A DNA stretch of 64,000 nt, taken from the NCBI RefSeq assembly GCF_003123745.1, contig NZ_QETB01000001.1, positions 744,001 through 808,000 of the forward strand, read 5' to 3'. The notes below the pieces were generated by a model. The model did no database searches, had not been told where the DNA came from, and was given only the letters and a program-made list of their open reading frames with translations. This DNA comes from Ancrocorticia populi. GTDB taxonomy: Bacteria > Actinomycetota > Actinomycetes > Actinomycetales > Actinomycetaceae. Positions 1-64,000 of the stretch are shown here, piece by piece; within the stretch, counting starts at the first letter, position 1, and each line of letters opens with the position of its first letter. The translations under genes were made by a program, and so were the position numbers.

Positions 1-387
1 AGGATTGAGACGATGTCCGGTGATCCGGTAGCAATCCTCCATGGATACCCGCTCAAGCAAAGTGTTGGTCTCCTTGGTGGAGCGCGTATCTGCCCAAATA
101 ATGGCGGGGCGCACGGGTTCGCCGTGGGAGTCCAACGGCACAACACCCATCATCTGACCGGAGAATGACACCCCATCGATGTCAGTCCCAGCTGTGTTGG
201 TTTCCGCGAGCAGCTCGCGCGAAGCACGGCACACCGCATCCCACCAATCGTGCGGATTCTGCTCGGCGCGGCCATCCGTGCCCCAATCAGCGCCGTAATT
301 GACCGTTTTTGCGGCGAGCATCTTGCCATCGTTGGATACCAGCGTGGCCTTGTTTCCTGTAGTTCCTAGGTCATGTGCAATGAGCAT
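1..387 (-). CDS. FGGY-family carbohydrate kinase (xylulokinase-like), N-terminal part
   Basis: The first 129 residues of a sugar kinase are visible; the rest lies beyond the left edge. The N-terminus MLIAHDLGTTGNKATLV is the FGGY ATP-binding start (DLGTTxxK), and it continues with a WWDAV stretch, FSGQMMG and IIWADTRS, the usual landmarks of xylulokinase-type enzymes. The ATG is preceded by AGGAG, which overlaps the stop codon of deoC 9 bases upstream, so the two are co-transcribed. It probably phosphorylates a pentose or related sugar whose catabolism uses the aldolase; the exact substrate cannot be read. It is distinct from the xylB kinase at 44967. Confidence 0.85.
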   Translation of the reverse strand, partial: MLIAHDLGTTGNKATLVSNDGKMLAAKTVNYGADWGTDGRAEQNPHDWWDAVCRASRELLAETNTAGTDIDGVSFSGQMMGVVPLDSHGEPVRPAIIWADTRSTKETNTLLERVSMEDCYRITGHRLNP

Positions 388-396
388 TGCGAACTC

Positions 397-1074
397 CTAA
401 ATCTGGGCTCTGAGGGCATCGACCAGCTTCACTCCAGCTGATGTGCCAAGGCGAGTTACGCCGGCGTCGATGAAGGCGAGTGCGTCCTCGAGCTCTCGGA
501 TGCCGCCGGCGGCCTTGACCTGAACAGCGTCTCCAACAACGCTCTTCATGAGCTTCACGTCCTCAAGGGTTGCACCACCGGAACCGAAGCCCGTAGAGGT
601 CTTGATGAAATCTGGCCGAACCTTTTTGGCGATGGTGGCCGCTTGACGCTTCTCATCATCAGTGAGGTAACAGTTTTCGAAGATCACCTTCGAGAGCGCG
701 CCCTGCTCGCGGCACACACCCACGATCTGCCGCATCTCGTCCTCGAGATAAGAGAGATTGCCGGCCTTGAGTTCCGTAATGTTGATGACGTAGTCGATTT
801 CGTCCGCACCGTTCGCGATTGCTCGCTGTGATTCGGCCACCTTGTCCTCGATGGTGACCTGCCCCAGAGGGAATCCGATGGCGGCCCCAACGTGCACGCC
901 GCTGCCCTCAAGCTGCTTCTTACACTGAGCGACGGGGTAGGGGTTGATGGCGACCATGGCGAAGCCGTATTCGCGGGCCTCGTCGCATAGTTTGGTGAAT
1001 TGCTCTTTCGTCGCATCGGCCTTGAGCTGAGTGTGGTCGATCATTCCGGCGAGTTGTTCAGGTGTCACAGTCAT
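397..1074 (-). CDS. deoC: Deoxyribose-phosphate aldolase DeoC
   Basis: Cleaves 2-deoxyribose 5-phosphate to glyceraldehyde 3-phosphate and acetaldehyde in nucleoside catabolism (family knowledge). The 225 residues match the usual length of short DeoC proteins. The Schiff-base region FIKTSTGF and the second active-site segment VKAAGGIRELEDA are present, followed by RLGTSAG. A GGAG-type ribosome binding site lies just before the ATG at 1074. It is the first gene of a minus-strand pair with the sugar kinase and is divergent from the GntR regulator at 1362, which probably controls it. Confidence 0.95.
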   Translation of the reverse strand: MTVTPEQLAGMIDHTQLKADATKEQFTKLCDEAREYGFAMVAINPYPVAQCKKQLEGSGVHVGAAIGFPLGQVTIEDKVAESQRAIANGADEIDYVINITELKAGNLSYLEDEMRQIVGVCREQGALSKVIFENCYLTDDEKRQAATIAKKVRPDFIKTSTGFGSGGATLEDVKLMKSVVGDAVQVKAAGGIRELEDALAFIDAGVTRLGTSAGVKLVDALRAQI

Positions 1075-1226
1075 TGCGTCTCCTTCGATCGTCTGTGGCC
1101 TGCTGTGAGAACTGCAGGAGCCCCGGGCACCTTCTAGTCTAAGGCCTGTACGGACAACCGGACAAGAGGCGAGAACTGGCAGATATGGCCTTCACTGCTA
1201 TCAGGCGCTATTTGCTTGCCCAGCCA

Positions 1227-1361
1227 ACGAGAGTTCACTTAGCTCGTGAGAGTTAGGTTCGGAAGGTAACGCTCATGACGGAAGTGAACACTCGTGGACC
1301 GTGCCCGTATGTTGCCTGGCGCGGTTTCAAACCCGGATGGCTCGCAGGCTAGGATCTAGGC
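1227..1361. promoter_or_regulatory. Divergent deoC / GntR promoter region
   Basis: The 287-base gap between deoC and the GntR gene carries an inverted repeat GTTCACTT (1233-1240) / AAGTGAAC (1282-1289) and a shorter one ACGAG (1227-1231) / CTCGT (1243-1247), which are candidate operators. A -10-like TAGGAT (1350-1355) ends 6 bases before the regulator's ATG, the spacing expected for a leaderless transcript. Binding is inferred from symmetry only. Confidence 0.4.
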
Positions 1362-2171
1362 ATGGTAGTGCCTTCCGGACCCGCAATGATTGTTCGCGAT
1401 TCCACGGTTCCCTTCCATCGCCAATTGAAGACGATTCTGTTGGAGCAGATTTCACGAGATGGCCTTGTGGAGGGTGACCGCTTGTGGAGTGAACCCCAGA
1501 TCAGCGCGACGTATGGAGTGTCCCGCTCCGTTGTGCGGCAGACGCTTGCCGAGCTGGAGAACGAGGGCGTTATTGAGCGGGTGAGGGGACGTGGCACGTT
1601 CATCGCGGGTGCGAAGATGGACCATGGCCTAACGATCTCCATCGAAGGGTTGTACGCCCAAGCGCAAAGTCTGGGGCTGGAGCTCACCAGTGACGTCCTG
1701 CAACAGGCAGTTGAACCGGCGGCCGAACCGGTCTCCACGGAACTGGAAGTAGTCACCGGCTGCCCAGTCTTCATGCTGGAACGTGTACGCGGCGTCGAAG
1801 GTATGCCCTGGTCTCACACGGCTTCGTGGATCCCCTCCGCCCGCGTCCCGGGGATTGAGGAACACGATTTCAGCACCGGATCTCTCTACGAGCTTCTCCG
1901 AACCCGCTACGGGATGCGGTTTGGCAGGGCGCGGCGCTCGATTGAGGCGATCGCGGCACCGGAAGAGATTGCCCACTACCTCGGCGTTGATGAGGGCGCA
2001 CCGCTCCTGAGGATTAAGAGTGTGCTCTACGATATCCACGGTATTCCGATCGAACGGTTCATCGCGCACCATCGTGGGGACATGTCTCGATTCGACGTAT
2101 CACTGGGATCGATGGCGGGGGAGGATCGGCTCGCGGAGGTCTATGTGGCACCGGGAAGTTCAGTGGGGTGA
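1362..2171 (+). CDS. GntR-family transcriptional regulator with UTRA ligand domain
   Basis: A 269-residue regulator. Residues about 15-85 form a GntR winged helix (FHRQLKTILLEQI, YGVSRSVVRQTLAELENEGVIERVRGRGTFI). The remainder is a UTRA effector-binding domain (ERVRGVEGMPWSHTASWIP, EEIAHYLGVDEGAPLLRIKSVLYD, PIERFIAHHRGDMSRFDV). HutC-subfamily members of this type usually repress adjacent sugar genes. It is divergent from deoC and the kinase, so it is the likely regulator of that pair. The start at 1362 is favoured because a TAGGAT -10 box lies 6 bases upstream with no Shine-Dalgarno, suggesting leaderless translation; ATG 1386 is an alternative. Confidence 0.9.
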   Translation: MVVPSGPAMIVRDSTVPFHRQLKTILLEQISRDGLVEGDRLWSEPQISATYGVSRSVVRQTLAELENEGVIERVRGRGTFIAGAKMDHGLTISIEGLYAQAQSLGLELTSDVLQQAVEPAAEPVSTELEVVTGCPVFMLERVRGVEGMPWSHTASWIPSARVPGIEEHDFSTGSLYELLRTRYGMRFGRARRSIEAIAAPEEIAHYLGVDEGAPLLRIKSVLYDIHGIPIERFIAHHRGDMSRFDVSLGSMAGEDRLAEVYVAPGSSVG

Positions 2172-2444
2172 AGGGTTCGTCGTCGTCAGAAAAACCCACC
2201 AAAACTCAGTACTGAGAACCGCACCACTAAGAACCCCAAAAACTTGCGGAAACGGGGCGTGGGCTGACAAACTAGACAAGTTGCTCGGTCCGCCGAGTGT
2301 AGGACTTCGTTGGGGCTCAAGCCTCAGCGTTAAATAAGGGTTCGTCGAAACCTGCAATAGGGCTTGATTACGTGGTGCTAATCGCGCGACACGCCCGAGT
2401 GCGGGTACCGGCGTTCACCGCGGTAAAGAGAGGTAGACGACGCC
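2172..2444 (+). promoter_or_regulatory. Leader region of the S10 operon
   Basis: A 273-base stretch without a gene between the GntR regulator and rpsJ. It holds a perfect 12-base palindrome CTCAGTACTGAG (2205-2216) and an AT-rich TAAATA (2331-2336) that could be a -10 box, but no convincing -35 partner. The S10 promoter must lie here or within the upstream gene. An AGAGAGG ribosome binding site precedes rpsJ. Confidence 0.35.
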
Positions 2445-2753
2445 ATGGCGGGACAGAAAATCCGCATCCGGCTCAAGTCATATGACCACGAGGTCATTGA
2501 TAGCGCGGCGAAGAAGCTCGTCGACGAAGTGACGCGCACTGGCGCGTCGGTAGTGGGCCCGGTGCCGTTGCCAACGGAAAAGAATGTCTTTTGCGTCATT
2601 CGCTCCCCACATAAGTACAAGGACAGCCGCGATCACTTCGAGATGCGCACTCACAAGCGGCTCATCGACATCGTTGATCCGACTCTGAAGACGATCGATA
2701 CGCTTCGGCGCCTCGATCTTCCGGCCGATGTCAATGTGGAAATCAAGCTCTGA
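2445..2753 (+). CDS. rpsJ: 30S ribosomal protein S10
   Basis: First gene of the S10 operon, 102 residues as usual. [19 protein letters not shown] is the conserved N-terminus, and [12 protein letters not shown] with the terminal VNVEIKL are diagnostic. S10 sits in the head of the small subunit and also acts with NusB in antitermination. Followed after 11 bases by rplC. Confidence 0.98.
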
Positions 2754-2764
2754 GGTAACGCATC

Positions 2765-3430
2765 ATGAACTCCAAACAGCAGGTTGCTAGCGCGCCCGTG
2801 ACGGCGTTGCTGGGCTCAAAGCTGGGAATGACCCAGCTGTGGGATGAGGCAGGCCGCCTAGTCCCGATCACGGTTGTCCACGTGGGCACCAACGTAGTGA
2901 CTCAGGTCCGCACCGATGAGAAGGACGGCTACTCCGCCGTCCAGCTCGGTTCGGGCGATGTGAAGTCCAAGAATGTCACCAAGCCCCTGCAGGGACACTT
3001 CGACAAGGCTGGCGTTCAGCCTCGGAAGGCTCTCGCTGAGGTCCGCACGTCCAACGCGGGTGAATACGAGCTGGGTCAGGAACTGACCGCAGAGGTATTC
3101 GAATCCGGTCAGGTTGTTGACGTCATCGGAACTTCAAAGGGTAAGGGATTTGCCGGTGTTATGAAGCGCCACGGCTTTGCCGGCGTTTCCGCCTCACACG
3201 GTGCACACCGCAACCACCGCAAGCCCGGTTCCATCGGCGCTTGCGCCACGCCTTCCCGCGTGTTCCGCGGAACGCGCATGGCTGGCCGTATGGGTCAGGA
3301 TCGCGTGACCGTACAGAATCTTTCCATCCATGCTGTTGATGCTGATAAGGGCATCCTCTTGGTTGCGGGCCCCGTGCCAGGCGCCAAGGGTTCCACAGTC
3401 GTGGTCCGTACCGCTGTGAAGGGAGCCTGA
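2765..3430 (+). CDS. rplC: 50S ribosomal protein L3
   Basis: 221 residues. Recognised from [23 protein letters not shown] and the conserved central segment [14 protein letters not shown] followed by [21 protein letters not shown], the loop that reaches towards the peptidyl transferase centre. About ten N-terminal residues precede the conserved start. Two bases separate it from rplD. Confidence 0.98.
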
Positions 3431-3432
3431 AC

Positions 3433-4080
3433 ATGGCGGAATCCTTCAAGGTAAACGTTCTTGATGTCAAGGGCGAGGCACAGGGGCAGGTTGAACTTCC
3501 TGCCGGTCTCTTCGATCTGGATGCCAACGTTGCGTTGATCCATCAGGTTGTTGTGGCCCAGCTGGCCGCCGGACGTCAGGGCACTCACTCCACCAAGACC
3601 CGCGGCGAGGTTCGCGGCGGTGGACGCAAGCCATACAAGCAGAAGGGCACTGGCCGCGCACGTCAGGGTTCTATCCGCGCTCCACACTTCGCTGGCGGTG
3701 GCGTGGTACACGGCCCCAAGCCGCGCAACTACGCTCAGCGCACTCCCAAGAAGATGATTGCAGCAGCACTGCTTCAGTCTCTTTCGGATCGCGCCCGTAA
3801 CGGCCGCGTGCATGTGGTGACCGAATTCGTTGAAGGCGATAAGCCCTCCACGAAGGAAGCCCTCGCGCTTCTGCGCAAGGTAATTGCCGAGCGCAACGCG
3901 CTGGTTGTTGTTTCCCGCGATGATGATCTTTCGATCCTCTCACTGCGCAACGCACCAGAAGCTCACGTGCTCCACGTAGATCAGCTCAATTCTTACGACG
4001 TTCTGGTTGCTGATGATGTTGTCTTCACCGAGGCAGCCTTCGCCAGCTTCGTTGAGAAGAAGGGTAAGGAGGAGAAGTGA
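3433..4080 (+). CDS. rplD: 50S ribosomal protein L4
   Basis: 215 residues. The long internal loop [30 protein letters not shown], shown here only to its key part [19 protein letters not shown], is diagnostic of L4 and lines the exit tunnel. L4 represses the S10 operon in enterobacteria; whether it does so here is not shown. The stop overlaps the GTG start of rplW. Confidence 0.97.
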
Positions 4081-4391
4081 GCGAAGTAGCAGGCTTCTGG
4101 AATAAGCACCCGCAAGACGTCATTCTTCAGCCGGTAGCCACCGAAAAGGCTGCACGTATGGAGGATGAAGGCAAGTACACCTTCATCGTTGACAAGCGTG
4201 CGAACAAGACCGAGATCAAGCAGGCCGTTGAGGCCATCTTCAAGGTCAAGGTTGCGTCCGTCAATACGCAGAACCGCCAGGGCAAAGTCCAGCGGACGCG
4301 TACCGGCCTAGGCAAGCGCAAGGATGTCAAGCGCGCCATCGTCACCCTGCGTGAAGGCACCATCGACATCTACGGCGACGTCATCAGCTGA
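4077..4391 (+). CDS. rplW: 50S ribosomal protein L23
   Basis: 104 residues, starting with a GTG at 4077 that overlaps the rplD stop codon (GTGA). Conserved elements are [36 protein letters not shown] and [23 protein letters not shown]23 lies at the tunnel exit, where trigger factor and SRP dock. Confidence 0.97.
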
Positions 4392-4426
4392 CGCCGAGCC
4401 GCGAAGAGATTTGAGGATCTGAACTC

Positions 4427-5263
4427 ATGGGAATCCGTAAGTACAAGCCGACGACCCCTGGTCGCCGCGGTGCGAGCGTTGCCGACTTCGCTGAGATCAC
4501 CCGATCGACGCCCGAGAAGTCGCTGGTTCGTCCGCTGAAGAAGACCGGTGGCCGCGATAATTCCGGCCGCATCTCCACTCGTCACAAGGGTGGCGGCCAC
4601 AAGCGTCAATACCGCGTTATTGACTTCCGCCGCTGGGATAAGGACGGCGTGCCCGCCAAGGTCGCTCACATTGAGTATGACCCGAACCGTACGGCCCGCA
4701 TCGCCCTGCTCCACTACGCTGATGGCGCCAAGCGCTACATCCTCGCCCCGAAGAATCTTCATCAGGGTGACGTAGTTGAGAGCGGTCCGGCCGCGGACAT
4801 CAAGCCCGGCAACAACCTGCCACTGAAGAACATTCCGGTAGGTACCACCGTTCACAGCGTTGAGCTTCGCCCCCTCGGTGGCGCGAAGATCGCTCGCTCG
4901 GCCGGCACCTCTGTTCAGCTGGTTGCCCGTGAAGGCAAGTACGCTCAGCTGCGTATGCCTTCCGGGGAAATCCGCAACGTCGAAGCTGGCTGCCGCGCCT
5001 GCATCGGCGAAGTAGGTAACGCCGAACAGATCAACATTAACTGGGGCAAGGCAGGCCGCAATCGTTGGAAGGGCGTTCGCCCAACCGTCCGCGGTGTTGT
5101 GATGAACCCGATCGACCATCCACATGGTGGTGGCGAGGGCAAGACCTCTGGTGGCCGTCATCCGGTCAGCCCATGGGGCAAGCCTGAAGGCCGTACACGC
5201 CATGCAAACAAGGCCAGCGACAAGCTCATTGTGCGCCGTCGCAAGACCGGCAGCAAGCGGTAA
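4427..5263 (+). CDS. rplB: 50S ribosomal protein L2
   Basis: 278 residues, the standard length. Recognised from [17 protein letters not shown], the [17 protein letters not shown]-type segment (here [17 protein letters not shown]) and the C-terminal [19 protein letters not shown] loop, whose histidine region is close to the peptidyl transferase centre. Ends in the basic tail KTGSKR. Confidence 0.98.
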
Positions 5264-5276
5264 GAGAGGTTAGCTG

Positions 5277-5558
5277 ATGCCACGTAGTTTGAAGAAGGGC
5301 CCCTTCGTTGATGATCACCTTCAGAAGAAGGTTGATGACCAGAACGAAAAGGGCAGCAAGAATGTCATCAAGACTTGGTCTCGTCGGTCGATGATTACGC
5401 CCGACTTCCTCGGTCACACTTTCGCAGTGCACGATGGCCGCAAGCATGTGCCGGTATTCGTCACCGAGTCCATGGTTGGCCACAAGCTCGGGGAGTTCGC
5501 CCCGACCCGCACTTTCCGCGGGCACGATAAGGACGACCGCAAGGGCCGCCGCCGCTAA
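5277..5558 (+). CDS. rpsS: 30S ribosomal protein S19
   Basis: 93 residues. [19 protein letters not shown] and [29 protein letters not shown] are the family's conserved blocks. S19 binds the small-subunit head with S13. The ATG follows an AGAGAGG ribosome binding site. Confidence 0.98.
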
Positions 5559-5591
5559 GGCGCGAGCTAGCAGAGAGAGTAAGGCAGAAAC

Positions 5592-5972
5592 ATGGAAGCC
5601 AAGGCGCAGGCGCGATTCGTGCGCGTCACGCCCCTGAAAGCTCGCCGTATCGTGGATGTTGTCCGCGGGAAGCGTGCTGTCGAGGCGCTAGAGGTGCTCG
5701 CATACGCACCACAGGGGGCGGCTGAGCCCGTCCGCAAAGTTGTCGAGTCCGCGATTGCTAATGCTCGGTACGCCGCTGATCAGGCGGGCGAGCGGTTCAA
5801 CGAAGAGGACCTTTACATTCAGGCGATCTACGCCGATGAAGGCCCCACGATGAAGCGCATTCGTCCCCGTGCTCAGGGCCGGGCCGATCGCGTGATGAAG
5901 CGTACGAGCCACATTACTGTTGTTGTCGGTGACTCTAAGGTTGCCGCTGGATCTAAGGGAAGGAACCGCTAG
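5592..5972 (+). CDS. rplV: 50S ribosomal protein L22
   Basis: 126 residues. [21 protein letters not shown] begins the globular part, and the beta-hairpin segment [25 protein letters not shown] reaches into the exit tunnel, where changes give macrolide resistance in other species. The last base of the stop is the first base of the rpsC GTG. Confidence 0.97.
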
Positions 5973-6796
5973 TGGGGCAGAAGGTTAACCCAACCGGGTT
6001 CCGCCTCGGAATTACCACGGACCACCGTTCAAAGTGGTTCGCCGATTCCTCAAAGGCCGGCCAGCGCTACGCCGATTTCGTAGCAGAAGACATTCAGATT
6101 CGTAAGATGATCGAGAAGACGCTTGAGCGTGCAGGTATTTCCCGCGTGAACATCGAGCGCCGCGCCGAGCGCGTTGTTGTGGATATCCACACCGCCCGCC
6201 CCGGCATCGTCATCGGACGCCGCGGCGCAGAGGCCGATCGCCTCCGCGCTGACCTTGAGAAGCTGACCGGCAAGTCCATTCAGCTCAATATCCTCGAGGT
6301 GAAGAACCCGGAAGCCGATGCTCAGCTTGTTGCACAGGGCATCGCAGAGCAGCTCGCCTCCCGCGTCTCATTCCGCCGCGCCATGCGCCGTGGAATGCAG
6401 TCCGCAGAGCGCGCTGGCGCCAAGGGCATTCGTGTCCAGTGCGCGGGCCGTCTTGGTGGCGCTGAAATGTCACGTTCCGAGTTCTACCGTGAAGGCCGCG
6501 TGCCGCTGCACACCCTTCGCGCAAACATCGATTACGGCTTCCACGAGGCCCGCACCACCTTCGGGCGCATTGGCGTCAAGGTGTGGATCTACCGTGGCGA
6601 CGTTACCGATACAGAGTATTTCCGCTCCCTGGCTGAGGCCCCACGTGGTGGCCGTGGCCGTGGTGGTGACCGCCGTGGACGTCGCGGAGACCGTCATGGT
6701 CGCGGCAATGCCCCACAGGGTCAGGCACCACAAGCAGCTGCCAAGAACAGCGAAACCGCCTCGGAGCCAGCAACCACAGCAGGATCGGAGGCCTGA
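5972..6796 (+). CDS. rpsC: 30S ribosomal protein S3 with long basic C-terminal tail
   Basis: 274 residues from a GTG that overlaps the rplV stop. [15 protein letters not shown] is the S3 signature, and the KH domain GXXG is in [13 protein letters not shown]. Residues from about 220 onward form a low-complexity tail rich in Arg and Gly ([20 protein letters not shown]), then Ala, Gln and Thr. Many actinobacterial S3 proteins carry such tails, but this makes it longer than the roughly 230 residues of other bacteria. S3 forms part of the mRNA entry channel. Confidence 0.97.
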
Positions 6797-6798
6797 GA

Positions 6799-7215
6799 AT
6801 GCTGATTCCAAGGCGCACCAAGTGGCGCAAACAGCACCGTCCAACCCGTACCGGTATGGCTAAGGGTGGCACCGAGCTGGCGTTCGGCGATTTTGGTATT
6901 CAGGCTCTCGAGCCGGCCTACGTCACGAACCGTCAGATTGAGGCCGCACGTATCGCCATGACCCGTCACGTCAAGCGTGGCGGCAAGATCTGGATCAACA
7001 TCTTCCCGGATCGCCCGCTGACCAAGAAGGCTCTTGGCCTTCGTATGGGTTCCGGTAAGGGCCCGGTTGAGACCTGGGTTGCCAACGTCAAGCCCGGTCG
7101 CATCATGTTCGAGATGGGTGGCGTCAACGAGGAACTGGCTCAAGAGGCCATGTCCCGTGCCATGCACAAGCTACCGATGAAGACCCGTTTCGTTTCACGT
7201 GAGGAGGCAGAGTAA
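6799..7215 (+). CDS. rplP: 50S ribosomal protein L16
   Basis: 138 residues. [15 protein letters not shown] and [23 protein letters not shown], together with [14 protein letters not shown], identify L16, which contacts the A-site tRNA region. The final A of its TAA is the A of the rpmC ATG. Confidence 0.98.
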
Positions 7216-7445
7216 TGGCCAAGGGACTTTCTACTGAAGAACTCGATGTCATGACGGATGCCGAACTCATGGAGAAGCTGAAGGAGTCCAAGGAGGAGCT
7301 GTTTAACCTACGCTTCTCTGCGGTAACCCACCGCCTCGAAGATAGCGGCCGCCTTCGTGAAGTCCGCCGGGAGATTGCCCGGATCTACACGATCAAGCGC
7401 GAGCGCGAGCTCGATATCCGCACCGCTCCAGCAGCTGAGAAGTGA
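7215..7445 (+). CDS. rpmC: 50S ribosomal protein L29
   Basis: 76 residues, with conserved [31 protein letters not shown] followed by [12 protein letters not shown]. Small helical protein at the tunnel exit. Start codon overlaps the rplP stop (TAATG). Confidence 0.97.
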
Positions 7446-7453
7446 GGTCAAGA

Positions 7454-7729
7454 GTGAGCGAGCAGAATACAGTTACAGAGCGTAACCACCGCAAGGTTCT
7501 TCGGGGTTACGTTGTGAGCGACAAGATGGACAAGACAGTAACCGTCGAGGTCGATGATCGCCGGAAGCATCCCGTTTACGGCAAGGTCATCACTCACACC
7601 CGCCGTGTGAAGGCCCACGATGAGAACAACGAGGTAGGCGTTGGCGATCTGGTCCGCATCATGGAGACCCGTCCGCTGAGCGCAACTAAGCACTACCGCG
7701 TGGTTGAAATCGTCGAAAAGGCTAAGTGA
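7454..7729 (+). CDS. rpsQ: 30S ribosomal protein S17
   Basis: 91 residues. [23 protein letters not shown] and the segment [19 protein letters not shown] are the S17 OB-fold signature. I choose the GTG at 7454 because a GAGGT ribosome binding site (7444-7448) precedes it at good distance and the protein then begins [11 protein letters not shown]; the in-frame GTG at 7442 overlaps the rpmC stop and would add four residues. Last gene of the S10 set. Confidence 0.95.
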
Positions 7730-7809
7730 CCTTTCGGGCCGCTTTGAAACCCCATCCGTTCGGCAAGGCTCGTTAACGAGAACCGGCACGACGACAGGAG
7801 AAACAACAC

Positions 7810-8178
7810 ATGATCCAGCAAGAGTCGCGGCTATCAGTCGCTGATAACACCGGTGCAAAGGAGATCCTTTGCATCCGTGTACTCGGTGGCTCGGGCCGGC
7901 GCTACGCCGGAATTGGCGACACGATCGCCGCCACCGTCAAGGATGCAATCCCTGGCGGAAACGTTAAGAAGGGCGATGTGGTCAAGGCCGTTATCGTCCG
8001 CACAAAGAAGGAAACGCGCCGTACCGACGGTTCGTACATTCGCTTCGATGAGAACGCTGCGGTGTTGCTCAAGAACGAAAACGAGCCTCGCGGCACACGT
8101 ATCTTCGGGCCCGTTGGGCGCGAACTGCGCGATAAGAAGTTCATGCGAATCATTTCGCTCGCACCGGAGGTGATCTGA
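7810..8178 (+). CDS. rplN: 50S ribosomal protein L14
   Basis: 122 residues. [31 protein letters not shown] is diagnostic. First gene of the spc group. The 80-base gap before it contains a perfect palindrome CTCGTTAACGAG (7769-7780), possibly an RNA hairpin or regulatory site, and a CAGGAG ribosome binding site. Stop and rplX start overlap (TGATG). Confidence 0.98.
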
Positions 8179-8522
8179 TGGCGAAGATTAAGAAAGACGA
8201 CCTCGTCCAGGTCATCGCTGGCCGTGACAAGGGAATGCAGGGCCGGGTTCTCTCGGTAGATTCTGCTAACGACCGCGTTGTTGTTGAAGGCGTTATGCGC
8301 GTCAAGAAGCACGTCAAGGTTGGCCAGAGCGGCCGCGGAGCAACCACGGGAGGAATCGAGACCGTTGAGGCCCCGATCCACATCTCGAATGTTGCCCTTG
8401 TTGGCCCCGATAAGAAGCCGATCCGCGTTGGCCACCGTGAGGTAGAAGTTGAGCGCGACGGGCGTAAGAAGATCGTCCGTGAGCGCATTGGCCGCCGCGG
8501 TGGGAAGGAGATCGAGCTGTGA
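8178..8522 (+). CDS. rplX: 50S ribosomal protein L24
   Basis: 114 residues. [24 protein letters not shown] is the KOW motif that defines L24, followed by [32 protein letters not shown]24 nucleates assembly of the large subunit. Overlaps rplE by four bases. Confidence 0.97.
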
Positions 8523-9067
8523 GCACTCCTCGTCTAAAGACCAAGTACCGCGGGGAAATCATCCCCGCTCTCGAGGCTGAGTTCAATCACGCCAACCTTC
8601 ACAACGTTGCTGGTTTGCAGAAGATCGTTGTGAACATGGGCGTGGGCGAAGCCGCTCGTGACTCCAAGGTGTTGGACGGTGCAGTTGCGGACCTTACCGC
8701 GATCACCGGCCAGAAGCCGCAGATCACCAAGGCGAAGAAGTCCATCGCACAGTTCAAGCTGCGCGAGGGCCAGCCGATTGGATGCCATGTCACCCTTCGC
8801 GGTGACCGCATGTGGGAGTTCCTGGATCGGCTTCTCGCCACCGCGCTTCCTCGTATCCGCGACTTCCGTGGCCTCAGCCCCAAGCAGTTCGATGGCAACG
8901 GAAACTACACGTTCGGCTTGACCGAACAGACAGTGTTCCACGAGATCGATCAGGACAAGATTGATCGGGTTCGCGGAATGGACATCACCCTGGTCACCAC
9001 GGCCAAGGACGATTCCGAGGGTCGCTCACTTCTGCGCCAACTCGGATTCCCGTTCAAGGAGGACTGA
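8519..9067 (+). CDS. rplE: 50S ribosomal protein L5
   Basis: 182 residues from a GTG overlapping the rplX stop. [40 protein letters not shown] and [21 protein letters not shown] are conserved L5 blocks. L5 binds 5S rRNA and touches S13 across the subunit interface. Confidence 0.98.
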
Positions 9068-9069
9068 GC

Positions 9070-9255
9070 ATGGCAAAGACAGCTCTTAAGCAGAAGGCCG
9101 CGCGTAAGCCCAAGTACGGCGTGCGTGCATACACCCGTTGCAACCGCTGCGGACGCCCACATTCCGTGTACCGTAAGTTCGGCCTTTGCCGCATCTGCCT
9201 TCGCGAGATGGCACTGGCAGGCGAGCTTCCAGGCGTCACGAAGTCCAGCTGGTAA
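9070..9255 (+). CDS. rpsN: 30S ribosomal protein S14 type Z (zinc-binding)
   Basis: 61 residues, the short form. Four cysteines at positions 24, 27, 40 and 43 ([21 protein letters not shown]) make the zinc ribbon of the type-Z S14. Actinobacteria commonly have a second zinc-free S14 elsewhere that replaces it under zinc limitation; none is seen in this window. Confidence 0.97.
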
Positions 9256-9309
9256 ACACTACGTCGTAGGTCCGCAAGGGAAACCGCGACGAGGAAGGGC
9301 AAAAGCCCA

Positions 9310-9708
9310 ATGTCAATGACTGACCCAATCGCAGATATGCTCACGCGTCTGCGTAACGCCAATTCGGCGTTCCACGAGTCGGTAGATATGCCGTACTCCA
9401 AACTGAAGGCGAACATCGCTGAGATTCTCGAGCGCGAGGGCTACATCACTGGCCACACGGTCGAGGATGCCAAGGTGGGCAAGACGCTCACCCTGCAGCT
9501 GAAGTTCGGCTCCAACCGTGAGCGTGCGCTTGCCGGTATTCGCCGTGTGTCGAAGCCTGGTCTGCGCGTATACGCAAAGTCAACAAATCTGCCCCAGGTA
9601 CTGGGCGGCCTCGGTGTGGCAATTCTTTCCACATCTTCCGGTCTGCTCACGGACCGCGAGGCCAAGGACAAGGGTGTAGGCGGAGAAGTTCTCGCCTACG
9701 TCTGGTGA
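9310..9708 (+). CDS. rpsH: 30S ribosomal protein S8
   Basis: 132 residues. [18 protein letters not shown] and the C-terminal [31 protein letters not shown] are characteristic. Start at 9310 gives MSMTDP; ATG 9316 is an equally plausible start two residues later. S8 is the translational repressor of the spc operon in E. coli. Confidence 0.97.
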
Positions 9709-9726
9709 CGGGGAAGGAAGAACAGA

Positions 9727-10263
9727 ATGTCACGTATTGGCAAGCTGCCCGTCACGATTCCCGCTGGTGTGGATATTTCCATTAACGGCCAGCAGGTTTC
9801 GGTTAAGGGCCCGAAGGGTACGCTAGGCGTCGCAATCGCCGAACCAATCGCTGCCGCCGTTGAAGACGGCGCCGTGGTTGTGACCCGTCCCGATGACAGC
9901 CGTGAGTCTCGTTCACTCCACGGCCTGTCCCGCACGCTGATTAACAACTTGGTTGTAGGCGTAACTAATGGCTACTCCAAGCCCATGGAGATCGTTGGAA
10001 CCGGATACCGTGTGGTTGCCAAGGGAACTGATCTTGAGTTTTCCTTGGGTTACTCGCACACCATCCTCTTCAAGGCGCCGGAAGGTATTACGTTTACCGT
10101 CGAATCGCCAACGAAGTTCGCGGTGACTGGTATCGATAAGCAGCTGGTTGGAGAAACCGCCGCGAAGATCCGGATGCTACGCAAGCCTGAACCATACAAG
10201 GGCAAGGGTGTGCGTTACGCCGATGAGAACGTTCGCCGCAAGGCCGGAAAGGCTGGTAAGTGA
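9727..10263 (+). CDS. rplF: 50S ribosomal protein L6
   Basis: 178 residues with the duplicated L6 fold: [18 protein letters not shown] at the N-terminus and the C-terminal signature [21 protein letters not shown]. Binds near the factor-binding site. The stop shares a base with the rplR ATG (TGATG). Confidence 0.98.
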
Positions 10264-10634
10264 TGGCTGTCACTCCAAAGGGTAAGGGCAAGTTCGTTTC
10301 CCGCGATCGTCGCCACTTCCGCCTCCGCAAGAAGGTCTCTGGTACTCCGGAGCGTCCGCGCCTGGTGGTTACACGTTCGAACCGACATATGGTTGCACAG
10401 GTTATCGACGATACCGTTGGCCATACATTGGCTTCTGCCTCGACCCTCGAAGAGTCGCTGCGTAGTGCCGATGGTTCCAAGACCGAGAAGGCCCGTCAGG
10501 TTGGCGAGCTCATTGGTAAGCGCGCACAGGAGGCCGGGGTTTCGGCCGTTGTGTTTGATCGTGGCGGTAACAAGTACCACGGCCGTGTGGCCGCTGTAGC
10601 CGATGGCGCCCGCGAGTCCGGGCTTACCCTGTAA
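10263..10634 (+). CDS. rplR: 50S ribosomal protein L18
   Basis: 123 residues from the ATG at 10263 ([11 protein letters not shown]), chosen over the GTG one codon earlier because it makes the usual TGATG overlap with rpl[24 protein letters not shown] and the C-terminal [24 protein letters not shown]-like block (here ARESGLTL) identify L18, which carries 5S rRNA. Confidence 0.96.
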
Positions 10635-10663
10635 GCCTGCGAGAGCGAGAAGAGGTTTTAAGC

Positions 10664-11365
10664 ATGGCTGCACAGCAGCGAGGTCGGGGCAATAACAACC
10701 CCGAGGAAAAGAGCGAGCGGGGCAACAACCGTCGCGGCGAGCGCCGTGGCGAGCGCCGTGAGCGCCGTAACGAGGACAAGAACGCTTACATTGAGCGCGT
10801 TGTCACCATCAACCGCGTAGCCAAGACCGTTAAGGGTGGCCGCCGCATGTCCTTCACCGCACTGGTTGTGGTGGGAGACGGCAACGGCACCGTTGGCGTT
10901 GGCTACGGCAAGGCCAAGGAAGTTCCCGCGGCAATCGCCAAGGGAACCGAGGAAGCAAAGAAGAACTTCTTCCGCGTTCCTCGCATTGGCAAGACCATTC
11001 CACACCTGGTTCAGGGTGAGGATGCCGCGGGCGTTGTCCTGCTGCGTCCGGCTTCCCCCGGTACCGGCGTTATCGCCGGCGGCCCGGTTCGCGCCATCAT
11101 GGAGTGCGCAGGCATCCATGACATCCTGACCAAGTCGCTCGGATCGGCTAACGCAATCAACATCGTTCACGCGACGATCGCCGCCCTCAAGCAGCTAGAG
11201 CTTCCCGAAGCTGTTGCTGCCCGTCGCGGCCTGCCGCTTGAGCATGTGGCGCCCGAGTCAATGCTCCGCCAGCGTGCAGAAGCAGACGCCAAGGAGCGTG
11301 CTGATCAGGAAGCACTCGCTGCTCAGAATGAGAACGAGGCTGCCGCAGCTGGAGTTGGTGCATGA
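10664..11365 (+). CDS. rpsE: 30S ribosomal protein S5
   Basis: 233 residues, longer than the roughly 165 of E. coli because of a charged N-terminal region rich in Arg, Glu and Asn (residues 1-45) and an Ala/Glu-rich C-terminal tail. The core has [36 protein letters not shown] and [20 protein letters not shown]5 influences decoding accuracy. Its stop overlaps the rpmD start. Confidence 0.97.
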
Positions 11366-11547
11366 TGGCTAAGCTCAAGATCACTCAGGTTCGAGGCACC
11401 GTTGGTAGCCGCCAGAACCAGAAGGATACGCTGCGTACTCTCGGACTCCGCAAGATCGGACAGTCCGTTGTGCGCGAAGATCGCCCAGAGGTTGTAGGTG
11501 CGGTTCGCACCGTTGCACACCTCGTGACCGTGGAGGAGGTTGACTGA
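11365..11547 (+). CDS. rpmD: 50S ribosomal protein L30
   Basis: 60 residues. [32 protein letters not shown] is the complete L30 signature. I use the second ATG of a tandem pair (11362 and 11365). It overlaps rpsE upstream and rplO downstream. Confidence 0.95.
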
Positions 11548-12017
11548 TGGCAGAGGCAAATGAAGAGGCCAATGTCCTGAAGATCCACGATCTTCGTCCG
11601 GCTCCAGGTTCCAAGAAGGCCAAGACCCGCGTAGGCCGCGGTGAAGCCTCCAAGGGTAAGACTGCTGGCCGTGGTACCAAGGGTACGAAGGCTCGCTACC
11701 AGGTTCCCGCGCGTTTCGAAGGTGGCCAAATGCCACTGCACATGCGCCTGCCGAAGTTGCGTGGATTCAAGAATCCATACCGCGTCGAGTATCAGGTTGT
11801 GAACGTGGATACCTTGGCCCAGCTGTTCCCTGAGGGCGGCACGGTCACGGTTGAGGATCTGGTTGCTAAGGGCGCTGTGCGTCCCAAGAACCTCGTGAAG
11901 GTTCTTGGCACCGGCGAACTCAGTGTCAAGCTTGATCTGACCGTGGATGCATGGTCGGGTTCGGCCAAGACGAAGATCGAGGCCGCTGGCGGTTCTGTGA
12001 CCGCTCGTGAGGCCTGA
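11547..12017 (+). CDS. rplO: 50S ribosomal protein L15
   Basis: 156 residues. [36 protein letters not shown] is the glycine-rich N-terminal arm and [18 protein letters not shown] the central signature. Last gene of the spc group here; a rho-independent terminator follows directly. Confidence 0.98.
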
Positions 12018-12035
12018 TTTAGTTCAATAAAGATG

Positions 12036-12062
12036 GCGGCTCCTGCGGGGGCCGCTATTTTT
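12036..12062 (+). terminator. Terminator after rplO
   Basis: Eight-base stem GCGGCTCC (12036-12043) / GGGGCCGC (12048-12055) with one G-T pair and a TGCG loop, followed by TATTTTTAT. This is a standard rho-independent terminator and would separate the ribosomal genes from secY. Confidence 0.85.
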
Positions 12063-12108
12063 ATGCCCGCGCGGCGTCCGGCATTGCTTCAGGCGTCTGA
12101 CGCGATCT

Positions 12109-12188
12109 TTGAGAACCACGACGAAGCGCCGGCTCCGGAGCTAGTTGCCGAGGTGGGTGCTTGCGTGAGGAGCCGGCGTGGTTCTCAA
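12109..12188. repeat. Large imperfect stem-loop between rplO and secY
   Basis: The arms TTGAGAACCA (12109-12118) plus CGCCGGCTCC (12127-12136) pair with GGAGCCGGCG (12169-12178) plus TGGTTCTCAA (12179-12188): 20 matched pairs interrupted only by an 8-base bulge on the left arm, with a 32-base loop. It lies after the terminator and before the likely secY promoter, so it is not obviously an mRNA leader. Function unknown; it could be a remnant of a small repetitive element. Confidence 0.7.
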
Positions 12189-12212
12189 TCCTACTGGCCC
12201 ACCCACTTCCAA

Positions 12213-12240
12213 AGATCCGACGCAAACCCGAGAGGGGGAG
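12213..12240 (+). repeat. Intergenic GACGCAA-motif repeat, copy 1
   Basis: AGATCCGACGCAAACCCG followed by AGAGGGGGAG. It resembles copies at 21251-21275 (inverted), 21376, 21416 and 23513. All five lie between genes. Function unknown. Confidence 0.6.
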
Positions 12241-12276
12241 GGAAGTTGTGACGCGCACCCATTTCCTGCCCGCGTT

Positions 12277-12305
12277 TTCGCACTCACGCGCTCCGCGGGT
12301 ATAGT
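12277..12305 (+). promoter_or_regulatory. Candidate secY promoter
   Basis: TTCGCA (12277-12282), 17 bases, then TATAGT (12300-12305). The -10 is good and the -35 matches consensus at four of six positions. It lies 72 bases upstream of the secY start codon and downstream of the rplO terminator, as needed for independent expression. Confidence 0.5.
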
Positions 12306-12377
12306 TGTGCGGGCATGGGCGAAGTGTGCCCTGTTTTTTAACCATACGCGGGGCTGCCCGCAACTGTTGGAGGAACC

Positions 12378-13664
12378 TTGATTCAGGCGTTCGCGGCCGC
12401 ATTCCGCACTCCCGATCTCCGGCGCAAACTGCTGTTCACGATGGCGATCATGGCGATTTACCGCCTTGGCACATTTATCCCGGCGCCATTCGTTTCGATC
12501 ACCAACGTTCGGGCCTGTATGGATCAGTCCGGAACCGGCGATTTCCTCTCGATGGTCAACCTGTTCTCGGGTGGCGCGATGACGCAGCTGTCCGTCTTCT
12601 CGTTGGGCATCATGCCTTACATTACGTCTTCCATCATCATCCAGCTCATGCGCGTGGTGATCCCGCGGTTCGAGGAGCTGCATAAGGAGGGCCAGTCGGG
12701 TACCGCGAAGCTCACCGAGTACACGCGTTACCTGACGATTGGCTTGGCTGTTCTGCAAAGTGCGGTTGTGGTTTCAGTTGCCAATACTCAGCTCTTCCAA
12801 GGTTGCAGCGTGGATCCCTTCCCGGACGCCACCCCGCTGAAGTATGCGCTGACGATCCTGACGATGACGGCTGGCACGGGCCTTATCATGTGGCTGGCTG
12901 AGCTGGTTACGGAAAATGGCGTGGGCCAGGGAATGTCCATCCTGATCTTCACTGGTATCGCGGCCTCCTTCCCGACCATGCTCATCCAGGTCACCCAGTC
13001 CAACGGCGGTTGGGGAGCAGCGCTTCTGGTGCTCGCGCTTATCCTTGCGATCGTTGTGGTGGTTGTGTTCGTGGAGCAGTCACAGCGCCGTATCCCGGTG
13101 CAGTATGCAAAGCGTGTGGTTGGCCGGCGCACCTACGGCGGTTCCACCACGTACCTGCCGATTCGCATCAATATGGCGAACGTGATCCCGGTGATCTTCG
13201 CATCCTCGATTCTCATGCTGCCGTCCATGATCTCTACGTTCGGCGATCCGGCGTCCGGATGGGTCCAGTGGATTAACCGCTACCTGCACTCGGGTGCGCC
13301 GCTGTACTTCGTGCTCTTTGCTGCCATGATCTTCGCTTTCGCGTTCTTCTACACCTCAATCACGTTCAACACGGAAGAGGTTGCGGACAATATGAAGCGT
13401 TACGGCGGCTTCATCCCGGGTATTCGCGCAGGCCGCCCGACGGCTGAATACCTGAAGTACGTCTCTAGCCGCCTCACGTGGGTAGGCGCAACTTACCTAA
13501 CGATCATCGCGATGGTCCCAGTGATTGTGTTCTCCCAGATGGGTATCATGGGTGGCGGGTTCGGTGGAACCTCGATCATCATTCTGGTGGGCGTGGGACT
13601 GCAGACCGTCAAGGATATCAACTCTCAACTCCAGCAACGCCACTACGACGGCTTCCTGCGATAA
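12378..13664 (+). CDS. secY: Protein translocase subunit SecY
   Basis: 428 residues, the central pore of the Sec translocon, expected to have ten membrane helices. Conserved sequences include FRTPDLRRKLLFTMAIMAIYRLGTFIP, FSLGIMPYITSSIIIQL, GRRTYGGSTTYLPIRINMANVIPVIFASS and FNTEEVADNMKRYGGFIPGIRAG. The TTG at 12378 is taken as start because GGAGGAA precedes it and the protein begins at the family's usual position. Followed closely by adk and map. Confidence 0.96.
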   Translation: MIQAFAAAFRTPDLRRKLLFTMAIMAIYRLGTFIPAPFVSITNVRACMDQSGTGDFLSMVNLFSGGAMTQLSVFSLGIMPYITSSIIIQLMRVVIPRFEELHKEGQSGTAKLTEYTRYLTIGLAVLQSAVVVSVANTQLFQGCSVDPFPDATPLKYALTILTMTAGTGLIMWLAELVTENGVGQGMSILIFTGIAASFPTMLIQVTQSNGGWGAALLVLALILAIVVVVVFVEQSQRRIPVQYAKRVVGRRTYGGSTTYLPIRINMANVIPVIFASSILMLPSMISTFGDPASGWVQWINRYLHSGAPLYFVLFAAMIFAFAFFYTSITFNTEEVADNMKRYGGFIPGIRAGRPTAEYLKYVSSRLTWVGATYLTIIAMVPVIVFSQMGIMGGGFGGTSIIILVGVGLQTVKDINSQLQQRHYDGFLR

Positions 13665-13700
13665 GCCGGAGGGGCGTTCAAAGTAGCGAAGGAAATCATC

Positions 13701-14276
13701 GTGTCTGTTCGCCTTATCCTCGTTGGCCCGCCAGGAGCGGGCAAAGGTACCCAAGCGGAGCTTCTTTGCGAAGCCCTCGGTATCCCGGCAATTTCTACCG
13801 GTGAGATCTTCCGCCGCCATGCCAAGGCCCACGATGAGCTAGGACAGCTCGCGGAATCCTACACTTCGCGCGGCGAACTCGTACCCGATGAGGTCACGAA
13901 CAAGATGGTGGCTGCTCGGCTCGCTGAGCAGGATGCCGCCGATGGCTTCCTGCTGGACGGCTATCCCCGCAACCTCTCTCAAGTTGCCGCGTTGGATTCG
14001 ATGCTGGGGGAGTCCAGTATTGACGCGGTGCTTTCGTTAGTTGCGGACGACGACGAAGTGGTCCAGCGCCTTCTTGGCCGTGCCGCCGAACAGGGGCGCG
14101 TTGATGATACAGAAGACGTGATCCGCCACCGCATCGAGCTCTATCACGCCCAGACGGAACCTCTCATTTCGGTGTACCGGGAGCGAGGAATTCTCGTGGA
14201 GGTTGACGGCATGGGCGGCATTGAAGAGGTTGCGCAAAACCTTGTATCCGAGTTGAAAGCGTTCCTGACGAAGTAA
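13701..14276 (+). CDS. adk: Adenylate kinase
   Basis: Interconverts AMP + ATP and 2 ADP. 191 residues from a GTG preceded by GAAGGAA. The P-loop GPPGAGKGT is at residues 9-17, AMP-binding ISTGEIFR follows, and DGFLLDGYPRN is conserved. The lid is the short, zinc-free type (GRAAEQGRVDDTEDVIRHR), as in other actinobacteria. The last base of its TAA is the first of the map ATG. Confidence 0.97.
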   Translation: MSVRLILVGPPGAGKGTQAELLCEALGIPAISTGEIFRRHAKAHDELGQLAESYTSRGELVPDEVTNKMVAARLAEQDAADGFLLDGYPRNLSQVAALDSMLGESSIDAVLSLVADDDEVVQRLLGRAAEQGRVDDTEDVIRHRIELYHAQTEPLISVYRERGILVEVDGMGGIEEVAQNLVSELKAFLTK

Positions 14277-15109
14277 TGTCCCGCAAGGAAAAGATCCAAT
14301 ATAAGAGCCATGAGCAGTTCCTCAAGATGAGGCAGGCTGGGCTTGTGGTTGCCGATATCCATCGAGCGCTGCGCGAGAAGGTACGTGCGGGAAGGACAAC
14401 CGCAGACGCGGATGCGATTGCCGCCGAGGTTTTGGAGCGGGCCGGATCGAAGTCCAACTTTCTTGGGTATTACGGCTATCCGGGGCATATCTGCACCTCC
14501 GTTAATGAGGTGATTGTTCACGGAATCCCGGGAGATCGGGTGCTGGAGCCGGGTGATCTCGTTTCGTTTGATTGCGGTGCTGTTGTGGATGGTTGGCATG
14601 GTGATGCCGCGATTTCGATGGTGATTCCCGGTGGCGATCCTGAGTTGACGGCGCGGAGGCAGCGGCTTTCCGATATGACGGAAGAGTGTATGTGGCGCGG
14701 CATTGCTGCTGCAGCCACAGGTTCCCATGTGGGTGATATTGGCCGGGCGATCGATGACTTCGTAGTAGGCCTTCAAGAAGAACCCGGGATCGTCGAAGAG
14801 TACGTGGGCCACGGCATCGGAACCGCAATGCACATGGCACCGGACGTTCCGAACTACCGGACCCGTTCGCACTTGGACAAGCTGAAGCCAGGCATGGCCC
14901 TGTGTATCGAGCCGATGCTGACCAGCGGTTCGCCCGAAAATGTGACGTTGGGCGACGATTGGACGGTTGTAACCCTTGACGGCGGCGATGCCTGCCACTG
15001 GGAACACGAGATCGCGATCCACGAGCGTGGGATCTGGGTACTCACAGCACCCGACGGAGGGATCGAGGGGCTATCTCCATATGGAGTTGTACCTGTCCCG
15101 CTTGGGTGA
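14276..15109 (+). CDS. map: Methionine aminopeptidase type I
   Basis: Removes the initiator methionine from new proteins. 277 residues. Metal ligands are visible in DCGAVVDGWHGDAAIS (two Asp), HGIGTAMH (His), IEPML (Glu) and WEHEIAI (Glu). The SVNEVIVHGIP segment contains the catalytic histidine. Overlaps adk (TAATG). Confidence 0.96.
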   Translation: MSRKEKIQYKSHEQFLKMRQAGLVVADIHRALREKVRAGRTTADADAIAAEVLERAGSKSNFLGYYGYPGHICTSVNEVIVHGIPGDRVLEPGDLVSFDCGAVVDGWHGDAAISMVIPGGDPELTARRQRLSDMTEECMWRGIAAAATGSHVGDIGRAIDDFVVGLQEEPGIVEEYVGHGIGTAMHMAPDVPNYRTRSHLDKLKPGMALCIEPMLTSGSPENVTLGDDWTVVTLDGGDACHWEHEIAIHERGIWVLTAPDGGIEGLSPYGVVPVPLG

Positions 15110-15131
15110 CCAGTTCCACCAGTTTTCGCCT

Positions 15132-15159
15132 TTGCGGCGCGAGTTTTGCCGGGTACTAT
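15132..15159 (+). promoter_or_regulatory. Candidate infA promoter
   Basis: TTGCGG (15132-15137), 16 bases, then TACTAT (15154-15159), in the 134-base gap between map and infA. Only moderate matches to consensus. Confidence 0.35.
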
Positions 15160-15243
15160 TGATTCCCGGTACGCCATGCCCACGGCACGGCGTATGTGGC
15201 TTCTCACAACCCGGTGGGAAGCTACCCATTGTGAGCGAGGGTT

Positions 15244-15465
15244 ATGGCGAAAAAGGAAGGCGTCATCGAGGTTGAGGGAAGCGTTGTTGAAGCGCTCCCG
15301 AACGCGATGTTCCGTGTTGAGTTGGAGAATGGGCACGTTGTGCTTGCCCACATCTCTGGCAAAATGCGTCAGCATTACATTAAGATCCTGCCTGAAGATC
15401 GGGTGGTTGTGGAGCTCACGCCATACGATCTCAGCCGTGGCCGGATCGTGTACCGCTATAAGTGA
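15244..15465 (+). CDS. infA: Translation initiation factor IF-1
   Basis: 73 residues, all within the S1-like OB fold: [38 protein letters not shown], with the end RGRIVYRYK conserved. IF-1 occupies the A site during initiation. First gene of the infA-rpmJ-rpsM-rpsK-rpoA-rplQ group. Confidence 0.98.
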
Positions 15466-15507
15466 GCCCTAATTGCAACGCCCGCCTAGCGGCAAGGAAG
15501 AGTAGCA

Positions 15508-15621
15508 ATGAAAGTCAAGCCCAGCGTTAAGAGAATCTGCGATAGCTGCAAGGTTATTCGCCGGCATGGCCGCGTCATGGTCATCTGCGATAATCCGCGG
15601 CACAAGCAGCGTCAGGGTTAA
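15508..15621 (+). CDS. rpmJ: 50S ribosomal protein L36
   Basis: A 37-residue protein, [19 protein letters not shown] then [18 protein letters not shown], that matches L36 throughout. The zinc ligands CxxC (residues 11 and 14), a third Cys at 27 and a His at 32 are present. Preceded by AAGGAAG. Confidence 0.97.
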
Positions 15622-15669
15622 GTAACGCGGCGGGTAAGCCCGCCAACCAAGCACTGCACACGTACCCCC

Positions 15670-15730
15670 GGTCCGAAGGCTGGGGCCCGGCGCGAGAGGC
15701 CGGGTAAGCAGTGTTCCACACCTTCGGACC
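15670..15730 (+). promoter_or_regulatory. Structured leader upstream of rpsM
   Basis: A perfect 10-base inverted repeat GGTCCGAAGG (15670-15679) / CCTTCGGACC (15721-15730) encloses a second hairpin (CCGGC ... GCCGG). It ends shortly before the AGGAG ribosome binding site of rpsM. It may be an autoregulatory mRNA structure or a partial attenuator; no U-tract follows. Confidence 0.5.
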
Positions 15731-15749
15731 TACAACAGGAGCTAAGAAA

Positions 15750-16121
15750 TTGGCACGTCTCTCAGGCGTTGACCTCCCTCGCGAAAAGCGAGTTGAGATT
15801 GCGCTTACATATATTTACGGCATCGGCCGCACCCGTGCGGCAGAAACCTTGGCGGCAACCGGCGTTAGCCCGGACGTGCGCGTCAAGGATCTCACCGAAG
15901 ATGATCTGGTTAAGCTCAAGAACCACATTGACGAGAACTTCAAGGTAGAAGGCGATCTTCGCCGCGAGGTGCAGGCGGATATCCGTCGCAAGATTGAGAT
16001 CGGTTGCTACCAGGGCATCCGGCATCGCCGCGGACTGCCCGTTCATGGCCAGCGCACCAAGACGAACGCTCGTACCCGCAAGGGTCCGAAGCGCACTGTC
16101 GCTGGTAAGAAGAAGGCCTAG
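15750..16121 (+). CDS. rpsM: 30S ribosomal protein S13
   Basis: 123 residues from a TTG at 15750, preceded by AGGAG; this gives the usual N-terminus [48 protein letters not shown] is the C-terminal signature. An upstream in-frame start at 15711 would add 13 unconserved residues and overlap the structured leader. Confidence 0.96.
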
Positions 16122-16155
16122 TAAGGCTAGTCGAGAGTTTAAGAGAAAGTAGATC

Positions 16156-16566
16156 ATGCCAGCAAAGACTCGTCAGGCTGCCTCAGGCGCCCGTCGTCCA
16201 CGCCGTAAGGAGCGTCGGAACATTGCTGTGGGCCAGGCCCACATCAAGTCGACCTTCAACAACACCATTGTTTCCATCACTGATCCCACCGGCGCTGTTA
16301 TCGCTCAGTGCTCCTCGGGCCAGGTTGGTTTCAAGGGCTCGCGTAAGTCAACCCCATACGCCGCTCAGCTTGCCGCTGAGAACGCTGCTCGTACCGCGAT
16401 CGAACACGGTATGAAGAAGGTTGATGTTTTCGTGAAGGGACCCGGTTCAGGCCGCGAAACGGCCATCCGTTCCCTCACTGCTTCCGGCCTCGAAGTTACC
16501 TCGATCTCCGATGTGACTCCTCAGGCTCACAACGGCTGCCGCCCGCCAAAGCGCCGCCGCGTGTGA
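16156..16566 (+). CDS. rpsK: 30S ribosomal protein S11
   Basis: 136 residues. [24 protein letters not shown] and the C-terminal [18 protein letters not shown] are diagnostic. rpsD, which often follows rpsK in other bacteria, is absent here. A perfect hairpin TGCGGCC-TTCG-GGCCGCA (16572-16589) without a U-tract follows the stop. Confidence 0.98.
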
Positions 16567-16665
16567 CCATTTGCGGCCTTCGGGCCGCACCCCTCCCGCA
16601 GTCAAGACGGCTGATGGGAACTGTTGGGCATCAAATAGCGGGTGCCCGCTGAAAGGAAAAGAATC

Positions 16666-17670
16666 TTGCTGATCGCACAGCGCCCCGTCCTCACTGAGGA
16701 ACGGGTATCTGATACACGCTCGAAGTTCGTTCTTGAGCCGCTGGAGCCAGGCTTTGGCTACACGCTCGGTAACTCGATGCGCCGCACGCTGCTTTCGTCC
16801 ATCCCGGGCGCGGCAGTGACCTCCGTGCGTATCGACGGCGTTCTTCACGAGTTCTCCACGATTGCTGGAGTCAAGGAAGATGTTGCCGAGATCATCCTGA
16901 ATCTCAAGGAGCTTGTTGTCTCCTCTGAGCAAGATGAGCCCGTCCTCATGTACCTGCGCAAGCAGGGACCCTGCGACGTTACAGCTGCGGATATCACCCC
17001 GCCTGCCGGCGTGGAGATCCACAATCCAGATCTGCACATTGCCACTCTCAATGAGAAGGGCAAGATTGAGGTTGATCTGACTGTGGAACGTGGCCGTGGC
17101 TACGTATCCGCTCTTCAGAACAAGGGCATCGAGGATGAAATCGGACGTATTCCGATCGATTCCATCTATTCGCCCGTCCTCAAGGTCTCGTACAAGGTTG
17201 AGGCAACTCGCGTTGAGCAGCGCACCGATTTCGATCGGCTTGTTGTGGACGTTGAGGTCAAGCCTTCAACCACGGCGCGTGACGCTCTCGCCTCCGCCGG
17301 CAAGACCCTTGTTGAGCTGTTCGGGCTATGCGTGGACCTCAACAATGAGGTCGAAGGCATCGAGATTGGTCCCGCCCCTGTGGTGGAGACCCAGTCCTCC
17401 GATCTGCTCCGGCCCATCGAGATTCTGAACCTTCCGGCCCGTTCCAAGAACTGTCTGCAGCGCGAGGGTATCCATACCATTGGTGAACTGGTCCAGCGCT
17501 CTGAAGCTGACCTGCTTGATATCCGGAACTTCGGCGCTAAGTCGATCGAAGACGTCAAGGACGAGCTTGAAAAGCTTGACCTGCGCCTGAAGGATTCCCC
17601 AGCGGGTTACATCGCCAACTACGGCGATGAGAGCTACTCGATGCAGTTCAGCGACGATTCGCAGGCCTGA
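16666..17670 (+). CDS. rpoA: DNA-directed RNA polymerase subunit alpha
   Basis: 334 residues from a TTG at 16666 preceded by GAAAGGAAAA, giving [14 protein letters not shown], the family's normal beginning. A GTG at 16642 would add eight residues and overlaps a hairpin (16637-16650). The N-terminal domain carries [21 protein letters not shown]; the C-terminal domain has [26 protein letters not shown] and [17 protein letters not shown]. Alpha assembles the polymerase and contacts UP elements and activators. Confidence 0.97.
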
Positions 17671-17700
17671 GGCCCGCACATTTCATAGGAGACAATTACC

Positions 17701-18234
17701 ATGCCTAAGCCCAAGAAGGGCGCGCGACTGGGTGGTTCCGCCGCCCACCAGCGCCACATTATTGCCAACATGTGCAAGGCGCTCATCGAGCACAAGTCGG
17801 TTACCACAACCGAAGCCCGTGCCAAGCTTGTTCAGCCCCACATGGAAAAGCTGATCACCAAGGCAAAGAAGGGCGATACCGCCAACCGCCGTCAGGCCCT
17901 CCGCGTCCTCAAGGACCGCGAGAGCGCCTACATCCTCTTCGAGGAACTCGCTCCTCTGTTTGCAGAGCGCGAGGGTGGCTACACCCGCATCACCAAGATC
18001 GGCGAGCGCCGCGGAGATAACGCTCCGATGGCCGTTCTCTCTCTGGTGACCGAGAAGGTTTCGCCCAAGCAGGAAGCCGTTTCTGAGGCAGAGAATGCCG
18101 CAAAGAAGGCCGCCGCTGTTGCAGAGGAGCCGGCTTCCGCCGAATCCTCTGCTTCGTCCGCATCGTCAGCTTCCTCCGCTTCGGCGGTTTCGGCTGAGTC
18201 CGCAGACAAAGCTTCCGAAGAGGAAGCTAAGTAG
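17701..18234 (+). CDS. rplQ: 50S ribosomal protein L17 with low-complexity tail
   Basis: 177 residues. MPKPKKGARLGGSAAHQRHI, CKALIEHKSVTTTEARAK and GGYTRITKIGERRGDNAPM are the L17 core (about 120 residues). The rest is an Ala/Ser/Glu-rich tail with repeated SASSAS units. Extensions of this sort occur in other actinobacterial L17 proteins. Last gene of the cluster. Confidence 0.97.
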   Translation: MPKPKKGARLGGSAAHQRHIIANMCKALIEHKSVTTTEARAKLVQPHMEKLITKAKKGDTANRRQALRVLKDRESAYILFEELAPLFAEREGGYTRITKIGERRGDNAPMAVLSLVTEKVSPKQEAVSEAENAAKKAAAVAEEPASAESSASSASSASSASAVSAESADKASEEEAK

Positions 18235-18250
18235 GGCAAATAGCTAAGGA

Positions 18251-18281
18251 GGGCCGGGACGCTGTAATGGCGTCCCGGCCC
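18251..18281. terminator. Bidirectional terminator between rplQ and the ROK gene
   Basis: A perfect 12-base stem GGGCCGGGACGC (18251-18262) / GCGTCCCGGCCC (18270-18281) with a 7-base loop lies between two convergent genes. The T-tract is weak (TTGCTGT), but the stem is strong enough to serve both directions. Confidence 0.8.
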
Positions 18282-18303
18282 TTGCTGTATGCCCAGTGAA
18301 ACC

Positions 18304-19143
18304 TTAGTCCGGTAGGTCCCAGGCCTCGTTTTCGGCGGCCTCCACGGCCCCGGTAGGCGCATCTGTCATCGCCCAAGCGCGCACGCCGCCATTCATCCCG
18401 GCTGCGTTGGGTACGAATACCACGTTATCGCCCAGCTTGCCGCGCACTGAGAGCACGATGCGGGCTGAGTTGCCGCCGCCTAGGTACAGCTTGTCCCAGC
18501 GGAACACCGGCCAGAGCGATTCGATGGCTCTGAGGACCCTGCGGGACCACGCGGTGTCTCCCAAGCGGATACGCTCGGCCTCTCCAATCACATCGTCGTA
18601 GGTGAGGCCCCATCGCATCGGTGCGTGGGAGATCTCCAGATGTGGCGCTAGCTTTCCGTTATCGAGCAGAGCGGTGCCCAACCCCGTGCCAAGAGTTACC
18701 ATCAGCTCGATCCCGTTGCCTGAAACGACGCCGGCGGCGGCCACTTCGGCATCGTTCAAAACGAGGGAGGGAACCCCAAAGGTGGCCTCGAGGGAACGCG
18801 AGAGGTCCAAATCCTCCCAGGCGGTGGCCAATTCGGGGAGGATCTTAGTGTGGGGGCCGGCCTTACGGATGTAGTGCGGGGTGTAGACCACCACGCCGTG
18901 CCGGATCATGCCTGGCATACCCAGAGTGATGCGCTCGAAGCCGTCCACGTGAGACGCGTGCTTCTTGACGATACCCATGAGGTCCTCTGGCGGAAGCGGG
19001 TAGCGCAGGGCCGTCCGCTGGGCCTTTCCGATCTGGAAGCCGGCCCTATCAAGCAGGCTGGTCTTGATGCCGCCACCGCCGCAGTCTACGGAGAGTGTAC
19101 GGAGCTTTGGGGTGGAGCCATCGGTATGGGACACTGCGTTCAT
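18304..19143 (-). CDS. ROK-family kinase, similar to polyphosphate glucokinases
   Basis: About 279 residues. The phosphate loop is LSVDCGGGGIKTSLLD, then LVTLGTGLGTALLDNGKLAPHLE and KLYLGGGNSARIVL follow, as in the polyphosphate-glucokinase branch of ROK proteins. The zinc motif CxCGxxGCxE of ROK repressors and glucokinases is missing. It probably phosphorylates glucose or a related sugar. The start is uncertain: ATG 19143 makes a CATG in which this start and the truA start on the other strand overlap; ATG 19173 and GTG 19134 are alternatives. Confidence 0.8.
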   Translation of the reverse strand: MNAVSHTDGSTPKLRTLSVDCGGGGIKTSLLDRAGFQIGKAQRTALRYPLPPEDLMGIVKKHASHVDGFERITLGMPGMIRHGVVVYTPHYIRKAGPHTKILPELATAWEDLDLSRSLEATFGVPSLVLNDAEVAAAGVVSGNGIELMVTLGTGLGTALLDNGKLAPHLEISHAPMRWGLTYDDVIGEAERIRLGDTAWSRRVLRAIESLWPVFRWDKLYLGGGNSARIVLSVRGKLGDNVVFVPNAAGMNGGVRAWAMTDAPTGAVEAAENEAWDLPD

Positions 19144-20029
19144 GAGTTTGACCGTAGCGCATTTGGAACGCATTCGCCTCGATCTGGCATATGACGGCAG
19201 TCAATTTCACGGATGGGCGGGCCAGCCCGGGCTGCGGACCGTGGAAGGTGTGCTGGTGAAGGCGCTGGAGACACTGTTCCGGGAGCCGCTGGCCGTAACC
19301 GTGGCTGGGCGCACGGACGCCGGGGTACACGCGCGCGGGCAGGTGGTTCATGTGGATGTGGACTCTAAGATGCTGGCCGGGATGCCGGGCCGCTCGAACC
19401 GTGAGCCGTGCGAGGCGCTTGTAAGGCGCCTGAACGCATTGCTGGCGCGCGAATCAGGCGAACCAAAGGGGACGTCTGACGTGGTGGTCTATCGTGCCCG
19501 CGTGGTATTAGGGGAGTTTGACGCACGCTTTTCTGCGCTGCGGCGCACCTACACGTATCGGATATGCGACGAACCGGAGTATTGGGATCCGCTCCGTAGG
19601 CGGGACGTACTGTGGGTAGCTGAGCGGCTGGACGTGCCCGCCATGAACCGCGCAGCGGAGCGGCTGCTCGGCGAACATGATTTCATTTCCTATTGCAAGC
19701 CGCGCGAGGGCGCCACCACGGTTCGCGAACTTCAGCGTCTTGATGCGGTGCGGCGCGATAACCTTCTGGAGATCACTGCAACCGCCGATGCCTTTTGTCA
19801 CTCGATGGTGCGCACGCTCGTGGGCACCCTCCTGAAGGTGGGCAGCGGGAGCCGAGACGAGGAATGGCCGCGGCGGCGGCTGGACGAGCGCTTGCGTAAT
19901 GGCGAGGTGATCGTTGCCCCGCCACATCCACTCACCCTTCAGAGCGTCGACTATCCGGACAATGATCAGCTCGCGGCCCGCGCCGCCCAAACGCGGAACG
20001 TGCGGGGCCAGGAGGCGTGTGGCTGTTAA
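19142..20029 (+). CDS. truA: tRNA pseudouridine(38-40) synthase TruA
   Basis: Converts uridines 38-40 of the tRNA anticodon arm to pseudouridine. 295 residues. LDLAYDGSQFHGWAGQPGLRTVEG is the N-terminal block, and the catalytic Asp is D59 in GRTDAGVHARGQVVH. HDFISYCKPREG and FCHSMVRTLVGTLL are conserved later. ATG 19142 is chosen because it gives the normal N-terminus; longer in-frame starts lie inside the divergent ROK gene. No clear ribosome binding site is visible. Confidence 0.94.
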   Translation: MSLTVAHLERIRLDLAYDGSQFHGWAGQPGLRTVEGVLVKALETLFREPLAVTVAGRTDAGVHARGQVVHVDVDSKMLAGMPGRSNREPCEALVRRLNALLARESGEPKGTSDVVVYRARVVLGEFDARFSALRRTYTYRICDEPEYWDPLRRRDVLWVAERLDVPAMNRAAERLLGEHDFISYCKPREGATTVRELQRLDAVRRDNLLEITATADAFCHSMVRTLVGTLLKVGSGSRDEEWPRRRLDERLRNGEVIVAPPHPLTLQSVDYPDNDQLAARAAQTRNVRGQEACGC

Positions 20030-20059
20030 CTATGTGGCCGATTCCATGCCCCGTACCTT

Positions 20060-20088
20060 TTGACCGGACCGGGTATAGCAACTATTCT
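20060..20088 (+). promoter_or_regulatory. Promoter of rplM-rpsI
   Basis: TTGACC (20060-20065), 17 bases, TATTCT (20083-20088). The -35 matches five of six positions with ideal spacing. The transcript would have a leader of about 125 bases before rplM. Confidence 0.6.
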
Positions 20089-20221
20089 TAAATGTTGTTG
20101 TGCACACTGCTTCTTTGGTGTATTCCCACTCGCCAGAGCAGAGTCCAACAATTGACCCTTATCCTCTGGGACGCAATGCTTCATTTTCGCGTCCCTACAA
20201 CGAGAAACGAAGGCTACGCCC

Positions 20222-20665
20222 GTGCGCACGTATTCACCGAAGCCAGGCGACGTCGATACCAAGTGGTACATCATTGATGCCACCGATGTTGTCCTAGGCC
20301 GACTGGCAGCTCAGGTTGCCACCCTGCTCCGTGGGAAGCATAAGCCGACCTTCGCACCGCACGCCGACGGTGGCGATTACGTCATCGTCGTGAACGCAGA
20401 CAAAATTGCGTTGACCGGAAGCAAGCGCGAGCAGAAGTTCGCGTATCATCACTCCGGTTTCCCGGGCGGTCTGAAGGCCACCTCATACACCGAGCTGCTC
20501 GCCACCAATCCTGAAAAGGCTGTGGAGAAGGCAGTGGCAGGAATGCTCCCGAAGAACACCCTCGGACGCCAGCAGCTGGACAAGCTGAAGGTATACCGCG
20601 GCAGTGAGCATCCACACAAGGCCCAGCAGCCTGAGCCCTACACGCTCAAGAAGATTGCTCAGTGA
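20222..20665 (+). CDS. rplM: 50S ribosomal protein L13
   Basis: 147 residues from a [56 protein letters not shown] and [20 protein letters not shown] are conserved. L13 is an early assembly protein. Always paired with rpsI, as here. Confidence 0.98.
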
Positions 20666-20691
20666 GCCTTCCCGGAACAGGACGTTTAAAC

Positions 20692-21180
20692 ATGGCTGAG
20701 ACCACAATTGATACCGAGCTGGAAGATGAATTCTCCGGCTCATACACCTCGGAGACCGAGGCCGCCCAAACCGGTCAGGGTGCATCCCTGACCGCTCCAG
20801 GACAGGCCCTTGGCCGCCGCAAGCAGGCTGTTGCCCGCGTTCGTCTAGTCCCCGGCACAGGGGAGTGGAAGATCAACGGCCGCACCTTGGAGGATTACTT
20901 CCCGAACAAGCTGCATCGTCAGCTCGTGAACGATCCTTTCACCCTTCTTGATCTGGAAGGCCGCTTCGACGTTATTGCTCGCATTAACGGTGGCGGAATT
21001 TCCGGTCAGGCCGGCGCGCTTCGCTTGGGCATTGCCCGCGCCCTCAACGAGATCGATCGCGATAACAATCGCCCCGCTCTCAAGAAGGCCGGCTTCCTGA
21101 CCCGCGATGCTCGCGCAGTCGAGCGCAAGAAGGCTGGACTGAAGAAGGCCCGCAAGGCTTCGCAGTTCTCCAAGCGCTGA
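20692..21180 (+). CDS. rpsI: 30S ribosomal protein S9
   Basis: 162 residues from ATG 20692 ([14 protein letters not shown]), preceded by AGGAC. A GTG at 20662 that overlaps the rplM stop is an alternative. The first 45 residues are an acidic extension found in actinobacterial S9. The core [30 protein letters not shown] and C-terminal [12 protein letters not shown], which reaches the P-site tRNA, identify it. Confidence 0.96.
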
Positions 21181-21210
21181 TCGATTTCGCGCAAGCGAGT
21201 TTATGCTCTC

Positions 21211-21242
21211 AAAATGAGGGGCTCTTCGGAGCCCCTCATTTT
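21211..21242 (+). terminator. Terminator after rpsI
   Basis: Perfect 14-base stem AAAATGAGGGGCTC (21211-21224) / GAGCCCCTCATTTT (21229-21242) with a stable TTCG tetraloop. The paired A and T runs make it work in both directions. Confidence 0.9.
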
Positions 21243-21250
21243 GTATGCTC

Positions 21251-21275
21251 ATCCCCGCCCGGGATTGCGTCATAT
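21251..21275 (-). repeat. Intergenic GACGCAA-motif repeat, copy 2 (inverted)
   Basis: Read on the minus strand: ATATGACGCAATCCCGGG followed by CGGGGAT. This is the inverted member of a set whose other copies are at 12213, 21376, 21416 and 23513. It lies just after the rpsI terminator. Confidence 0.5.
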
Positions 21276-21375
21276 GTGGCTTTTGTCGGCTCCGAAACCA
21301 CACCCACGCGGGCTCTCCTTGACCGAGGAGGATGATCGAGGGAGTAAACGTCGTCGCAGTTAAACTCACAACTAG

Positions 21376-21396
21376 AGATTTGGCGCAAAACCGCGG
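21376..21396 (+). repeat. Intergenic GACGCAA-motif repeat, copy 3
   Basis: AGATTTGGCGCAAAACCG then CGG. Forty bases before copy 4, in the gap upstream of glmM. Confidence 0.6.
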
Positions 21397-21415
21397 AATA
21401 GAAAGTGTTTCGTAG

Positions 21416-21443
21416 AGATCTGACGCAATCCCGGAGAGGGCGG
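21416..21443 (+). repeat. Intergenic GACGCAA-motif repeat, copy 4
   Basis: AGATCTGACGCAATCCCG then GAGAGGGCGG. It shares GAGAGGG with copy 1. With copies 2 and 3 it fills most of the 348-base gap between rpsI and glmM, which otherwise shows only the terminator. Confidence 0.6.
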
Positions 21444-21528
21444 AATTTACGACGCTGCCCATAAGTCGCGGCACCGAGCCTCCCACAAGTGCCATAATCA
21501 TGGGGTAACAGCTTCCGAGGAGGAATAT

Positions 21529-22878
21529 ATGCCCCGCTTGTTCGGCACCGATGGCGTCCGTGGCTTGGCCAATAAAGAGGTCACAGCGAATCTTGCACTA
21601 TCGCTTGGAGACGCGGCCGCCCGTGTCCTGACCAAGGAAACAGCCCCGGGCCGCCGGCCGCACGCGGTGATCGCGCGGGATACACGGGTTTCGGGGGCGA
21701 TGCTCGCGCAGGCCGTGGCCGCAGGGCTCGCTGCCGCGGGCGTGGATGTGGATCACGTGGATGTTCTCCCAACCCCAGGGCTCGCCTATCTGACGGCTAG
21801 CGCGGATGTGGATCTGGGGGTCGTGATCTCCGCCTCCCACAACCCGATGGAGGATAACGGGATCAAGTTCTTCGCACGCGGAGGCTTCAAGCTGGAGGAC
21901 GCCCTCGAAGATGAGATTGAGGGGTTGCTAGCCAAGACGTGGACCCGGCCGGTGGGTGAGGGCGTGGGACGCATTGAGAGCGCCGCCGAGACGGCCGATG
22001 AACGCTACATTACACATCTGGTGGACTCGATCGGGGTGTCTCTCGAATCCCTCAAGGTTGTTGTGGACTGTGCAAACGGTGCCACATCGCGTGTTGCCCC
22101 GGAGGCCTTGCGCCGCGCCGGCGCCGAAGTAGTTGTGATCAACGCTGAACCGGATGGCTATAACATCAATCTGCACTGCGGCTCCACCCATCCCGAACAG
22201 CTTCAGACGGCCGTGGTTGAGCACGGTGCCGATTTTGGAGTGGCGTTTGATGGCGACGCTGATCGTTGCCTCGCGGTAGACGCCAGCGGCACGCTCGTAG
22301 ACGGCGACCAAATCATGGGCCTTCTGGCCATCGCCCTCAAGGATGAGGGAAAGCTGGCGAATAACACGCTGGTTGTCACCGTCATGTCCAATCTGGGCCT
22401 CATTCTGGCTATGAAGGACGCGGGCATCGAAACCGTGCAGACTGGCGTGGGCGATCGCTACGTGCTCGAGGCGATGCGAGCTGGCGGGTTCGTTCTGGGC
22501 GGCGAACAGTCCGGTCACATCATTGCGCTAGATCACGCGACCACCGGCGATGGCACTCTGACTGCCCTGCTTTTGGCTGAACGCGTGGTGCGCTCCGGTA
22601 AGCCGCTGGCCGAGCTGGCTTCAGTGGTGACTCGCCTTCCGCAAACCCTCATCAACGTCCCCAATGTAGACAAGCGGGCTGCCGCAAAAGACACCGAGCT
22701 GGCCGCCGCGGTTGCAGCCGCAGAGGTTCGGCTGGGCCGTACCGGACGCGTGCTGCTGCGCCCCTCGGGAACGGAACCGCTGGTGCGCGTGATGGTGGAG
22801 GCCGCTACCCAAGCCGAAGCGGACGAAGTGGCTTCCTCGCTCGCTGGGGTAGTGAAAGACCGGTTGTCCCTCAGTTAA
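21529..22878 (+). CDS. glmM: Phosphoglucosamine mutase GlmM
   Basis: Converts glucosamine 6-phosphate to glucosamine 1-phosphate for UDP-GlcNAc and cell-wall synthesis. 449 residues. LFGTDGVRGLANKE starts the protein, the phospho-acceptor is S103 in ISASHNPMEDNGIKFF, the metal loop is FDGDADRCLAVD, and the phosphate-binding RPSGTEPLVRVMVE is near the end. GlmS, the preceding pathway step, is at 24572. Its stop overlaps the dedA start. Confidence 0.98.
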   Translation: MPRLFGTDGVRGLANKEVTANLALSLGDAAARVLTKETAPGRRPHAVIARDTRVSGAMLAQAVAAGLAAAGVDVDHVDVLPTPGLAYLTASADVDLGVVISASHNPMEDNGIKFFARGGFKLEDALEDEIEGLLAKTWTRPVGEGVGRIESAAETADERYITHLVDSIGVSLESLKVVVDCANGATSRVAPEALRRAGAEVVVINAEPDGYNINLHCGSTHPEQLQTAVVEHGADFGVAFDGDADRCLAVDASGTLVDGDQIMGLLAIALKDEGKLANNTLVVTVMSNLGLILAMKDAGIETVQTGVGDRYVLEAMRAGGFVLGGEQSGHIIALDHATTGDGTLTALLLAERVVRSGKPLAELASVVTRLPQTLINVPNVDKRAAAKDTELAAAVAAAEVRLGRTGRVLLRPSGTEPLVRVMVEAATQAEADEVASSLAGVVKDRLSLS

Positions 22879-23465
22879 TGGAGGAATGGCTCCTTGAGTC
22901 CGCGGGTTCACCGTGGGCCCTTCCACTTTTGTGGCTTCTTGTTGTTGGCGATGGCGTAATCCCAGCGGTGCCCTCAGAGGTATTCCTCATCTCGCTGGCG
23001 TCTTTGGCAGTCCAGGGAGAGGGTGTACCTCTTGCGGGTTTGGCCGCTGTTGCATTTTTCGGTGCCTTCGTGGGGGAGAACATCGCGTATAGCATCGGCG
23101 CGCTGATCCCGATAGACCGGATGAAGTACTTCAACGAAGGCTCGGGGCACCGGCGCGTCCGGATGGTTCGTGATCGGTTGCGCACGCACGGCTCCGCCTA
23201 TATTCTCGCAGCTCGGTTTATCCCCGGCGTACGCGTAGTTGTGAACATCAGCGTGGGCGCTGCCGGCTTCCCCCGCTCTCGTTTCATGGGTCTGGCTGCC
23301 GCCACCTCCGCGTTGTGGACCGCGTACATGATCGCGATGGGTGCGGGCGCGGGACACCTGTTTTCCGGGCAGCCGTTGCTTTCCGTTGTGGTGGGGATTG
23401 TGGCGGGCACGGCCATTGGTATGGTGCTTGATCGGGTGCTTTCGCGCCGGACAGGCTCCGAGTAG
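22878..23465 (+). CDS. DedA/VTT-family membrane protein
   Basis: 195 residues with several hydrophobic segments. PAVPSEVFLISLASLAV and the motif ILAARFIPGVRVVVNISVGAAGFPRSRFMG are typical of DedA proteins, which include lipid flippases or transporters needed for envelope homeostasis (family knowledge). Translationally coupled to glmM (TAATG). The precise substrate is unknown. Confidence 0.88.
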   Translation: MEEWLLESAGSPWALPLLWLLVVGDGVIPAVPSEVFLISLASLAVQGEGVPLAGLAAVAFFGAFVGENIAYSIGALIPIDRMKYFNEGSGHRRVRMVRDRLRTHGSAYILAARFIPGVRVVVNISVGAAGFPRSRFMGLAAATSALWTAYMIAMGAGAGHLFSGQPLLSVVVGIVAGTAIGMVLDRVLSRRTGSE

Positions 23466-23512
23466 TGGTGGTTGCTTCCCGCAGGTTGACGCAACCTCAC
23501 ACAACCCGCTGT

Positions 23513-23541
23513 AGATTTGACGCAAAACCGAGGGCGGGGCG
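23513..23541 (+). repeat. Intergenic GACGCAA-motif repeat, copy 5
   Basis: AGATTTGACGCAAAACCG then AGGGCGGGGCG, in the 77-base gap between the convergent dedA and coaA genes. A shorter GGTTGACGCAACC lies 25 bases to its left (23484-23496). The end of this copy almost touches the coaA stop codon. Confidence 0.6.
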
Positions 23542-23542
23542 C

Positions 23543-24478
23543 TTACAACTTGCGGAGAAGTACCTCAGAAATCGTGTGGTCGCTCCCCTTGCGCAGAACA
23601 ATATCGGCCCGTGAGCGGGTGGGCTCAATGTTATCGAGAAGATTCGGTAGATTCACGGTGTTCCAGACGTTGTGCGCGTAGGCGGCCAATTCATCATCGG
23701 GCATAAAAGCGAACTTGTAGAAGTAAGCCTCAGGCTTGGTGAAGGCGAGTTTGCGCAGCTTGAAGATGCGCTCGAGGTACCAACGCTGTATATCCTCGGC
23801 CGTGGCGTCCACGTAGATGGATAGATCAAAGAAATCGGAGACGGCGTAGAGCTCGCGAGTGGAGGTCACGCGCGCGGGCTGAAGGACGTTGAGTCCCTCG
23901 ATGATGAGGATATCCGGGTGATTGACGGTCTGAAGCGCGCCGGGGATGATGTCATAGGTGACGTGATCGTAGACCGGAGCACTCACTTGGGCCGCGCCGG
24001 CTTTGATCTGCTGGAGGAATGCCATGAGGGCAGCGCGATCGTAAGATTCGGGGAAACCCTTGCGGTCCATGATGCCGCGTTCTTCGAGAACCGAGTTGGG
24101 GAAGAGGAATCCATCGGTAGTCACTAGGTCCACTTTGGGAGTGGCGGGCCAGCGCCGCAGGAGCTCGCGCAAGAGCCGTGAGGTGGTGGACTTACCTACG
24201 GCCACAGAGCCGGCCACGGCGATGACGAAAGGCGTGCGCTGCTCGCGAACCCTGAGGAACTCGGAGGTACGGGTGTGGAGGCGCCCAACCTCGGCCGTGT
24301 ACATCTGAAGGAGTGCCGAAAGGGGGCGGTAAACCGCATCCGCCTCGGCCAGATCGATAGGGTCACCGAGCGCGGAGAGCCGCCGAATGTCTGAATGGGT
24401 CAGTGGTAGCGGGGTGGATTGCGCCAGAGCGCTCCACTGCTCGTGAGAGAAACTCAGCACGTGATTTGCCGTCTCCAT
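23543..24478 (-). CDS. coaA: Pantothenate kinase type I
   Basis: Phosphorylates pantothenate, the first step of coenzyme A synthesis. 311 residues, the normal length. P-loop GSVAVGKS at residues 90-97, then TTDGFLFPNSVLEERGIMDRKGFPESYD, PVYDHVTYDIIPG and IIEGLNVLQ, all characteristic of the prokaryotic type I enzyme. Divergent from glmS across a 93-base gap. Confidence 0.97.
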   Translation of the reverse strand: METANHVLSFSHEQWSALAQSTPLPLTHSDIRRLSALGDPIDLAEADAVYRPLSALLQMYTAEVGRLHTRTSEFLRVREQRTPFVIAVAGSVAVGKSTTSRLLRELLRRWPATPKVDLVTTDGFLFPNSVLEERGIMDRKGFPESYDRAALMAFLQQIKAGAAQVSAPVYDHVTYDIIPGALQTVNHPDILIIEGLNVLQPARVTSTRELYAVSDFFDLSIYVDATAEDIQRWYLERIFKLRKLAFTKPEAYFYKFAFMPDDELAAYAHNVWNTVNLPNLLDNIEPTRSRADIVLRKGSDHTISEVLLRKL

Positions 24479-24532
24479 ATCGTGTAACTTTACGGGGTGC
24501 TGCGAGGCTTTGCTTGGAAAACCATCTGCTGT

Positions 24533-24565
24533 GTTAGCCGACTAACGGGTTCGGGCCGCTAGAAT
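24533..24565 (+). promoter_or_regulatory. glmS promoter with a small palindrome
   Basis: A -10 box TAGAAT (24560-24565) ends 6 bases before the glmS ATG, so the transcript is probably leaderless. Just upstream is the inverted repeat GTTAG-CCGA-CTAAC (24533-24546) where a -35 would be, a possible operator. There is no glmS ribozyme; none fits in this short gap. Confidence 0.45.
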
Positions 24566-24571
24566 GTGAGC

Positions 24572-26431
24572 ATGTGCGGAATTGTTGGATATGTAGGGCC
24601 GCAGGCCCCCTCAAACAGACCACTTGACGTTGTGTTGGAGGGCCTTTCGAGGCTCGAATACCGCGGCTACGATTCGGCGGGCGTTGCCCTAGCCGGAAAA
24701 GATGGCATGCACGTGGCCAAGCGCGCCGGACGCTTGGATAACCTGCGCCAAGAGCTCGCGGATCATTCGGCGCCTCCAGCAACCACGGCAATCGGCCACA
24801 CGCGGTGGGCCACCCACGGCGGACCCACCGATAACAACGCCCATCCACATGTCAGCTTCGACGGCCGGGTTGCCGTGGTCCACAACGGCATCATTGAGAA
24901 CTACCGGGAGTTGGCAGAAGAGCTCGCTGATCGTGGTGTCTCTGTCACCTCCCAGACGGACACGGAAATTGCGGCTCATCACCTAGCTCTTCTGCTCGAG
25001 GATGGTGCGGATCTGCTTGACGCCATGTGCACGCTGGCCCGCCGCCTCGAAGGCTCCTTCACCCTCGTGGCTCTTGATGGCCAGAACCCCGAGGCGATCG
25101 TGGCAGCCCGCCGTAACTCGCCCCTTGTGGTGGGACTGGGAGACGGAGAGAACTTCCTCGGCTCCGATGTAGCGGCGTTCGTGGGGCAGACCCGCCGCGC
25201 CCTTGAGCTTGGTCAGGACCGCATCGTCAAGGTCAGCTCCAACAACGTAGATGTGGTGGACTTCGAGGGCCAGCCTCAGGAGGGCCATCCCTTCGAGGTG
25301 GACTGGGACGTTAACGCCGCAGTTAAGGGCGGCTATGACACCTTCATGGATAAAGAAATCCACGAAGAGCCCATGGCGGTAGCCGAAACGCTGCGCGGCC
25401 GTACTTCCCCCAGCGGCCGCCTGATGCTGGACGAGATGCGGATCGGCGAATCCGTACTCCGGAGCATCGACAAAATCATCGTGGTTGCCTGCGGTACGGC
25501 AGCGTATGCCGGCCACGTGGCCAAGTACGCGATCGAGCACTGGTGCCGCATCCCTGTGGAAGTGGAGCTGGCCCACGAATTCCGCTATCGCGACCCGGTA
25601 GTGAACGAGAAAACCCTTGTGGTGGCCATCTCACAGTCCGGTGAAACAATGGATACCCTCATGGGAATCCGCCACGCCCGCGAGCAGGGTTCGAAAGTCC
25701 TCGCGATCGTCAACACGCACGGTTCCACGATCGCCCGCGAATCGGATGCGGTGCTCTACACGCACGCTGGCCCAGAGGTGGCCGTGGCCTCCACGAAGGC
25801 GTTCATCGCTCAGATCACCGCGTGCTACCTGCTGGGCCTGTATCTGGCGGAGCTGCGCGGCAACAAGTACGAGGATGAGGTGGCCACGTACCTGGACGAG
25901 TTGGGGAAGATGCCCGGCCGTATCGAAGAGGTACTGGAGTCCGAAGAGGATATTCGGGAGTTCGCCCGTTCGCTCGCGGACGCTACCTCTGTCCTGTTCC
26001 TCGGTCGCCACGTGGGATATCCGGTAGCGATGGAGGGCGCGCTCAAGCTGAAGGAGCTCGCCTACATACACGCGGAAGGCTTTGCGGCTGGCGAGCTCAA
26101 GCACGGCCCGATCGCCCTCATCGAGCAGGATCTGCCCGTTTTCGTAATTGTCCCGACCCCACGCCGCCCACTCCTTCACTCGAAGGTAATCTCCAACCTG
26201 CAGGAGGTCCGCGCCCGGGGTGCCCGCGCCATCGCCATCGCGGAAGAAGGGGATACCGAGGCCGAAGCATATGCAGAGAAGGTGTTCTGGGTTCCGCGCA
26301 CCACGCCAACCCTCATGATGCCGCTGGTCACGGTAGTGCCGCTGCAGATCTTTGCTAGCGAGCTGGCGCGAGTCAAGGGCTATGACGTTGATAAGCCCCG
26401 AAACCTCGCCAAGTCGGTCACGGTGGAGTAG
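24572..26431 (+). CDS. glmS: Glutamine--fructose-6-phosphate aminotransferase GlmS
   Basis: Makes glucosamine 6-phosphate from fructose 6-phosphate and glutamine. 619 residues. ATG 24572 is chosen because it places the nucleophile Cys directly after Met (MCGIVGYVG); a GTG two codons earlier would block this. The glutaminase domain (1-240) has RWATHGGPTDNNAHPH. Two SIS domains follow, with VVAISQSGETMDTL and ASTKAFIAQ, and the end LAKSVTVE is conserved. nnr begins two bases after the stop. Confidence 0.98.
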   Translation: MCGIVGYVGPQAPSNRPLDVVLEGLSRLEYRGYDSAGVALAGKDGMHVAKRAGRLDNLRQELADHSAPPATTAIGHTRWATHGGPTDNNAHPHVSFDGRVAVVHNGIIENYRELAEELADRGVSVTSQTDTEIAAHHLALLLEDGADLLDAMCTLARRLEGSFTLVALDGQNPEAIVAARRNSPLVVGLGDGENFLGSDVAAFVGQTRRALELGQDRIVKVSSNNVDVVDFEGQPQEGHPFEVDWDVNAAVKGGYDTFMDKEIHEEPMAVAETLRGRTSPSGRLMLDEMRIGESVLRSIDKIIVVACGTAAYAGHVAKYAIEHWCRIPVEVELAHEFRYRDPVVNEKTLVVAISQSGETMDTLMGIRHAREQGSKVLAIVNTHGSTIARESDAVLYTHAGPEVAVASTKAFIAQITACYLLGLYLAELRGNKYEDEVATYLDELGKMPGRIEEVLESEEDIREFARSLADATSVLFLGRHVGYPVAMEGALKLKELAYIHAEGFAAGELKHGPIALIEQDLPVFVIVPTPRRPLLHSKVISNLQEVRARGARAIAIAEEGDTEAEAYAEKVFWVPRTTPTLMMPLVTVVPLQIFASELARVKGYDVDKPRNLAKSVTVE

Positions 26432-26433
26432 CC

Positions 26434-27951
26434 ATGTTACGTGCATACAGAAGTGACGATGTTCGCCAAGCCGAGGCTCCACTCCTAGAACGTGGTGTGC
26501 CGCTGATGGATCGCGCGGCCGCGGCCCTTGCTACTGAAGTGATCCGGCGGGTCCGCGCCCTCGGCAACCGGGTTCCGGGCACTGAGGTGCTCGGGCTGGT
26601 TGGCAGCGGAAATAACGGCGGCGACGTCCTGTTCGCGCTGGCTCGTTTGGCCCGGCGTGGTGTGTCCGCCTCGGCGATCTTGACCGGAACGCCACACGCC
26701 GCAGGATACGCGGCCGCTTCCCGGGCGGGAGTCCGTTTCGCGGATGCTGGAACCTTGCGCAGTCTGGCCGAATCTGCCGAGGTGTGGATTGACGGCCTAG
26801 TTGGGATCGGCGCCCGTGGCCCGCTGCGTGAGCCGGCGTTGGAAATTGTGCGCGAGTTAGAGGAAGTGCGAGTTGGTAGGCCCGTTGAGCCGTTAGTTAT
26901 TGCTGCGGATCTTCCGTCCGGAATTGGGGCCGACGACGGCACGGTCCCCGGCCTTGCCCTGCGCGCGAATGTCACTGTGACGATGGGGATCGCAAAACCC
27001 GGCCTAGTGCTGGATCCCGGGCGCAGATACGCGGGTGAGATCGTTCAGGTTCCGTTAGGTCTCGAAGAGTTTCTGCCCAGCGAGCCCGCACTGCTGTCCG
27101 TAGGTGCTCGCGACATCGCGGACATGTGGGACGTTCCCGGTCCAGATTCGCATAAGTACAGCCGTGGGGTTGTGGGAGTCATGACGGGATCGCTCCGCTA
27201 CCCAGGCGCGGCGCTGCTTTCTACCAGCGCCGCCCTCGCGGGAGGAGCCGGCATGGTGCGCTATGCCGGCCCGCGGGAGACATCTCGCCTCGTGGTGAGC
27301 CAACACCCTGAGATTGTGACCGATATGGGACGCGTTCAGGCGTGGGTGCTCGGGTCGGGTGTGAATATGGATGATCCCGAGGCAGCAAGTGAGGTGGCGC
27401 GCCGTCTTCAGGAATCCATCACTGCGGGCATTCCCGTGGTACTTGACGCCGGGGCCATCACCCTTCTAGGTAGCATCGATGTCCCTTCAACAGTGGTGAT
27501 CACCCCGCACGCCGGCGAACTAGCTGAGCTGCTAGCTGCCCGCGGGGAGCCGTTGAGCCGCGAGGAAATCGCAGCGGCCCCGTCTCGCGCCGCACGCCTT
27601 GCCGCTACATTAACGGGGGCTACCGTACTTCTTAAAGGATCGGTGGATGTGGCCTGCGCTCCGGACGATCCACTGTGGGCTCAGGGTGGAGCGGCCGGAT
27701 GGCGTGCCACCGCAGGAGCCGGCGATGTGCTGGCGGGCCTGCTCGGATCCATCTTGGCCCAGTGGGGCGATGAGCTTGCCGATCTAGGCAAGGGACATGG
27801 GATACCCGCACGTCTAGCCGCTGCGGCAAGTTATATTCATGGCCGGGCAGCGGCCATCGCGTACGGCACTGGCAGGCCCATCGTGGCCAGCGAGATTGCT
27901 GGCGCGATTCCGCAGGCTATTGGAGAGGCTCTGGCGAGCACCGGTGAGTGA
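26434..27951 (+). CDS. nnr: Bifunctional NAD(P)H-hydrate epimerase / dehydratase
   Basis: Repairs hydrated NADH and NADPH. 505 residues with two domains: the YjeF_N epimerase (about 1-215; VLGLVGSGNNGGDVLFALARLA and DLPSGIGADDG) and the ADP/ATP-dependent dehydratase (about 225-500; GVMTGSLRYPGAALLSTSAAL, VITPHAGELAELL and ATAGAGDVLAGLLGSIL). The end overlaps the alr start by eight bases. Confidence 0.96.
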   Translation: MLRAYRSDDVRQAEAPLLERGVPLMDRAAAALATEVIRRVRALGNRVPGTEVLGLVGSGNNGGDVLFALARLARRGVSASAILTGTPHAAGYAAASRAGVRFADAGTLRSLAESAEVWIDGLVGIGARGPLREPALEIVRELEEVRVGRPVEPLVIAADLPSGIGADDGTVPGLALRANVTVTMGIAKPGLVLDPGRRYAGEIVQVPLGLEEFLPSEPALLSVGARDIADMWDVPGPDSHKYSRGVVGVMTGSLRYPGAALLSTSAALAGGAGMVRYAGPRETSRLVVSQHPEIVTDMGRVQAWVLGSGVNMDDPEAASEVARRLQESITAGIPVVLDAGAITLLGSIDVPSTVVITPHAGELAELLAARGEPLSREEIAAAPSRAARLAATLTGATVLLKGSVDVACAPDDPLWAQGGAAGWRATAGAGDVLAGLLGSILAQWGDELADLGKGHGIPARLAAAASYIHGRAAAIAYGTGRPIVASEIAGAIPQAIGEALASTGE

Positions 27952-29080
27952 CTTGTTTCCTGCGCGGGCAGATATTGATCTGGATGCGATCGCGTCAAAC
28001 CTTGGTGTAGTCCGAGACGCGGTAGAGGGCCAGAAGCTCTTGGGCGTTGTCAAGGCCGATGCCTACGGGCACGGGCGAGCCGAATGTGCCCGAGCACTGC
28101 TTGGGGCAGGCGCCGACTACCTGGGCGTTGCTCAGGTGGCCGAGGCCCTTAATCTGCGAGAAGAGGTTGGGGCAGGCCCGCGAATCCTCGCGTGGATCTA
28201 CGCGCCGGGAGCGGACCTAGAGGCCGCGCTCGCCGCCGATATCGAGCTGTCCGTCGGGGCCTTCTGGGCACTGGACCAGCTTGCCGTGGCCGCGCGTTCT
28301 ACCGGCATTACCGCGCGGATTCACCTGAAGGCGGACACGGGGATGGCCCGTGGCGGCTTCAACCTGCAGGATTTGCCGGAGGCGGCGCACCGAATTCGGG
28401 GACTCGTTGCGGAAGGAGTGTTCGAGCTCCAGGGCCTGTGGAGTCACCTCGCGCGGGCCGACGATGTGGACTGCGGGCTAACCGAAATCCAGATTGAGCG
28501 TTTCGAGGAGGCGCGGTCAACCGTCAAGGCTGCAGGCCTAGACCCGGTGCTCTGCCATCTTGCGGCCTCGGGCGGGGCGCTCTGGCATCCAGGGGCTCGC
28601 TATGACATGGTCCGCCCGGGCATTGTTTTGTACGGCCTATCGCCCAACCCGAATCACCGCACCGCTGCCCAGATGGGTTTGAAGGCAGCGATGACGCTGA
28701 GCGCGGACCTCATCGTGGACCGCGAGGTTCCCGCTGGTACCGGTGTTTCCTACGGCCACACGGCCCACACGGAAGAGGACACCCGGCTTGGGGTTGTCCC
28801 ACTCGGTTATGCGGACGGGATTGACCGCAAGGCCTCCAACGTTGCTCCGCTGGTAATTAATAGCCAGCCCACGAAGATCATGGGCAGGGTGTGCATGGAC
28901 CAATTTGTTGTCACGCTTCCCGAAGGTGCCACCGCGGGAGACCGTGCGTACCTCTTTGGAGATGTTGGAGCGGGCCTCCCAACGGCTGACGATTGGGCTG
29001 AGGCAATGGGAACAATTGGCTACGAGGTGGTCACTTGCCTTGGGGCGCGCGTTCCGCGGCGTTATCATGGCGAAGGCTAA
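27944..29080 (+). CDS. alr: Alanine racemase
   Basis: PLP enzyme that makes D-alanine for peptidoglycan. 378 residues from the GTG at 27944, which overlaps the end of nnr; an upstream ATG (27839) would add 35 residues lying wholly inside nnr. The PLP lysine is K37 in LGVVKADAYGHG, and the second catalytic base is the Tyr in GVSYGHTAHT. GYADGIDR and GRVCMDQFVV are conserved. Confidence 0.97.
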   Translation: MSDLFPARADIDLDAIASNLGVVRDAVEGQKLLGVVKADAYGHGRAECARALLGAGADYLGVAQVAEALNLREEVGAGPRILAWIYAPGADLEAALAADIELSVGAFWALDQLAVAARSTGITARIHLKADTGMARGGFNLQDLPEAAHRIRGLVAEGVFELQGLWSHLARADDVDCGLTEIQIERFEEARSTVKAAGLDPVLCHLAASGGALWHPGARYDMVRPGIVLYGLSPNPNHRTAAQMGLKAAMTLSADLIVDREVPAGTGVSYGHTAHTEEDTRLGVVPLGYADGIDRKASNVAPLVINSQPTKIMGRVCMDQFVVTLPEGATAGDRAYLFGDVGAGLPTADDWAEAMGTIGYEVVTCLGARVPRRYHGEG

Positions 29081-29092
29081 CAGGAGGAAAGT

Positions 29093-29596
29093 ATGGAGCT
29101 AACGGTTGCCGAAGCTGATGACATGCGCCAACTTGGCGAGGTGTTGGGCACGAAGCTGATCGGGGGAGACCTCGTGATGCTCGATGGCCCACTGGGTGCT
29201 GGCAAAACTACCCTGACCCAAGGAATCGCCAAGGGAATGGATGTGACTGGCCGAGTGGCCTCGCCAACATTCGTGATTGCGCAGGTTCATCATCCACGGA
29301 CGTCCGGCCCCGATCTTGTTCACGTGGACGCCTACCGCCTCGCATCCTTAGACGAACTGGACGCCCTTGACTTGGATGCCTCGCTTGAGGAATCCGCCAC
29401 GGTGGTGGAATGGGGCGAAGGCAAGGTGGAGGTTCTCACCGAGGATCGGCTCATTTTGACGATCATTCGCCCCGAGGGCTCAGATGAGGGCGACGAAGTT
29501 GAGGATCTTTCGGTGGATGCGCCACGGACCGTCGTCGTTAAAACTACGGGTCCTAGGTCCGAACAATTAGCCGAACAACTCCGGGACTCTTTGTGA
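29093..29596 (+). CDS. tsaE: tRNA threonylcarbamoyladenosine biosynthesis ATPase TsaE
   Basis: 167 residues. Walker A GPLGAGKTT (32-40), VASPTFVIAQVH and VHVDAYRLASLDELDALDLD are the TsaE pattern. It powers the TsaB-TsaD complex that adds t6A to position 37 of ANN-decoding tRNAs; both partners follow in the same run. Preceded by AGGAGG. Its stop overlaps the next GTG. Confidence 0.95.
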   Translation: MELTVAEADDMRQLGEVLGTKLIGGDLVMLDGPLGAGKTTLTQGIAKGMDVTGRVASPTFVIAQVHHPRTSGPDLVHVDAYRLASLDELDALDLDASLEESATVVEWGEGKVEVLTEDRLILTIIRPEGSDEGDEVEDLSVDAPRTVVVKTTGPRSEQLAEQLRDSL

Positions 29597-30399
29597 AACT
29601 GGCGCGGCTCGTCACCGCCCTGTTCCTTCTACTGGTGGGGGCAGCACCGGCGAACGCAGCAACCGGGGAGGCAGAGGACTGGTTCGCAGACTCGGCCGTA
29701 AGCGTGGTGCGCTCCCACGCGGCGGAATCGCTCCCGGAGCTGACCACGGATCAACTGGCAAATCTGACCGTGGGCGACCCGGTGCGCGCCGCAACCTTCA
29801 GCGGAACGGAAGGCGAATACGAGGAGTCGAACATATGGGTAGCACCAATTTCGGTGGACGATGCCGTGGTAGGGACCGTGGCATCGCGGTTTGTATCCGG
29901 TTCCTCCGAACAGGTGGAGATTACGGCGGACACTTCGTTTGGCGAAGCGATCACCGCCGTTCCCGAGGACTCACAGGTAGTTATCGAGCCAGCGTTTGGC
30001 AGCAACGGGCATTTGGGCGGCTGGTTCCTTGTGGGGGAAACAGTCAGTCCGCTGGACTCGGTGGCGCGATCAATCCTGGCCGGGGAGGTGTCCCAAACAC
30101 TTTTTGAGGAAATCCGCTCGGATCTGATCAGCTCCGATGGCGTTCCCGAGGAAACCGCTGCGGCCGAGGATAGCGGTTCATCCACGGGCACGATCGTCCG
30201 CACCGTCATCATCGTGCTGGTGGTGCTACTGATCGTCGTGGGGCTGCTTGTATGGCTACGGCGCGATCTTTCCGATAACGCCGGGGTCAAGCGGCGCGAG
30301 CGTGTGGCTGCGCCTACCGGAGATGAAGTCAAAGTGCTCGAGCGTCCACAGCGTAGATTTAGACGAGAAGAGAAAACGAATGAAGATTCTGACGATTGA
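29593..30399 (+). CDS. Uncharacterised secreted, membrane-anchored protein
   Basis: 268 residues from a GTG overlapping the tsaE stop. I do not recognise the family. It has a signal peptide (residues 1-22, ending ANA), an extracytoplasmic domain of about 170 residues with acidic, Ser/Thr-rich composition, a Ser/Thr-rich linker, one strong membrane helix (TVIIVLVVLLIVVGLLVWL) and a basic/acidic cytoplasmic tail of about 45 residues. There are no cysteines in the ectodomain. It sits inside the t6A operon and overlaps tsaB, so it is co-expressed, but no functional link is evident. Confidence 0.75.
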   Translation: MKLARLVTALFLLLVGAAPANAATGEAEDWFADSAVSVVRSHAAESLPELTTDQLANLTVGDPVRAATFSGTEGEYEESNIWVAPISVDDAVVGTVASRFVSGSSEQVEITADTSFGEAITAVPEDSQVVIEPAFGSNGHLGGWFLVGETVSPLDSVARSILAGEVSQTLFEEIRSDLISSDGVPEETAAAEDSGSSTGTIVRTVIIVLVVLLIVVGLLVWLRRDLSDNAGVKRRERVAAPTGDEVKVLERPQRRFRREEKTNEDSDD

Positions 30400-31033
30400 T
30401 ACCTCGGACCTCTCGGTGGTCGGGTTGGCCGAAGCCGAGGGCGAAGTGCGCACGGTGGCCTGTGAGGTATCCGAGGATTCCCGACACCACGCCGAAACCC
30501 TGACTCCGATGGTTCAGGCCGTGCTTGGCGGGGTGCGCCCCGATGCCGTGGTGGCTGGAACCGGACCAGCGGCCTTCACGGGGCTGCGCGCCGGGCTGGT
30601 GACCGCGCGCACTCTCGCGCGGGCGTGGGACGTGCCGCTGTACGGAGTTTCTTCGCTCGAGGCGCTGGCCTTGGCTGGGAGCCGGCTCGGGTACAACAAC
30701 GTGGTTTCTGTGATTGATGCCCGCCGCAAGGAGCTGTTTGTGCTTCGCGCCCGGCCCATGAGCGGGGATGACGTGGAGATTCTGGATGGCCCCCGGATCG
30801 TCAGGCCCGCAGATCTTCCGGAGATGTTGGAGGCTGATCCGGGCCAGCTCGTGGTTGCCCGCGACGGCTTGGGGCTGGAGGGCGCCCTAGTGGCGCAGTG
30901 TGCGCCGGATGTCATGGCCTCCCTTGCGCTCTCCCATCTGACGCGCAGCCAGGCCGGTGAGGACATCGATCTGGGAACCGAGCCTCAGTACTTGCGCCGC
31001 CCCGACATTCAGGGGACGCCAGCCGGCAAATGA
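30380..31033 (+). CDS. tsaB: tRNA threonylcarbamoyladenosine biosynthesis protein TsaB
   Basis: 217 residues from ATG 30380 (MKILTIDTSDLSVVGLAEAEG), overlapping the previous gene by 20 bases; longer in-frame starts lie deep inside that gene. GTGPAAFTGLRAGLVTARTLA is the TsaB signature. TsaB is the scaffold paralogue of TsaD in t6A synthesis. Confidence 0.95.
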   Translation: MKILTIDTSDLSVVGLAEAEGEVRTVACEVSEDSRHHAETLTPMVQAVLGGVRPDAVVAGTGPAAFTGLRAGLVTARTLARAWDVPLYGVSSLEALALAGSRLGYNNVVSVIDARRKELFVLRARPMSGDDVEILDGPRIVRPADLPEMLEADPGQLVVARDGLGLEGALVAQCAPDVMASLALSHLTRSQAGEDIDLGTEPQYLRRPDIQGTPAGK

Positions 31034-31518
31034 GTAGTAGGTTCGTAATCCCGCGCCCCTCGTGGGCCGGGCGATGTGCGGCTTTCGACGATCGTGTGTT
31101 CGGGGCGGAGGCTTGGCCCTTAGCCGTGTGGGAGCACGAGCTTGGTTCTACGGCTGCCTCCTATCGGGTGCTCGTGCGCGGCGGCGGGATTGCGGCGCTG
31201 CCAGAGATCTTGGCGCTTGGCGGCGTTTCGGCCGGGGTGGACGCGGAGATATTGACGTTGGGTGTCGCAGAAGCGGCGCGTGGTCAGGGCATCGGCGGGG
31301 AGCTTCTGGACGAACTTCTGGAGATCGCGTGGGCTGGTGGCGCCGAGCAGGTGTTCTTGGAGGTTCGCGCAGGGGAGGCCGGAGCGGCCGCACGGCACCT
31401 ATATGGCACTCGCGGTTTCGAGATTGTAGGTGAGCGGCCGAACTATTATCACGGGGAGGACGCCCTTATCATGCGTAGTACACTGGGGAATCGTGAGCAT
31501 TACAATCCTCGGCATTGA
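31030..31518 (+). CDS. rimI: GNAT N-acetyltransferase, RimI-like
   Basis: 162 residues. The acetyl-CoA loop is R84-G90 (RGQGIGG) in LGVAEAARGQGIGGELLDELL, and AGAAARHLYGTRGFEIVGERPNYY completes the GNAT fold. Between tsaB and tsaD, as typical for RimI, which acetylates the N-terminus of ribosomal protein S18. It overlaps both neighbours. Confidence 0.9.
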   Translation: MSSRFVIPRPSWAGRCAAFDDRVFGAEAWPLAVWEHELGSTAASYRVLVRGGGIAALPEILALGGVSAGVDAEILTLGVAEAARGQGIGGELLDELLEIAWAGGAEQVFLEVRAGEAGAAARHLYGTRGFEIVGERPNYYHGEDALIMRSTLGNREHYNPRH

Positions 31519-32536
31519 AACCTCGTGTGATGAGACCGGAATCGCGGTAGTTCGCGATGGGGAGCTTTTGGCGGACGTTACCGCTACCTCCATGGACGAA
31601 TACGCCCGCTATGGCGGCATCATCCCGGAGATCGCCTCGCGTGCCCATCTTCAGACGATGGTTCCCACGCTGGACGCGGCCTTAGAGAAGGCAGGCGTAG
31701 AGCTGAGCGAAATCGATGCCATCGCCGTGACGGCCGGGCCGGGGCTTATCGGATCGCTCACGGTGGGGGTTTCTGCGGCAAAGGCGCTGGCACTAGCGCT
31801 GGACAAGCCCCTGTACGGCATCAACCACATCATTGGGCATCTGTGCGTGGACGAGCTTGTGGATGGGCCGTTCCCCGAGCACTTCATCGGGCTGGTAGTT
31901 TCCGGCGGGCACTCCTCCATTCTGCGCGTGGGCAACATCGCCACGGATGTGGAAGAACTGGGAGGCACGCTGGACGACGCCGCCGGCGAGGCCTTCGATA
32001 AGGTGGGGCGGCTTCTGGGCCTTCCCTATCCCGGTGGTCCCCACATTGACAGGCTCTCCAAGGAAGGCGATCGGGACGCGATTCGGTTCCCGCGTGGCCT
32101 AACCGCCGGCAAGGACAAAGTTCGCCACCAGTACGATTTTTCCTTCTCGGGTCTGAAAACGGCCGTGGCTCGCTACGTCGAGGGCCTAGAAGACCGCGGC
32201 GAGGAAGTCCCTACCGCCGATGTTGCCGCCGGATTCAGCGAGGCCATCAACGATGTGCTCACCATGAAGGCGCTGAACGCCTGCGAGACTTTTGGCTACG
32301 ACACCCTTGTAGTGGGCGGCGGCTTCTCCGCGAACTCCCGCCTGCGCGAGCTGGCTGCCGAGCGTGCCGCCGAACGCGGCATCACCGTACGCATCCCACC
32401 GATCCGCTACTGCACTGATAACGGGGCCATGGTGGCTTCCCTCGGATACGAGCTGGTCCGTAACGGCATCGAGCCGTCCGGCCTTGGGATCACGGTGGAC
32501 ACTGGAATGGACCTCAACAAGATTGTCATGCGGTAA
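31493..32536 (+). CDS. tsaD: tRNA N6-threonylcarbamoyltransferase TsaD
   Basis: 347 residues from GTG 31493 (MSITILGIETSCDETGIAVV), overlapping the end of rimI. Metal-binding histidines are H112 and H116 (NHIIGH). GGTLDDAAGEAFDKVGRLLGL and the SFSGLKTAV segment are conserved. It transfers threonylcarbamoyl to A37. The stop overlaps acpS (TAATG). Confidence 0.97.
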   Translation: MSITILGIETSCDETGIAVVRDGELLADVTATSMDEYARYGGIIPEIASRAHLQTMVPTLDAALEKAGVELSEIDAIAVTAGPGLIGSLTVGVSAAKALALALDKPLYGINHIIGHLCVDELVDGPFPEHFIGLVVSGGHSSILRVGNIATDVEELGGTLDDAAGEAFDKVGRLLGLPYPGGPHIDRLSKEGDRDAIRFPRGLTAGKDKVRHQYDFSFSGLKTAVARYVEGLEDRGEEVPTADVAAGFSEAINDVLTMKALNACETFGYDTLVVGGGFSANSRLRELAAERAAERGITVRIPPIRYCTDNGAMVASLGYELVRNGIEPSGLGITVDTGMDLNKIVMR

Positions 32537-32970
32537 TGATCGCCGGCATCGGCACGGACATCGTGGACCTTCGTTCCTTTCGGGAGCAGTTAGCCCAGCC
32601 CGGGTCTCAGTTCGATCGAGTATTTACCGGGCGGGAACGGCGCGCGGCGGCCGAGCGGGCTCGGGACCATGCCGTGCCGGGAACGTCGGGTGATGCTGCC
32701 CCTCATCTGGCCGCGAGGTGGGCCGCCAAAGAGGCCTTCGTTAAGGCGTGGAGCGCGGGTATTTACGGCCGTCCTCCTGTGGTTGGTGAAGAGTCCGTGT
32801 GGGCGTTGATTGAGGTTGTGGCCGATAAATGGAATCGGCCATGTATCTCCCTCTACGGTGACGTGTTGACCGCTGTTGCCCAAAGCCTCGGCCCCGTGGC
32901 CACCCACGTTTCCCTTTCCCACGATGGAGACTTTGCCACGGCTACCGTGGTGATCGAGTACGCGGATTAA
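32536..32970 (+). CDS. acpS: Holo-[acyl-carrier-protein] synthase
   Basis: 144 residues. GIGTDIVDL with the metal ligand D8 and RWAAKEAFVKAW with E66 are the AcpS signature; VSLSHDGDFATATVVIE ends the fold. It attaches phosphopantetheine from CoA to acyl carrier protein. Last gene of the run that begins at nnr. Confidence 0.95.
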   Translation: MIAGIGTDIVDLRSFREQLAQPGSQFDRVFTGRERRAAAERARDHAVPGTSGDAAPHLAARWAAKEAFVKAWSAGIYGRPPVVGEESVWALIEVVADKWNRPCISLYGDVLTAVAQSLGPVATHVSLSHDGDFATATVVIEYAD

Positions 32971-32990
32971 GAACGACGACGAACTCATCG

Positions 32991-34184
32991 TCAGCGCTCG
33001 CGGGTTGCCAGCACGGCGCGGTGCCGGCCAAGGAGTGGCGTGAGGATGAGGACCGCTCTCGCACCCTTCGCCTTCTTGAGGCTCAGCTTTCGCCGGAATT
33101 CTTCTGGTGTCACGTCTGTTCCACGCTTCTTGATTTCTAGTTGGCCAATGCCCTCGCGCTGAAGGGCCTTCTTGACGGCCTTGGGGTTCATCGGGAGCAC
33201 CTCACGCACGCGGAAGGCGCCCAGCAGGTCACTTTCAACCGGTTCGCCAGTCAGGTAGGCAATGCCCTCAGAGACGGGCGCAAGATCTAATTCACCGGCA
33301 AGGCGTTCTATGCCGCCAGCGCGAATGACGGCTGGATCAGGTTCGTAGATGTATGGGCCGAGCTCTCTGGCGGCAACGGGCACCACTGGCTCGGCTGGAG
33401 ATCCGGAGGCCGCCTCAAACGTCAGGGTCTTTGAATCGCGCAGCATGAGCGCGCTGCGCCCGGGCTTTGGAGCGGCGACCCCTAGCCATACAACGGCCTC
33501 GATTAGCTCCCGATCGGCGCTGATCCACTGGACGTGGGCATCATCCGGGAGGTACTCGTAGGCAACACCTGGTGCTACCTTGATGCCGGCCGCGGGGAAT
33601 TTCCGGGCTAACGCGATAGCCTCGGAGAAGCGAGGTTGCCACTCCTCGGGATCGGTGAGGCGCTTGCCGTTGGCGCGCCGCGCAGGATCGAGCCACAGGG
33701 CGTCCGCACCAAGCTCGGACAAATCCAGTGCGAAAGCGTCCGCCTCAATCACACGCGCCTCGGGAAAAGCACGAAGGTTGAAGGCGGCTGCCTCGGCCGT
33801 CTCGTGATCGCGCTCGATTGCCGTAACGCCCAGTCCAAGCCCGGCAAACGTCAGTGAATCTGCTCCGATTCCACATCCGAGATCCACCACGTGGCGCGCT
33901 CCGGCGCGCCGCAAGCGAGCCGCGTGATGCCCGCCAATCTGAAGCCGTGTGGCCTGCTCCAGCCCGGCCGCGGTGAACATCATCCCATTTGCGAAATCTC
34001 CGAACTTCTCGTGAGCCTTGAGCCTCAGCCGTGACTGGGTGAGTGCGGCGGCAACCAAGTCAGCGGTGTACCCCTGTTCGCGAAGCCTCGTGGTTAAAGC
34101 AAACGCGTTGGCTTCGTCGTAGGGAGGAAGCGAGGCAAGGAGTGCTTGGCCGCTCGCGGATTTGAGTTGGTTGATCGTGCCCAC
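32991..34184 (-). CDS. Class I SAM-dependent methyltransferase with THUMP-like domain
   Basis: 397 residues from a GTG, with AGAGG about nine bases upstream. The Rossmann SAM motif is VVDLGCGIGADSLTFAGLG, and LWLDPARRANGKR replaces the usual motif IV. The C-terminal part (from about residue 290) resembles the THUMP-like domain seen in many uncharacterised actinobacterial methyltransferases. An RNA substrate is likely but not shown. Convergent with acpS. Confidence 0.85.
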   Translation of the reverse strand: MGTINQLKSASGQALLASLPPYDEANAFALTTRLREQGYTADLVAAALTQSRLRLKAHEKFGDFANGMMFTAAGLEQATRLQIGGHHAARLRRAGARHVVDLGCGIGADSLTFAGLGLGVTAIERDHETAEAAAFNLRAFPEARVIEADAFALDLSELGADALWLDPARRANGKRLTDPEEWQPRFSEAIALARKFPAAGIKVAPGVAYEYLPDDAHVQWISADRELIEAVVWLGVAAPKPGRSALMLRDSKTLTFEAASGSPAEPVVPVAARELGPYIYEPDPAVIRAGGIERLAGELDLAPVSEGIAYLTGEPVESDLLGAFRVREVLPMNPKAVKKALQREGIGQLEIKKRGTDVTPEEFRRKLSLKKAKGARAVLILTPLLGRHRAVLATRER

Positions 34185-34380
34185 ACGCCGATCCTCTCAT
34201 ATGGCGCGTTGCAACTCCGTGGCATGACCGGTACGGTTGAGATGTAGCTCACTATTTCTTAGTCCAGCGCTGGAACCCACCAGTGAGCGCCTAGCATCCG
34301 TAATCGGAATTGCTAGCCATTAAAAAGTACGCGACATTTCCAACCCGCGGCCAAAGTAGGCCGTGTGAGGAGAAAAAGAA

Positions 34381-37300
34381 ATGCCTCTGCCCAAACGATT
34401 AGGAATTATTGCAGCCGCTCTAGCGCTCGTGACTACCCCACTTGCTGCCGCTGCCGATACGCAAGAAGAAGAATCAACCAACGGCCCTGAAACATGCATT
34501 ACCAAGGAAGCTGATGGATCGGTCAGAGTCTTAGAACCCGGTGACTGTGCCCAGTTCGGAAAGGAAGGGCCCGGACGCACAGATGCCAAGGCTCGAAATG
34601 TCATCCTCATTATTGGTGACGGCATGGGCCAACAGGAAATAACTGCGGCCCGCAACTATCTTGAAGGTGCGGCAGGAAGGTTCAACGGCTTAGATAGTTT
34701 CGTTGCCGCTGGCACCTATACCCACCATTCTGTTAATAAGGATGGCTCCTTCCAATACCGGACCGATTCGGCATCCTCGGCCACCGCGTGGGCCACGGGT
34801 ACCAAAACATACGATGGCGCGATCGGTGTGGATCTGGCCGGTGAGCCGGTTCAGAATCTGCTAGAGATGGCCAAGAATGGCGGGATGAGAACGGGCAATG
34901 TTTCCACTGCCGAGATTCAGGATGCCACGCCCGGAGCAATGGGTGCGCATGCTCTTCATCGCAAGTGTTATGGCCCCGAGGAATCCAACCATGAGGATTG
35001 CCAAGGTGAAGAGTTTGCCTCGCAGTACCGTGAGAATGGTGGATTAGGCTCGATTTCGGAACAGATCGTTGATACCCGAGCGGATGTTACTTTGGGTGGC
35101 GGGCTCGCGGCTTTCAACGAGTCAGTTGTAGAAGGAGGCGAGGCTCGCAGCCCGTTCGTCGATTCATCTACTACATGGACTGAGGGAGACACCGTCCTGG
35201 AGAACGCAGAAGATAACGGCTTCCAGGTGGTGACGGATAAGGATGCTCTAGCGGACATTTCGGAGGCCAATCAGGATGGCCCTCTACTTGGACTGTTCAA
35301 CGATGGGAATATGACCACCCGCTTTGAACCCAGCACGCCCAGTGTTGGAGGTACCCAAGAGGAGCCCGTGACGTGTGAATTGCAGGATACCGGGGATGAA
35401 CCGGAGCTTGCGGACATGACCACCAAGGCGATTGAGCTTCTGGATGATCCGGAAGCTGAAGATGGATTCTTCTTGCAGGTTGAATCTGCGTCCGTTGACA
35501 AAATGAGTCATGAGGCGAACTCGTGCGGGATGATCGGGGAAGTGGCCCGGATTGATGAAGCGATCACCGCGGCCCTCGACTTCGCTGAAGAAGATGGTGA
35601 GACGCTGGTGATGGTCACGGCGGATCACTCGCATTCCACCCAGATTCTCGAAGATGACACGGAAACCGTTTCTCCTGCCACAAGGCTCACAACGGAGGAC
35701 GGCGTTGGCCAGTCCCTCGGCTATGGCACTATGCCAGCTGAGGAAGTGACGGATGATCCGGACGTTTCCCTTCAGCACAGCGGTGCCCAGTTGAGGATCG
35801 CCGCATACGGCCCCGGAGCTGAGAACGTGATTGGCCAGACCGACCAAACTGACACCCATTACACGATTGCCAATGCGCTCGAATTGGGTGATTGGGAGGT
35901 GGCTGAGGTCAATCCCGATCTGCAAGTTGACGTGACTAAAGCGGCGGAACCCGTTGATGCCCGTGAGACGTGCTATCTGATGAATGAAGATGGCTCGCTT
36001 GCTCCGGGGGCAGGCGATTGTGCCCAGTTTGGTACGGAGGGCCAACAGATCGATGACGAACAGGCAAAGAATGTAGTTATCGTGATTGCTGACGGCACGG
36101 GTGATTCTGAGATCACCTCCGCCCGAAACTATCTCCACGGCGCGAACGGCAGGCTTGAAGGCATAGACGAGCTTCCGTTCACAGGCATGGCCACCACCTT
36201 CTCGTTGGAAGCTGAGAATGGACTGCCGGACCTCGTAACCGATTCATCGGCATCTGCATCTGCGTGGACTACAGGTGTGAAGACGTATGACGGTGCTGTG
36301 GCTGTTGACCTCAACGGCGAACCTGTTCCAACACTCGCGGAGCTAGCTCGCAAAGACGGAATGAAGGTTGGGAACGTCAGCACGGCCGAGATTCAGGACG
36401 CTACTCCATCCTCCTTCGCCGCTCATGCGCTCGATCGCAAGTGTTACGGACCCGAGGAGGAGAAGAACGATGAATCCTGCCAAGGTGAGGATTTCGCCTC
36501 TCAGTATCGTGAGAATGGCGGCCTCGGTTCTATATCCGAGCAGATCGTAGACCTGCGGGCAGATGTGACACTTGGCGGAGGTTCAGATGCATTCGATCAG
36601 ATTGTCCAAGCGGGCGGCAACTGGGGAGGCAATACCTGGACGGAAGGCGATTCGGTCCTAGATAACGCCAAGAGCCAAGGATATCAAGTGGTCACAACTG
36701 CCGACGAACTAGACGGCATCTCCGCGGCCAATACTGAGGAACCCGTTCTAGGATTGTTCTCGGAGGGCAACTTCCCTCGCAACTACGAGCAGTCGATTCC
36801 CGAAATCGACGGGGCAACAGGTGAGGCAATCGAATGCTCTCCGAACCCCGAGCGGCCGGATTCCATCCCCGCCTTGGATCATATGACCACAACGGCGATG
36901 GACCTGCTCCAAAATGACGAGGGATTCTTGCTTCAAGTTGAGGCTGCATCGGTAGATAAGGCTAACCATGACGCGGACTTCTGTGGGCAGGCCGGAGAGT
37001 TTGAAGAATACGATCAAGCAGTTCAGGCGGTGAGAAACTGGGTGGAAGAAAGCGGTGAACCGACGTTGTTGGTTGTGACCACGGATCACGCGCACACCTC
37101 CCAGATCACCACGATTGATCAGAACACTTCGGGGTTAACGAGCAGAATTGTCACGGCCGATGGCGATGACATGGTGATTAACTACGCCACTGCTGCATCG
37201 AATGACCATGATGTTGCCCTTGGCGGACAGAACCACACGGGCACACAGATGCGCGTTGGTGCAGAAGGGCCGGGCGCCCGCAATCTGCTGGGCCAGATTG

Positions 37301-37521
37301 ATCAGACCGATATAGCGTTCGCGGTATCAAATTCGCTTGGGTTGGACTTCGTAGAACACGAAATTGATCTGAGCCCACAGTGGGACAGTGAAGCGCAATA
37401 CCCCGTTACAGATAGTGGCAGTACCAATACGGTGTGGATCATTGTGGGCGCTGTAGTGCTGGTTGGCGTGGTAGCGATCCTTGTCTATACGCTCAACGCG
37501 AGAAGAAAGAGGGAGGACTGA
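34381..37521 (+). CDS. Secreted tandem two-domain PhoA-type alkaline phosphatase, membrane-anchored
   Basis: 1046 residues: signal peptide (about 1-25), alkaline phosphatase domain 1 (about 37-525), domain 2 (about 527-1005) and a C-terminal membrane helix (WIIVGAVVLVGVVAILVY) with a basic tail. Both domains follow E. coli PhoA closely. Metal Asp: D80 (GDGMG) and D571 (ADGTG). Nucleophile Ser: S130 (TDSASSATAW) and S622 (TDSSASASAW). Both keep RKCYGP, VE.ASVDK..H, DHxH and the late His (QHSGAQ, NHTGTQ), plus the four PhoA disulphide cysteines. Each unit begins with a short Cys-bounded segment ending GDCAQFG. Ordinary PhoA is about 450 residues and dimeric; here both copies are in one chain. 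Preceded by GGAG. Confidence 0.93.
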   Translation: MPLPKRLGIIAAALALVTTPLAAAADTQEEESTNGPETCITKEADGSVRVLEPGDCAQFGKEGPGRTDAKARNVILIIGDGMGQQEITAARNYLEGAAGRFNGLDSFVAAGTYTHHSVNKDGSFQYRTDSASSATAWATGTKTYDGAIGVDLAGEPVQNLLEMAKNGGMRTGNVSTAEIQDATPGAMGAHALHRKCYGPEESNHEDCQGEEFASQYRENGGLGSISEQIVDTRADVTLGGGLAAFNESVVEGGEARSPFVDSSTTWTEGDTVLENAEDNGFQVVTDKDALADISEANQDGPLLGLFNDGNMTTRFEPSTPSVGGTQEEPVTCELQDTGDEPELADMTTKAIELLDDPEAEDGFFLQVESASVDKMSHEANSCGMIGEVARIDEAITAALDFAEEDGETLVMVTADHSHSTQILEDDTETVSPATRLTTEDGVGQSLGYGTMPAEEVTDDPDVSLQHSGAQLRIAAYGPGAENVIGQTDQTDTHYTIANALELGDWEVAEVNPDLQVDVTKAAEPVDARETCYLMNEDGSLAPGAGDCAQFGTEGQQIDDEQAKNVVIVIADGTGDSEITSARNYLHGANGRLEGIDELPFTGMATTFSLEAENGLPDLVTDSSASASAWTTGVKTYDGAVAVDLNGEPVPTLAELARKDGMKVGNVSTAEIQDATPSSFAAHALDRKCYGPEEEKNDESCQGEDFASQYRENGGLGSISEQIVDLRADVTLGGGSDAFDQIVQAGGNWGGNTWTEGDSVLDNAKSQGYQVVTTADELDGISAANTEEPVLGLFSEGNFPRNYEQSIPEIDGATGEAIECSPNPERPDSIPALDHMTTTAMDLLQNDEGFLLQVEAASVDKANHDADFCGQAGEFEEYDQAVQAVRNWVEESGEPTLLVVTTDHAHTSQITTIDQNTSGLTSRIVTADGDDMVINYATAASNDHDVALGGQNHTGTQMRVGAEGPGARNLLGQIDQTDIAFAVSNSLGLDFVEHEIDLSPQWDSEAQYPVTDSGSTNTVWIIVGAVVLVGVVAILVYTLNARRKRED

Positions 37522-37522
37522 G

Positions 37523-37549
37523 CTGGCACTCGCCCTAACCGAGTGCTAA
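37523..37549. promoter_or_regulatory. CIRCE element (HrcA operator) of groES
   Basis: CTGGCACTC (37523-37531), 9 bases, GAGTGCTAA (37541-37549). The right arm is exact and the left arm deviates at two outer positions from TTAGCACTC-N9-GAGTGCTAA. It directly follows the phosphatase stop codon and lies 127 bases before groES. HrcA binds CIRCE and represses chaperonin genes. Confidence 0.88.
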
Positions 37550-37676
37550 CCTTCTTAGTGGACGTAGCTTCGGCTACGGCTTGTGCCCGGTTCGGGCCCG
37601 GCCCCCGCGACGGCGGGTCCCGCGGCTAGGCATTTCTAACCAAAGCACGAGTTATATAGAAGAAGGGGGATCCGCA

Positions 37677-40260
<2,584 letters not shown>

Positions 40261-40321
40261 GATGAATCCTCTCGTCTGCTGTCCAGCCTATCGGGCACCT
40301 CCCACATGTAAGCTATTGGAC

Positions 40322-41434
40322 GTGAGTGAAGTTGAGATTGGACGAGGTAAGAGGGCCCGGCGGGCCTACACGCTCGATGATGTAGCGGTGGTGGCATCGC
40401 GCCGTACTCGGGACGTCCGCGAGGTATCAACCTCGTGGCAATTCGACGCCTATCATCTGGATGTTCCCATCCTGTCTGCACCTATGGACTCAGTCACCTC
40501 ACCTGCCTCCGCGATAGCGATCGGCAAACTCGGGGGAGTGGGCGTGCTTGACCTGGAGGGCCTATGGACCCGCTACGAGGATCCTGAACCGCTATTGGAA
40601 GAAATCTCGCATCTAGATGATGTTCAGGCTACCTTGCGGATGCAGGAGATCTATCAGGAGCCGGTCAAACCTGAGCTCCTTCGCGAGCGGCTTCGCCAGA
40701 TTCGGGAAGCCGACGTGACTGTGGCGGGCGCCCTTTCGCCGGGCCGCACTCAGGCCCTGTGGCGCACCGTCGTGGATGCTGGCGTGGATATCTTCGTGAT
40801 TCGCGGAACCACGGTTTCCGCCGAACACGTGTCCGCTAACCGCGAGCCACTCAACCTCAAGCGGTTCATTTACGAGTTGGACGTTCCCGTAATTGTGGGT
40901 GGGTCCGTGACATATAACGGGGCTCTGCACCTTATGCGTACGGGTGCCGCTGGAGTACTTGCTGGCTACGGCGGAGGGGCGGCTTCTGCCAACCGCCGCA
41001 CCGTGGGTATTACCTCTCCAATGGCCACCACCATCGCCGACATTGCCGCTGCACGGCGCGATTATCTGGATGAGTCCTCTGGACGCTACGTCCACGTGAT
41101 CGCTGATGGATCAATCAGCACCTCGGGAGATCTGGTCAAAGCAGTTGCCTGCGGCGCCGATGCCGTCATGCTCGGAACCGCCCTCGCTCGCGCCGAAGAG
41201 GCACCGGGGCGCGGCTGGCACTGGGGCGCCGAAGCCCGGCATGCGCGCCTGCCCCGGGGCGAACGTGTTGCCGTGGATCGGGCGGGAACGCTCGAAGAAA
41301 TACTTTTCGGACCGTCGCATTCGGCGAATGGACTATCCAACCTCATGGGGGCGCTTCGCCATGCCATGGCCGCTAATGGATACTCGGATGTTAAAGAGTT
41401 CCAGCGGGCTGAACTTGTTGTGACAGACAGTTAG
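40322..41434 (+). CDS. guaB3: GuaB3-family IMP dehydrogenase-related protein
   Basis: 370 residues from GTG 40322, a second IMPDH-like protein of the kind common in actinobacteria. The barrel is recognisable (VPILSAPMDSVTSPASAIAIGKLGGVGVLDLEG, IADGSISTSGDLVKAVACGADAVMLGTALA), but there are no CBS domains, and the loop that carries the catalytic Cys in GuaB reads GYGGGAASANRRTVG, with no Cys. It is therefore unlikely to be a normal IMP dehydrogenase. A TAAGCT (40309-40314) seven bases before the GTG may be a leaderless -10. The FCD regulator follows after 6 bases. Confidence 0.9.
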   Translation: MSEVEIGRGKRARRAYTLDDVAVVASRRTRDVREVSTSWQFDAYHLDVPILSAPMDSVTSPASAIAIGKLGGVGVLDLEGLWTRYEDPEPLLEEISHLDDVQATLRMQEIYQEPVKPELLRERLRQIREADVTVAGALSPGRTQALWRTVVDAGVDIFVIRGTTVSAEHVSANREPLNLKRFIYELDVPVIVGGSVTYNGALHLMRTGAAGVLAGYGGGAASANRRTVGITSPMATTIADIAAARRDYLDESSGRYVHVIADGSISTSGDLVKAVACGADAVMLGTALARAEEAPGRGWHWGAEARHARLPRGERVAVDRAGTLEEILFGPSHSANGLSNLMGALRHAMAANGYSDVKEFQRAELVVTDS

Positions 41435-41440
41435 GAAATC

Positions 41441-42133
41441 ATGGCAAACGGACAGCCCGTACGCTCCAAGACAACGGGGACGATCGATCGTATCCTCGAG
41501 ATGATTGACAGTGATGGCCTGACGCCCGGCCAGCGCCTGCCTTCCGAACGCGCTCTGGCAGCGGACCTGCGGGTTTCGCGCGCCACTGTGCGCGAGGCGA
41601 TTATGGCGCTTCAGATCGCCGGCCGGGTCGAGAGCCGATCGGGGGATGGAACCTACATCCTCGAAGCGCCCGCCCAGATCGGGGATTCAGATATCAAGGT
41701 GCAGGCGGGCCTAGATATCACAGATGCGCTTGAATATCGTATGGCCATTGAGATTTCGGCCGCGGTTCTGTCCTGTGCGAGAGCCCGCAAGTCCGACGTG
41801 ATGCGTATGCAGGCAGTTGTTGAGGCGATGTCCGAATGCCTAGAAGATGACGATTACGAGGGCTATCTGGATGCCACTTACGATCTTCACCTCGCCATCG
41901 GTCAGGCCTCTCACTCCAAGCGGCTTAGTGCCGTCCACAGAGCACTCACGGAGCAGACTCGCGACGAGGAGTGGCTCTTGGCCGAGAGCTACAACCCCGA
42001 GATCGCCGCGCATTCGATGCAGCTCCACCGCGAGATGGTATCCGCGATTGCGGCCCGTGACACCGAGCGAACCGTGAAGGCCGTAGAGGCCCATTACATC
42101 GAGTTCCCCGCCCTGAGTGAGTCACTGGTCTGA
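41441..42133 (+). CDS. FadR/GntR-family regulator with FCD domain
   Basis: 230 residues. The winged helix is at 10-75 (LTPGQRLPSERALAADLRVSRATVREAIMALQIAGRVESRSGDGTYI), then an all-helical FCD ligand domain with metal-type residues (DATYDLHLAIGQASHSKRL, LHREMVSAIAARDTERTVKAVEAHYIEF). Such proteins sense organic acids. It lies 6 bases after guaB3. A GGTCTGACC palindrome overlaps its stop codon, and a similar site precedes aspA at 59953, so aspartate/C4-dicarboxylate genes are a plausible target (inference). Its 3' end is partly duplicated at 59509-59620. Confidence 0.9.
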   Translation: MANGQPVRSKTTGTIDRILEMIDSDGLTPGQRLPSERALAADLRVSRATVREAIMALQIAGRVESRSGDGTYILEAPAQIGDSDIKVQAGLDITDALEYRMAIEISAAVLSCARARKSDVMRMQAVVEAMSECLEDDDYEGYLDATYDLHLAIGQASHSKRLSAVHRALTEQTRDEEWLLAESYNPEIAAHSMQLHREMVSAIAARDTERTVKAVEAHYIEFPALSESLV

Positions 42134-42154
42134 CCAATGTGCCGTCGTCGTTAA
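42046..42154 (+). repeat. Island-flanking direct repeat, left copy
   Basis: The last 29 codons of the FCD regulator plus 21 bases downstream recur at 59509-59620. The two copies differ at eight coding positions, all synonymous, and by one GTC unit. The segment from GAGTCACTGG through the GTCGTCGT run (about 33 bases around the stop codon) is identical. Confidence 0.9.
42126..42136. promoter_or_regulatory. Candidate FCD-regulator operator at the island's left edge
   Basis: TGGTCTGACCA, an 11-base palindrome overlapping the regulator's TGA stop. FadR/PdhR-type proteins bind TGGTNNNACCA-like sites. The same sequence recurs at 59589-59599, and CGGTCAGACCA is at 59901-59911 before aspA. Confidence 0.45.
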
Positions 42155-42178
42155 TGGCGTAGCTATACGCGTACGGAT

Positions 42179-43498
42179 TCAGATGCTTTCAATCCAAGCA
42201 AGAGGGTTGTCTACTACGTGCTGGAGTACTTGGTGTGCGGCGCCGGTGACTGACAATGCTGCCAAGGAATCGAGATTGGGAATTCGGAACTCAGGTTGGG
42301 ACCAAGCGGATTGCAGAACGCGGTTATGTAGCTCTGCGCTTGCGGCTGGGATGAGTTCTTGTCCTATTTCAGCAACTACTCCTCCTAACAGAACCTCGGG
42401 GATGTCCACAGTGTTGATGACGGCCGCAAGTGCTCGCCCCAGAGCAGCACCCGCCTCGTTGATGGCACGACTCGCCGAGAGGGAACCGTCTCGTGCAGCA
42501 GCAGCAACGTTGGATGGCGTTGCATTCTCGCCTAACCCAGCCCGTCGGGCGAGTGCGCGTAATCCCAAGTATGCCTCTAAGCAGCCCGTGGCCCCGCACG
42601 AGCAAATCGGTCCGGTTGGGTCCACACAAATATGACCGATTTCCCCCGACCAGCCGTGTGCGCCGGATAACGGACGGTAATCAACTATGATGCCCGCGCC
42701 AATACCCACTTCGCCAGATACATAGACAAAGGAGCTGGGGCCTTCAGGCGTGCCTGGGCGTGGGTTCGCGACAGCAAAAGCGGCCAAATCTGCCTCGTTG
42801 GCAACGAGGCTGGGGTGTAGGTCTGCCAGCGGTGTTATCAGATCCACCCGGGACAGATCGCGCCACCCCAGATTCGGGGCGACCGCGAGTGCGTCTCCAG
42901 AGACAAGCCCTGGGAGGGCGAGGCCGGACCCAACTAATCGAGGGTGTACAGGCCCGCTAGCAATGGCCTCCGATAGTACGCTCCGTCCTAGACTGGCCAG
43001 TTGGGTAAGCGTCGTCTTCGGATGCGAGCCGGCGAAATCGCCGGAAATGCGAGTGTCGGCGAGGACTGTGCCGGTAAGATCGACAGCTCTGGCCGCCAAG
43101 TAAGAGACGTTGACTTCAAGTCCGATAGCGAATGCGGTTCGAGCTTGTGGGGTAAGACGAGTGGCTGGGCGTCCCCGTGTGGGCTGGGCGGCAGGGGAGA
43201 GCTCACTCACGAGGCCGGAATGCATCAGATCGTCGACAAGGCGGGATGCAGTCGCGCGTGTGATTCCGGTATATCCCGCTATATCAGCACGCGAGACCAT
43301 GCCAGGCTTGGCTAAGATATGGCTCAAGACGAGAGAAAGGTTCGTCGCTCGCAGGGACTCGCTAGTGACCCCTTTACGTTTGCGAGTCTCGATGCCCGCA
43401 TTCCTAGTGGGCGCTGACGAATTAGGTAGGCCTGAACGCATAGGTCGATTGTACGGTGAGTTTACGGGAAGGGTTGACATGTTGGTGATTCTACCCAT
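42179..43498 (-). CDS. xylR: ROK-family xylose repressor XylR
   Basis: 439 residues: a MarR-like winged helix (about 50-115; [30 protein letters not shown]) and a ROK sugar-binding domain with [29 protein letters not shown] and the zinc motif [14 protein letters not shown]. Divergent from xylA and therefore the xylose repressor. The start is uncertain: ATG 43498 lies 3 bases from the TGTTTTGT palindrome, and ATG 43480 and 43438 are alternatives; none has a clear ribosome binding site. If 43498 is right, the operator also controls its own transcription. Confidence 0.9.
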
Positions 43499-43522
43499 AT
43501 TGTTTTGTTAAGCTACAAAACA
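43474..43522 (+). promoter_or_regulatory. xylA promoter and XylR operator, copy 1
   Basis: TTGACA (43474-43479), 18 bases, TATTGT (43498-43503). The palindrome TGTTTTGT-N6-ACAAAACA (43501-43522) has perfect 8-base arms, overlaps the -10 box and covers the start site, the classic position for a repressor operator. XylR as the binding protein is inferred from position. Confidence 0.75.
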
Positions 43523-43564
43523 GTGAGCAGCGGTGATGCTGTGGACACATGGAGGTGTCAGGAT

Positions 43565-44917
43565 ATGAGTAATTTGTGGGATGTTGAATCGATACCGTTT
43601 GTTGGGGCTGAGGATCCGCGGCAGGGTTTGGGTTTTCATTATTATCAGCCTGATCGGGTTGTTGCGGGTAAGCCGATGAAGGATTGGCTGCGGTTTGCGG
43701 TGGCTTACTGGCATACGTTTAATCAGCGTTTGGTTGATCCGTTTGGGGATGGGACTGCGCGTCGGCCGTATGACGGGTTGAGTGATCCGATGGATTTGGC
43801 GTTGGCGAAGGTGGATTACACGTTCGAGTTTTATCGCAAGTTGGGTGTGGAGTATTTCTGTTTCCATGATCGTGATATTGCCCCTGAGGGTGACACGTTG
43901 AGGGAGACGAATGCGAATCTTGATCGGGTTGTGGATCATATTGCTGATTTGCAGGCTGATTCAGGTATGAAGCTGCTGTGGAACACGTCGAGTTTGTTTA
44001 CGAATCCTCGATTTGTTTCTGGTGGTGCGACTTCTCCGTTTGCTGATATTTATGCTTATTCGGCTGGTCAAGTGAAGCATTCTTTGGAGATTGCTAAGCG
44101 TTTGGGTGCTGAGAATTATGTGTTCTGGGGTGGCCGGGAAGGCTACGAGAATATTTGGAACACAGATTTGAAGCGCGAGCAGGATCATATCGCTCGTTTT
44201 TTCCAGCTATGTGTTGATTATGCGGGCGAGATCGGGTTGGATGCTCAGTTTTTGTTGGAGCCTAAGCCGAAGGAGCCGACAAATCATCAGTATGATTTTG
44301 ATGCGGCGACGACGATTGCGTTCTTGCAGACGTATGGTTTGGATGATCATTTCAAGTTGAATCTTGAGGGTAATCACGCGAATTTGGCGGGACATACCTA
44401 CCAGCATGAGATCCGGGTGGCGCGGGCTGCTGGGATGTTGGGATCTTTGGATGCGAATCAGGGCGATAAGCTCATTGGCTGGGATATTGATGAGTTTCCC
44501 TCGGATTTGTATGAGACCACAGCAGTCATGTGGGAAATTCTGGCTGAGGGCAAGATCGGTCCACAGGGCTGTGGTGGTTTGAACTTTGATGCCAAGCCCC
44601 GGCGCACGTCTTTCGACGCTGAAGATCTATTCCGCACCCATATCGTGGGTATGGATTCATACGCGGCCGGTCTCTTGGTTGCCGCTAAGCTTCATGAGGA
44701 CCAGTATTTCGAGGATCTGGTCAGCCAGCGTTACAGCTCATTTGACTCGGGAATCGGTGCCAGTGTCGAGGATAAGACCGCGACTCTGGCCAGCCTCGAA
44801 GAGCACGCCTTGGACGTGTCTCAAGCTGATTTGCTAGCCGCGACCCATTCCGATCATCTCGAATCGGTCAAAGCCACACTCAACAACTACCTCATCCAAA
44901 CCCTCGCACACGCCTAA
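43565..44917 (+). CDS. xylA: Xylose isomerase (class II), copy 1
   Basis: Isomerises D-xylose to D-xylulose. 450 residues from ATG 43565 with GGAGG upstream. H101 and D104 ([12 protein letters not shown]) have the same numbers as in E. coli XylA; LLIEPKP-like [33 protein letters not shown] and [11 protein letters not shown] complete the metal and sugar site. The long class II form differs from the roughly 390-residue class I enzyme of most actinobacteria and resembles bifidobacterial XylA. Codons in the first two thirds almost never end in C, whereas the last third uses C freely, so the gene may be a mosaic. Identical to copy 2. Confidence 0.97.
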
Positions 44918-44966
44918 AAGGCTAACACCGCGAGCTACTTTGTCTACAGGGAGGAAGGAATCAAAG

Positions 44967-46316
44967 ATGAATATATCCCGTCCCTACGTTGCAGGCATCG
45001 ATTCATCGACGCAGTCATGCAAGGTATTGATAGTTGATCCAAACTCGGGTGCGGTGGTGCGCTCGGGTCGGGCGGAACACCCCGACGGTACGGAGATTGA
45101 TCCAGAGTTCTGGTGGCAGGCATTTCTACAAGCCGTTGATGATGCTGAGGGTCTCGATGACGTTGCGGCTTTGTCAGTTGGCGGGCAGCAGCACGGCATG
45201 GTATGTCTAGACGCGACTGGAGAGGTTATACGTCCTGCATTGCTGTGGAATGACACGCGTTCGGGTGCCGCAGCAGCTGAGCTTGTCGATGAGGCAGGAG
45301 ATGGCGATACCGCCCGAGGTGGCGCGTGGTGGGCGGATGCGACTGGGTCGGTTCCCGTGGCTTCTCTTACGGTGACAAAACTGCGATGGTTGGCCGATCA
45401 CGAGCCGGAAAATGCTGCTCGCATCGCTGCCGTGTGCCTGCCGCATGATTGGTTGACGTGGAAAATAGCGGGCACTGGCCAGTTGGCGGATCTGGTTACG
45501 GACAGGTCCGACGCCTCAGGAACGGGGTATATGGCGCGTGAAGGCAACGTCTATCGGTACGATATTCTGGCCCGCGCACTCCGTATCTCTGAGGACCGCG
45601 CCGAGGATATTATTTTGCCGAAGATTCTTGGACCATGGGATCAAGCCGGCCAAGGCGATGCTGCACGTGGATGGGCCGATGTTGTGCTCGGCCCGGGCTG
45701 CGGCGATAACGCTGGGGCTGCGCTGGGTGTTGGCCTGACGACCGGGCAGGCGATGTTGTCGCTTGGGACATCAGGGGTAGTTGCGGCCGTGTCCGCGAAC
45801 TCAGTCGAGGACCCATCGGGGTTGGTGACCGGATTCTCGGATGCCTCTGGACAGTGGCTGCCTCTGGCGTGCACATTGAACGCCTCGCGGATTATCGATG
45901 CCATAGCGGAGGTGATCGGGGCCCGATACGAGGAGTTTGACGAATTGGCGCTCTCAGTGTCTGATGCGGGAGGGCTGGTTCTCACCCCTTACTTTGAAGG
46001 CGAGCGTACGCCGAATCTGCCCGATGCTACGGCAAGCTTGACGGGGATGACCCTAGCGAACGCGGACCGGGCTCACGTGGCTCGCGCGGGGGTTGAGGGA
46101 TTACTTGTCCTGATGCGCGGTGCGCTTGATGCCGTACGTGCCAGTGGAGCTCCGATAGACCGAGTGCTCATGGTTGGCGGGGGTGCGAAGTCTGCTGCAG
46201 TGCGCGAACTGGCCCCGTCCGTGCTGGGTGTGCCTGTTGGCGTGCCAGTATCAGGAGAATACGTGGCACTTGGCGCCGCAAAGCAGGCTCAATATGTGTC
46301 TGAAGGGCTGCGCTAA
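44967..46316 (+). CDS. xylB: Xylulokinase
   Basis: Phosphorylates D-xylulose for the pentose phosphate pathway. 449 residues from ATG 44967 with AGGGAGGAAGG upstream. GIDSSTQSCKVLIVD is the ATP-binding start, SVGGQQHGMVCLD and LLWNDTRSGAAAAEL bind sugar, and LSLGTSGVV and MVGGGAKSAAVREL are the FGGY C-terminal motifs. It follows xylA copy 1 by 49 bases and shares its promoter. Confidence 0.95.
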   Translation: MNISRPYVAGIDSSTQSCKVLIVDPNSGAVVRSGRAEHPDGTEIDPEFWWQAFLQAVDDAEGLDDVAALSVGGQQHGMVCLDATGEVIRPALLWNDTRSGAAAAELVDEAGDGDTARGGAWWADATGSVPVASLTVTKLRWLADHEPENAARIAAVCLPHDWLTWKIAGTGQLADLVTDRSDASGTGYMAREGNVYRYDILARALRISEDRAEDIILPKILGPWDQAGQGDAARGWADVVLGPGCGDNAGAALGVGLTTGQAMLSLGTSGVVAAVSANSVEDPSGLVTGFSDASGQWLPLACTLNASRIIDAIAEVIGARYEEFDELALSVSDAGGLVLTPYFEGERTPNLPDATASLTGMTLANADRAHVARAGVEGLLVLMRGALDAVRASGAPIDRVLMVGGGAKSAAVRELAPSVLGVPVGVPVSGEYVALGAAKQAQYVSEGLR

Positions 46317-47081
46317 CGAAGCAAAAGGACCCGAGCGCTTTGAAGTATCAAAGTATATTTAACGCGGGTCTCAGTTGTCGGGACTCGCGTTAAATGTGGC
46401 TCTTCTGCAGCAATGAGATGCAGAAGAGCCACGCACCTACGAGAGCATCAGTGAGGTTTATCAGTTTTAGATGGGGGAGGATAGTGACCATCGTAAGAAT
46501 GAACTTGCGAAACATTGAGTAAATCTCAAGGTAGAGGACCATATTGGGCACTACGCATTCTCTTGTGAACACGGTCAATTACAGGCTGTCTTTTGGGAGG
46601 ACGATCTCTCATACATAAGGAGCGGGCGTGAAGCCTAGTTTCGTTCTTCGGTACCGTCTATCTGCGTCAGGGGCGAGAAACCTCGTATTGTCCTGAGTCG
46701 CGACAGGGTTGACGGGAGGCCTAAAGTAGTAACCCTGTGGTATTCCACTTTTGTGCATGGATATCAGGGTTCAAGGGCTTTTGTGGATGGGTGGTTGGTA
46801 GTTCTTTATCGGGTCGGTACTGCGCTCGGCGTTGATGTTCTCTCGGGCCGTCAAGTTAAACGCGTTAGCGCTCGTAGGACGCCCTCTCGATTTTCACGGA
46901 CTGTCTGCGTTGTCGCAGTCTCCGCGCTCTCGCAGGCCAAACTGACTTTCTGAGTGACTTCCTATTGGTGAACCGATTTTTGGGAATGGCTGTCGGAGAT
47001 TCGTCATGGCCTGAGCTCGGGGGCCTGACCGAAACTAGCTGTGCTTCACTGCTCATAGGTCCACCGTCTAATTTGTTATCT
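46317..47081. other. Gene-free stretch between xylB and xylA copy 2
   Basis: 765 bases in which I find no credible gene. The left end holds two adjacent hairpins (46358-46394 and 46396-46432) that probably end xylB transcription. An inverted repeat ACAGGGTT (46703-46710) / AACCCTGT (46731-46738) lies in the middle. The two short open frames here have no recognisable similarity and look random. It may be debris from the duplication event or a decayed gene. Confidence 0.6.
46358..46432 (+). terminator. Two adjacent hairpins after xylB
   Basis: First, TTTAACGCGGGTC (46358-46370) / GACTCGCGTTAAA (46382-46394), 12 of 13 paired. Second, GTGGCTCTTCTGCA (46396-46409) / TGCAGAAGAGCCAC (46419-46432), 14 of 14 paired. 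Neither has a downstream U-tract, so termination is likely but not certain. Confidence 0.55.
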
Positions 47082-47083
47082 GG

Positions 47084-47132
47084 TTGACATGTTGGTGATT
47101 CTACCCATATTGTTTTGTTAAGCTACAAAACA
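47084..47132 (+). promoter_or_regulatory. xylA promoter and XylR operator, copy 2
   Basis: TTGACA (47084-47089), TATTGT (47108-47113) and TGTTTTGT-N6-ACAAAACA (47111-47132), identical to copy 1. It would put xylA copy 2 and xylFGH under the same repressor. Confidence 0.75.
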
Positions 47133-47174
47133 GTGAGCAGCGGTGATGCTGTGGACACATGGAGGTGTCAGGAT

Positions 47175-48527
47175 ATGAGTAATTTGTGGGATGTTGAATC
47201 GATACCGTTTGTTGGGGCTGAGGATCCGCGGCAGGGTTTGGGTTTTCATTATTATCAGCCTGATCGGGTTGTTGCGGGTAAGCCGATGAAGGATTGGCTG
47301 CGGTTTGCGGTGGCTTACTGGCATACGTTTAATCAGCGTTTGGTTGATCCGTTTGGGGATGGGACTGCGCGTCGGCCGTATGACGGGTTGAGTGATCCGA
47401 TGGATTTGGCGTTGGCGAAGGTGGATTACACGTTCGAGTTTTATCGCAAGTTGGGTGTGGAGTATTTCTGTTTCCATGATCGTGATATTGCCCCTGAGGG
47501 TGACACGTTGAGGGAGACGAATGCGAATCTTGATCGGGTTGTGGATCATATTGCTGATTTGCAGGCTGATTCAGGTATGAAGCTGCTGTGGAACACGTCG
47601 AGTTTGTTTACGAATCCTCGATTTGTTTCTGGTGGTGCGACTTCTCCGTTTGCTGATATTTATGCTTATTCGGCTGGTCAAGTGAAGCATTCTTTGGAGA
47701 TTGCTAAGCGTTTGGGTGCTGAGAATTATGTGTTCTGGGGTGGCCGGGAAGGCTACGAGAATATTTGGAACACAGATTTGAAGCGCGAGCAGGATCATAT
47801 CGCTCGTTTTTTCCAGCTATGTGTTGATTATGCGGGCGAGATCGGGTTGGATGCTCAGTTTTTGTTGGAGCCTAAGCCGAAGGAGCCGACAAATCATCAG
47901 TATGATTTTGATGCGGCGACGACGATTGCGTTCTTGCAGACGTATGGTTTGGATGATCATTTCAAGTTGAATCTTGAGGGTAATCACGCGAATTTGGCGG
48001 GACATACCTACCAGCATGAGATCCGGGTGGCGCGGGCTGCTGGGATGTTGGGATCTTTGGATGCGAATCAGGGCGATAAGCTCATTGGCTGGGATATTGA
48101 TGAGTTTCCCTCGGATTTGTATGAGACCACAGCAGTCATGTGGGAAATTCTGGCTGAGGGCAAGATCGGTCCACAGGGCTGTGGTGGTTTGAACTTTGAT
48201 GCCAAGCCCCGGCGCACGTCTTTCGACGCTGAAGATCTATTCCGCACCCATATCGTGGGTATGGATTCATACGCGGCCGGTCTCTTGGTTGCCGCTAAGC
48301 TTCATGAGGACCAGTATTTCGAGGATCTGGTCAGCCAGCGTTACAGCTCATTTGACTCGGGAATCGGTGCCAGTGTCGAGGATAAGACCGCGACTCTGGC
48401 CAGCCTCGAAGAGCACGCCTTGGACGTGTCTCAAGCTGATTTGCTAGCCGCGACCCATTCCGATCATCTCGAATCGGTCAAAGCCACACTCAACAACTAC
48501 CTCATCCAAACCCTCGCACACGCCTAA
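47175..48527 (+). CDS. xylA: Xylose isomerase (class II), copy 2
   Basis: Identical over all 450 residues to the copy at 43565, with the same start, ribosome binding site and codon-use switch. Here it heads the xylF-xylG-xylH transport genes instead of xylB. It would double xylA dosage and, more importantly, carries the inducible promoter for the transporter. Confidence 0.97.
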
Positions 48528-48665
48528 AAGGCTAACACCGGGCGAATGGGGCATTCGAGGCTGATCTCTTAGGTGTCCGTCGCACGGGATAGAAAAACAA
48601 ACAATCAAATATGAGAAGTTCTCCGACGGTTGCAGTGTCGAGGACAAATTACAAAGGAGCCAGAA

Positions 48666-49796
48666 ATGCGGCAAGTTATGAAGAAGATCATGGCAGTTGT
48701 TGCTGCTACCACATTGAGTATAAGCCTAACGGCTTGCTCTTCTACTCGCGGAGACGATGACGCCTCGGGGAAATCAGAAGAAGGTTCGAACCCTGGTGGT
48801 CTGGTTGGTGTCTCGATGCCGACTAAGTCACTCGAGCGTTGGAACCGCGATGGTGCGCACTTGAAGGAGAACCTGGAGAGTGATGGCTACAACGTTTCGC
48901 TACAGTACGCGGACAACAAGGTAGAGCAGCAGATCTCACAGATCCAGAACATGATCAACGAGGATCCAGACGTTCTTGTTGTAGCTTCGATCGATGGGTC
49001 TGCTCTGGGGCCAGTACTCGATCAGGCAAAGGCTCAGGGAATTACGGTTTTCGCCTATGATCGTCTGATTCTCGACACTGAGTCCGTAGATTACTATGCA
49101 ACGTTCGACAACTATCAGGTTGGTCAGTTGCAGGGACAGTACATCGAGTCCACGCTCGGACTGGACGAAGGCGAAGAAGGGCCCTTCAACTTCGAGCCTT
49201 TCTCCGGCTCGCCTGATGATAACAATGCACGATTCTTCTTCGAAGGGGCTTGGGACGTGCTTCAGCCCTACATCGAAAGTGGTGTGCTAGAGGTGCCTTC
49301 AGGCAAGGACCCCAAGAGTGTGGATGACTGGCAGTCCATCGGAATTCAAGCCTGGATGGCCCCCGCTGCTCAGTCCGAAATGGAAACGCGTCTGAATTCC
49401 TTCTATCAGGACAAGAAGGTTGATGCAGTCCTAGCGCCTAACGATGCCCTCGCATTGGGTATTTCTCAGGCGTTGGAGTCCGACGGGTACGGGGAAGATG
49501 ACTGGCCGGTTCTGACGGGACAGGACGCAGATCAGTCAAGCGTGCAGAACATCATCGCTGGCAAGCAGACCATGACAGTGTGGAAGGATACCCGTGCACT
49601 TGGTGATCAGGTCGCGAAGATGGTTGACCAGATCATCAGGGGCGACGAGGTGGAGGTTAACGACACGGAGTCCTATGACAACGGTGAGATTGTTGTTCCT
49701 TCCTATCTCCTGACACCAATCGTCATCACAGAGGACAACGTGGAGTCCGAGCTGGTGGATTCAGGGTTCTACTCGGCCGAAGACCTCGGTCTGTGA
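48666..49796 (+). CDS. xylF: Sugar ABC transporter substrate-binding lipoprotein (XylF/ChvE type)
   Basis: 376 residues from ATG 48666, preceded by AAAGGAG. Lipoprotein signal with the lipobox LTAC, Cys at 24. VGVSMPTKSLERWNRDGAHLKENLESDGYNVSLQYADN is the ChvE-type N-terminus, and YDRLILDTESVDYYATFDNYQVGQLQG lines the sugar site. It binds xylose or several monosaccharides outside the membrane. A small palindrome CGAATG-GGG-CATTCG (48542-48556) lies in the 138-base gap after xylA. Confidence 0.9.
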   Translation: MRQVMKKIMAVVAATTLSISLTACSSTRGDDDASGKSEEGSNPGGLVGVSMPTKSLERWNRDGAHLKENLESDGYNVSLQYADNKVEQQISQIQNMINEDPDVLVVASIDGSALGPVLDQAKAQGITVFAYDRLILDTESVDYYATFDNYQVGQLQGQYIESTLGLDEGEEGPFNFEPFSGSPDDNNARFFFEGAWDVLQPYIESGVLEVPSGKDPKSVDDWQSIGIQAWMAPAAQSEMETRLNSFYQDKKVDAVLAPNDALALGISQALESDGYGEDDWPVLTGQDADQSSVQNIIAGKQTMTVWKDTRALGDQVAKMVDQIIRGDEVEVNDTESYDNGEIVVPSYLLTPIVITEDNVESELVDSGFYSAEDLGL

Positions 49797-49833
49797 GTCA
49801 ACTTTAGAGTAAGGGAGAGGGTGGTGAGCCCAT

Positions 49834-51384
49834 ATGTTGACGAATGAAGTCGTGCTGCGAATGACGCACATCGTCAAGGAGTTCTCAGGGGTACGCGCGC
49901 TTGATGACGTAACTTTGGAGGTCTCCTGCGGAGAGGTCCACGCAATTTGTGGAGAGAATGGCGCCGGTAAATCGACGTTGATGAATGTGCTGTCGGGTGT
50001 ATATGGGCACGGGTCCTACGAAGGTAACGTTGAGTTCCTCGGAGAAGAGTGCCGTTTTCGGTCCATCCGAGACTCCGAAGCGGCGGGAATCGTTATCATC
50101 CATCAGGAGCTTGCCCTCTCTCCCTTTCTTTCAGTTGCTGAGAACATTTTTCTCGGTAACGAGCGAGGGAATGCCGGCATCGTGGACTGGCGGCAAACGC
50201 GTAAGCAGGCCCGTGTCCTTCTGGAAAAGGTGGGCCTATATGTGGACCCGAATACGAAGGTATCGGATCTGGGTGTCGGCCAACAGCAACTCGTAGAGAT
50301 CGCTAAAGCGCTTTCCAAGGACGTTAAGCTTCTAATCTTGGATGAGCCGACGGCCGCTCTCAATGATGACGATTCACAGCATTTGCTGGAGCTCATGCGT
50401 CAATTGCGCCTTGAGGGCGTTACGATGATCATGATCTCCCATAAGCTGGGTGAAATCGCCGAAATTGCGGACTCGACGTCGGTTATTCGCGACGGGCGCA
50501 CAGTCGGGTACTTCGATATGCATAGGCCCGAGGGCGTCACTGAGGACCAGATCATTGCGTTGATGGTTGGCCGATCCTTATCAAACAGGTTCCCGGACCA
50601 TGAGACACACATCGGAACGGAGATCCTCGAGATACGAGACTGGGTAGTTCATCACCCAATCGACACGACCCGAAAGGTCGTGGACGGAGCAAACATCGTC
50701 CTGCGCCGCGGCGAGATTGTTGGTTTAGCTGGCTTAATGGGAGCTGGCCGTACCGAACTCGCGATGAGCGTGTTTGGGCGCAAATACGGTACTGAGGTTA
50801 GCGGCGAGGTATACAAGGACGGCGAATTGGTTGACACGTCGAGTGTGGCGGCGGCCATCCGTGCTGGACTGGCTTACGTTCCCGAGGACCGTAAGAGCGC
50901 AGGGCTCAATCTGATTCAGGATATTCGGATCAACACCACTAGCGCGGCACTAGACAAGGTAGTTAACCGTCACGTTATCCAATCGCGCAAAGAGTCCAAG
51001 ATCGTTGAGGGGTTTAGAAAGCAGCTGCGCATCAAAGCCTCCTCCATCGATGAGCCAGTGTCATCCTTGTCAGGCGGAAACCAGCAGAAAGTTGTTCTGG
51101 CCAAGTGGATCTACACTGAACCGGAAATCCTAATTTTGGACGAGCCCACGCGTGGTATCGATGTGGGGGCGAAGTACGAGATTTACCAGATCGTCCAGCA
51201 GTTGGCAGACCAGGGCCGGGCGATTCTTATGATTTCCTCTGAATTACCGGAAATCCTCGGTATTTGCGACCGAATTTACACGATGAGCCAAGGCCGAATT
51301 ACCGGTGAAAAGAAGGGCTCAGAGGCAACCCAAGAAGTACTCATGAAACTCATGACGAAGGAACGTGTGAGGGAAACACGATGA
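49834..51384 (+). CDS. xylG: Sugar ABC transporter ATP-binding protein (XylG type)
   Basis: 516 residues with two ATPase domains, the CUT2 pattern. Domain 1: Walker A GENGAGKST (40-48), signature LGVGQQQLVEIAKAL, Walker B LLILDEPTAAL. Domain 2 has GLAGLMGAGRTEL in place of a normal Walker A, signature SLSGGNQQKVVLAKW and LILDEPTRGID. The degenerate second site is usual for this family. Four-base ATGA overlap with xylH. Confidence 0.95.
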   Translation: MLTNEVVLRMTHIVKEFSGVRALDDVTLEVSCGEVHAICGENGAGKSTLMNVLSGVYGHGSYEGNVEFLGEECRFRSIRDSEAAGIVIIHQELALSPFLSVAENIFLGNERGNAGIVDWRQTRKQARVLLEKVGLYVDPNTKVSDLGVGQQQLVEIAKALSKDVKLLILDEPTAALNDDDSQHLLELMRQLRLEGVTMIMISHKLGEIAEIADSTSVIRDGRTVGYFDMHRPEGVTEDQIIALMVGRSLSNRFPDHETHIGTEILEIRDWVVHHPIDTTRKVVDGANIVLRRGEIVGLAGLMGAGRTELAMSVFGRKYGTEVSGEVYKDGELVDTSSVAAAIRAGLAYVPEDRKSAGLNLIQDIRINTTSAALDKVVNRHVIQSRKESKIVEGFRKQLRIKASSIDEPVSSLSGGNQQKVVLAKWIYTEPEILILDEPTRGIDVGAKYEIYQIVQQLADQGRAILMISSELPEILGICDRIYTMSQGRITGEKKGSEATQEVLMKLMTKERVRETR

Positions 51385-52556
51385 GCGATACGAAAAAGAG
51401 CAAGCGGCTCAATATTAATTTTAAACAGTACGGGATTTTGATCGCGTTGGTCGTTATCGTGATCCTGTTTAATATCCTGACCAATGGCAAGCTGCTGGCG
51501 CCGAATAACGTGGCGAGTCTTGTTCAACAGAATGCCTACGTCATGGTGCTGACAATCGGCATGACGATGGTCATTATCGCCCGTCATATTGATCTGTCAG
51601 TGGGCTCTGTGGTCGCCTTTGTTGGCGGGATAGTGGCACTGTTGATGTACGACATGCAGGTTCCTTGGCTAGTGGCATGCCTTGCCGGCCTTCTGGTCGG
51701 GGTTTTGATTGGATGCTGGCAGGGGTTCTGGATCGCATACGTGGGTATCCCCGCCTTCATTGTGACGCTCGGTGGAATGCTGATCTTCCGAGGTTTGGCT
51801 ATCGTGCTTGTCGAGAAGACGGTCTCTGGGCTGCCGACTGGTTTCGTCAGCATCGCCAATGGCTCAATACCGAACTTCCTAGGTTTCGCTGGCTATATGG
51901 ACGTCGTCACTCTTGTCCTAGGCGCGCTGGTAATTGTCAGCGTGATCTTGGCAGCGGTGCGTAGACGCCGTGCAGACATGAAAGAGGGCGGCCTTGTTGA
52001 GCCAATGATGTCCTTTATCATCCGCAATGTTCTTATTGCTGCTGTCATCGCGTACGTCACTTATCTTTTGTCGATGTCCGCCGGAGGAACTCCAATCGTT
52101 CTTGTAATTATTGGTGTTCTTGTGGTTGCGTACTCGTTCGTTATGGCGAAGACGAAGTTTGGCCGCCGTATCTATGCGGTGGGTGGAAACCTACGCGCTG
52201 CAGAGCTGTCGGGCGTTAACACACGACGTGTTGATTTTTTCGCTTTCGTGAACATGGGAGTGCTCGCTTCGCTTGCTGGTATCGTCACCACATCCAGAGC
52301 AGGTGCTGCCGTTGCGACGGCTGGCAATATGTACGAGATGGACGCGATTGCGGCTGCATTCATTGGCGGCACCGCAGTATCAGGCGGCATAGGTAAAATC
52401 AGCGGCGCCATTATCGGTGCTCTTATTATGGGCGTCCTGAACATGGGCCTCTCGATCCTCTCTGTCGACTCTGCTTGGCAGCAGGCCATCAAGGGCCTCG
52501 TTGTTATCCTGGCTGTCGCCAGCACGTTCATCACTTCTCGGAAGGGGTCGCACTGA
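51381..52556 (+). CDS. xylH: Sugar ABC transporter permease (XylH type)
   Basis: 391 residues with about ten hydrophobic segments. GMTMVIIARHIDLSVGSVVAFVGGIVALLM and the C-terminal DAIAAAFIGGTAVSGGIGKISGAIIGALIMGVLNMGLSIL are the CUT2 permease signatures. A hydrophilic insertion (about residues 193-208) separates the halves. Last gene of the xylA-xylFGH operon; a terminator follows. Confidence 0.94.
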   Translation: MSDTKKSKRLNINFKQYGILIALVVIVILFNILTNGKLLAPNNVASLVQQNAYVMVLTIGMTMVIIARHIDLSVGSVVAFVGGIVALLMYDMQVPWLVACLAGLLVGVLIGCWQGFWIAYVGIPAFIVTLGGMLIFRGLAIVLVEKTVSGLPTGFVSIANGSIPNFLGFAGYMDVVTLVLGALVIVSVILAAVRRRRADMKEGGLVEPMMSFIIRNVLIAAVIAYVTYLLSMSAGGTPIVLVIIGVLVVAYSFVMAKTKFGRRIYAVGGNLRAAELSGVNTRRVDFFAFVNMGVLASLAGIVTTSRAGAAVATAGNMYEMDAIAAAFIGGTAVSGGIGKISGAIIGALIMGVLNMGLSILSVDSAWQQAIKGLVVILAVASTFITSRKGSH

Positions 52557-52570
52557 GAATAACTCGCCGT

Positions 52571-52602
52571 CCCGGGGCTGTGCTTGTGTGCATTGCCCCG
52601 GG
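52571..52602. terminator. Terminator between xylH and the LacI gene
   Basis: CCCGGGGC (52571-52578) / GCCCCGGG (52595-52602) with a 16-base loop, then TTCTTTTAG about 10 bases later. It lies between convergent genes. Confidence 0.65.
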
Positions 52603-52700
52603 GTCGCAGCTTCTTTTAGAAGAGGTTGCGGCTGGCGCAGTTAGCCGCACTTTGGGGGCCAATAGCTAGGTGCCCTACTTCGTTTACTACGCGACTCAAT

Positions 52701-53744
52701 TCAGGAAAACTCCCTAGGAGCTGCGGTCGAATCCCGTATCATTAGACTCGTTTCAAATCGCATGGGCCCTGATGGACTTGTGCCAGCGTGCAGGCTCACG
52801 AGTGCGCGAACGGCGGCTGCACCCATCTCGTGCATAGGCTGGCTGACTGTGGTCAGGCGCGGTGCCGAAGAGATGGCGAGGAAAGTGTTATCAAAGCCGA
52901 CCACGGAGAGGTCTTCGGGGACTCGTAGGCCAGCTTCCCTTGTAGCCTCGATGATGCCCAGTGCTGAGGCGTCCGATCCACAGAAGACAGCGGTGGGTCG
53001 TTGTCCCGCTGGCCGCGATAGAAGTTCACGTCCAGACTCTAGGCCGCATTCAAACGTGAAGTCATCGCCAATGATCTGGCTATCGTCCTTCTTGAGTCCG
53101 ACCTGACGCAATGCTGACAGATATCCTTCGTAGCGTTCGACGGAGGGGAGAGATCCCCTTGGACCCTGGACATATGCGATACGTTTGTGGCCGAGTCCAA
53201 GAAGGTGCTGTGTGGCTGCTAGGGCCCCGTTCCAGTTCGTTGCCCCGATGGTGAGGACATCGGGGCTCACAGACTGTAGGGGGTCGATGACGACGAGTGA
53301 GAGGCCAAGCTGGGCCGTCATGTTGATCAGCGAATCCGGCACCTCATGCGTGATGAGAAGAATGCCGTGAAAGCCGTTTGCGGCAATGCGTCTCATCCAT
53401 TGGTTGGATAACGGTGCTGTTTTCGTCCCCGGCACATTTGTCGTGGAGGTCAGCGTCATCGTGAGATCTTGGATCTGGCATTCGTCGGAGATCCCGGACA
53501 AAACCTGCAGCGTATACATCGCGATTAGTCCATCAGCGACCACCGCAATACTAGGCGACCGTGATGCGGAGACGGTTGGCTGATAGTGAAGTTCGTATGC
53601 ACGTGCTTGTACGCGATGACGTGTCTCTTCAGAGACGTCTGTACGATTGTTTAGCGCTTTTGACACAGTCGCCCTAGACAGGCCTAGGTCTGCAGCGAGA
53701 TCGGACAGAGTTGTCCGTGAGGCTCGGACAGATGGTGAACCCAT
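52701..53744 (-). CDS. LacI-family transcriptional regulator
   Basis: 347 residues. Helix-turn-helix and hinge at 11-60 (TTLSDLAADLGLSRATVSKALNNRTDVSEETRHRV), then a periplasmic-binding-protein-like domain (KRIAYVQGPRGSLPSVERYEGYLSALRQVG, PTAVFCGSDASALGIIEATREAGLRVPEDLSVVGFDNT). Divergent from the CUT1 importer and GH120 genes, which it probably represses until xylo-oligosaccharide or xylose is present. CGAAA-type palindromes in the gap are candidate operators. Confidence 0.93.
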   Translation of the reverse strand: MGSPSVRASRTTLSDLAADLGLSRATVSKALNNRTDVSEETRHRVQARAYELHYQPTVSASRSPSIAVVADGLIAMYTLQVLSGISDECQIQDLTMTLTSTTNVPGTKTAPLSNQWMRRIAANGFHGILLITHEVPDSLINMTAQLGLSLVVIDPLQSVSPDVLTIGATNWNGALAATQHLLGLGHKRIAYVQGPRGSLPSVERYEGYLSALRQVGLKKDDSQIIGDDFTFECGLESGRELLSRPAGQRPTAVFCGSDASALGIIEATREAGLRVPEDLSVVGFDNTFLAISSAPRLTTVSQPMHEMGAAAVRALVSLHAGTSPSGPMRFETSLMIRDSTAAPREFS

Positions 53745-53773
53745 TGCTTCTCCTTATTGGGCCGTTCTTCTCT

Positions 53774-53786
53774 CGAAACATTTTCG
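53774..53786. promoter_or_regulatory. Candidate LacI operator, site 1
   Basis: CGAAA-CAT-TTTCG, an inverted repeat 30 bases upstream of the LacI start codon. A half-site CGAAACG follows at 53824-53830. The shared half-sites with 53996-54007 suggest one regulator, probably the adjacent LacI protein. Confidence 0.45.
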
Positions 53787-53946
53787 CACATTTTCTGCGA
53801 GGAAGGAGTGAAGGACTCTGTATCGAAACGTAGTTACTTTGGATTCGGCGGGTCAGTCTAATGTCCCATTTGGACGAATAACAAGGGAACGAGGGAGAAA
53901 GTGCGGTCGTAATTGGTTGGCGTCGTATGTGAGTTCAGATATATGG

Positions 53947-53974
53947 TTGACATGGTTTGTCACATCAGTAAACT
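53947..53974 (+). promoter_or_regulatory. Candidate promoter of the CUT1 importer operon
   Basis: TTGACA (53947-53952) with TAAACT (53969-53974) 16 bases downstream. The -35 is perfect. It lies between the two CGAAA palindromes, consistent with repression by LacI. Confidence 0.5.
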
Positions 53975-53995
53975 AAATGGTGCACGGATAGTTCG

Positions 53996-54007
53996 CGAAA
54001 TGTTTCG
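53996..54007. promoter_or_regulatory. Candidate LacI operator, site 2
   Basis: CGAAA-TG-TTTCG, a 12-base palindrome about 20 bases downstream of the promoter's -10 box and 43 bases before the binding-protein gene. Confidence 0.5.
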
Positions 54008-54049
54008 GCCACTGGCGGTCGGACCGAACCGTCCGAAAGAGGTGCAGCG

Positions 54050-55363
54050 ATGAGGCAGCGAAGAATGAAAATCGGAGTGGCAGTTGCGGCTGCTGCGGCA
54101 TTGGTGTTGTCCGCATGTGGAGGCGGAGCTCAGCCTTCGGCGGATGGAGAGGACGTGGCGGCAGGACCAGGTGCGTCTGCTTGGGGCCTTACCGGTGGCA
54201 CGAACGAGCAGATTTGGAAGGGTTCCTTCGAGCGATGGAATGAGGAGAACCCTGACCGCGAGATAAAAACTGATTGGTTCGCAAACGATGCCTATAAGGA
54301 GAAAGTTCGCACAGCAATCGGTTCGGGCAATGCGCCGACTCTAATATTCGGGTGGGGCGGATCGACGTTGCGCGACTACGCCGAGGCAGACAAGATCGTA
54401 GACATCACCGACGGGACAGCGGACGTGGTCTCCAAGCTTATTCCCTCCATCGCAGAGGGCGGGATCATAGACGACCAAGTCTTTGGGATCCCGAATGTGG
54501 GCACTCAGCCGGTGCTCTTCTTCTACAACCAAGAGCTTTTTGAGGAAGTCGACCTTAGTGTCCCGACAACGTGGGATGAACTTCTGGAGGCTGTCGATAC
54601 CTTTAATGAAGCTGGTATCACGCCGATCTCTCTCGCTGGTGCCTCTAAGTGGACAGACATGATGTGGCTCGAGTACCTCGTTGAGCGTATTGGAGGGCCT
54701 GAGGTCTTTAAGAGTATTGAGGCGAACGAGCCAGACGCGTGGTCTGACCCTGCGGTACTCGAGGCAGTTGAGGCCGCCCAAGATCTTGTGAGGGCGGGCG
54801 CTTTTGGAGATGCGTTCGGGTCGGTTAGTGCCGACGCAAACGCAGACGTTGCGCTAGTCCACACGGGTAAGGCAGCGATGCTCCTTCAGGGGAGCTGGGC
54901 CTATGGCACGTTCTTGACGGATGCACCAGACTTCGTCGCCGATGGGAATCTCGGTGTAGCTGGCTTTCCTGATGTCGAAGACGGTGCCGGGGACCCCGCC
55001 AACATTGTTGGAAACCAGTCGAACTTCTGGTCAGTGTCCGCTGCAGATTCGGAGGATGCTCAAGCCGATGCGACCGAGTACCTCAATACACTTTTCGATG
55101 ACGAGTACGTTCAGGCGATGGTAGACGGGGGAGCTATTCCTCCTACCGTCGGAGCTGAGGAATTGATTGAGGGTTCCGATCAAGAGGAGTTCCTGACATT
55201 GGGCTACGATCTGGTTCAGAACTCGCCGAGTTTCCAGCTTTCTTGGGATCAAGCGCTTCCTGCTGATACGGCGCAGACACTTCTGGACAATATCCAGAGG
55301 GTGTTCACTCTTGACATCTCACCGGAGCAATTCGCCGACGAAATGAACGCAACCATCAAGTGA
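54050..55363 (+). CDS. CUT1 ABC transporter substrate-binding lipoprotein
   Basis: 437 residues. Lipoprotein signal peptide with Cys at 23 (LVLSAC). The rest is an extracellular solute-binding protein family 1 fold (APTLIFGWGGSTLRDYAEADKIVDIT, GIPNVGTQPVLFFYNQELFEEVDLSVPTTWDELL, KAAMLLQGSWAYGTF). With the two permeases and the GH120 beta-xylosidase it most likely captures xylo-oligosaccharides. GAGGTG precedes the ATG; ATG 54065 is an alternative start. Confidence 0.92.
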   Translation: MRQRRMKIGVAVAAAAALVLSACGGGAQPSADGEDVAAGPGASAWGLTGGTNEQIWKGSFERWNEENPDREIKTDWFANDAYKEKVRTAIGSGNAPTLIFGWGGSTLRDYAEADKIVDITDGTADVVSKLIPSIAEGGIIDDQVFGIPNVGTQPVLFFYNQELFEEVDLSVPTTWDELLEAVDTFNEAGITPISLAGASKWTDMMWLEYLVERIGGPEVFKSIEANEPDAWSDPAVLEAVEAAQDLVRAGAFGDAFGSVSADANADVALVHTGKAAMLLQGSWAYGTFLTDAPDFVADGNLGVAGFPDVEDGAGDPANIVGNQSNFWSVSAADSEDAQADATEYLNTLFDDEYVQAMVDGGAIPPTVGAEELIEGSDQEEFLTLGYDLVQNSPSFQLSWDQALPADTAQTLLDNIQRVFTLDISPEQFADEMNATIK

Positions 55364-55376
55364 TGGGAGATAACTC

Positions 55377-56321
55377 ATGAGTTCACCCGCAGTTTCACGT
55401 GACCCGGTTCTGACCGAAGATCCGGACCGGGTCACCGATGGGCGTCCGGCCCTACGCACTGGCCCCAGCGGACTCTTTGCAGTACCGGCATTAGCCTTTT
55501 TTGTTTTCTTTGCGATCGTGCCGCTCTTGGGCGTTATCGTCCTAAGCTTCATGAACTGGGATGGTCTATCGACACCGACCTGGGCGGGCATATCGAACTG
55601 GCAGTCGGCCCTGGCATCGTCACAGACCGTTAACGCAATTCGGCTTACGTTGATACTAATGGTGGTGAGTTGGCTGGTTCAGACCCCGCTTTCGATTGCT
55701 TTGGGTATCTTCATGGCATCGAACAAGCGGTACCGAGAGGTCCTGTCAGTCTTTTACTTCTTGCCGCTCTTGTTTTCCTCTGCGGCCTTGGGAATTACAT
55801 TCAAAGCCCTGCTTGACCCCAACTTCGGTATCTCTCAGGCGCTTAATTTGCCGCTCCTTCGCCAAGACTGGCTTGGTAGCTCGTCACTGGCTTTGCCGGT
55901 AGTAGTCTTTGTGATCTCGTGGACGTTCGTGCCTTTCCACTCCTTGATCTATCAAGGCGGAGTTCGCCAGATTCCTGCATCCCTATATGAAGCAGCGGAA
56001 CTGGATGGGGCATCTTGGTGGGAGCGTCTACGGCACATTACTATTCCACAGCTGAAGTACACGATCATCACTGATTCGACACTTCAGCTGGTGGGGGCGC
56101 TCACCTACTTTGACCTTATCTATGTGCTCACGGGTGGCGGGCCCGGGGACGCCACCCGGATACTTCCACTGCACATGTATCTGCTCGGTTTCAAGAACTT
56201 TGACATGGGACGCGCAAGCGTGGTTGGAACGATTCTTCTGATCACTGGGCTCGCGTTGTCACTCGGTCTCAACAAGCTCTCGGGATCATCGAAGATGGAA
56301 AGTCAGGTGCAAGGACTATGA
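55377..56321 (+). CDS. CUT1 ABC transporter permease 1 (MalF type)
   Basis: 314 residues. About 40 hydrophilic residues precede six membrane segments. The ATPase-contact EAA loop is YEAAELDGASWWERLRHITIPQL. LPLLFSSAALGITFKALLDPNFGI and LTGGGPGDATRILPLHMY are typical for this permease type. Overlaps the second permease by four bases. No ATPase gene accompanies these permeases, so a shared MsmK/MalK-type ATPase encoded elsewhere is presumably used. Confidence 0.93.
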   Translation: MSSPAVSRDPVLTEDPDRVTDGRPALRTGPSGLFAVPALAFFVFFAIVPLLGVIVLSFMNWDGLSTPTWAGISNWQSALASSQTVNAIRLTLILMVVSWLVQTPLSIALGIFMASNKRYREVLSVFYFLPLLFSSAALGITFKALLDPNFGISQALNLPLLRQDWLGSSSLALPVVVFVISWTFVPFHSLIYQGGVRQIPASLYEAAELDGASWWERLRHITIPQLKYTIITDSTLQLVGALTYFDLIYVLTGGGPGDATRILPLHMYLLGFKNFDMGRASVVGTILLITGLALSLGLNKLSGSSKMESQVQGL

Positions 56322-57145
56322 GGCGTCGCAGTGCGTTAGGCGACTACCTTTCGGGGGCCTTGGGATGGGTTTGGCTTCTGATCGTAGTTTTACCGATATA
56401 TTATATTGTAATTACCAGCCTTCGGTCGCAGTCCTCCTTCTATTCGGAGAACCCTCTGGTTCCGACAAAGAATCCATCGTTGCGGGCTTATATTTCGGTA
56501 TTCCAGAACGACTTTTGGCATTACTTTCTCAATACGATGATTGTCACGGTGTCAGCCGTCGCAGTTATCCTCGTCGTGTGCGTGATGGTCTCGTTCTATA
56601 TTGTGCGGCGCCGCAACAGGTGGTCGAACCTCACCTATAGCACGATATTGCTTGGACTGGGCATTCCCCTTCAAGCGGTTATCATACCCGTCTACTACCT
56701 TGTTATTCAGATAGGGCTATATGACACTTTACTGGGTTTGATTTTGCCTTCTATCGCCTTTGGTATCCCAGTGACGGTGATGATCCTTGTTAATTTTATG
56801 CGCGATATCCCCGATGAACTCTTCGATTCTATGAGTGTGGACGGTGCGAACGACTGGAAGACGCTCTGGCGGCTGGTGGTGCCGCTGTCCAAACCCGCGA
56901 TCATGACGGTTGGGATCTATCAGGCGCTTCAGGTCTGGAACGGCTTCCTGTTCCCTCTGGTTCTGACCCAAAGTTCTGAGGTCCGTGTCCTCACATTGTC
57001 ACTGTGGAACTATCAGGGCCAATACACGAGCGACATCCCAGCAATCTTGGCGGCAGTGACGATGTCTGCACTACCGATTTTGGTTGCCTATGTCTTTGGC
57101 CGCAAACAGATGGTGGCTGGAATGACCGCCGGCTTTACTAAGTGA
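56318..57145 (+). CDS. CUT1 ABC transporter permease 2 (MalG type)
   Basis: 275 residues with six membrane segments. The EAA-type loop is FDSMSVDGANDWKTLWRLVVPLSKPA. The N-terminal VVLPIYYIVITSLRS and C-terminal FGRKQMVAGMTAGFTK are usual for this partner. Pairs with the permease at 55377. Confidence 0.93.
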   Translation: MRRRSALGDYLSGALGWVWLLIVVLPIYYIVITSLRSQSSFYSENPLVPTKNPSLRAYISVFQNDFWHYFLNTMIVTVSAVAVILVVCVMVSFYIVRRRNRWSNLTYSTILLGLGIPLQAVIIPVYYLVIQIGLYDTLLGLILPSIAFGIPVTVMILVNFMRDIPDELFDSMSVDGANDWKTLWRLVVPLSKPAIMTVGIYQALQVWNGFLFPLVLTQSSEVRVLTLSLWNYQGQYTSDIPAILAAVTMSALPILVAYVFGRKQMVAGMTAGFTK

Positions 57146-57195
57146 ACTCCGGTTCACCATATCTCACTGCATCCCTTTCAGAGTAAGGAAACACT

Positions 57196-59238
57196 ATGAC
57201 TATTTTCCATGTATCACCGAATGGCGACGACGCGGCTGCGGGTACCGCCCAGGTTCCTCTGCGTACAATTCAGCATGCGGCAGACCTTGCCAGACCGGGC
57301 GATACCGTTCTGGTCCACGCAGGTACATATCGCGAGTGGGTCCGTCCGCCACGCGGCGGCCGTTCGGACCTGCGTCGGATCACGTTCGCTGCTGCGCCGA
57401 AGGAACATGCGGTGATCACCGGGGCAGAGGTAGTCAGCGGATGGATTGAAGAGTCTCCGGGCCTCTGGAGTATTTGCTTATCAAATAGACTCTTTTCCGG
57501 TCAGGGGGTGCGCAATCCTTTTGCCACCGAGTTATCTGGTGACTGGCTTGTGCGCCCCGATCCCAGAGACCGGATGACCTCACACCAGCATTTGGGGCAG
57601 GTATTTCTAGACGGCCGTGCTCTTTCTGAGGGGTCTTTCCTAGAGTCCTTAGGCCAGCCGGGTCCGACGACCTTGCTGGATGATTGGACACGGCGTGAGG
57701 TACCGGCACCAGACGCAAACTGGGCAACGCGACAATGGTTTGCTCTCGTCGATAGAGGCAAGGGCACTACGAATATTTACGCCTATTTTGGGGCCGATAC
57801 TGATCCGAATGAACATTTAACGGAAGTAAGCGTGCGTCCCGCCGTCTTTGCACCGGTGCGCACCCACATTAATTGGATTACGGTCCGCGGGTTTGAACTC
57901 GCACAGGCAGCCACCCAATGGGCACCGCCTACCGCTGCACAGGAGGGCCTTATCGCCCCGAACTGGGCCAAGGGGTGGATCATTGAGGACAACGTTATCC
58001 GCGATTCACGCTGCTCTGGGATCTCGTTGGGCAAAGAGGCTTCTACTGGTGAAAACTTTGCGGCCGAACGTCGTGATAAACCAGGCTATTTATACCAGCT
58101 CGAGAGCGTATTTGCTGCGCGTCAGATCGGGTGGGATGGGGAGCATATTGGCTCGCATATTGTGCGGCGCAATAGAATCTTCGCCTGTGGACAGACCGGT
58201 ATAGTCGGACATTTGGGGTGCGTGTTTTCAGTGATTGAGGATAATGATATCTTCGATATTGCGACCCGGCGGGACTTCTTCGGTCACGAGATAGCTGGTA
58301 TCAAGCTCCACGCTGCGATCGACGTAGCTATTAGACATAATCACATTCACAAGTGCACTTTGGCTATATGGCTCGACTGGCAGACGCAGGGGACCCGTAT
58401 CTCTCGTAATGTCCTCCATGCGAACTCACGTGACTTGTTCATTGAAGTTAGTCATGGTCCTTACATTGTTGATCACAACGTCTTGGCCTCTCCTGCAGCG
58501 CTGGAAGTTGTCAGCGATGGGGGAGCTTTCGTTCATAATCTGGTGGCCGGTACTGTCCGTCTTGAGCCAGTCTTAGACCGTGCTACGCCCTACCACCGTC
58601 CGCACTCCACACAGGTGGCGGGATATTCTGTGATACCTGGAGGCGACGACCGATGGGCAGGGAACCTCTTCGTTGGCGGATCGGTTGAGGAAGCCTATGG
58701 GTCTGATTTTCATTCGCCAGGCGGAGTATCCAGCGGGCTCAGTTGCTACGAGGCTTATCCTGATTCGACCGACGGATTCATGTCCTCAGTACTCAGGGCC
58801 GATGGTAGTCATGACCACGACACGTACGTTGGACGGCGTCTGCCGGTTCACGTGGCCGGTAACACGTACGCTGGCGGTGCTCGCCCGTTTGATAGGGAGG
58901 CAGGCGGAGCAGTCCTGAAGGGAGCGGTCTCTGTTGACGTCGTAGCGGGGGATGCGGAGGCCCCCGGGTCAGCAGAGCCTGTTCGTGGCTGGCCAGATTC
59001 GCCGGTAGTGCTAGAGATCACGCTGCCTGAGGGGTTCCAGGACGCGACATCCCCGACGGTGGTAGGTGAGGAGTTAGAGCGTTCCTACTTCACCGATGCT
59101 GAGTTCGAGGATCCGGACGGTCACCCCGTCGGTTTGAGTGAGGATCTAATAGGACACTCCGCTGTCCGTGGCGAGAATCTTGTTGCTGGGCCAGTTCACG
59201 GTTTACAGGATGGCGAGAACTCGTTAGCTATCTGGTGA
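57196..59238 (+). CDS. GH120 beta-xylosidase (right-handed beta-helix)
   Basis: 680 residues, no signal peptide, so cytoplasmic. The N-terminus FHVSPNGDDAAAGTAQVPLRTIQHAADLARPGDTVLVHAG begins a parallel beta-helix. The blocks HINWITVRGFELAQAATQWAPPTA, NWAKGWIIEDNVIRDS and GHEIAGIKLHAAIDVAIRHNHIH match what I recall of Thermoanaerobacterium XylC, the type member of GH120. Candidate catalytic residues are D394 (AIWLDW) and E417 (FIEVSHGP), 23 apart like XylC D382 and E405. It would cut imported xylo-oligosaccharides to xylose for XylA and XylB. Ends the importer operon; AAGGAA precedes the ATG. Confidence 0.88.
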   Translation: MTIFHVSPNGDDAAAGTAQVPLRTIQHAADLARPGDTVLVHAGTYREWVRPPRGGRSDLRRITFAAAPKEHAVITGAEVVSGWIEESPGLWSICLSNRLFSGQGVRNPFATELSGDWLVRPDPRDRMTSHQHLGQVFLDGRALSEGSFLESLGQPGPTTLLDDWTRREVPAPDANWATRQWFALVDRGKGTTNIYAYFGADTDPNEHLTEVSVRPAVFAPVRTHINWITVRGFELAQAATQWAPPTAAQEGLIAPNWAKGWIIEDNVIRDSRCSGISLGKEASTGENFAAERRDKPGYLYQLESVFAARQIGWDGEHIGSHIVRRNRIFACGQTGIVGHLGCVFSVIEDNDIFDIATRRDFFGHEIAGIKLHAAIDVAIRHNHIHKCTLAIWLDWQTQGTRISRNVLHANSRDLFIEVSHGPYIVDHNVLASPAALEVVSDGGAFVHNLVAGTVRLEPVLDRATPYHRPHSTQVAGYSVIPGGDDRWAGNLFVGGSVEEAYGSDFHSPGGVSSGLSCYEAYPDSTDGFMSSVLRADGSHDHDTYVGRRLPVHVAGNTYAGGARPFDREAGGAVLKGAVSVDVVAGDAEAPGSAEPVRGWPDSPVVLEITLPEGFQDATSPTVVGEELERSYFTDAEFEDPDGHPVGLSEDLIGHSAVRGENLVAGPVHGLQDGENSLAIW

Positions 59239-59508
59239 TAGCAAACGAGGAGGTATTTTCCGCTTCGTGTAGCCCCGAACGACCTACCGGTTGGTGGTGG
59301 TTCTTGTCGAATGGCCATGTGTGGCATGAAGGCAGGCTTAAGAGTATTGGGCTTCTGAATCGAAGACGGAATGTCTGTGAATCCGGAGCTTAGACGGCGC
59401 TTGTCGCGGCCTAGAGCCACTCCACGGTAGCGCACTGGTCTTTCAGCGTTGGATACTTCTTCAATCGTAAAATGCGAGTCAGAGCTACAGAGCTATTAGT
59501 CCAATTGT
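59239..59508. other. Gene-free right end of the island
   Basis: 270 bases between GH120 and the repeat copy. I see no gene, RNA or clear terminator here. It is the place to look for remnants of an integration system, but nothing is recognisable. Confidence 0.6.
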
Positions 59509-59620
59509 GATTGCCGCTCGCGACACCGAGCGAACCGTGAAGGCAGTTGAGGCCCATTACATTGAGTTCCCCGCGCTGAGCGAGTCACTGGTCTGACCAA
59601 TGTGCCGTCGTCGTCGTTAA
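59509..59620 (+). repeat. Island-flanking direct repeat, right copy
   Basis: Matches 42046-42154. Upstream of GATTGCC the similarity stops abruptly; downstream it ends at GTTAA. It has one extra GTC unit. Confidence 0.9.
59510..59596 (+). pseudogene. 3' remnant of the FCD regulator gene
   Basis: Encodes IAARDTERTVKAVEAH then YIEFPALSESLV and a TGA, exactly the last 28 residues of the regulator at 41441, with eight silent base differences. There is no start codon or upstream part. The silent differences mean that it derives from an orthologue that had diverged under selection, not from a simple copy of the present gene. Confidence 0.88.
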
Positions 59621-59952
59621 AAAACTGAAGTTTGGGTGCGCTAGCGGGAGTTATCACGAACAACTTGATTAAGCGCCCATGGTGCGCATCACAATCGGGC
59701 CCAAGAACTGAGGCAATAGTTACCGCTAAGTAACTTATGTGTGACTCGCAGTACGTTGTATAGATTACGAAAAGACATGCTTTAATGCGGGGACGTATGT
59801 CCCGATTTTCAGCGTTTATGTTTCGTGAACGTTAACAAATCTGCACTTTTTCCCGGAAATGGCTGGGCAGCGCGACTGTGCGGCGTTAGGGTGGAACTAC
59901 CGGTCAGACCAATGATCAATGTGCGGCTTCGGCCGCAGGAAAGTGTAGTGAA
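59621..59952 (+). promoter_or_regulatory. aspA upstream region
   Basis: 332 bases without a gene. It holds a hairpin CGGGGAC-GTAT-GTCCCG (59788-59804), an AT-rich stretch with TTGTATAGAT near 59756-59765 that could be promoter sequence, and the palindrome CGGTCAGACCA (59901-59911). A second hairpin (GCGGC-TTC-GGCCGC-like, 59922-59937) lies close to the start codon of aspA. Confidence 0.4.
59901..59911. promoter_or_regulatory. Candidate FCD-regulator operator before aspA
   Basis: CGGTCAGACCA with core GGTCAGACC, 42 bases upstream of the aspA ATG. It is the same type of palindrome as TGGTCTGACCA at the regulator's own stop codon. Confidence 0.45.
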
Positions 59953-61380
59953 ATGTCTGCAACTCGTACTGAAACAGACCTCCTTGGAGATCGCGAAGTA
60001 CCGTCGGATGCGTACTATGGTGTGCACACCGTCCGTGCAATCGAGAATTTCAAGATCTCTGGAAAAGTTGTGAGTGATGTTCCCGAGTTCGTGCGTGGCA
60101 TGGTGAAGGTCAAGAAGGCCGAAGCTCTTGCTAACAACGATGCGCGCGTCCTTGATCCCAAGGTTGCCGATGCGATTGTTCGTGCATGCGATGAGGTTCT
60201 TGAGAAGGGCCGTTGCATGGACCAGTGGCCAGTGGATCTGTTCCAAGGCGGAGCAGGTACATCGGTCAACATGAACACGAACGAAGTAATCGCGAACATC
60301 GCAATTGAGCTTCTTGGAAAAGAAAAGGGAGATTACAGCGTCGTAAATCCGAACGACGACGTCAATAAGTCCCAGTCAACCAACGATACATACCCCACCG
60401 GGCTTCATCTGGCGGCGTATGACATGGCGGGTCAGCTTTGCGAGGAAGCTGAGAAGCTGGCGGCCGCCTTCCACAAGATTGGAGAATCGAACAAAAAGGT
60501 CCTAAAGATGGGGCGCACCCAGCTTCAGGATGCTGTACCGATGTCCGTGGGCCAAGAATTCCACGCCTTCGGAAATGTTATCGAATATGAAGTCCGTGAC
60601 CTGCGCAAATCCATGGAGCAGCTCCTTGAGGTGAACCTCGGTGCTACCGCGATCGGCACGGGCTTGAATACGCCCGATGGCTTCCAAGATCTGGTTGTCA
60701 AGAGGCTTTCCGAGGTAACTGGGCTAGATATTCAGGGTGACAAGGATCTTCTTCAGGGCACTTACGATAACGGCGTGTTCGTCACCGTGCACGGATCGAT
60801 GAAGCGCCTTGCGATGAACCTTTCAAAGATCTGCAACGATCTTCGTCTGCTTTCCTCCGGTCCACGCGCCGGACTCAAGGAAATCAACTTGCCTGAGCTT
60901 CAGGCCGGTTCCTCGATCATGCCAGCGAAGGTCAACCCGGTTATCCCCGAGGTTGTCAATCAGGTGTGCTTCAAGGTGATGGGCAACGATGTGGCTGTAA
61001 CGATGGCAGCTGAGGCAGGCCAACTCCAGCTGAACGTCATGGAGCCCTGCACCGCCCAGTGCCTGTTTGAATCGCCAACGCTACTGATCAACGCCTGCAA
61101 GGCGCTGCGCGAGCGTTGCGTAGATGGAATCACTGTCAATGAGGACCGCTGCCGCGATTACGTGATGAACTCGATCGGCATCGTCACCTACCTCAACGAC
61201 ATTATGGGCCACCACAACGGTGACCTAGTGGGTAAGGAATGTGCGAAGACCGGTAAGTCCGTGCGCGAAGTTGTGCTCGAACGCGGCCTAGTCACAGAGG
61301 AAGAGCTAGACCGAGCTCTCTCCACGGAAAACCTTCTGAACCCAACCTACATGGGTAAGACATACGGTCAGCTAGCCTGA
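59953..61380 (+). CDS. aspA: Aspartate ammonia-lyase
   Basis: Converts L-aspartate to fumarate and ammonia. 475 residues. [22 protein letters not shown] begins the protein, [15 protein letters not shown] holds substrate-binding residues, and the lyase signature [11 protein letters not shown] is at 319-329. The N-terminus and the [18 protein letters not shown] block favour AspA over fumarase. Followed after 15 bases by a Dcu transporter, so imported aspartate can be deaminated and fumarate or succinate exchanged. Confidence 0.95.
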
Positions 61381-61395
61381 AAGGAAGGTTAGAAC

Positions 61396-62703
61396 GTGGT
61401 TTGGATACAGTTCGCGGTTGTTCTCCTTTTTATCTTCATTGGAGCCCGCGTTGGGTCGATCGGCATCGGTTTTGCCGGCGGCGCCGGAATCATCGTGTTG
61501 GGCCTACTTGGCCTACCCGTTGATCCCGAAGGAGGCATCCCCTGGGATGTTCTCGGAATTATCATGGCCGTTATTGCTTGCGTTGCCACCATGCAGGCAT
61601 GCGGCGGACTTGATTACCTCGTCCAAGTGACCGAGCGGCTGCTCCGGAAGAACCCTAAGCGGATTACTTTCTACGCGCCGATCGTTACCTACCTGATGAC
61701 CCTGCTGTGCGGAACCGGCCACGTGGCCTTCTCTTCGCTGCCGGTTATCTCCGAGGTTGCCAAGGAACAGGGGATTCGCCCGTCGCGGCCACTGACGATT
61801 TCGGTTGTTGCATCGCAGGTTGCAATTGCGGCGTCGCCAATTTCAGCCGCAACGATTGCAATGGCGTCCGCAGTGGAGCCGGCAGGCGTTGATTACATCA
61901 AGGTGCTTGTCGTATGTATCCCCACCACGTTTATTGGCTGTATGGTGGGTGCGCTCGTAGCGTCTCGCATGGGCAAGCCACTCGAGGAGGATCCGGTATA
62001 CCAGGAGCGTAAGCGCCTTGGCCTGATCCAGAAGCGGGATATCGAAAGCGTTGAGATTACCAAGAGTGCGAAGACATCCGTGTGGATCTTCCTCGTGGCC
62101 GTCCTGATCGTCATGGTGTACGCGACGCTCTCCTCGGACTCCATCACCATCATGGAGAACCCGCCATATCCGCGTAACGCGGCCATCATGATTGTCATGT
62201 TGACGGCGGCTCTCATTATGGTGTTCACATGCAAGCCGAACGTTCCTGAGATTTCCTCGCAGGCCACGTTCAAGGGCGGCATGTCCGCTGCCACCTGTAT
62301 TCTGGGTGTGGCTTGGCTGGGTAACACGTTCGTTAACGGGCACCTTGACGATATCAAGAGTGTTGGAGAGAGCGTGCTGGGCAGTGCACCATGGCTACTT
62401 GCCGTTGTTCTGTTCTTCGCCTCCGCGCTCCTGTACTCGCAGGGTGCTACGACCGCAACGCTGATGCCTGTTGCTCAGGCCATGGGTGTTTCGGGCTCCG
62501 TGATGGTTGCGTCCTTCCCAGCCGTGACCGGCCTGTACCTCCTTCCGACCTACCCAACAACGGTGGCGGCGATCGAGATGGACGATACGGGATCAACTAG
62601 AATCGGCAAATACGTGTTCAACCACCCCTTCTTGCTCCCCGGCGTGGTGAGCGTAGTTGTGGCGGTTGGCTTGGGCTTCGTGCTCGCGCCGATTATCGTA
62701 TAA
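61396..62703 (+). CDS. dcuA: Anaerobic C4-dicarboxylate transporter (DcuA/DcuB family)
   Basis: 435 residues from a GTG, with about ten hydrophobic segments. FIFIGARVGSIGIGFAGGAGIIVLGLLG, DVLGIIMAVIACVATMQACGGLDYLV and the SLPVISEVAKEQGIRPSRPL region match Dcu proteins, which exchange aspartate, fumarate, malate and succinate across the membrane during anaerobic growth. Co-transcribed with aspA; a strong terminator follows. Confidence 0.93.
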   Translation: MVWIQFAVVLLFIFIGARVGSIGIGFAGGAGIIVLGLLGLPVDPEGGIPWDVLGIIMAVIACVATMQACGGLDYLVQVTERLLRKNPKRITFYAPIVTYLMTLLCGTGHVAFSSLPVISEVAKEQGIRPSRPLTISVVASQVAIAASPISAATIAMASAVEPAGVDYIKVLVVCIPTTFIGCMVGALVASRMGKPLEEDPVYQERKRLGLIQKRDIESVEITKSAKTSVWIFLVAVLIVMVYATLSSDSITIMENPPYPRNAAIMIVMLTAALIMVFTCKPNVPEISSQATFKGGMSAATCILGVAWLGNTFVNGHLDDIKSVGESVLGSAPWLLAVVLFFASALLYSQGATTATLMPVAQAMGVSGSVMVASFPAVTGLYLLPTYPTTVAAIEMDDTGSTRIGKYVFNHPFLLPGVVSVVVAVGLGFVLAPIIV

Positions 62704-62717
62704 GTTCACATAGATTG

Positions 62718-62749
62718 AAGGGGTGGGCTCCCGGGTCCACCCCTTTTTT
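62718..62749 (+). terminator. Terminator after the Dcu transporter
   Basis: AAGGGGTGG (62718-62726) / CCACCCCTT (62737-62745), 10-base loop, followed by a T-run to 62749. A canonical rho-independent terminator. Confidence 0.92.
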
Positions 62750-62770
62750 CTTTAGTCTCTTAGGACAAAT

Positions 62771-63508
62771 ATGAAACCAACACTGGGAATCTTGGGTGGA
62801 ATGGGGCCAGCCGCGACGGCCGAGTTCCTGCGCGAATTCACGCTCCAAACCCCCGCGGACAAGGATCAGGATCACTACCCTTCGATTTCGCTTTCGGACA
62901 CCTCAGTACCCGATCGAACCGAGGCGATCCTTGCAGGTACGGGCGAGGAGGTACTTACCAAGCTGCGTGCCGATTGCGACAAGCTGATCGGCTGGGGCGT
63001 ATCCGCGATCGCCTGCCCCTGCAACACCGCGCACTACTTCTTGCGCCAGTTTAAGGACGAACTGTCCGTTCCGATCGTGGACATCATCGATGCCACCGCC
63101 GATCAGGCGCTCGCACGGGCGCGGCAGCAGAACGCTGTGCCCACGGCATGGCTCACATGCACGCGCGGCACCATGAGGACCGGGCTCTACCAAGAGGCGG
63201 CGGAGGCTAGGGGTCTGAACCTGCTAGTTCCCGACGATAAATACTTCGATGAGTTTTCCGCGATCATCGCTCTGGTCAAGGCCGGGGAGATGGATGAGGC
63301 TGGAGCGCGTTGGCGCGTCATTTATGACGATCTGACCGGCAGCCAGCAGGTGCCCGTCCTGACCGCGTGTACCGAGCTGCCACTGGCCCACGCCGCATCG
63401 GGACTGCCGGGCCAAAACGAGGTGTCCTCGCTGAAGTCTCTCGCCTATGCCACCCTCAAGGAGCTAGGTGCCATCCCTCTCGCGCGCTCGGGAGTTGACC
63501 CTATTTAA
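62771..63508 (+). CDS. Aspartate/glutamate racemase family protein
   Basis: 245 residues. LGILGGMGPAATAEFLREF is the family N-terminus. Both catalytic cysteines are present: C84 in CPCNTAH and C200 in LTACTELPL, so it should be a true cofactor-independent racemase. Next to aspA it most likely interconverts D- and L-aspartate (inference); glutamate is possible. It starts after the Dcu terminator, 68 bases beyond the transporter stop, and overlaps the end of the convergent deacetylase gene. Confidence 0.9.
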   Translation: MKPTLGILGGMGPAATAEFLREFTLQTPADKDQDHYPSISLSDTSVPDRTEAILAGTGEEVLTKLRADCDKLIGWGVSAIACPCNTAHYFLRQFKDELSVPIVDIIDATADQALARARQQNAVPTAWLTCTRGTMRTGLYQEAAEARGLNLLVPDDKYFDEFSAIIALVKAGEMDEAGARWRVIYDDLTGSQQVPVLTACTELPLAHAASGLPGQNEVSSLKSLAYATLKELGAIPLARSGVDPI

Positions 63509-64000
63509 AGCTCTGAGACGGTCACAAGGTCGTATCCAGCCAATTGAAGTTCGTCAATGATGGTTGGTACGGCCTTGACCGTTTCCGGGTGAATATCGTG
63601 CATCAGCACGATTGCGCCGGGCTCCGCCTTCTCGGTTGCTATCTCAATGTCCTTTTTGACGTCCCGATTCTTCCAATCGAGCGTGTCTAGGCTCCAGAGA
63701 ATCTGCGTTTGACCGCGTGAGGCGATCACTGATCGGACCGTTGCGTTTGTGGCGCCGTAGGGCGGGCGCACCAGCAGGGGTGCTGGCGCGCCCGCAGATT
63801 GAATGGCTTGATCGGTGGCCACGATCTGATTCGTTATGGTTGTCTGTGTTTGCTTCGAGAGGTCAAGGTGAGACCACGTGTGGTTGCCAACCTCGTGGCC
63901 CTCATCCGCCTCCCGCTTTACTAGATCCGGGTTGTTCGCGGCATTTCGGCCGATGAGGAAGAATGTGGCCTTAGCGTTCTTCTCCTTGAGCGTGTCGAGG
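63505..64000 (-). CDS. Polysaccharide deacetylase (NodB domain), C-terminal part
   Basis: At least 164 residues are visible; the gene continues beyond the right edge. KATFFLIGRNAANNPDLVKREADEGHEVGNHTWSH carries the metal-binding H-x3-H motif, RPPYGATN is motif 3, and AIVLMHDIHPETVKAVPTII holds the late catalytic His. It probably deacetylates peptidoglycan or another N-acetylated glycan outside the cell. The complete open frame runs to the end of the window without an internal stop, so an ATG at 63822 is not the real start. Confidence 0.92.
   Translation of the reverse strand, partial: LDTLKEKNAKATFFLIGRNAANNPDLVKREADEGHEVGNHTWSHLDLSKQTQTTITNQIVATDQAIQSAGAPAPLLVRPPYGATNATVRSVIASRGQTQILWSLDTLDWKNRDVKKDIEIATEKAEPGAIVLMHDIHPETVKAVPTIIDELQLAGYDLVTVSEL

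Follow-up and report, generated by a model that had tools for sequence, protein, structure and literature searches.

Judged by its sequence, the tandem PhoA of Ancrocorticia populi is a real, conserved two-site form of a known enzyme, and each of its domains is an ordinary PhoA. We put at about 0.6 the probability that it is a secreted, membrane-anchored phosphomonoesterase whose two PhoA domains were fused once, pair with each other as a canonical dimer made from one chain, and serve in phosphate scavenging. The species description reports that A. populi sk1b4T came from poplar canker bark and places it in the family Actinomycetaceae (PMC6612551).

Gene and Domain Organization

The gene lies within a 64,000-nucleotide stretch of the A. 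populi genome (the window). Both translation of the open reading frame (ORF) and a profile search of the genome gave a frame without internal stop or frameshift. Its features, in window coordinates, are as follows.

34367-34372, + strand: ribosome-binding site GAGGAG, 8 nt 5' of the ATG, from sequence
34381-37521, + strand: tandem PhoA ORF, 1046 aa, ATG to stop, single open frame
34381-34455, + strand: putative Sec-type signal peptide, approximately residues 1-25, by eye from sequence
34474-34599, + strand: N-terminal arm of half 1, approximately residues 32-73, with two extra cysteines
34591-35886, + strand: PhoA domain 1, Pfam residues 71-502
34768-34770, + strand: codon of nucleophile S130 (domain 1)
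34927-35118, + strand: R166/disulphide-hairpin segment of half 1 (E. coli 155-212), which shows apparent between-half exchange in the family
35887-36063, + strand: linker and arm of half 2, approximately residues 503-561, with two arm cysteines
36064-37335, + strand: PhoA domain 2, residues 562-985
36244-36246, + strand: codon of nucleophile S622 (domain 2)
36403-36597, + strand: R166/disulphide-hairpin segment of half 2
37435-37494, + strand: C-terminal hydrophobic helix, approximately residues 1019-1038, by eye

The first-pass annotation described two complete PhoA enzymes fused in one chain, and the profile searches bear this out, with two full-length PF00245 matches in one open frame. The protein contains two Pfam Alk_phosphatase (PF00245) stretches (overall E 1e-165). 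When the profile was run against the genome, domain 1 was matched over profile positions 1-423 (E 1.8e-84, 282.5 bits) and domain 2 over positions 1-420 (E 1.4e-77, 259.8 bits), the cut-off being 24.4 bits. The NCBIfam PhoA equivalog PRK10518 gave 1031 bits, in two stretches, against a cut-off of 540. The halves are 53% identical to each other, half 1 is 50% identical to E. coli PhoA, and sequence matches to PhoA entries in the PDB have E values down to 1e-118. A stop or frameshift between the domains had been named as the case against a fusion; the open ORF excludes it in the assembly. Since 13 other genomes carry the tandem, an assembly accident is an unlikely origin for the A. populi fusion, and we rejected an assembly or pseudogene artefact because the tandem frame is open in all 13.

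Scans at the gene found no sigma-70-like promoter and no terminator. Directly downstream lies groES (37581-37973), followed by guaB, an exonuclease gene, and a second IMPDH-like gene (37581-41434 in all). GC3 is 0.58 for the tandem gene versus 0.71 for guaB and 0.74 for tsaD. Elsewhere in the window, an exact 1459-bp direct repeat (100% identical; 43472-44930 and 47082-48540) holds a whole xylose-isomerase-like gene in each copy, and between them lies an FGGY carbohydrate kinase gene. There is also a 106-bp near-repeat, 92% identical, at 42046-42151 and 59509-59614.

Active Sites

Twelve positions that we take to be the catalytic set were numbered by alignment to E. coli K-12 PhoA: D51, S102, D153, T155, R166, E322, D327, K328, H331, D369, H370, and H412. 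All are present in 14/14 first and 14/14 second halves of the tandem proteins found in the family. The A. populi protein has 12/12 in each half, including the metal ligands, and the alignment places the nucleophiles at Ser130 and Ser622, where the first-pass annotation had put them. Its claim of disulphide cysteines in both halves also stands, as cysteines align with E. coli C168, C178, C286, and C336. Both domains look able to work.

A difference near the metal site, GDGMG in half 1 versus ADGTG in half 2, had been put forward as a sign of different substrates. The difference is as described. Its proposed meaning is weakened by comparison with relatives: GDGMG is found in 14/14 first and 13/14 second halves, and ADGTG in one of the 14 second halves, that of A. 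populi. The underlying G50A/M53T change in half 2 is unique to this genome.

What survives of the idea of two unlike sites is a set of six other positions that separate the halves over the 14 proteins. First halves carry Q55, R344, and S371 (14/14 each; D55Q, D344R, and A371S); second halves carry L72 and W355 (14/14 each) and I364 (13/14), corresponding to F72L, F355W, and V364I. Position 371 adjoins the metal ligand H370. These positions may confer a mild functional asymmetry between the halves. T59, presumably the residue at the dimer axis of E. coli PhoA, is kept in 27/28 halves. Position 81, which we take to be another interface residue, is T in all 14 second halves and in two of the 14 first halves (16/28 overall). 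Because this position differs by half, the interface may not be canonical.

Distribution of the Fusion

A PF00245 match of any kind was found in 36 of the 213 genomes of GTDB family f1 (Actinomycetaceae). Two domains in one open frame of more than 1000 aa were found in 14/213, spread over 9 of 36 genera (G000, G001, G013, G052-G056, G083, G091, G135, G158, G209, and G210); five of the proteins, all from a single genus, are near-copies, which means that the set is not made up of 14 independent cases. The first-pass annotation had asked whether the fusion is restricted to a clade. In an order-level draw of 396 genomes, one tandem was found outside f1, in G290 of family f20. Overlapping draws of 394 genomes at class level and 296 at phylum level gave no further tandem, in searches whose control was detected in 7 of the 14 named genomes.

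In the tree, the G290 tandem (locus 5031-8876) is placed outside the tandem clade, a position made unsure by long branches. Its second half has lost the nucleophile and most metal ligands and other catalytic residues and, by these residues, is a pseudo-enzyme partner. An AU test of whether the two G290 halves are sisters gave p = 0.44, with both branches long.

A broken, shortened relative of the tandem gene was seen in G047 (C67:1241000-1254000, 5582-7391). Its first piece is open and 83% identical to half 1 of G013; the second, in a different ORF, is 79% identical to half 2 of G013. Missing from the remnant are the last part of half 1 and the first part of half 2, and the junction, at approximately 207-228 in E. 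coli mature numbering, coincides with the end of the R166 segment. The break is possibly an assembly error.

A plasmid or phage source was rejected on the matches listed. In the 15 of 244 plasmid records concerned, the two query halves matched a single stretch of approximately 1.2-1.4 kb, too short for a tandem, and the match was shorter than 1 kb in 9/9 phage records. Scans of viral contigs yielded three distinct usable PhoA proteins, one further viral scan was empty, and a search of genome contigs gave a single distant relative.

Origin and Selection

The tree was built from 51 of 53 aligned rows, the degenerate G290 second half and one near-duplicate having been dropped. A phylogeny of the halves had been suggested as a check, and it separates them cleanly: the 14 first halves form a clade with support of 100/99 and the 14 second halves a clade with support of 100/100. 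Together, the two clades occupy one side of a branch with support of 94/83. Of all tandem halves, those of A. populi sit on the longest branches (0.55 and 0.69). With the halves in two strongly supported clades, the simplest reading is a single origin. Tandem duplication and fusion of a PhoA gene would then have taken place in an ancestor within the Actinomycetaceae, before the nine genera split, and would have been followed by losses from most lineages or by transfer inside the family.

In relatives, purifying selection acts on both halves. One genus offers ten possible pairs, and in five of them dN/dS is 0.010-0.071 for both halves. A sixth pair, from another genus, gives 0.049 for the second half, the first half being saturated. 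These values cover the relatives' genera; the genus of A. populi is represented by this genome alone. Taken with the catalytic residues, they show that the tandem proteins have retained two intact active sites since the fusion arose.

Neighboring genes of the tandem are common to G001, G052-G056, and G135; to G209 and G210; and to G013 and G047. In G158, exonuclease and GuaB-like genes lie beside the tandem, as in A. populi; of the 13 relatives with a tandem, compared over loci of 13-14.5 kb, G158 alone has neighbors that match genes of the A. populi window. Shared neighbors support, in parts, descent in place.

Apparent Exchange around R166

One segment departs from the pattern of the whole domains. 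It spans E. coli positions 155-212 (R166, the hairpin disulphide, and the next residues), with borders chosen after a sliding-window view; a narrower cut, 160-195, was also examined. The comparison used 10 proteins, leaving out four near-copies of G052. In three other segments, each half is nearest to the like half of another species in 10/10 proteins. In 155-212, both halves of A. populi and of G135 are closer to the partner half in their own protein than to any other tandem half. The same is true of one half each of G001, G052, and G091, and the other five proteins show no such case in this segment. A tree of the segment (26 rows, 60 columns) mixes the halves, with a mixed group supported at 98/93, and has seven label changes versus one in the whole-domain tree, which has a larger row set.

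At the DNA level, the signal is confined to G135. Over positions 152-190, its halves are 100% identical in protein and 95% identical at third codon positions, and the identical-codon test gave p = 0.0016 and 0.0010 (uncorrected for the number of genes, 11). Among the 11 genes tested, this was the only one significant by both measures, and no significant tract was found in the segment in the other 10, including that of A. populi. The longest run in G013 lies inside the segment and is not significant (p = 0.36), as its halves are alike at the codon level throughout; one stretch in G001 (p = 0.0125) lies elsewhere in the gene and is not significant after correction. Recent gene conversion in the A. 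populi gene, where the longest run of identical codons has p = 0.94, is unsupported. It looks as if the R166 segment is copied between halves now and then, as seen in the DNA of G135; for the other proteins that show it, we infer this from the protein pattern. Outside G135, older conversion or parallel selection are both possible sources of the likeness.

Arms and Probable Surface Anchoring

The two cores are 59-64 aa apart in 13/14 proteins and 73 aa apart in G158. The first arms have two extra cysteines in 14/14 proteins; the second arms have two in 8/14 and none in 6/14. This suggests an arm disulphide that is absent from E. coli PhoA.

Secretion and membrane anchoring, as given in the first-pass annotation, are consistent with the putative signal peptide and the C-terminal helix, both recognized by eye. 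In A. populi, a 20-residue hydrophobic stretch is followed by the positive tail NARRKRED (by eye), and the helix would tether the enzyme to the cell. By eye, no sortase motif (LPXTG- or LAXTG-like) precedes the helix in the A. populi tail. Sorting-like signals (LARTG, LAWTG, or MARTG) were seen by eye at the C termini of G209, G210, G091, and G158, and G083 ends in S-layer (SLH) domains. G001, G052-G056, and G135 have C-terminal repeats (by eye), to which no Pfam model gives a name in the three proteins scanned. Holding the enzyme at the surface seems to be a recurring feature, achieved by different means in different lineages.

Phosphatase Phenotype

The tandem gene is the only PF00245 gene that the profile search found in the A. 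populi genome (2,651,737 bases, 8 contigs), and neither PhoD nor PhoX was found there. In API ZYM tests of the type strain, the species description records a negative result for alkaline phosphatase and a positive one for acid phosphatase (PMC6612551). With no other PF00245, PhoD, or PhoX gene found, the tandem gene is the one from which the missing activity would most obviously be expected. The result means that activity was not evident in the tested conditions and argues against a constitutively active enzyme. Repression by phosphate under API ZYM conditions would explain it. PhoU and a PstS-type binding-protein domain are present in the genome, which makes a phosphate-scavenging role likely: the enzyme would release phosphate from organic phosphate and would be induced by phosphate shortage.

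Discussion

The two domains most likely pair mutually as a canonical PhoA dimer, one chain doing the work of two subunits. An intramolecular dimer is plausible, and domains tethered by a linker of near-constant length would pair most easily with each other. The conservation of T59 lends it indirect support as well. Monomers of E. coli PhoA generally lack activity (PMC6325577). AlphaFold2, run on the whole chain, gave no usable model (pLDDT 37.2, pTM 0.33) from a shallow alignment of six rows, namely the A. populi protein, its two halves, and three viral-contig PhoA proteins, with the added rows aligned to half 1. A more demanding version of the intramolecular dimer has some appeal, and we hold it tentatively, at less than even odds. 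It would be an obligate heterodimer in which two permanently non-equivalent sites face one another over the classic interface and stay compatible through copying of the R166 segment between halves.

The same domains could instead pair between chains, giving surface oligomers or chains of dimers, like beads on a string. The roughly 60 residues between cores would also allow this, and the difference between halves at position 81 would fit it. We consider it unlikely, as the linker is held near-constant rather than drifting, and the large buried surface of the dimer (22% in E. coli PhoA; PMC3145672) favors the tethered partner by proximity. A further possibility overlaps with intramolecular pairing and goes beyond it: the domains pair, and the two sites are adapted to different substrates, pH values, or metal states. 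The six half-specific positions point this way, above all position 371 beside H370. That the halves do not differ at any of the 12 catalytic residues, that ADGTG is not common to relatives, that apparent exchange of the R166 segment works against divergence there, and that the 14 proteins include five near-copies from a single genus make such a division of labor improbable in our judgment.

One half, or the whole enzyme, might also be losing function in the A. populi lineage. The negative API ZYM result (PMC6612551) would agree with decay, and the long branches together with the unique G50A/M53T change in half 2 suggest that one A. populi site may be weakened. The broken gene of G047 and the dead second half of the separate G290 tandem are likewise what decay would look like. 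Against it, neither half of the A. populi protein has lost a catalytic residue or a disulphide cysteine and the frame is open, and we give this explanation little credence.

Compared with E. coli PhoA (PF00245; PRK10518), the tandem protein shares the fold family by sequence, the catalytic and metal-binding residues, both disulphides, and, in each half, an N-terminal arm followed by a core. It differs in having two copies per chain, a C-terminal membrane helix, an extra cysteine pair per arm, and a longer R166 hairpin loop. The single PhoA proteins of other Actinomycetota, including G184 of the Actinomycetaceae, belong to the same family and have the same catalytic residues but, unlike the tandem, have one domain and lie outside the tandem clade. 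Tandem duplication and fusion inside one gene is known as gene elongation and has been described for histidine biosynthetic genes (PMC7284861). The PhoA tandem resembles that process in duplication, fusion, and divergence of two modules and differs in that each half is a whole enzyme of an already dimerizing family. Among the matches listed from the open-licence PMC literature, no natural tandem PhoA is described in titles or abstract openings. A two-site tandem with a single apparent origin in one family and probable segment exchange is likewise not described there.

PhoA is a textbook homodimeric enzyme, and the independence of its two sites is an old question, made hard by the fact that one gene encodes both subunits. 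A natural fusion in nine genera, with both sites intact, would allow each site to be mutated alone in a fixed one-to-one pair. It also offers a case of divergence within one gene, where some positions come to differ between the halves and the segment around the catalytic arginine appears to be exchanged. If the intramolecular heterodimer is true, its separately mutable sites would provide a ready-made test of subunit cooperation, such as half-of-sites behavior, in alkaline phosphatase.
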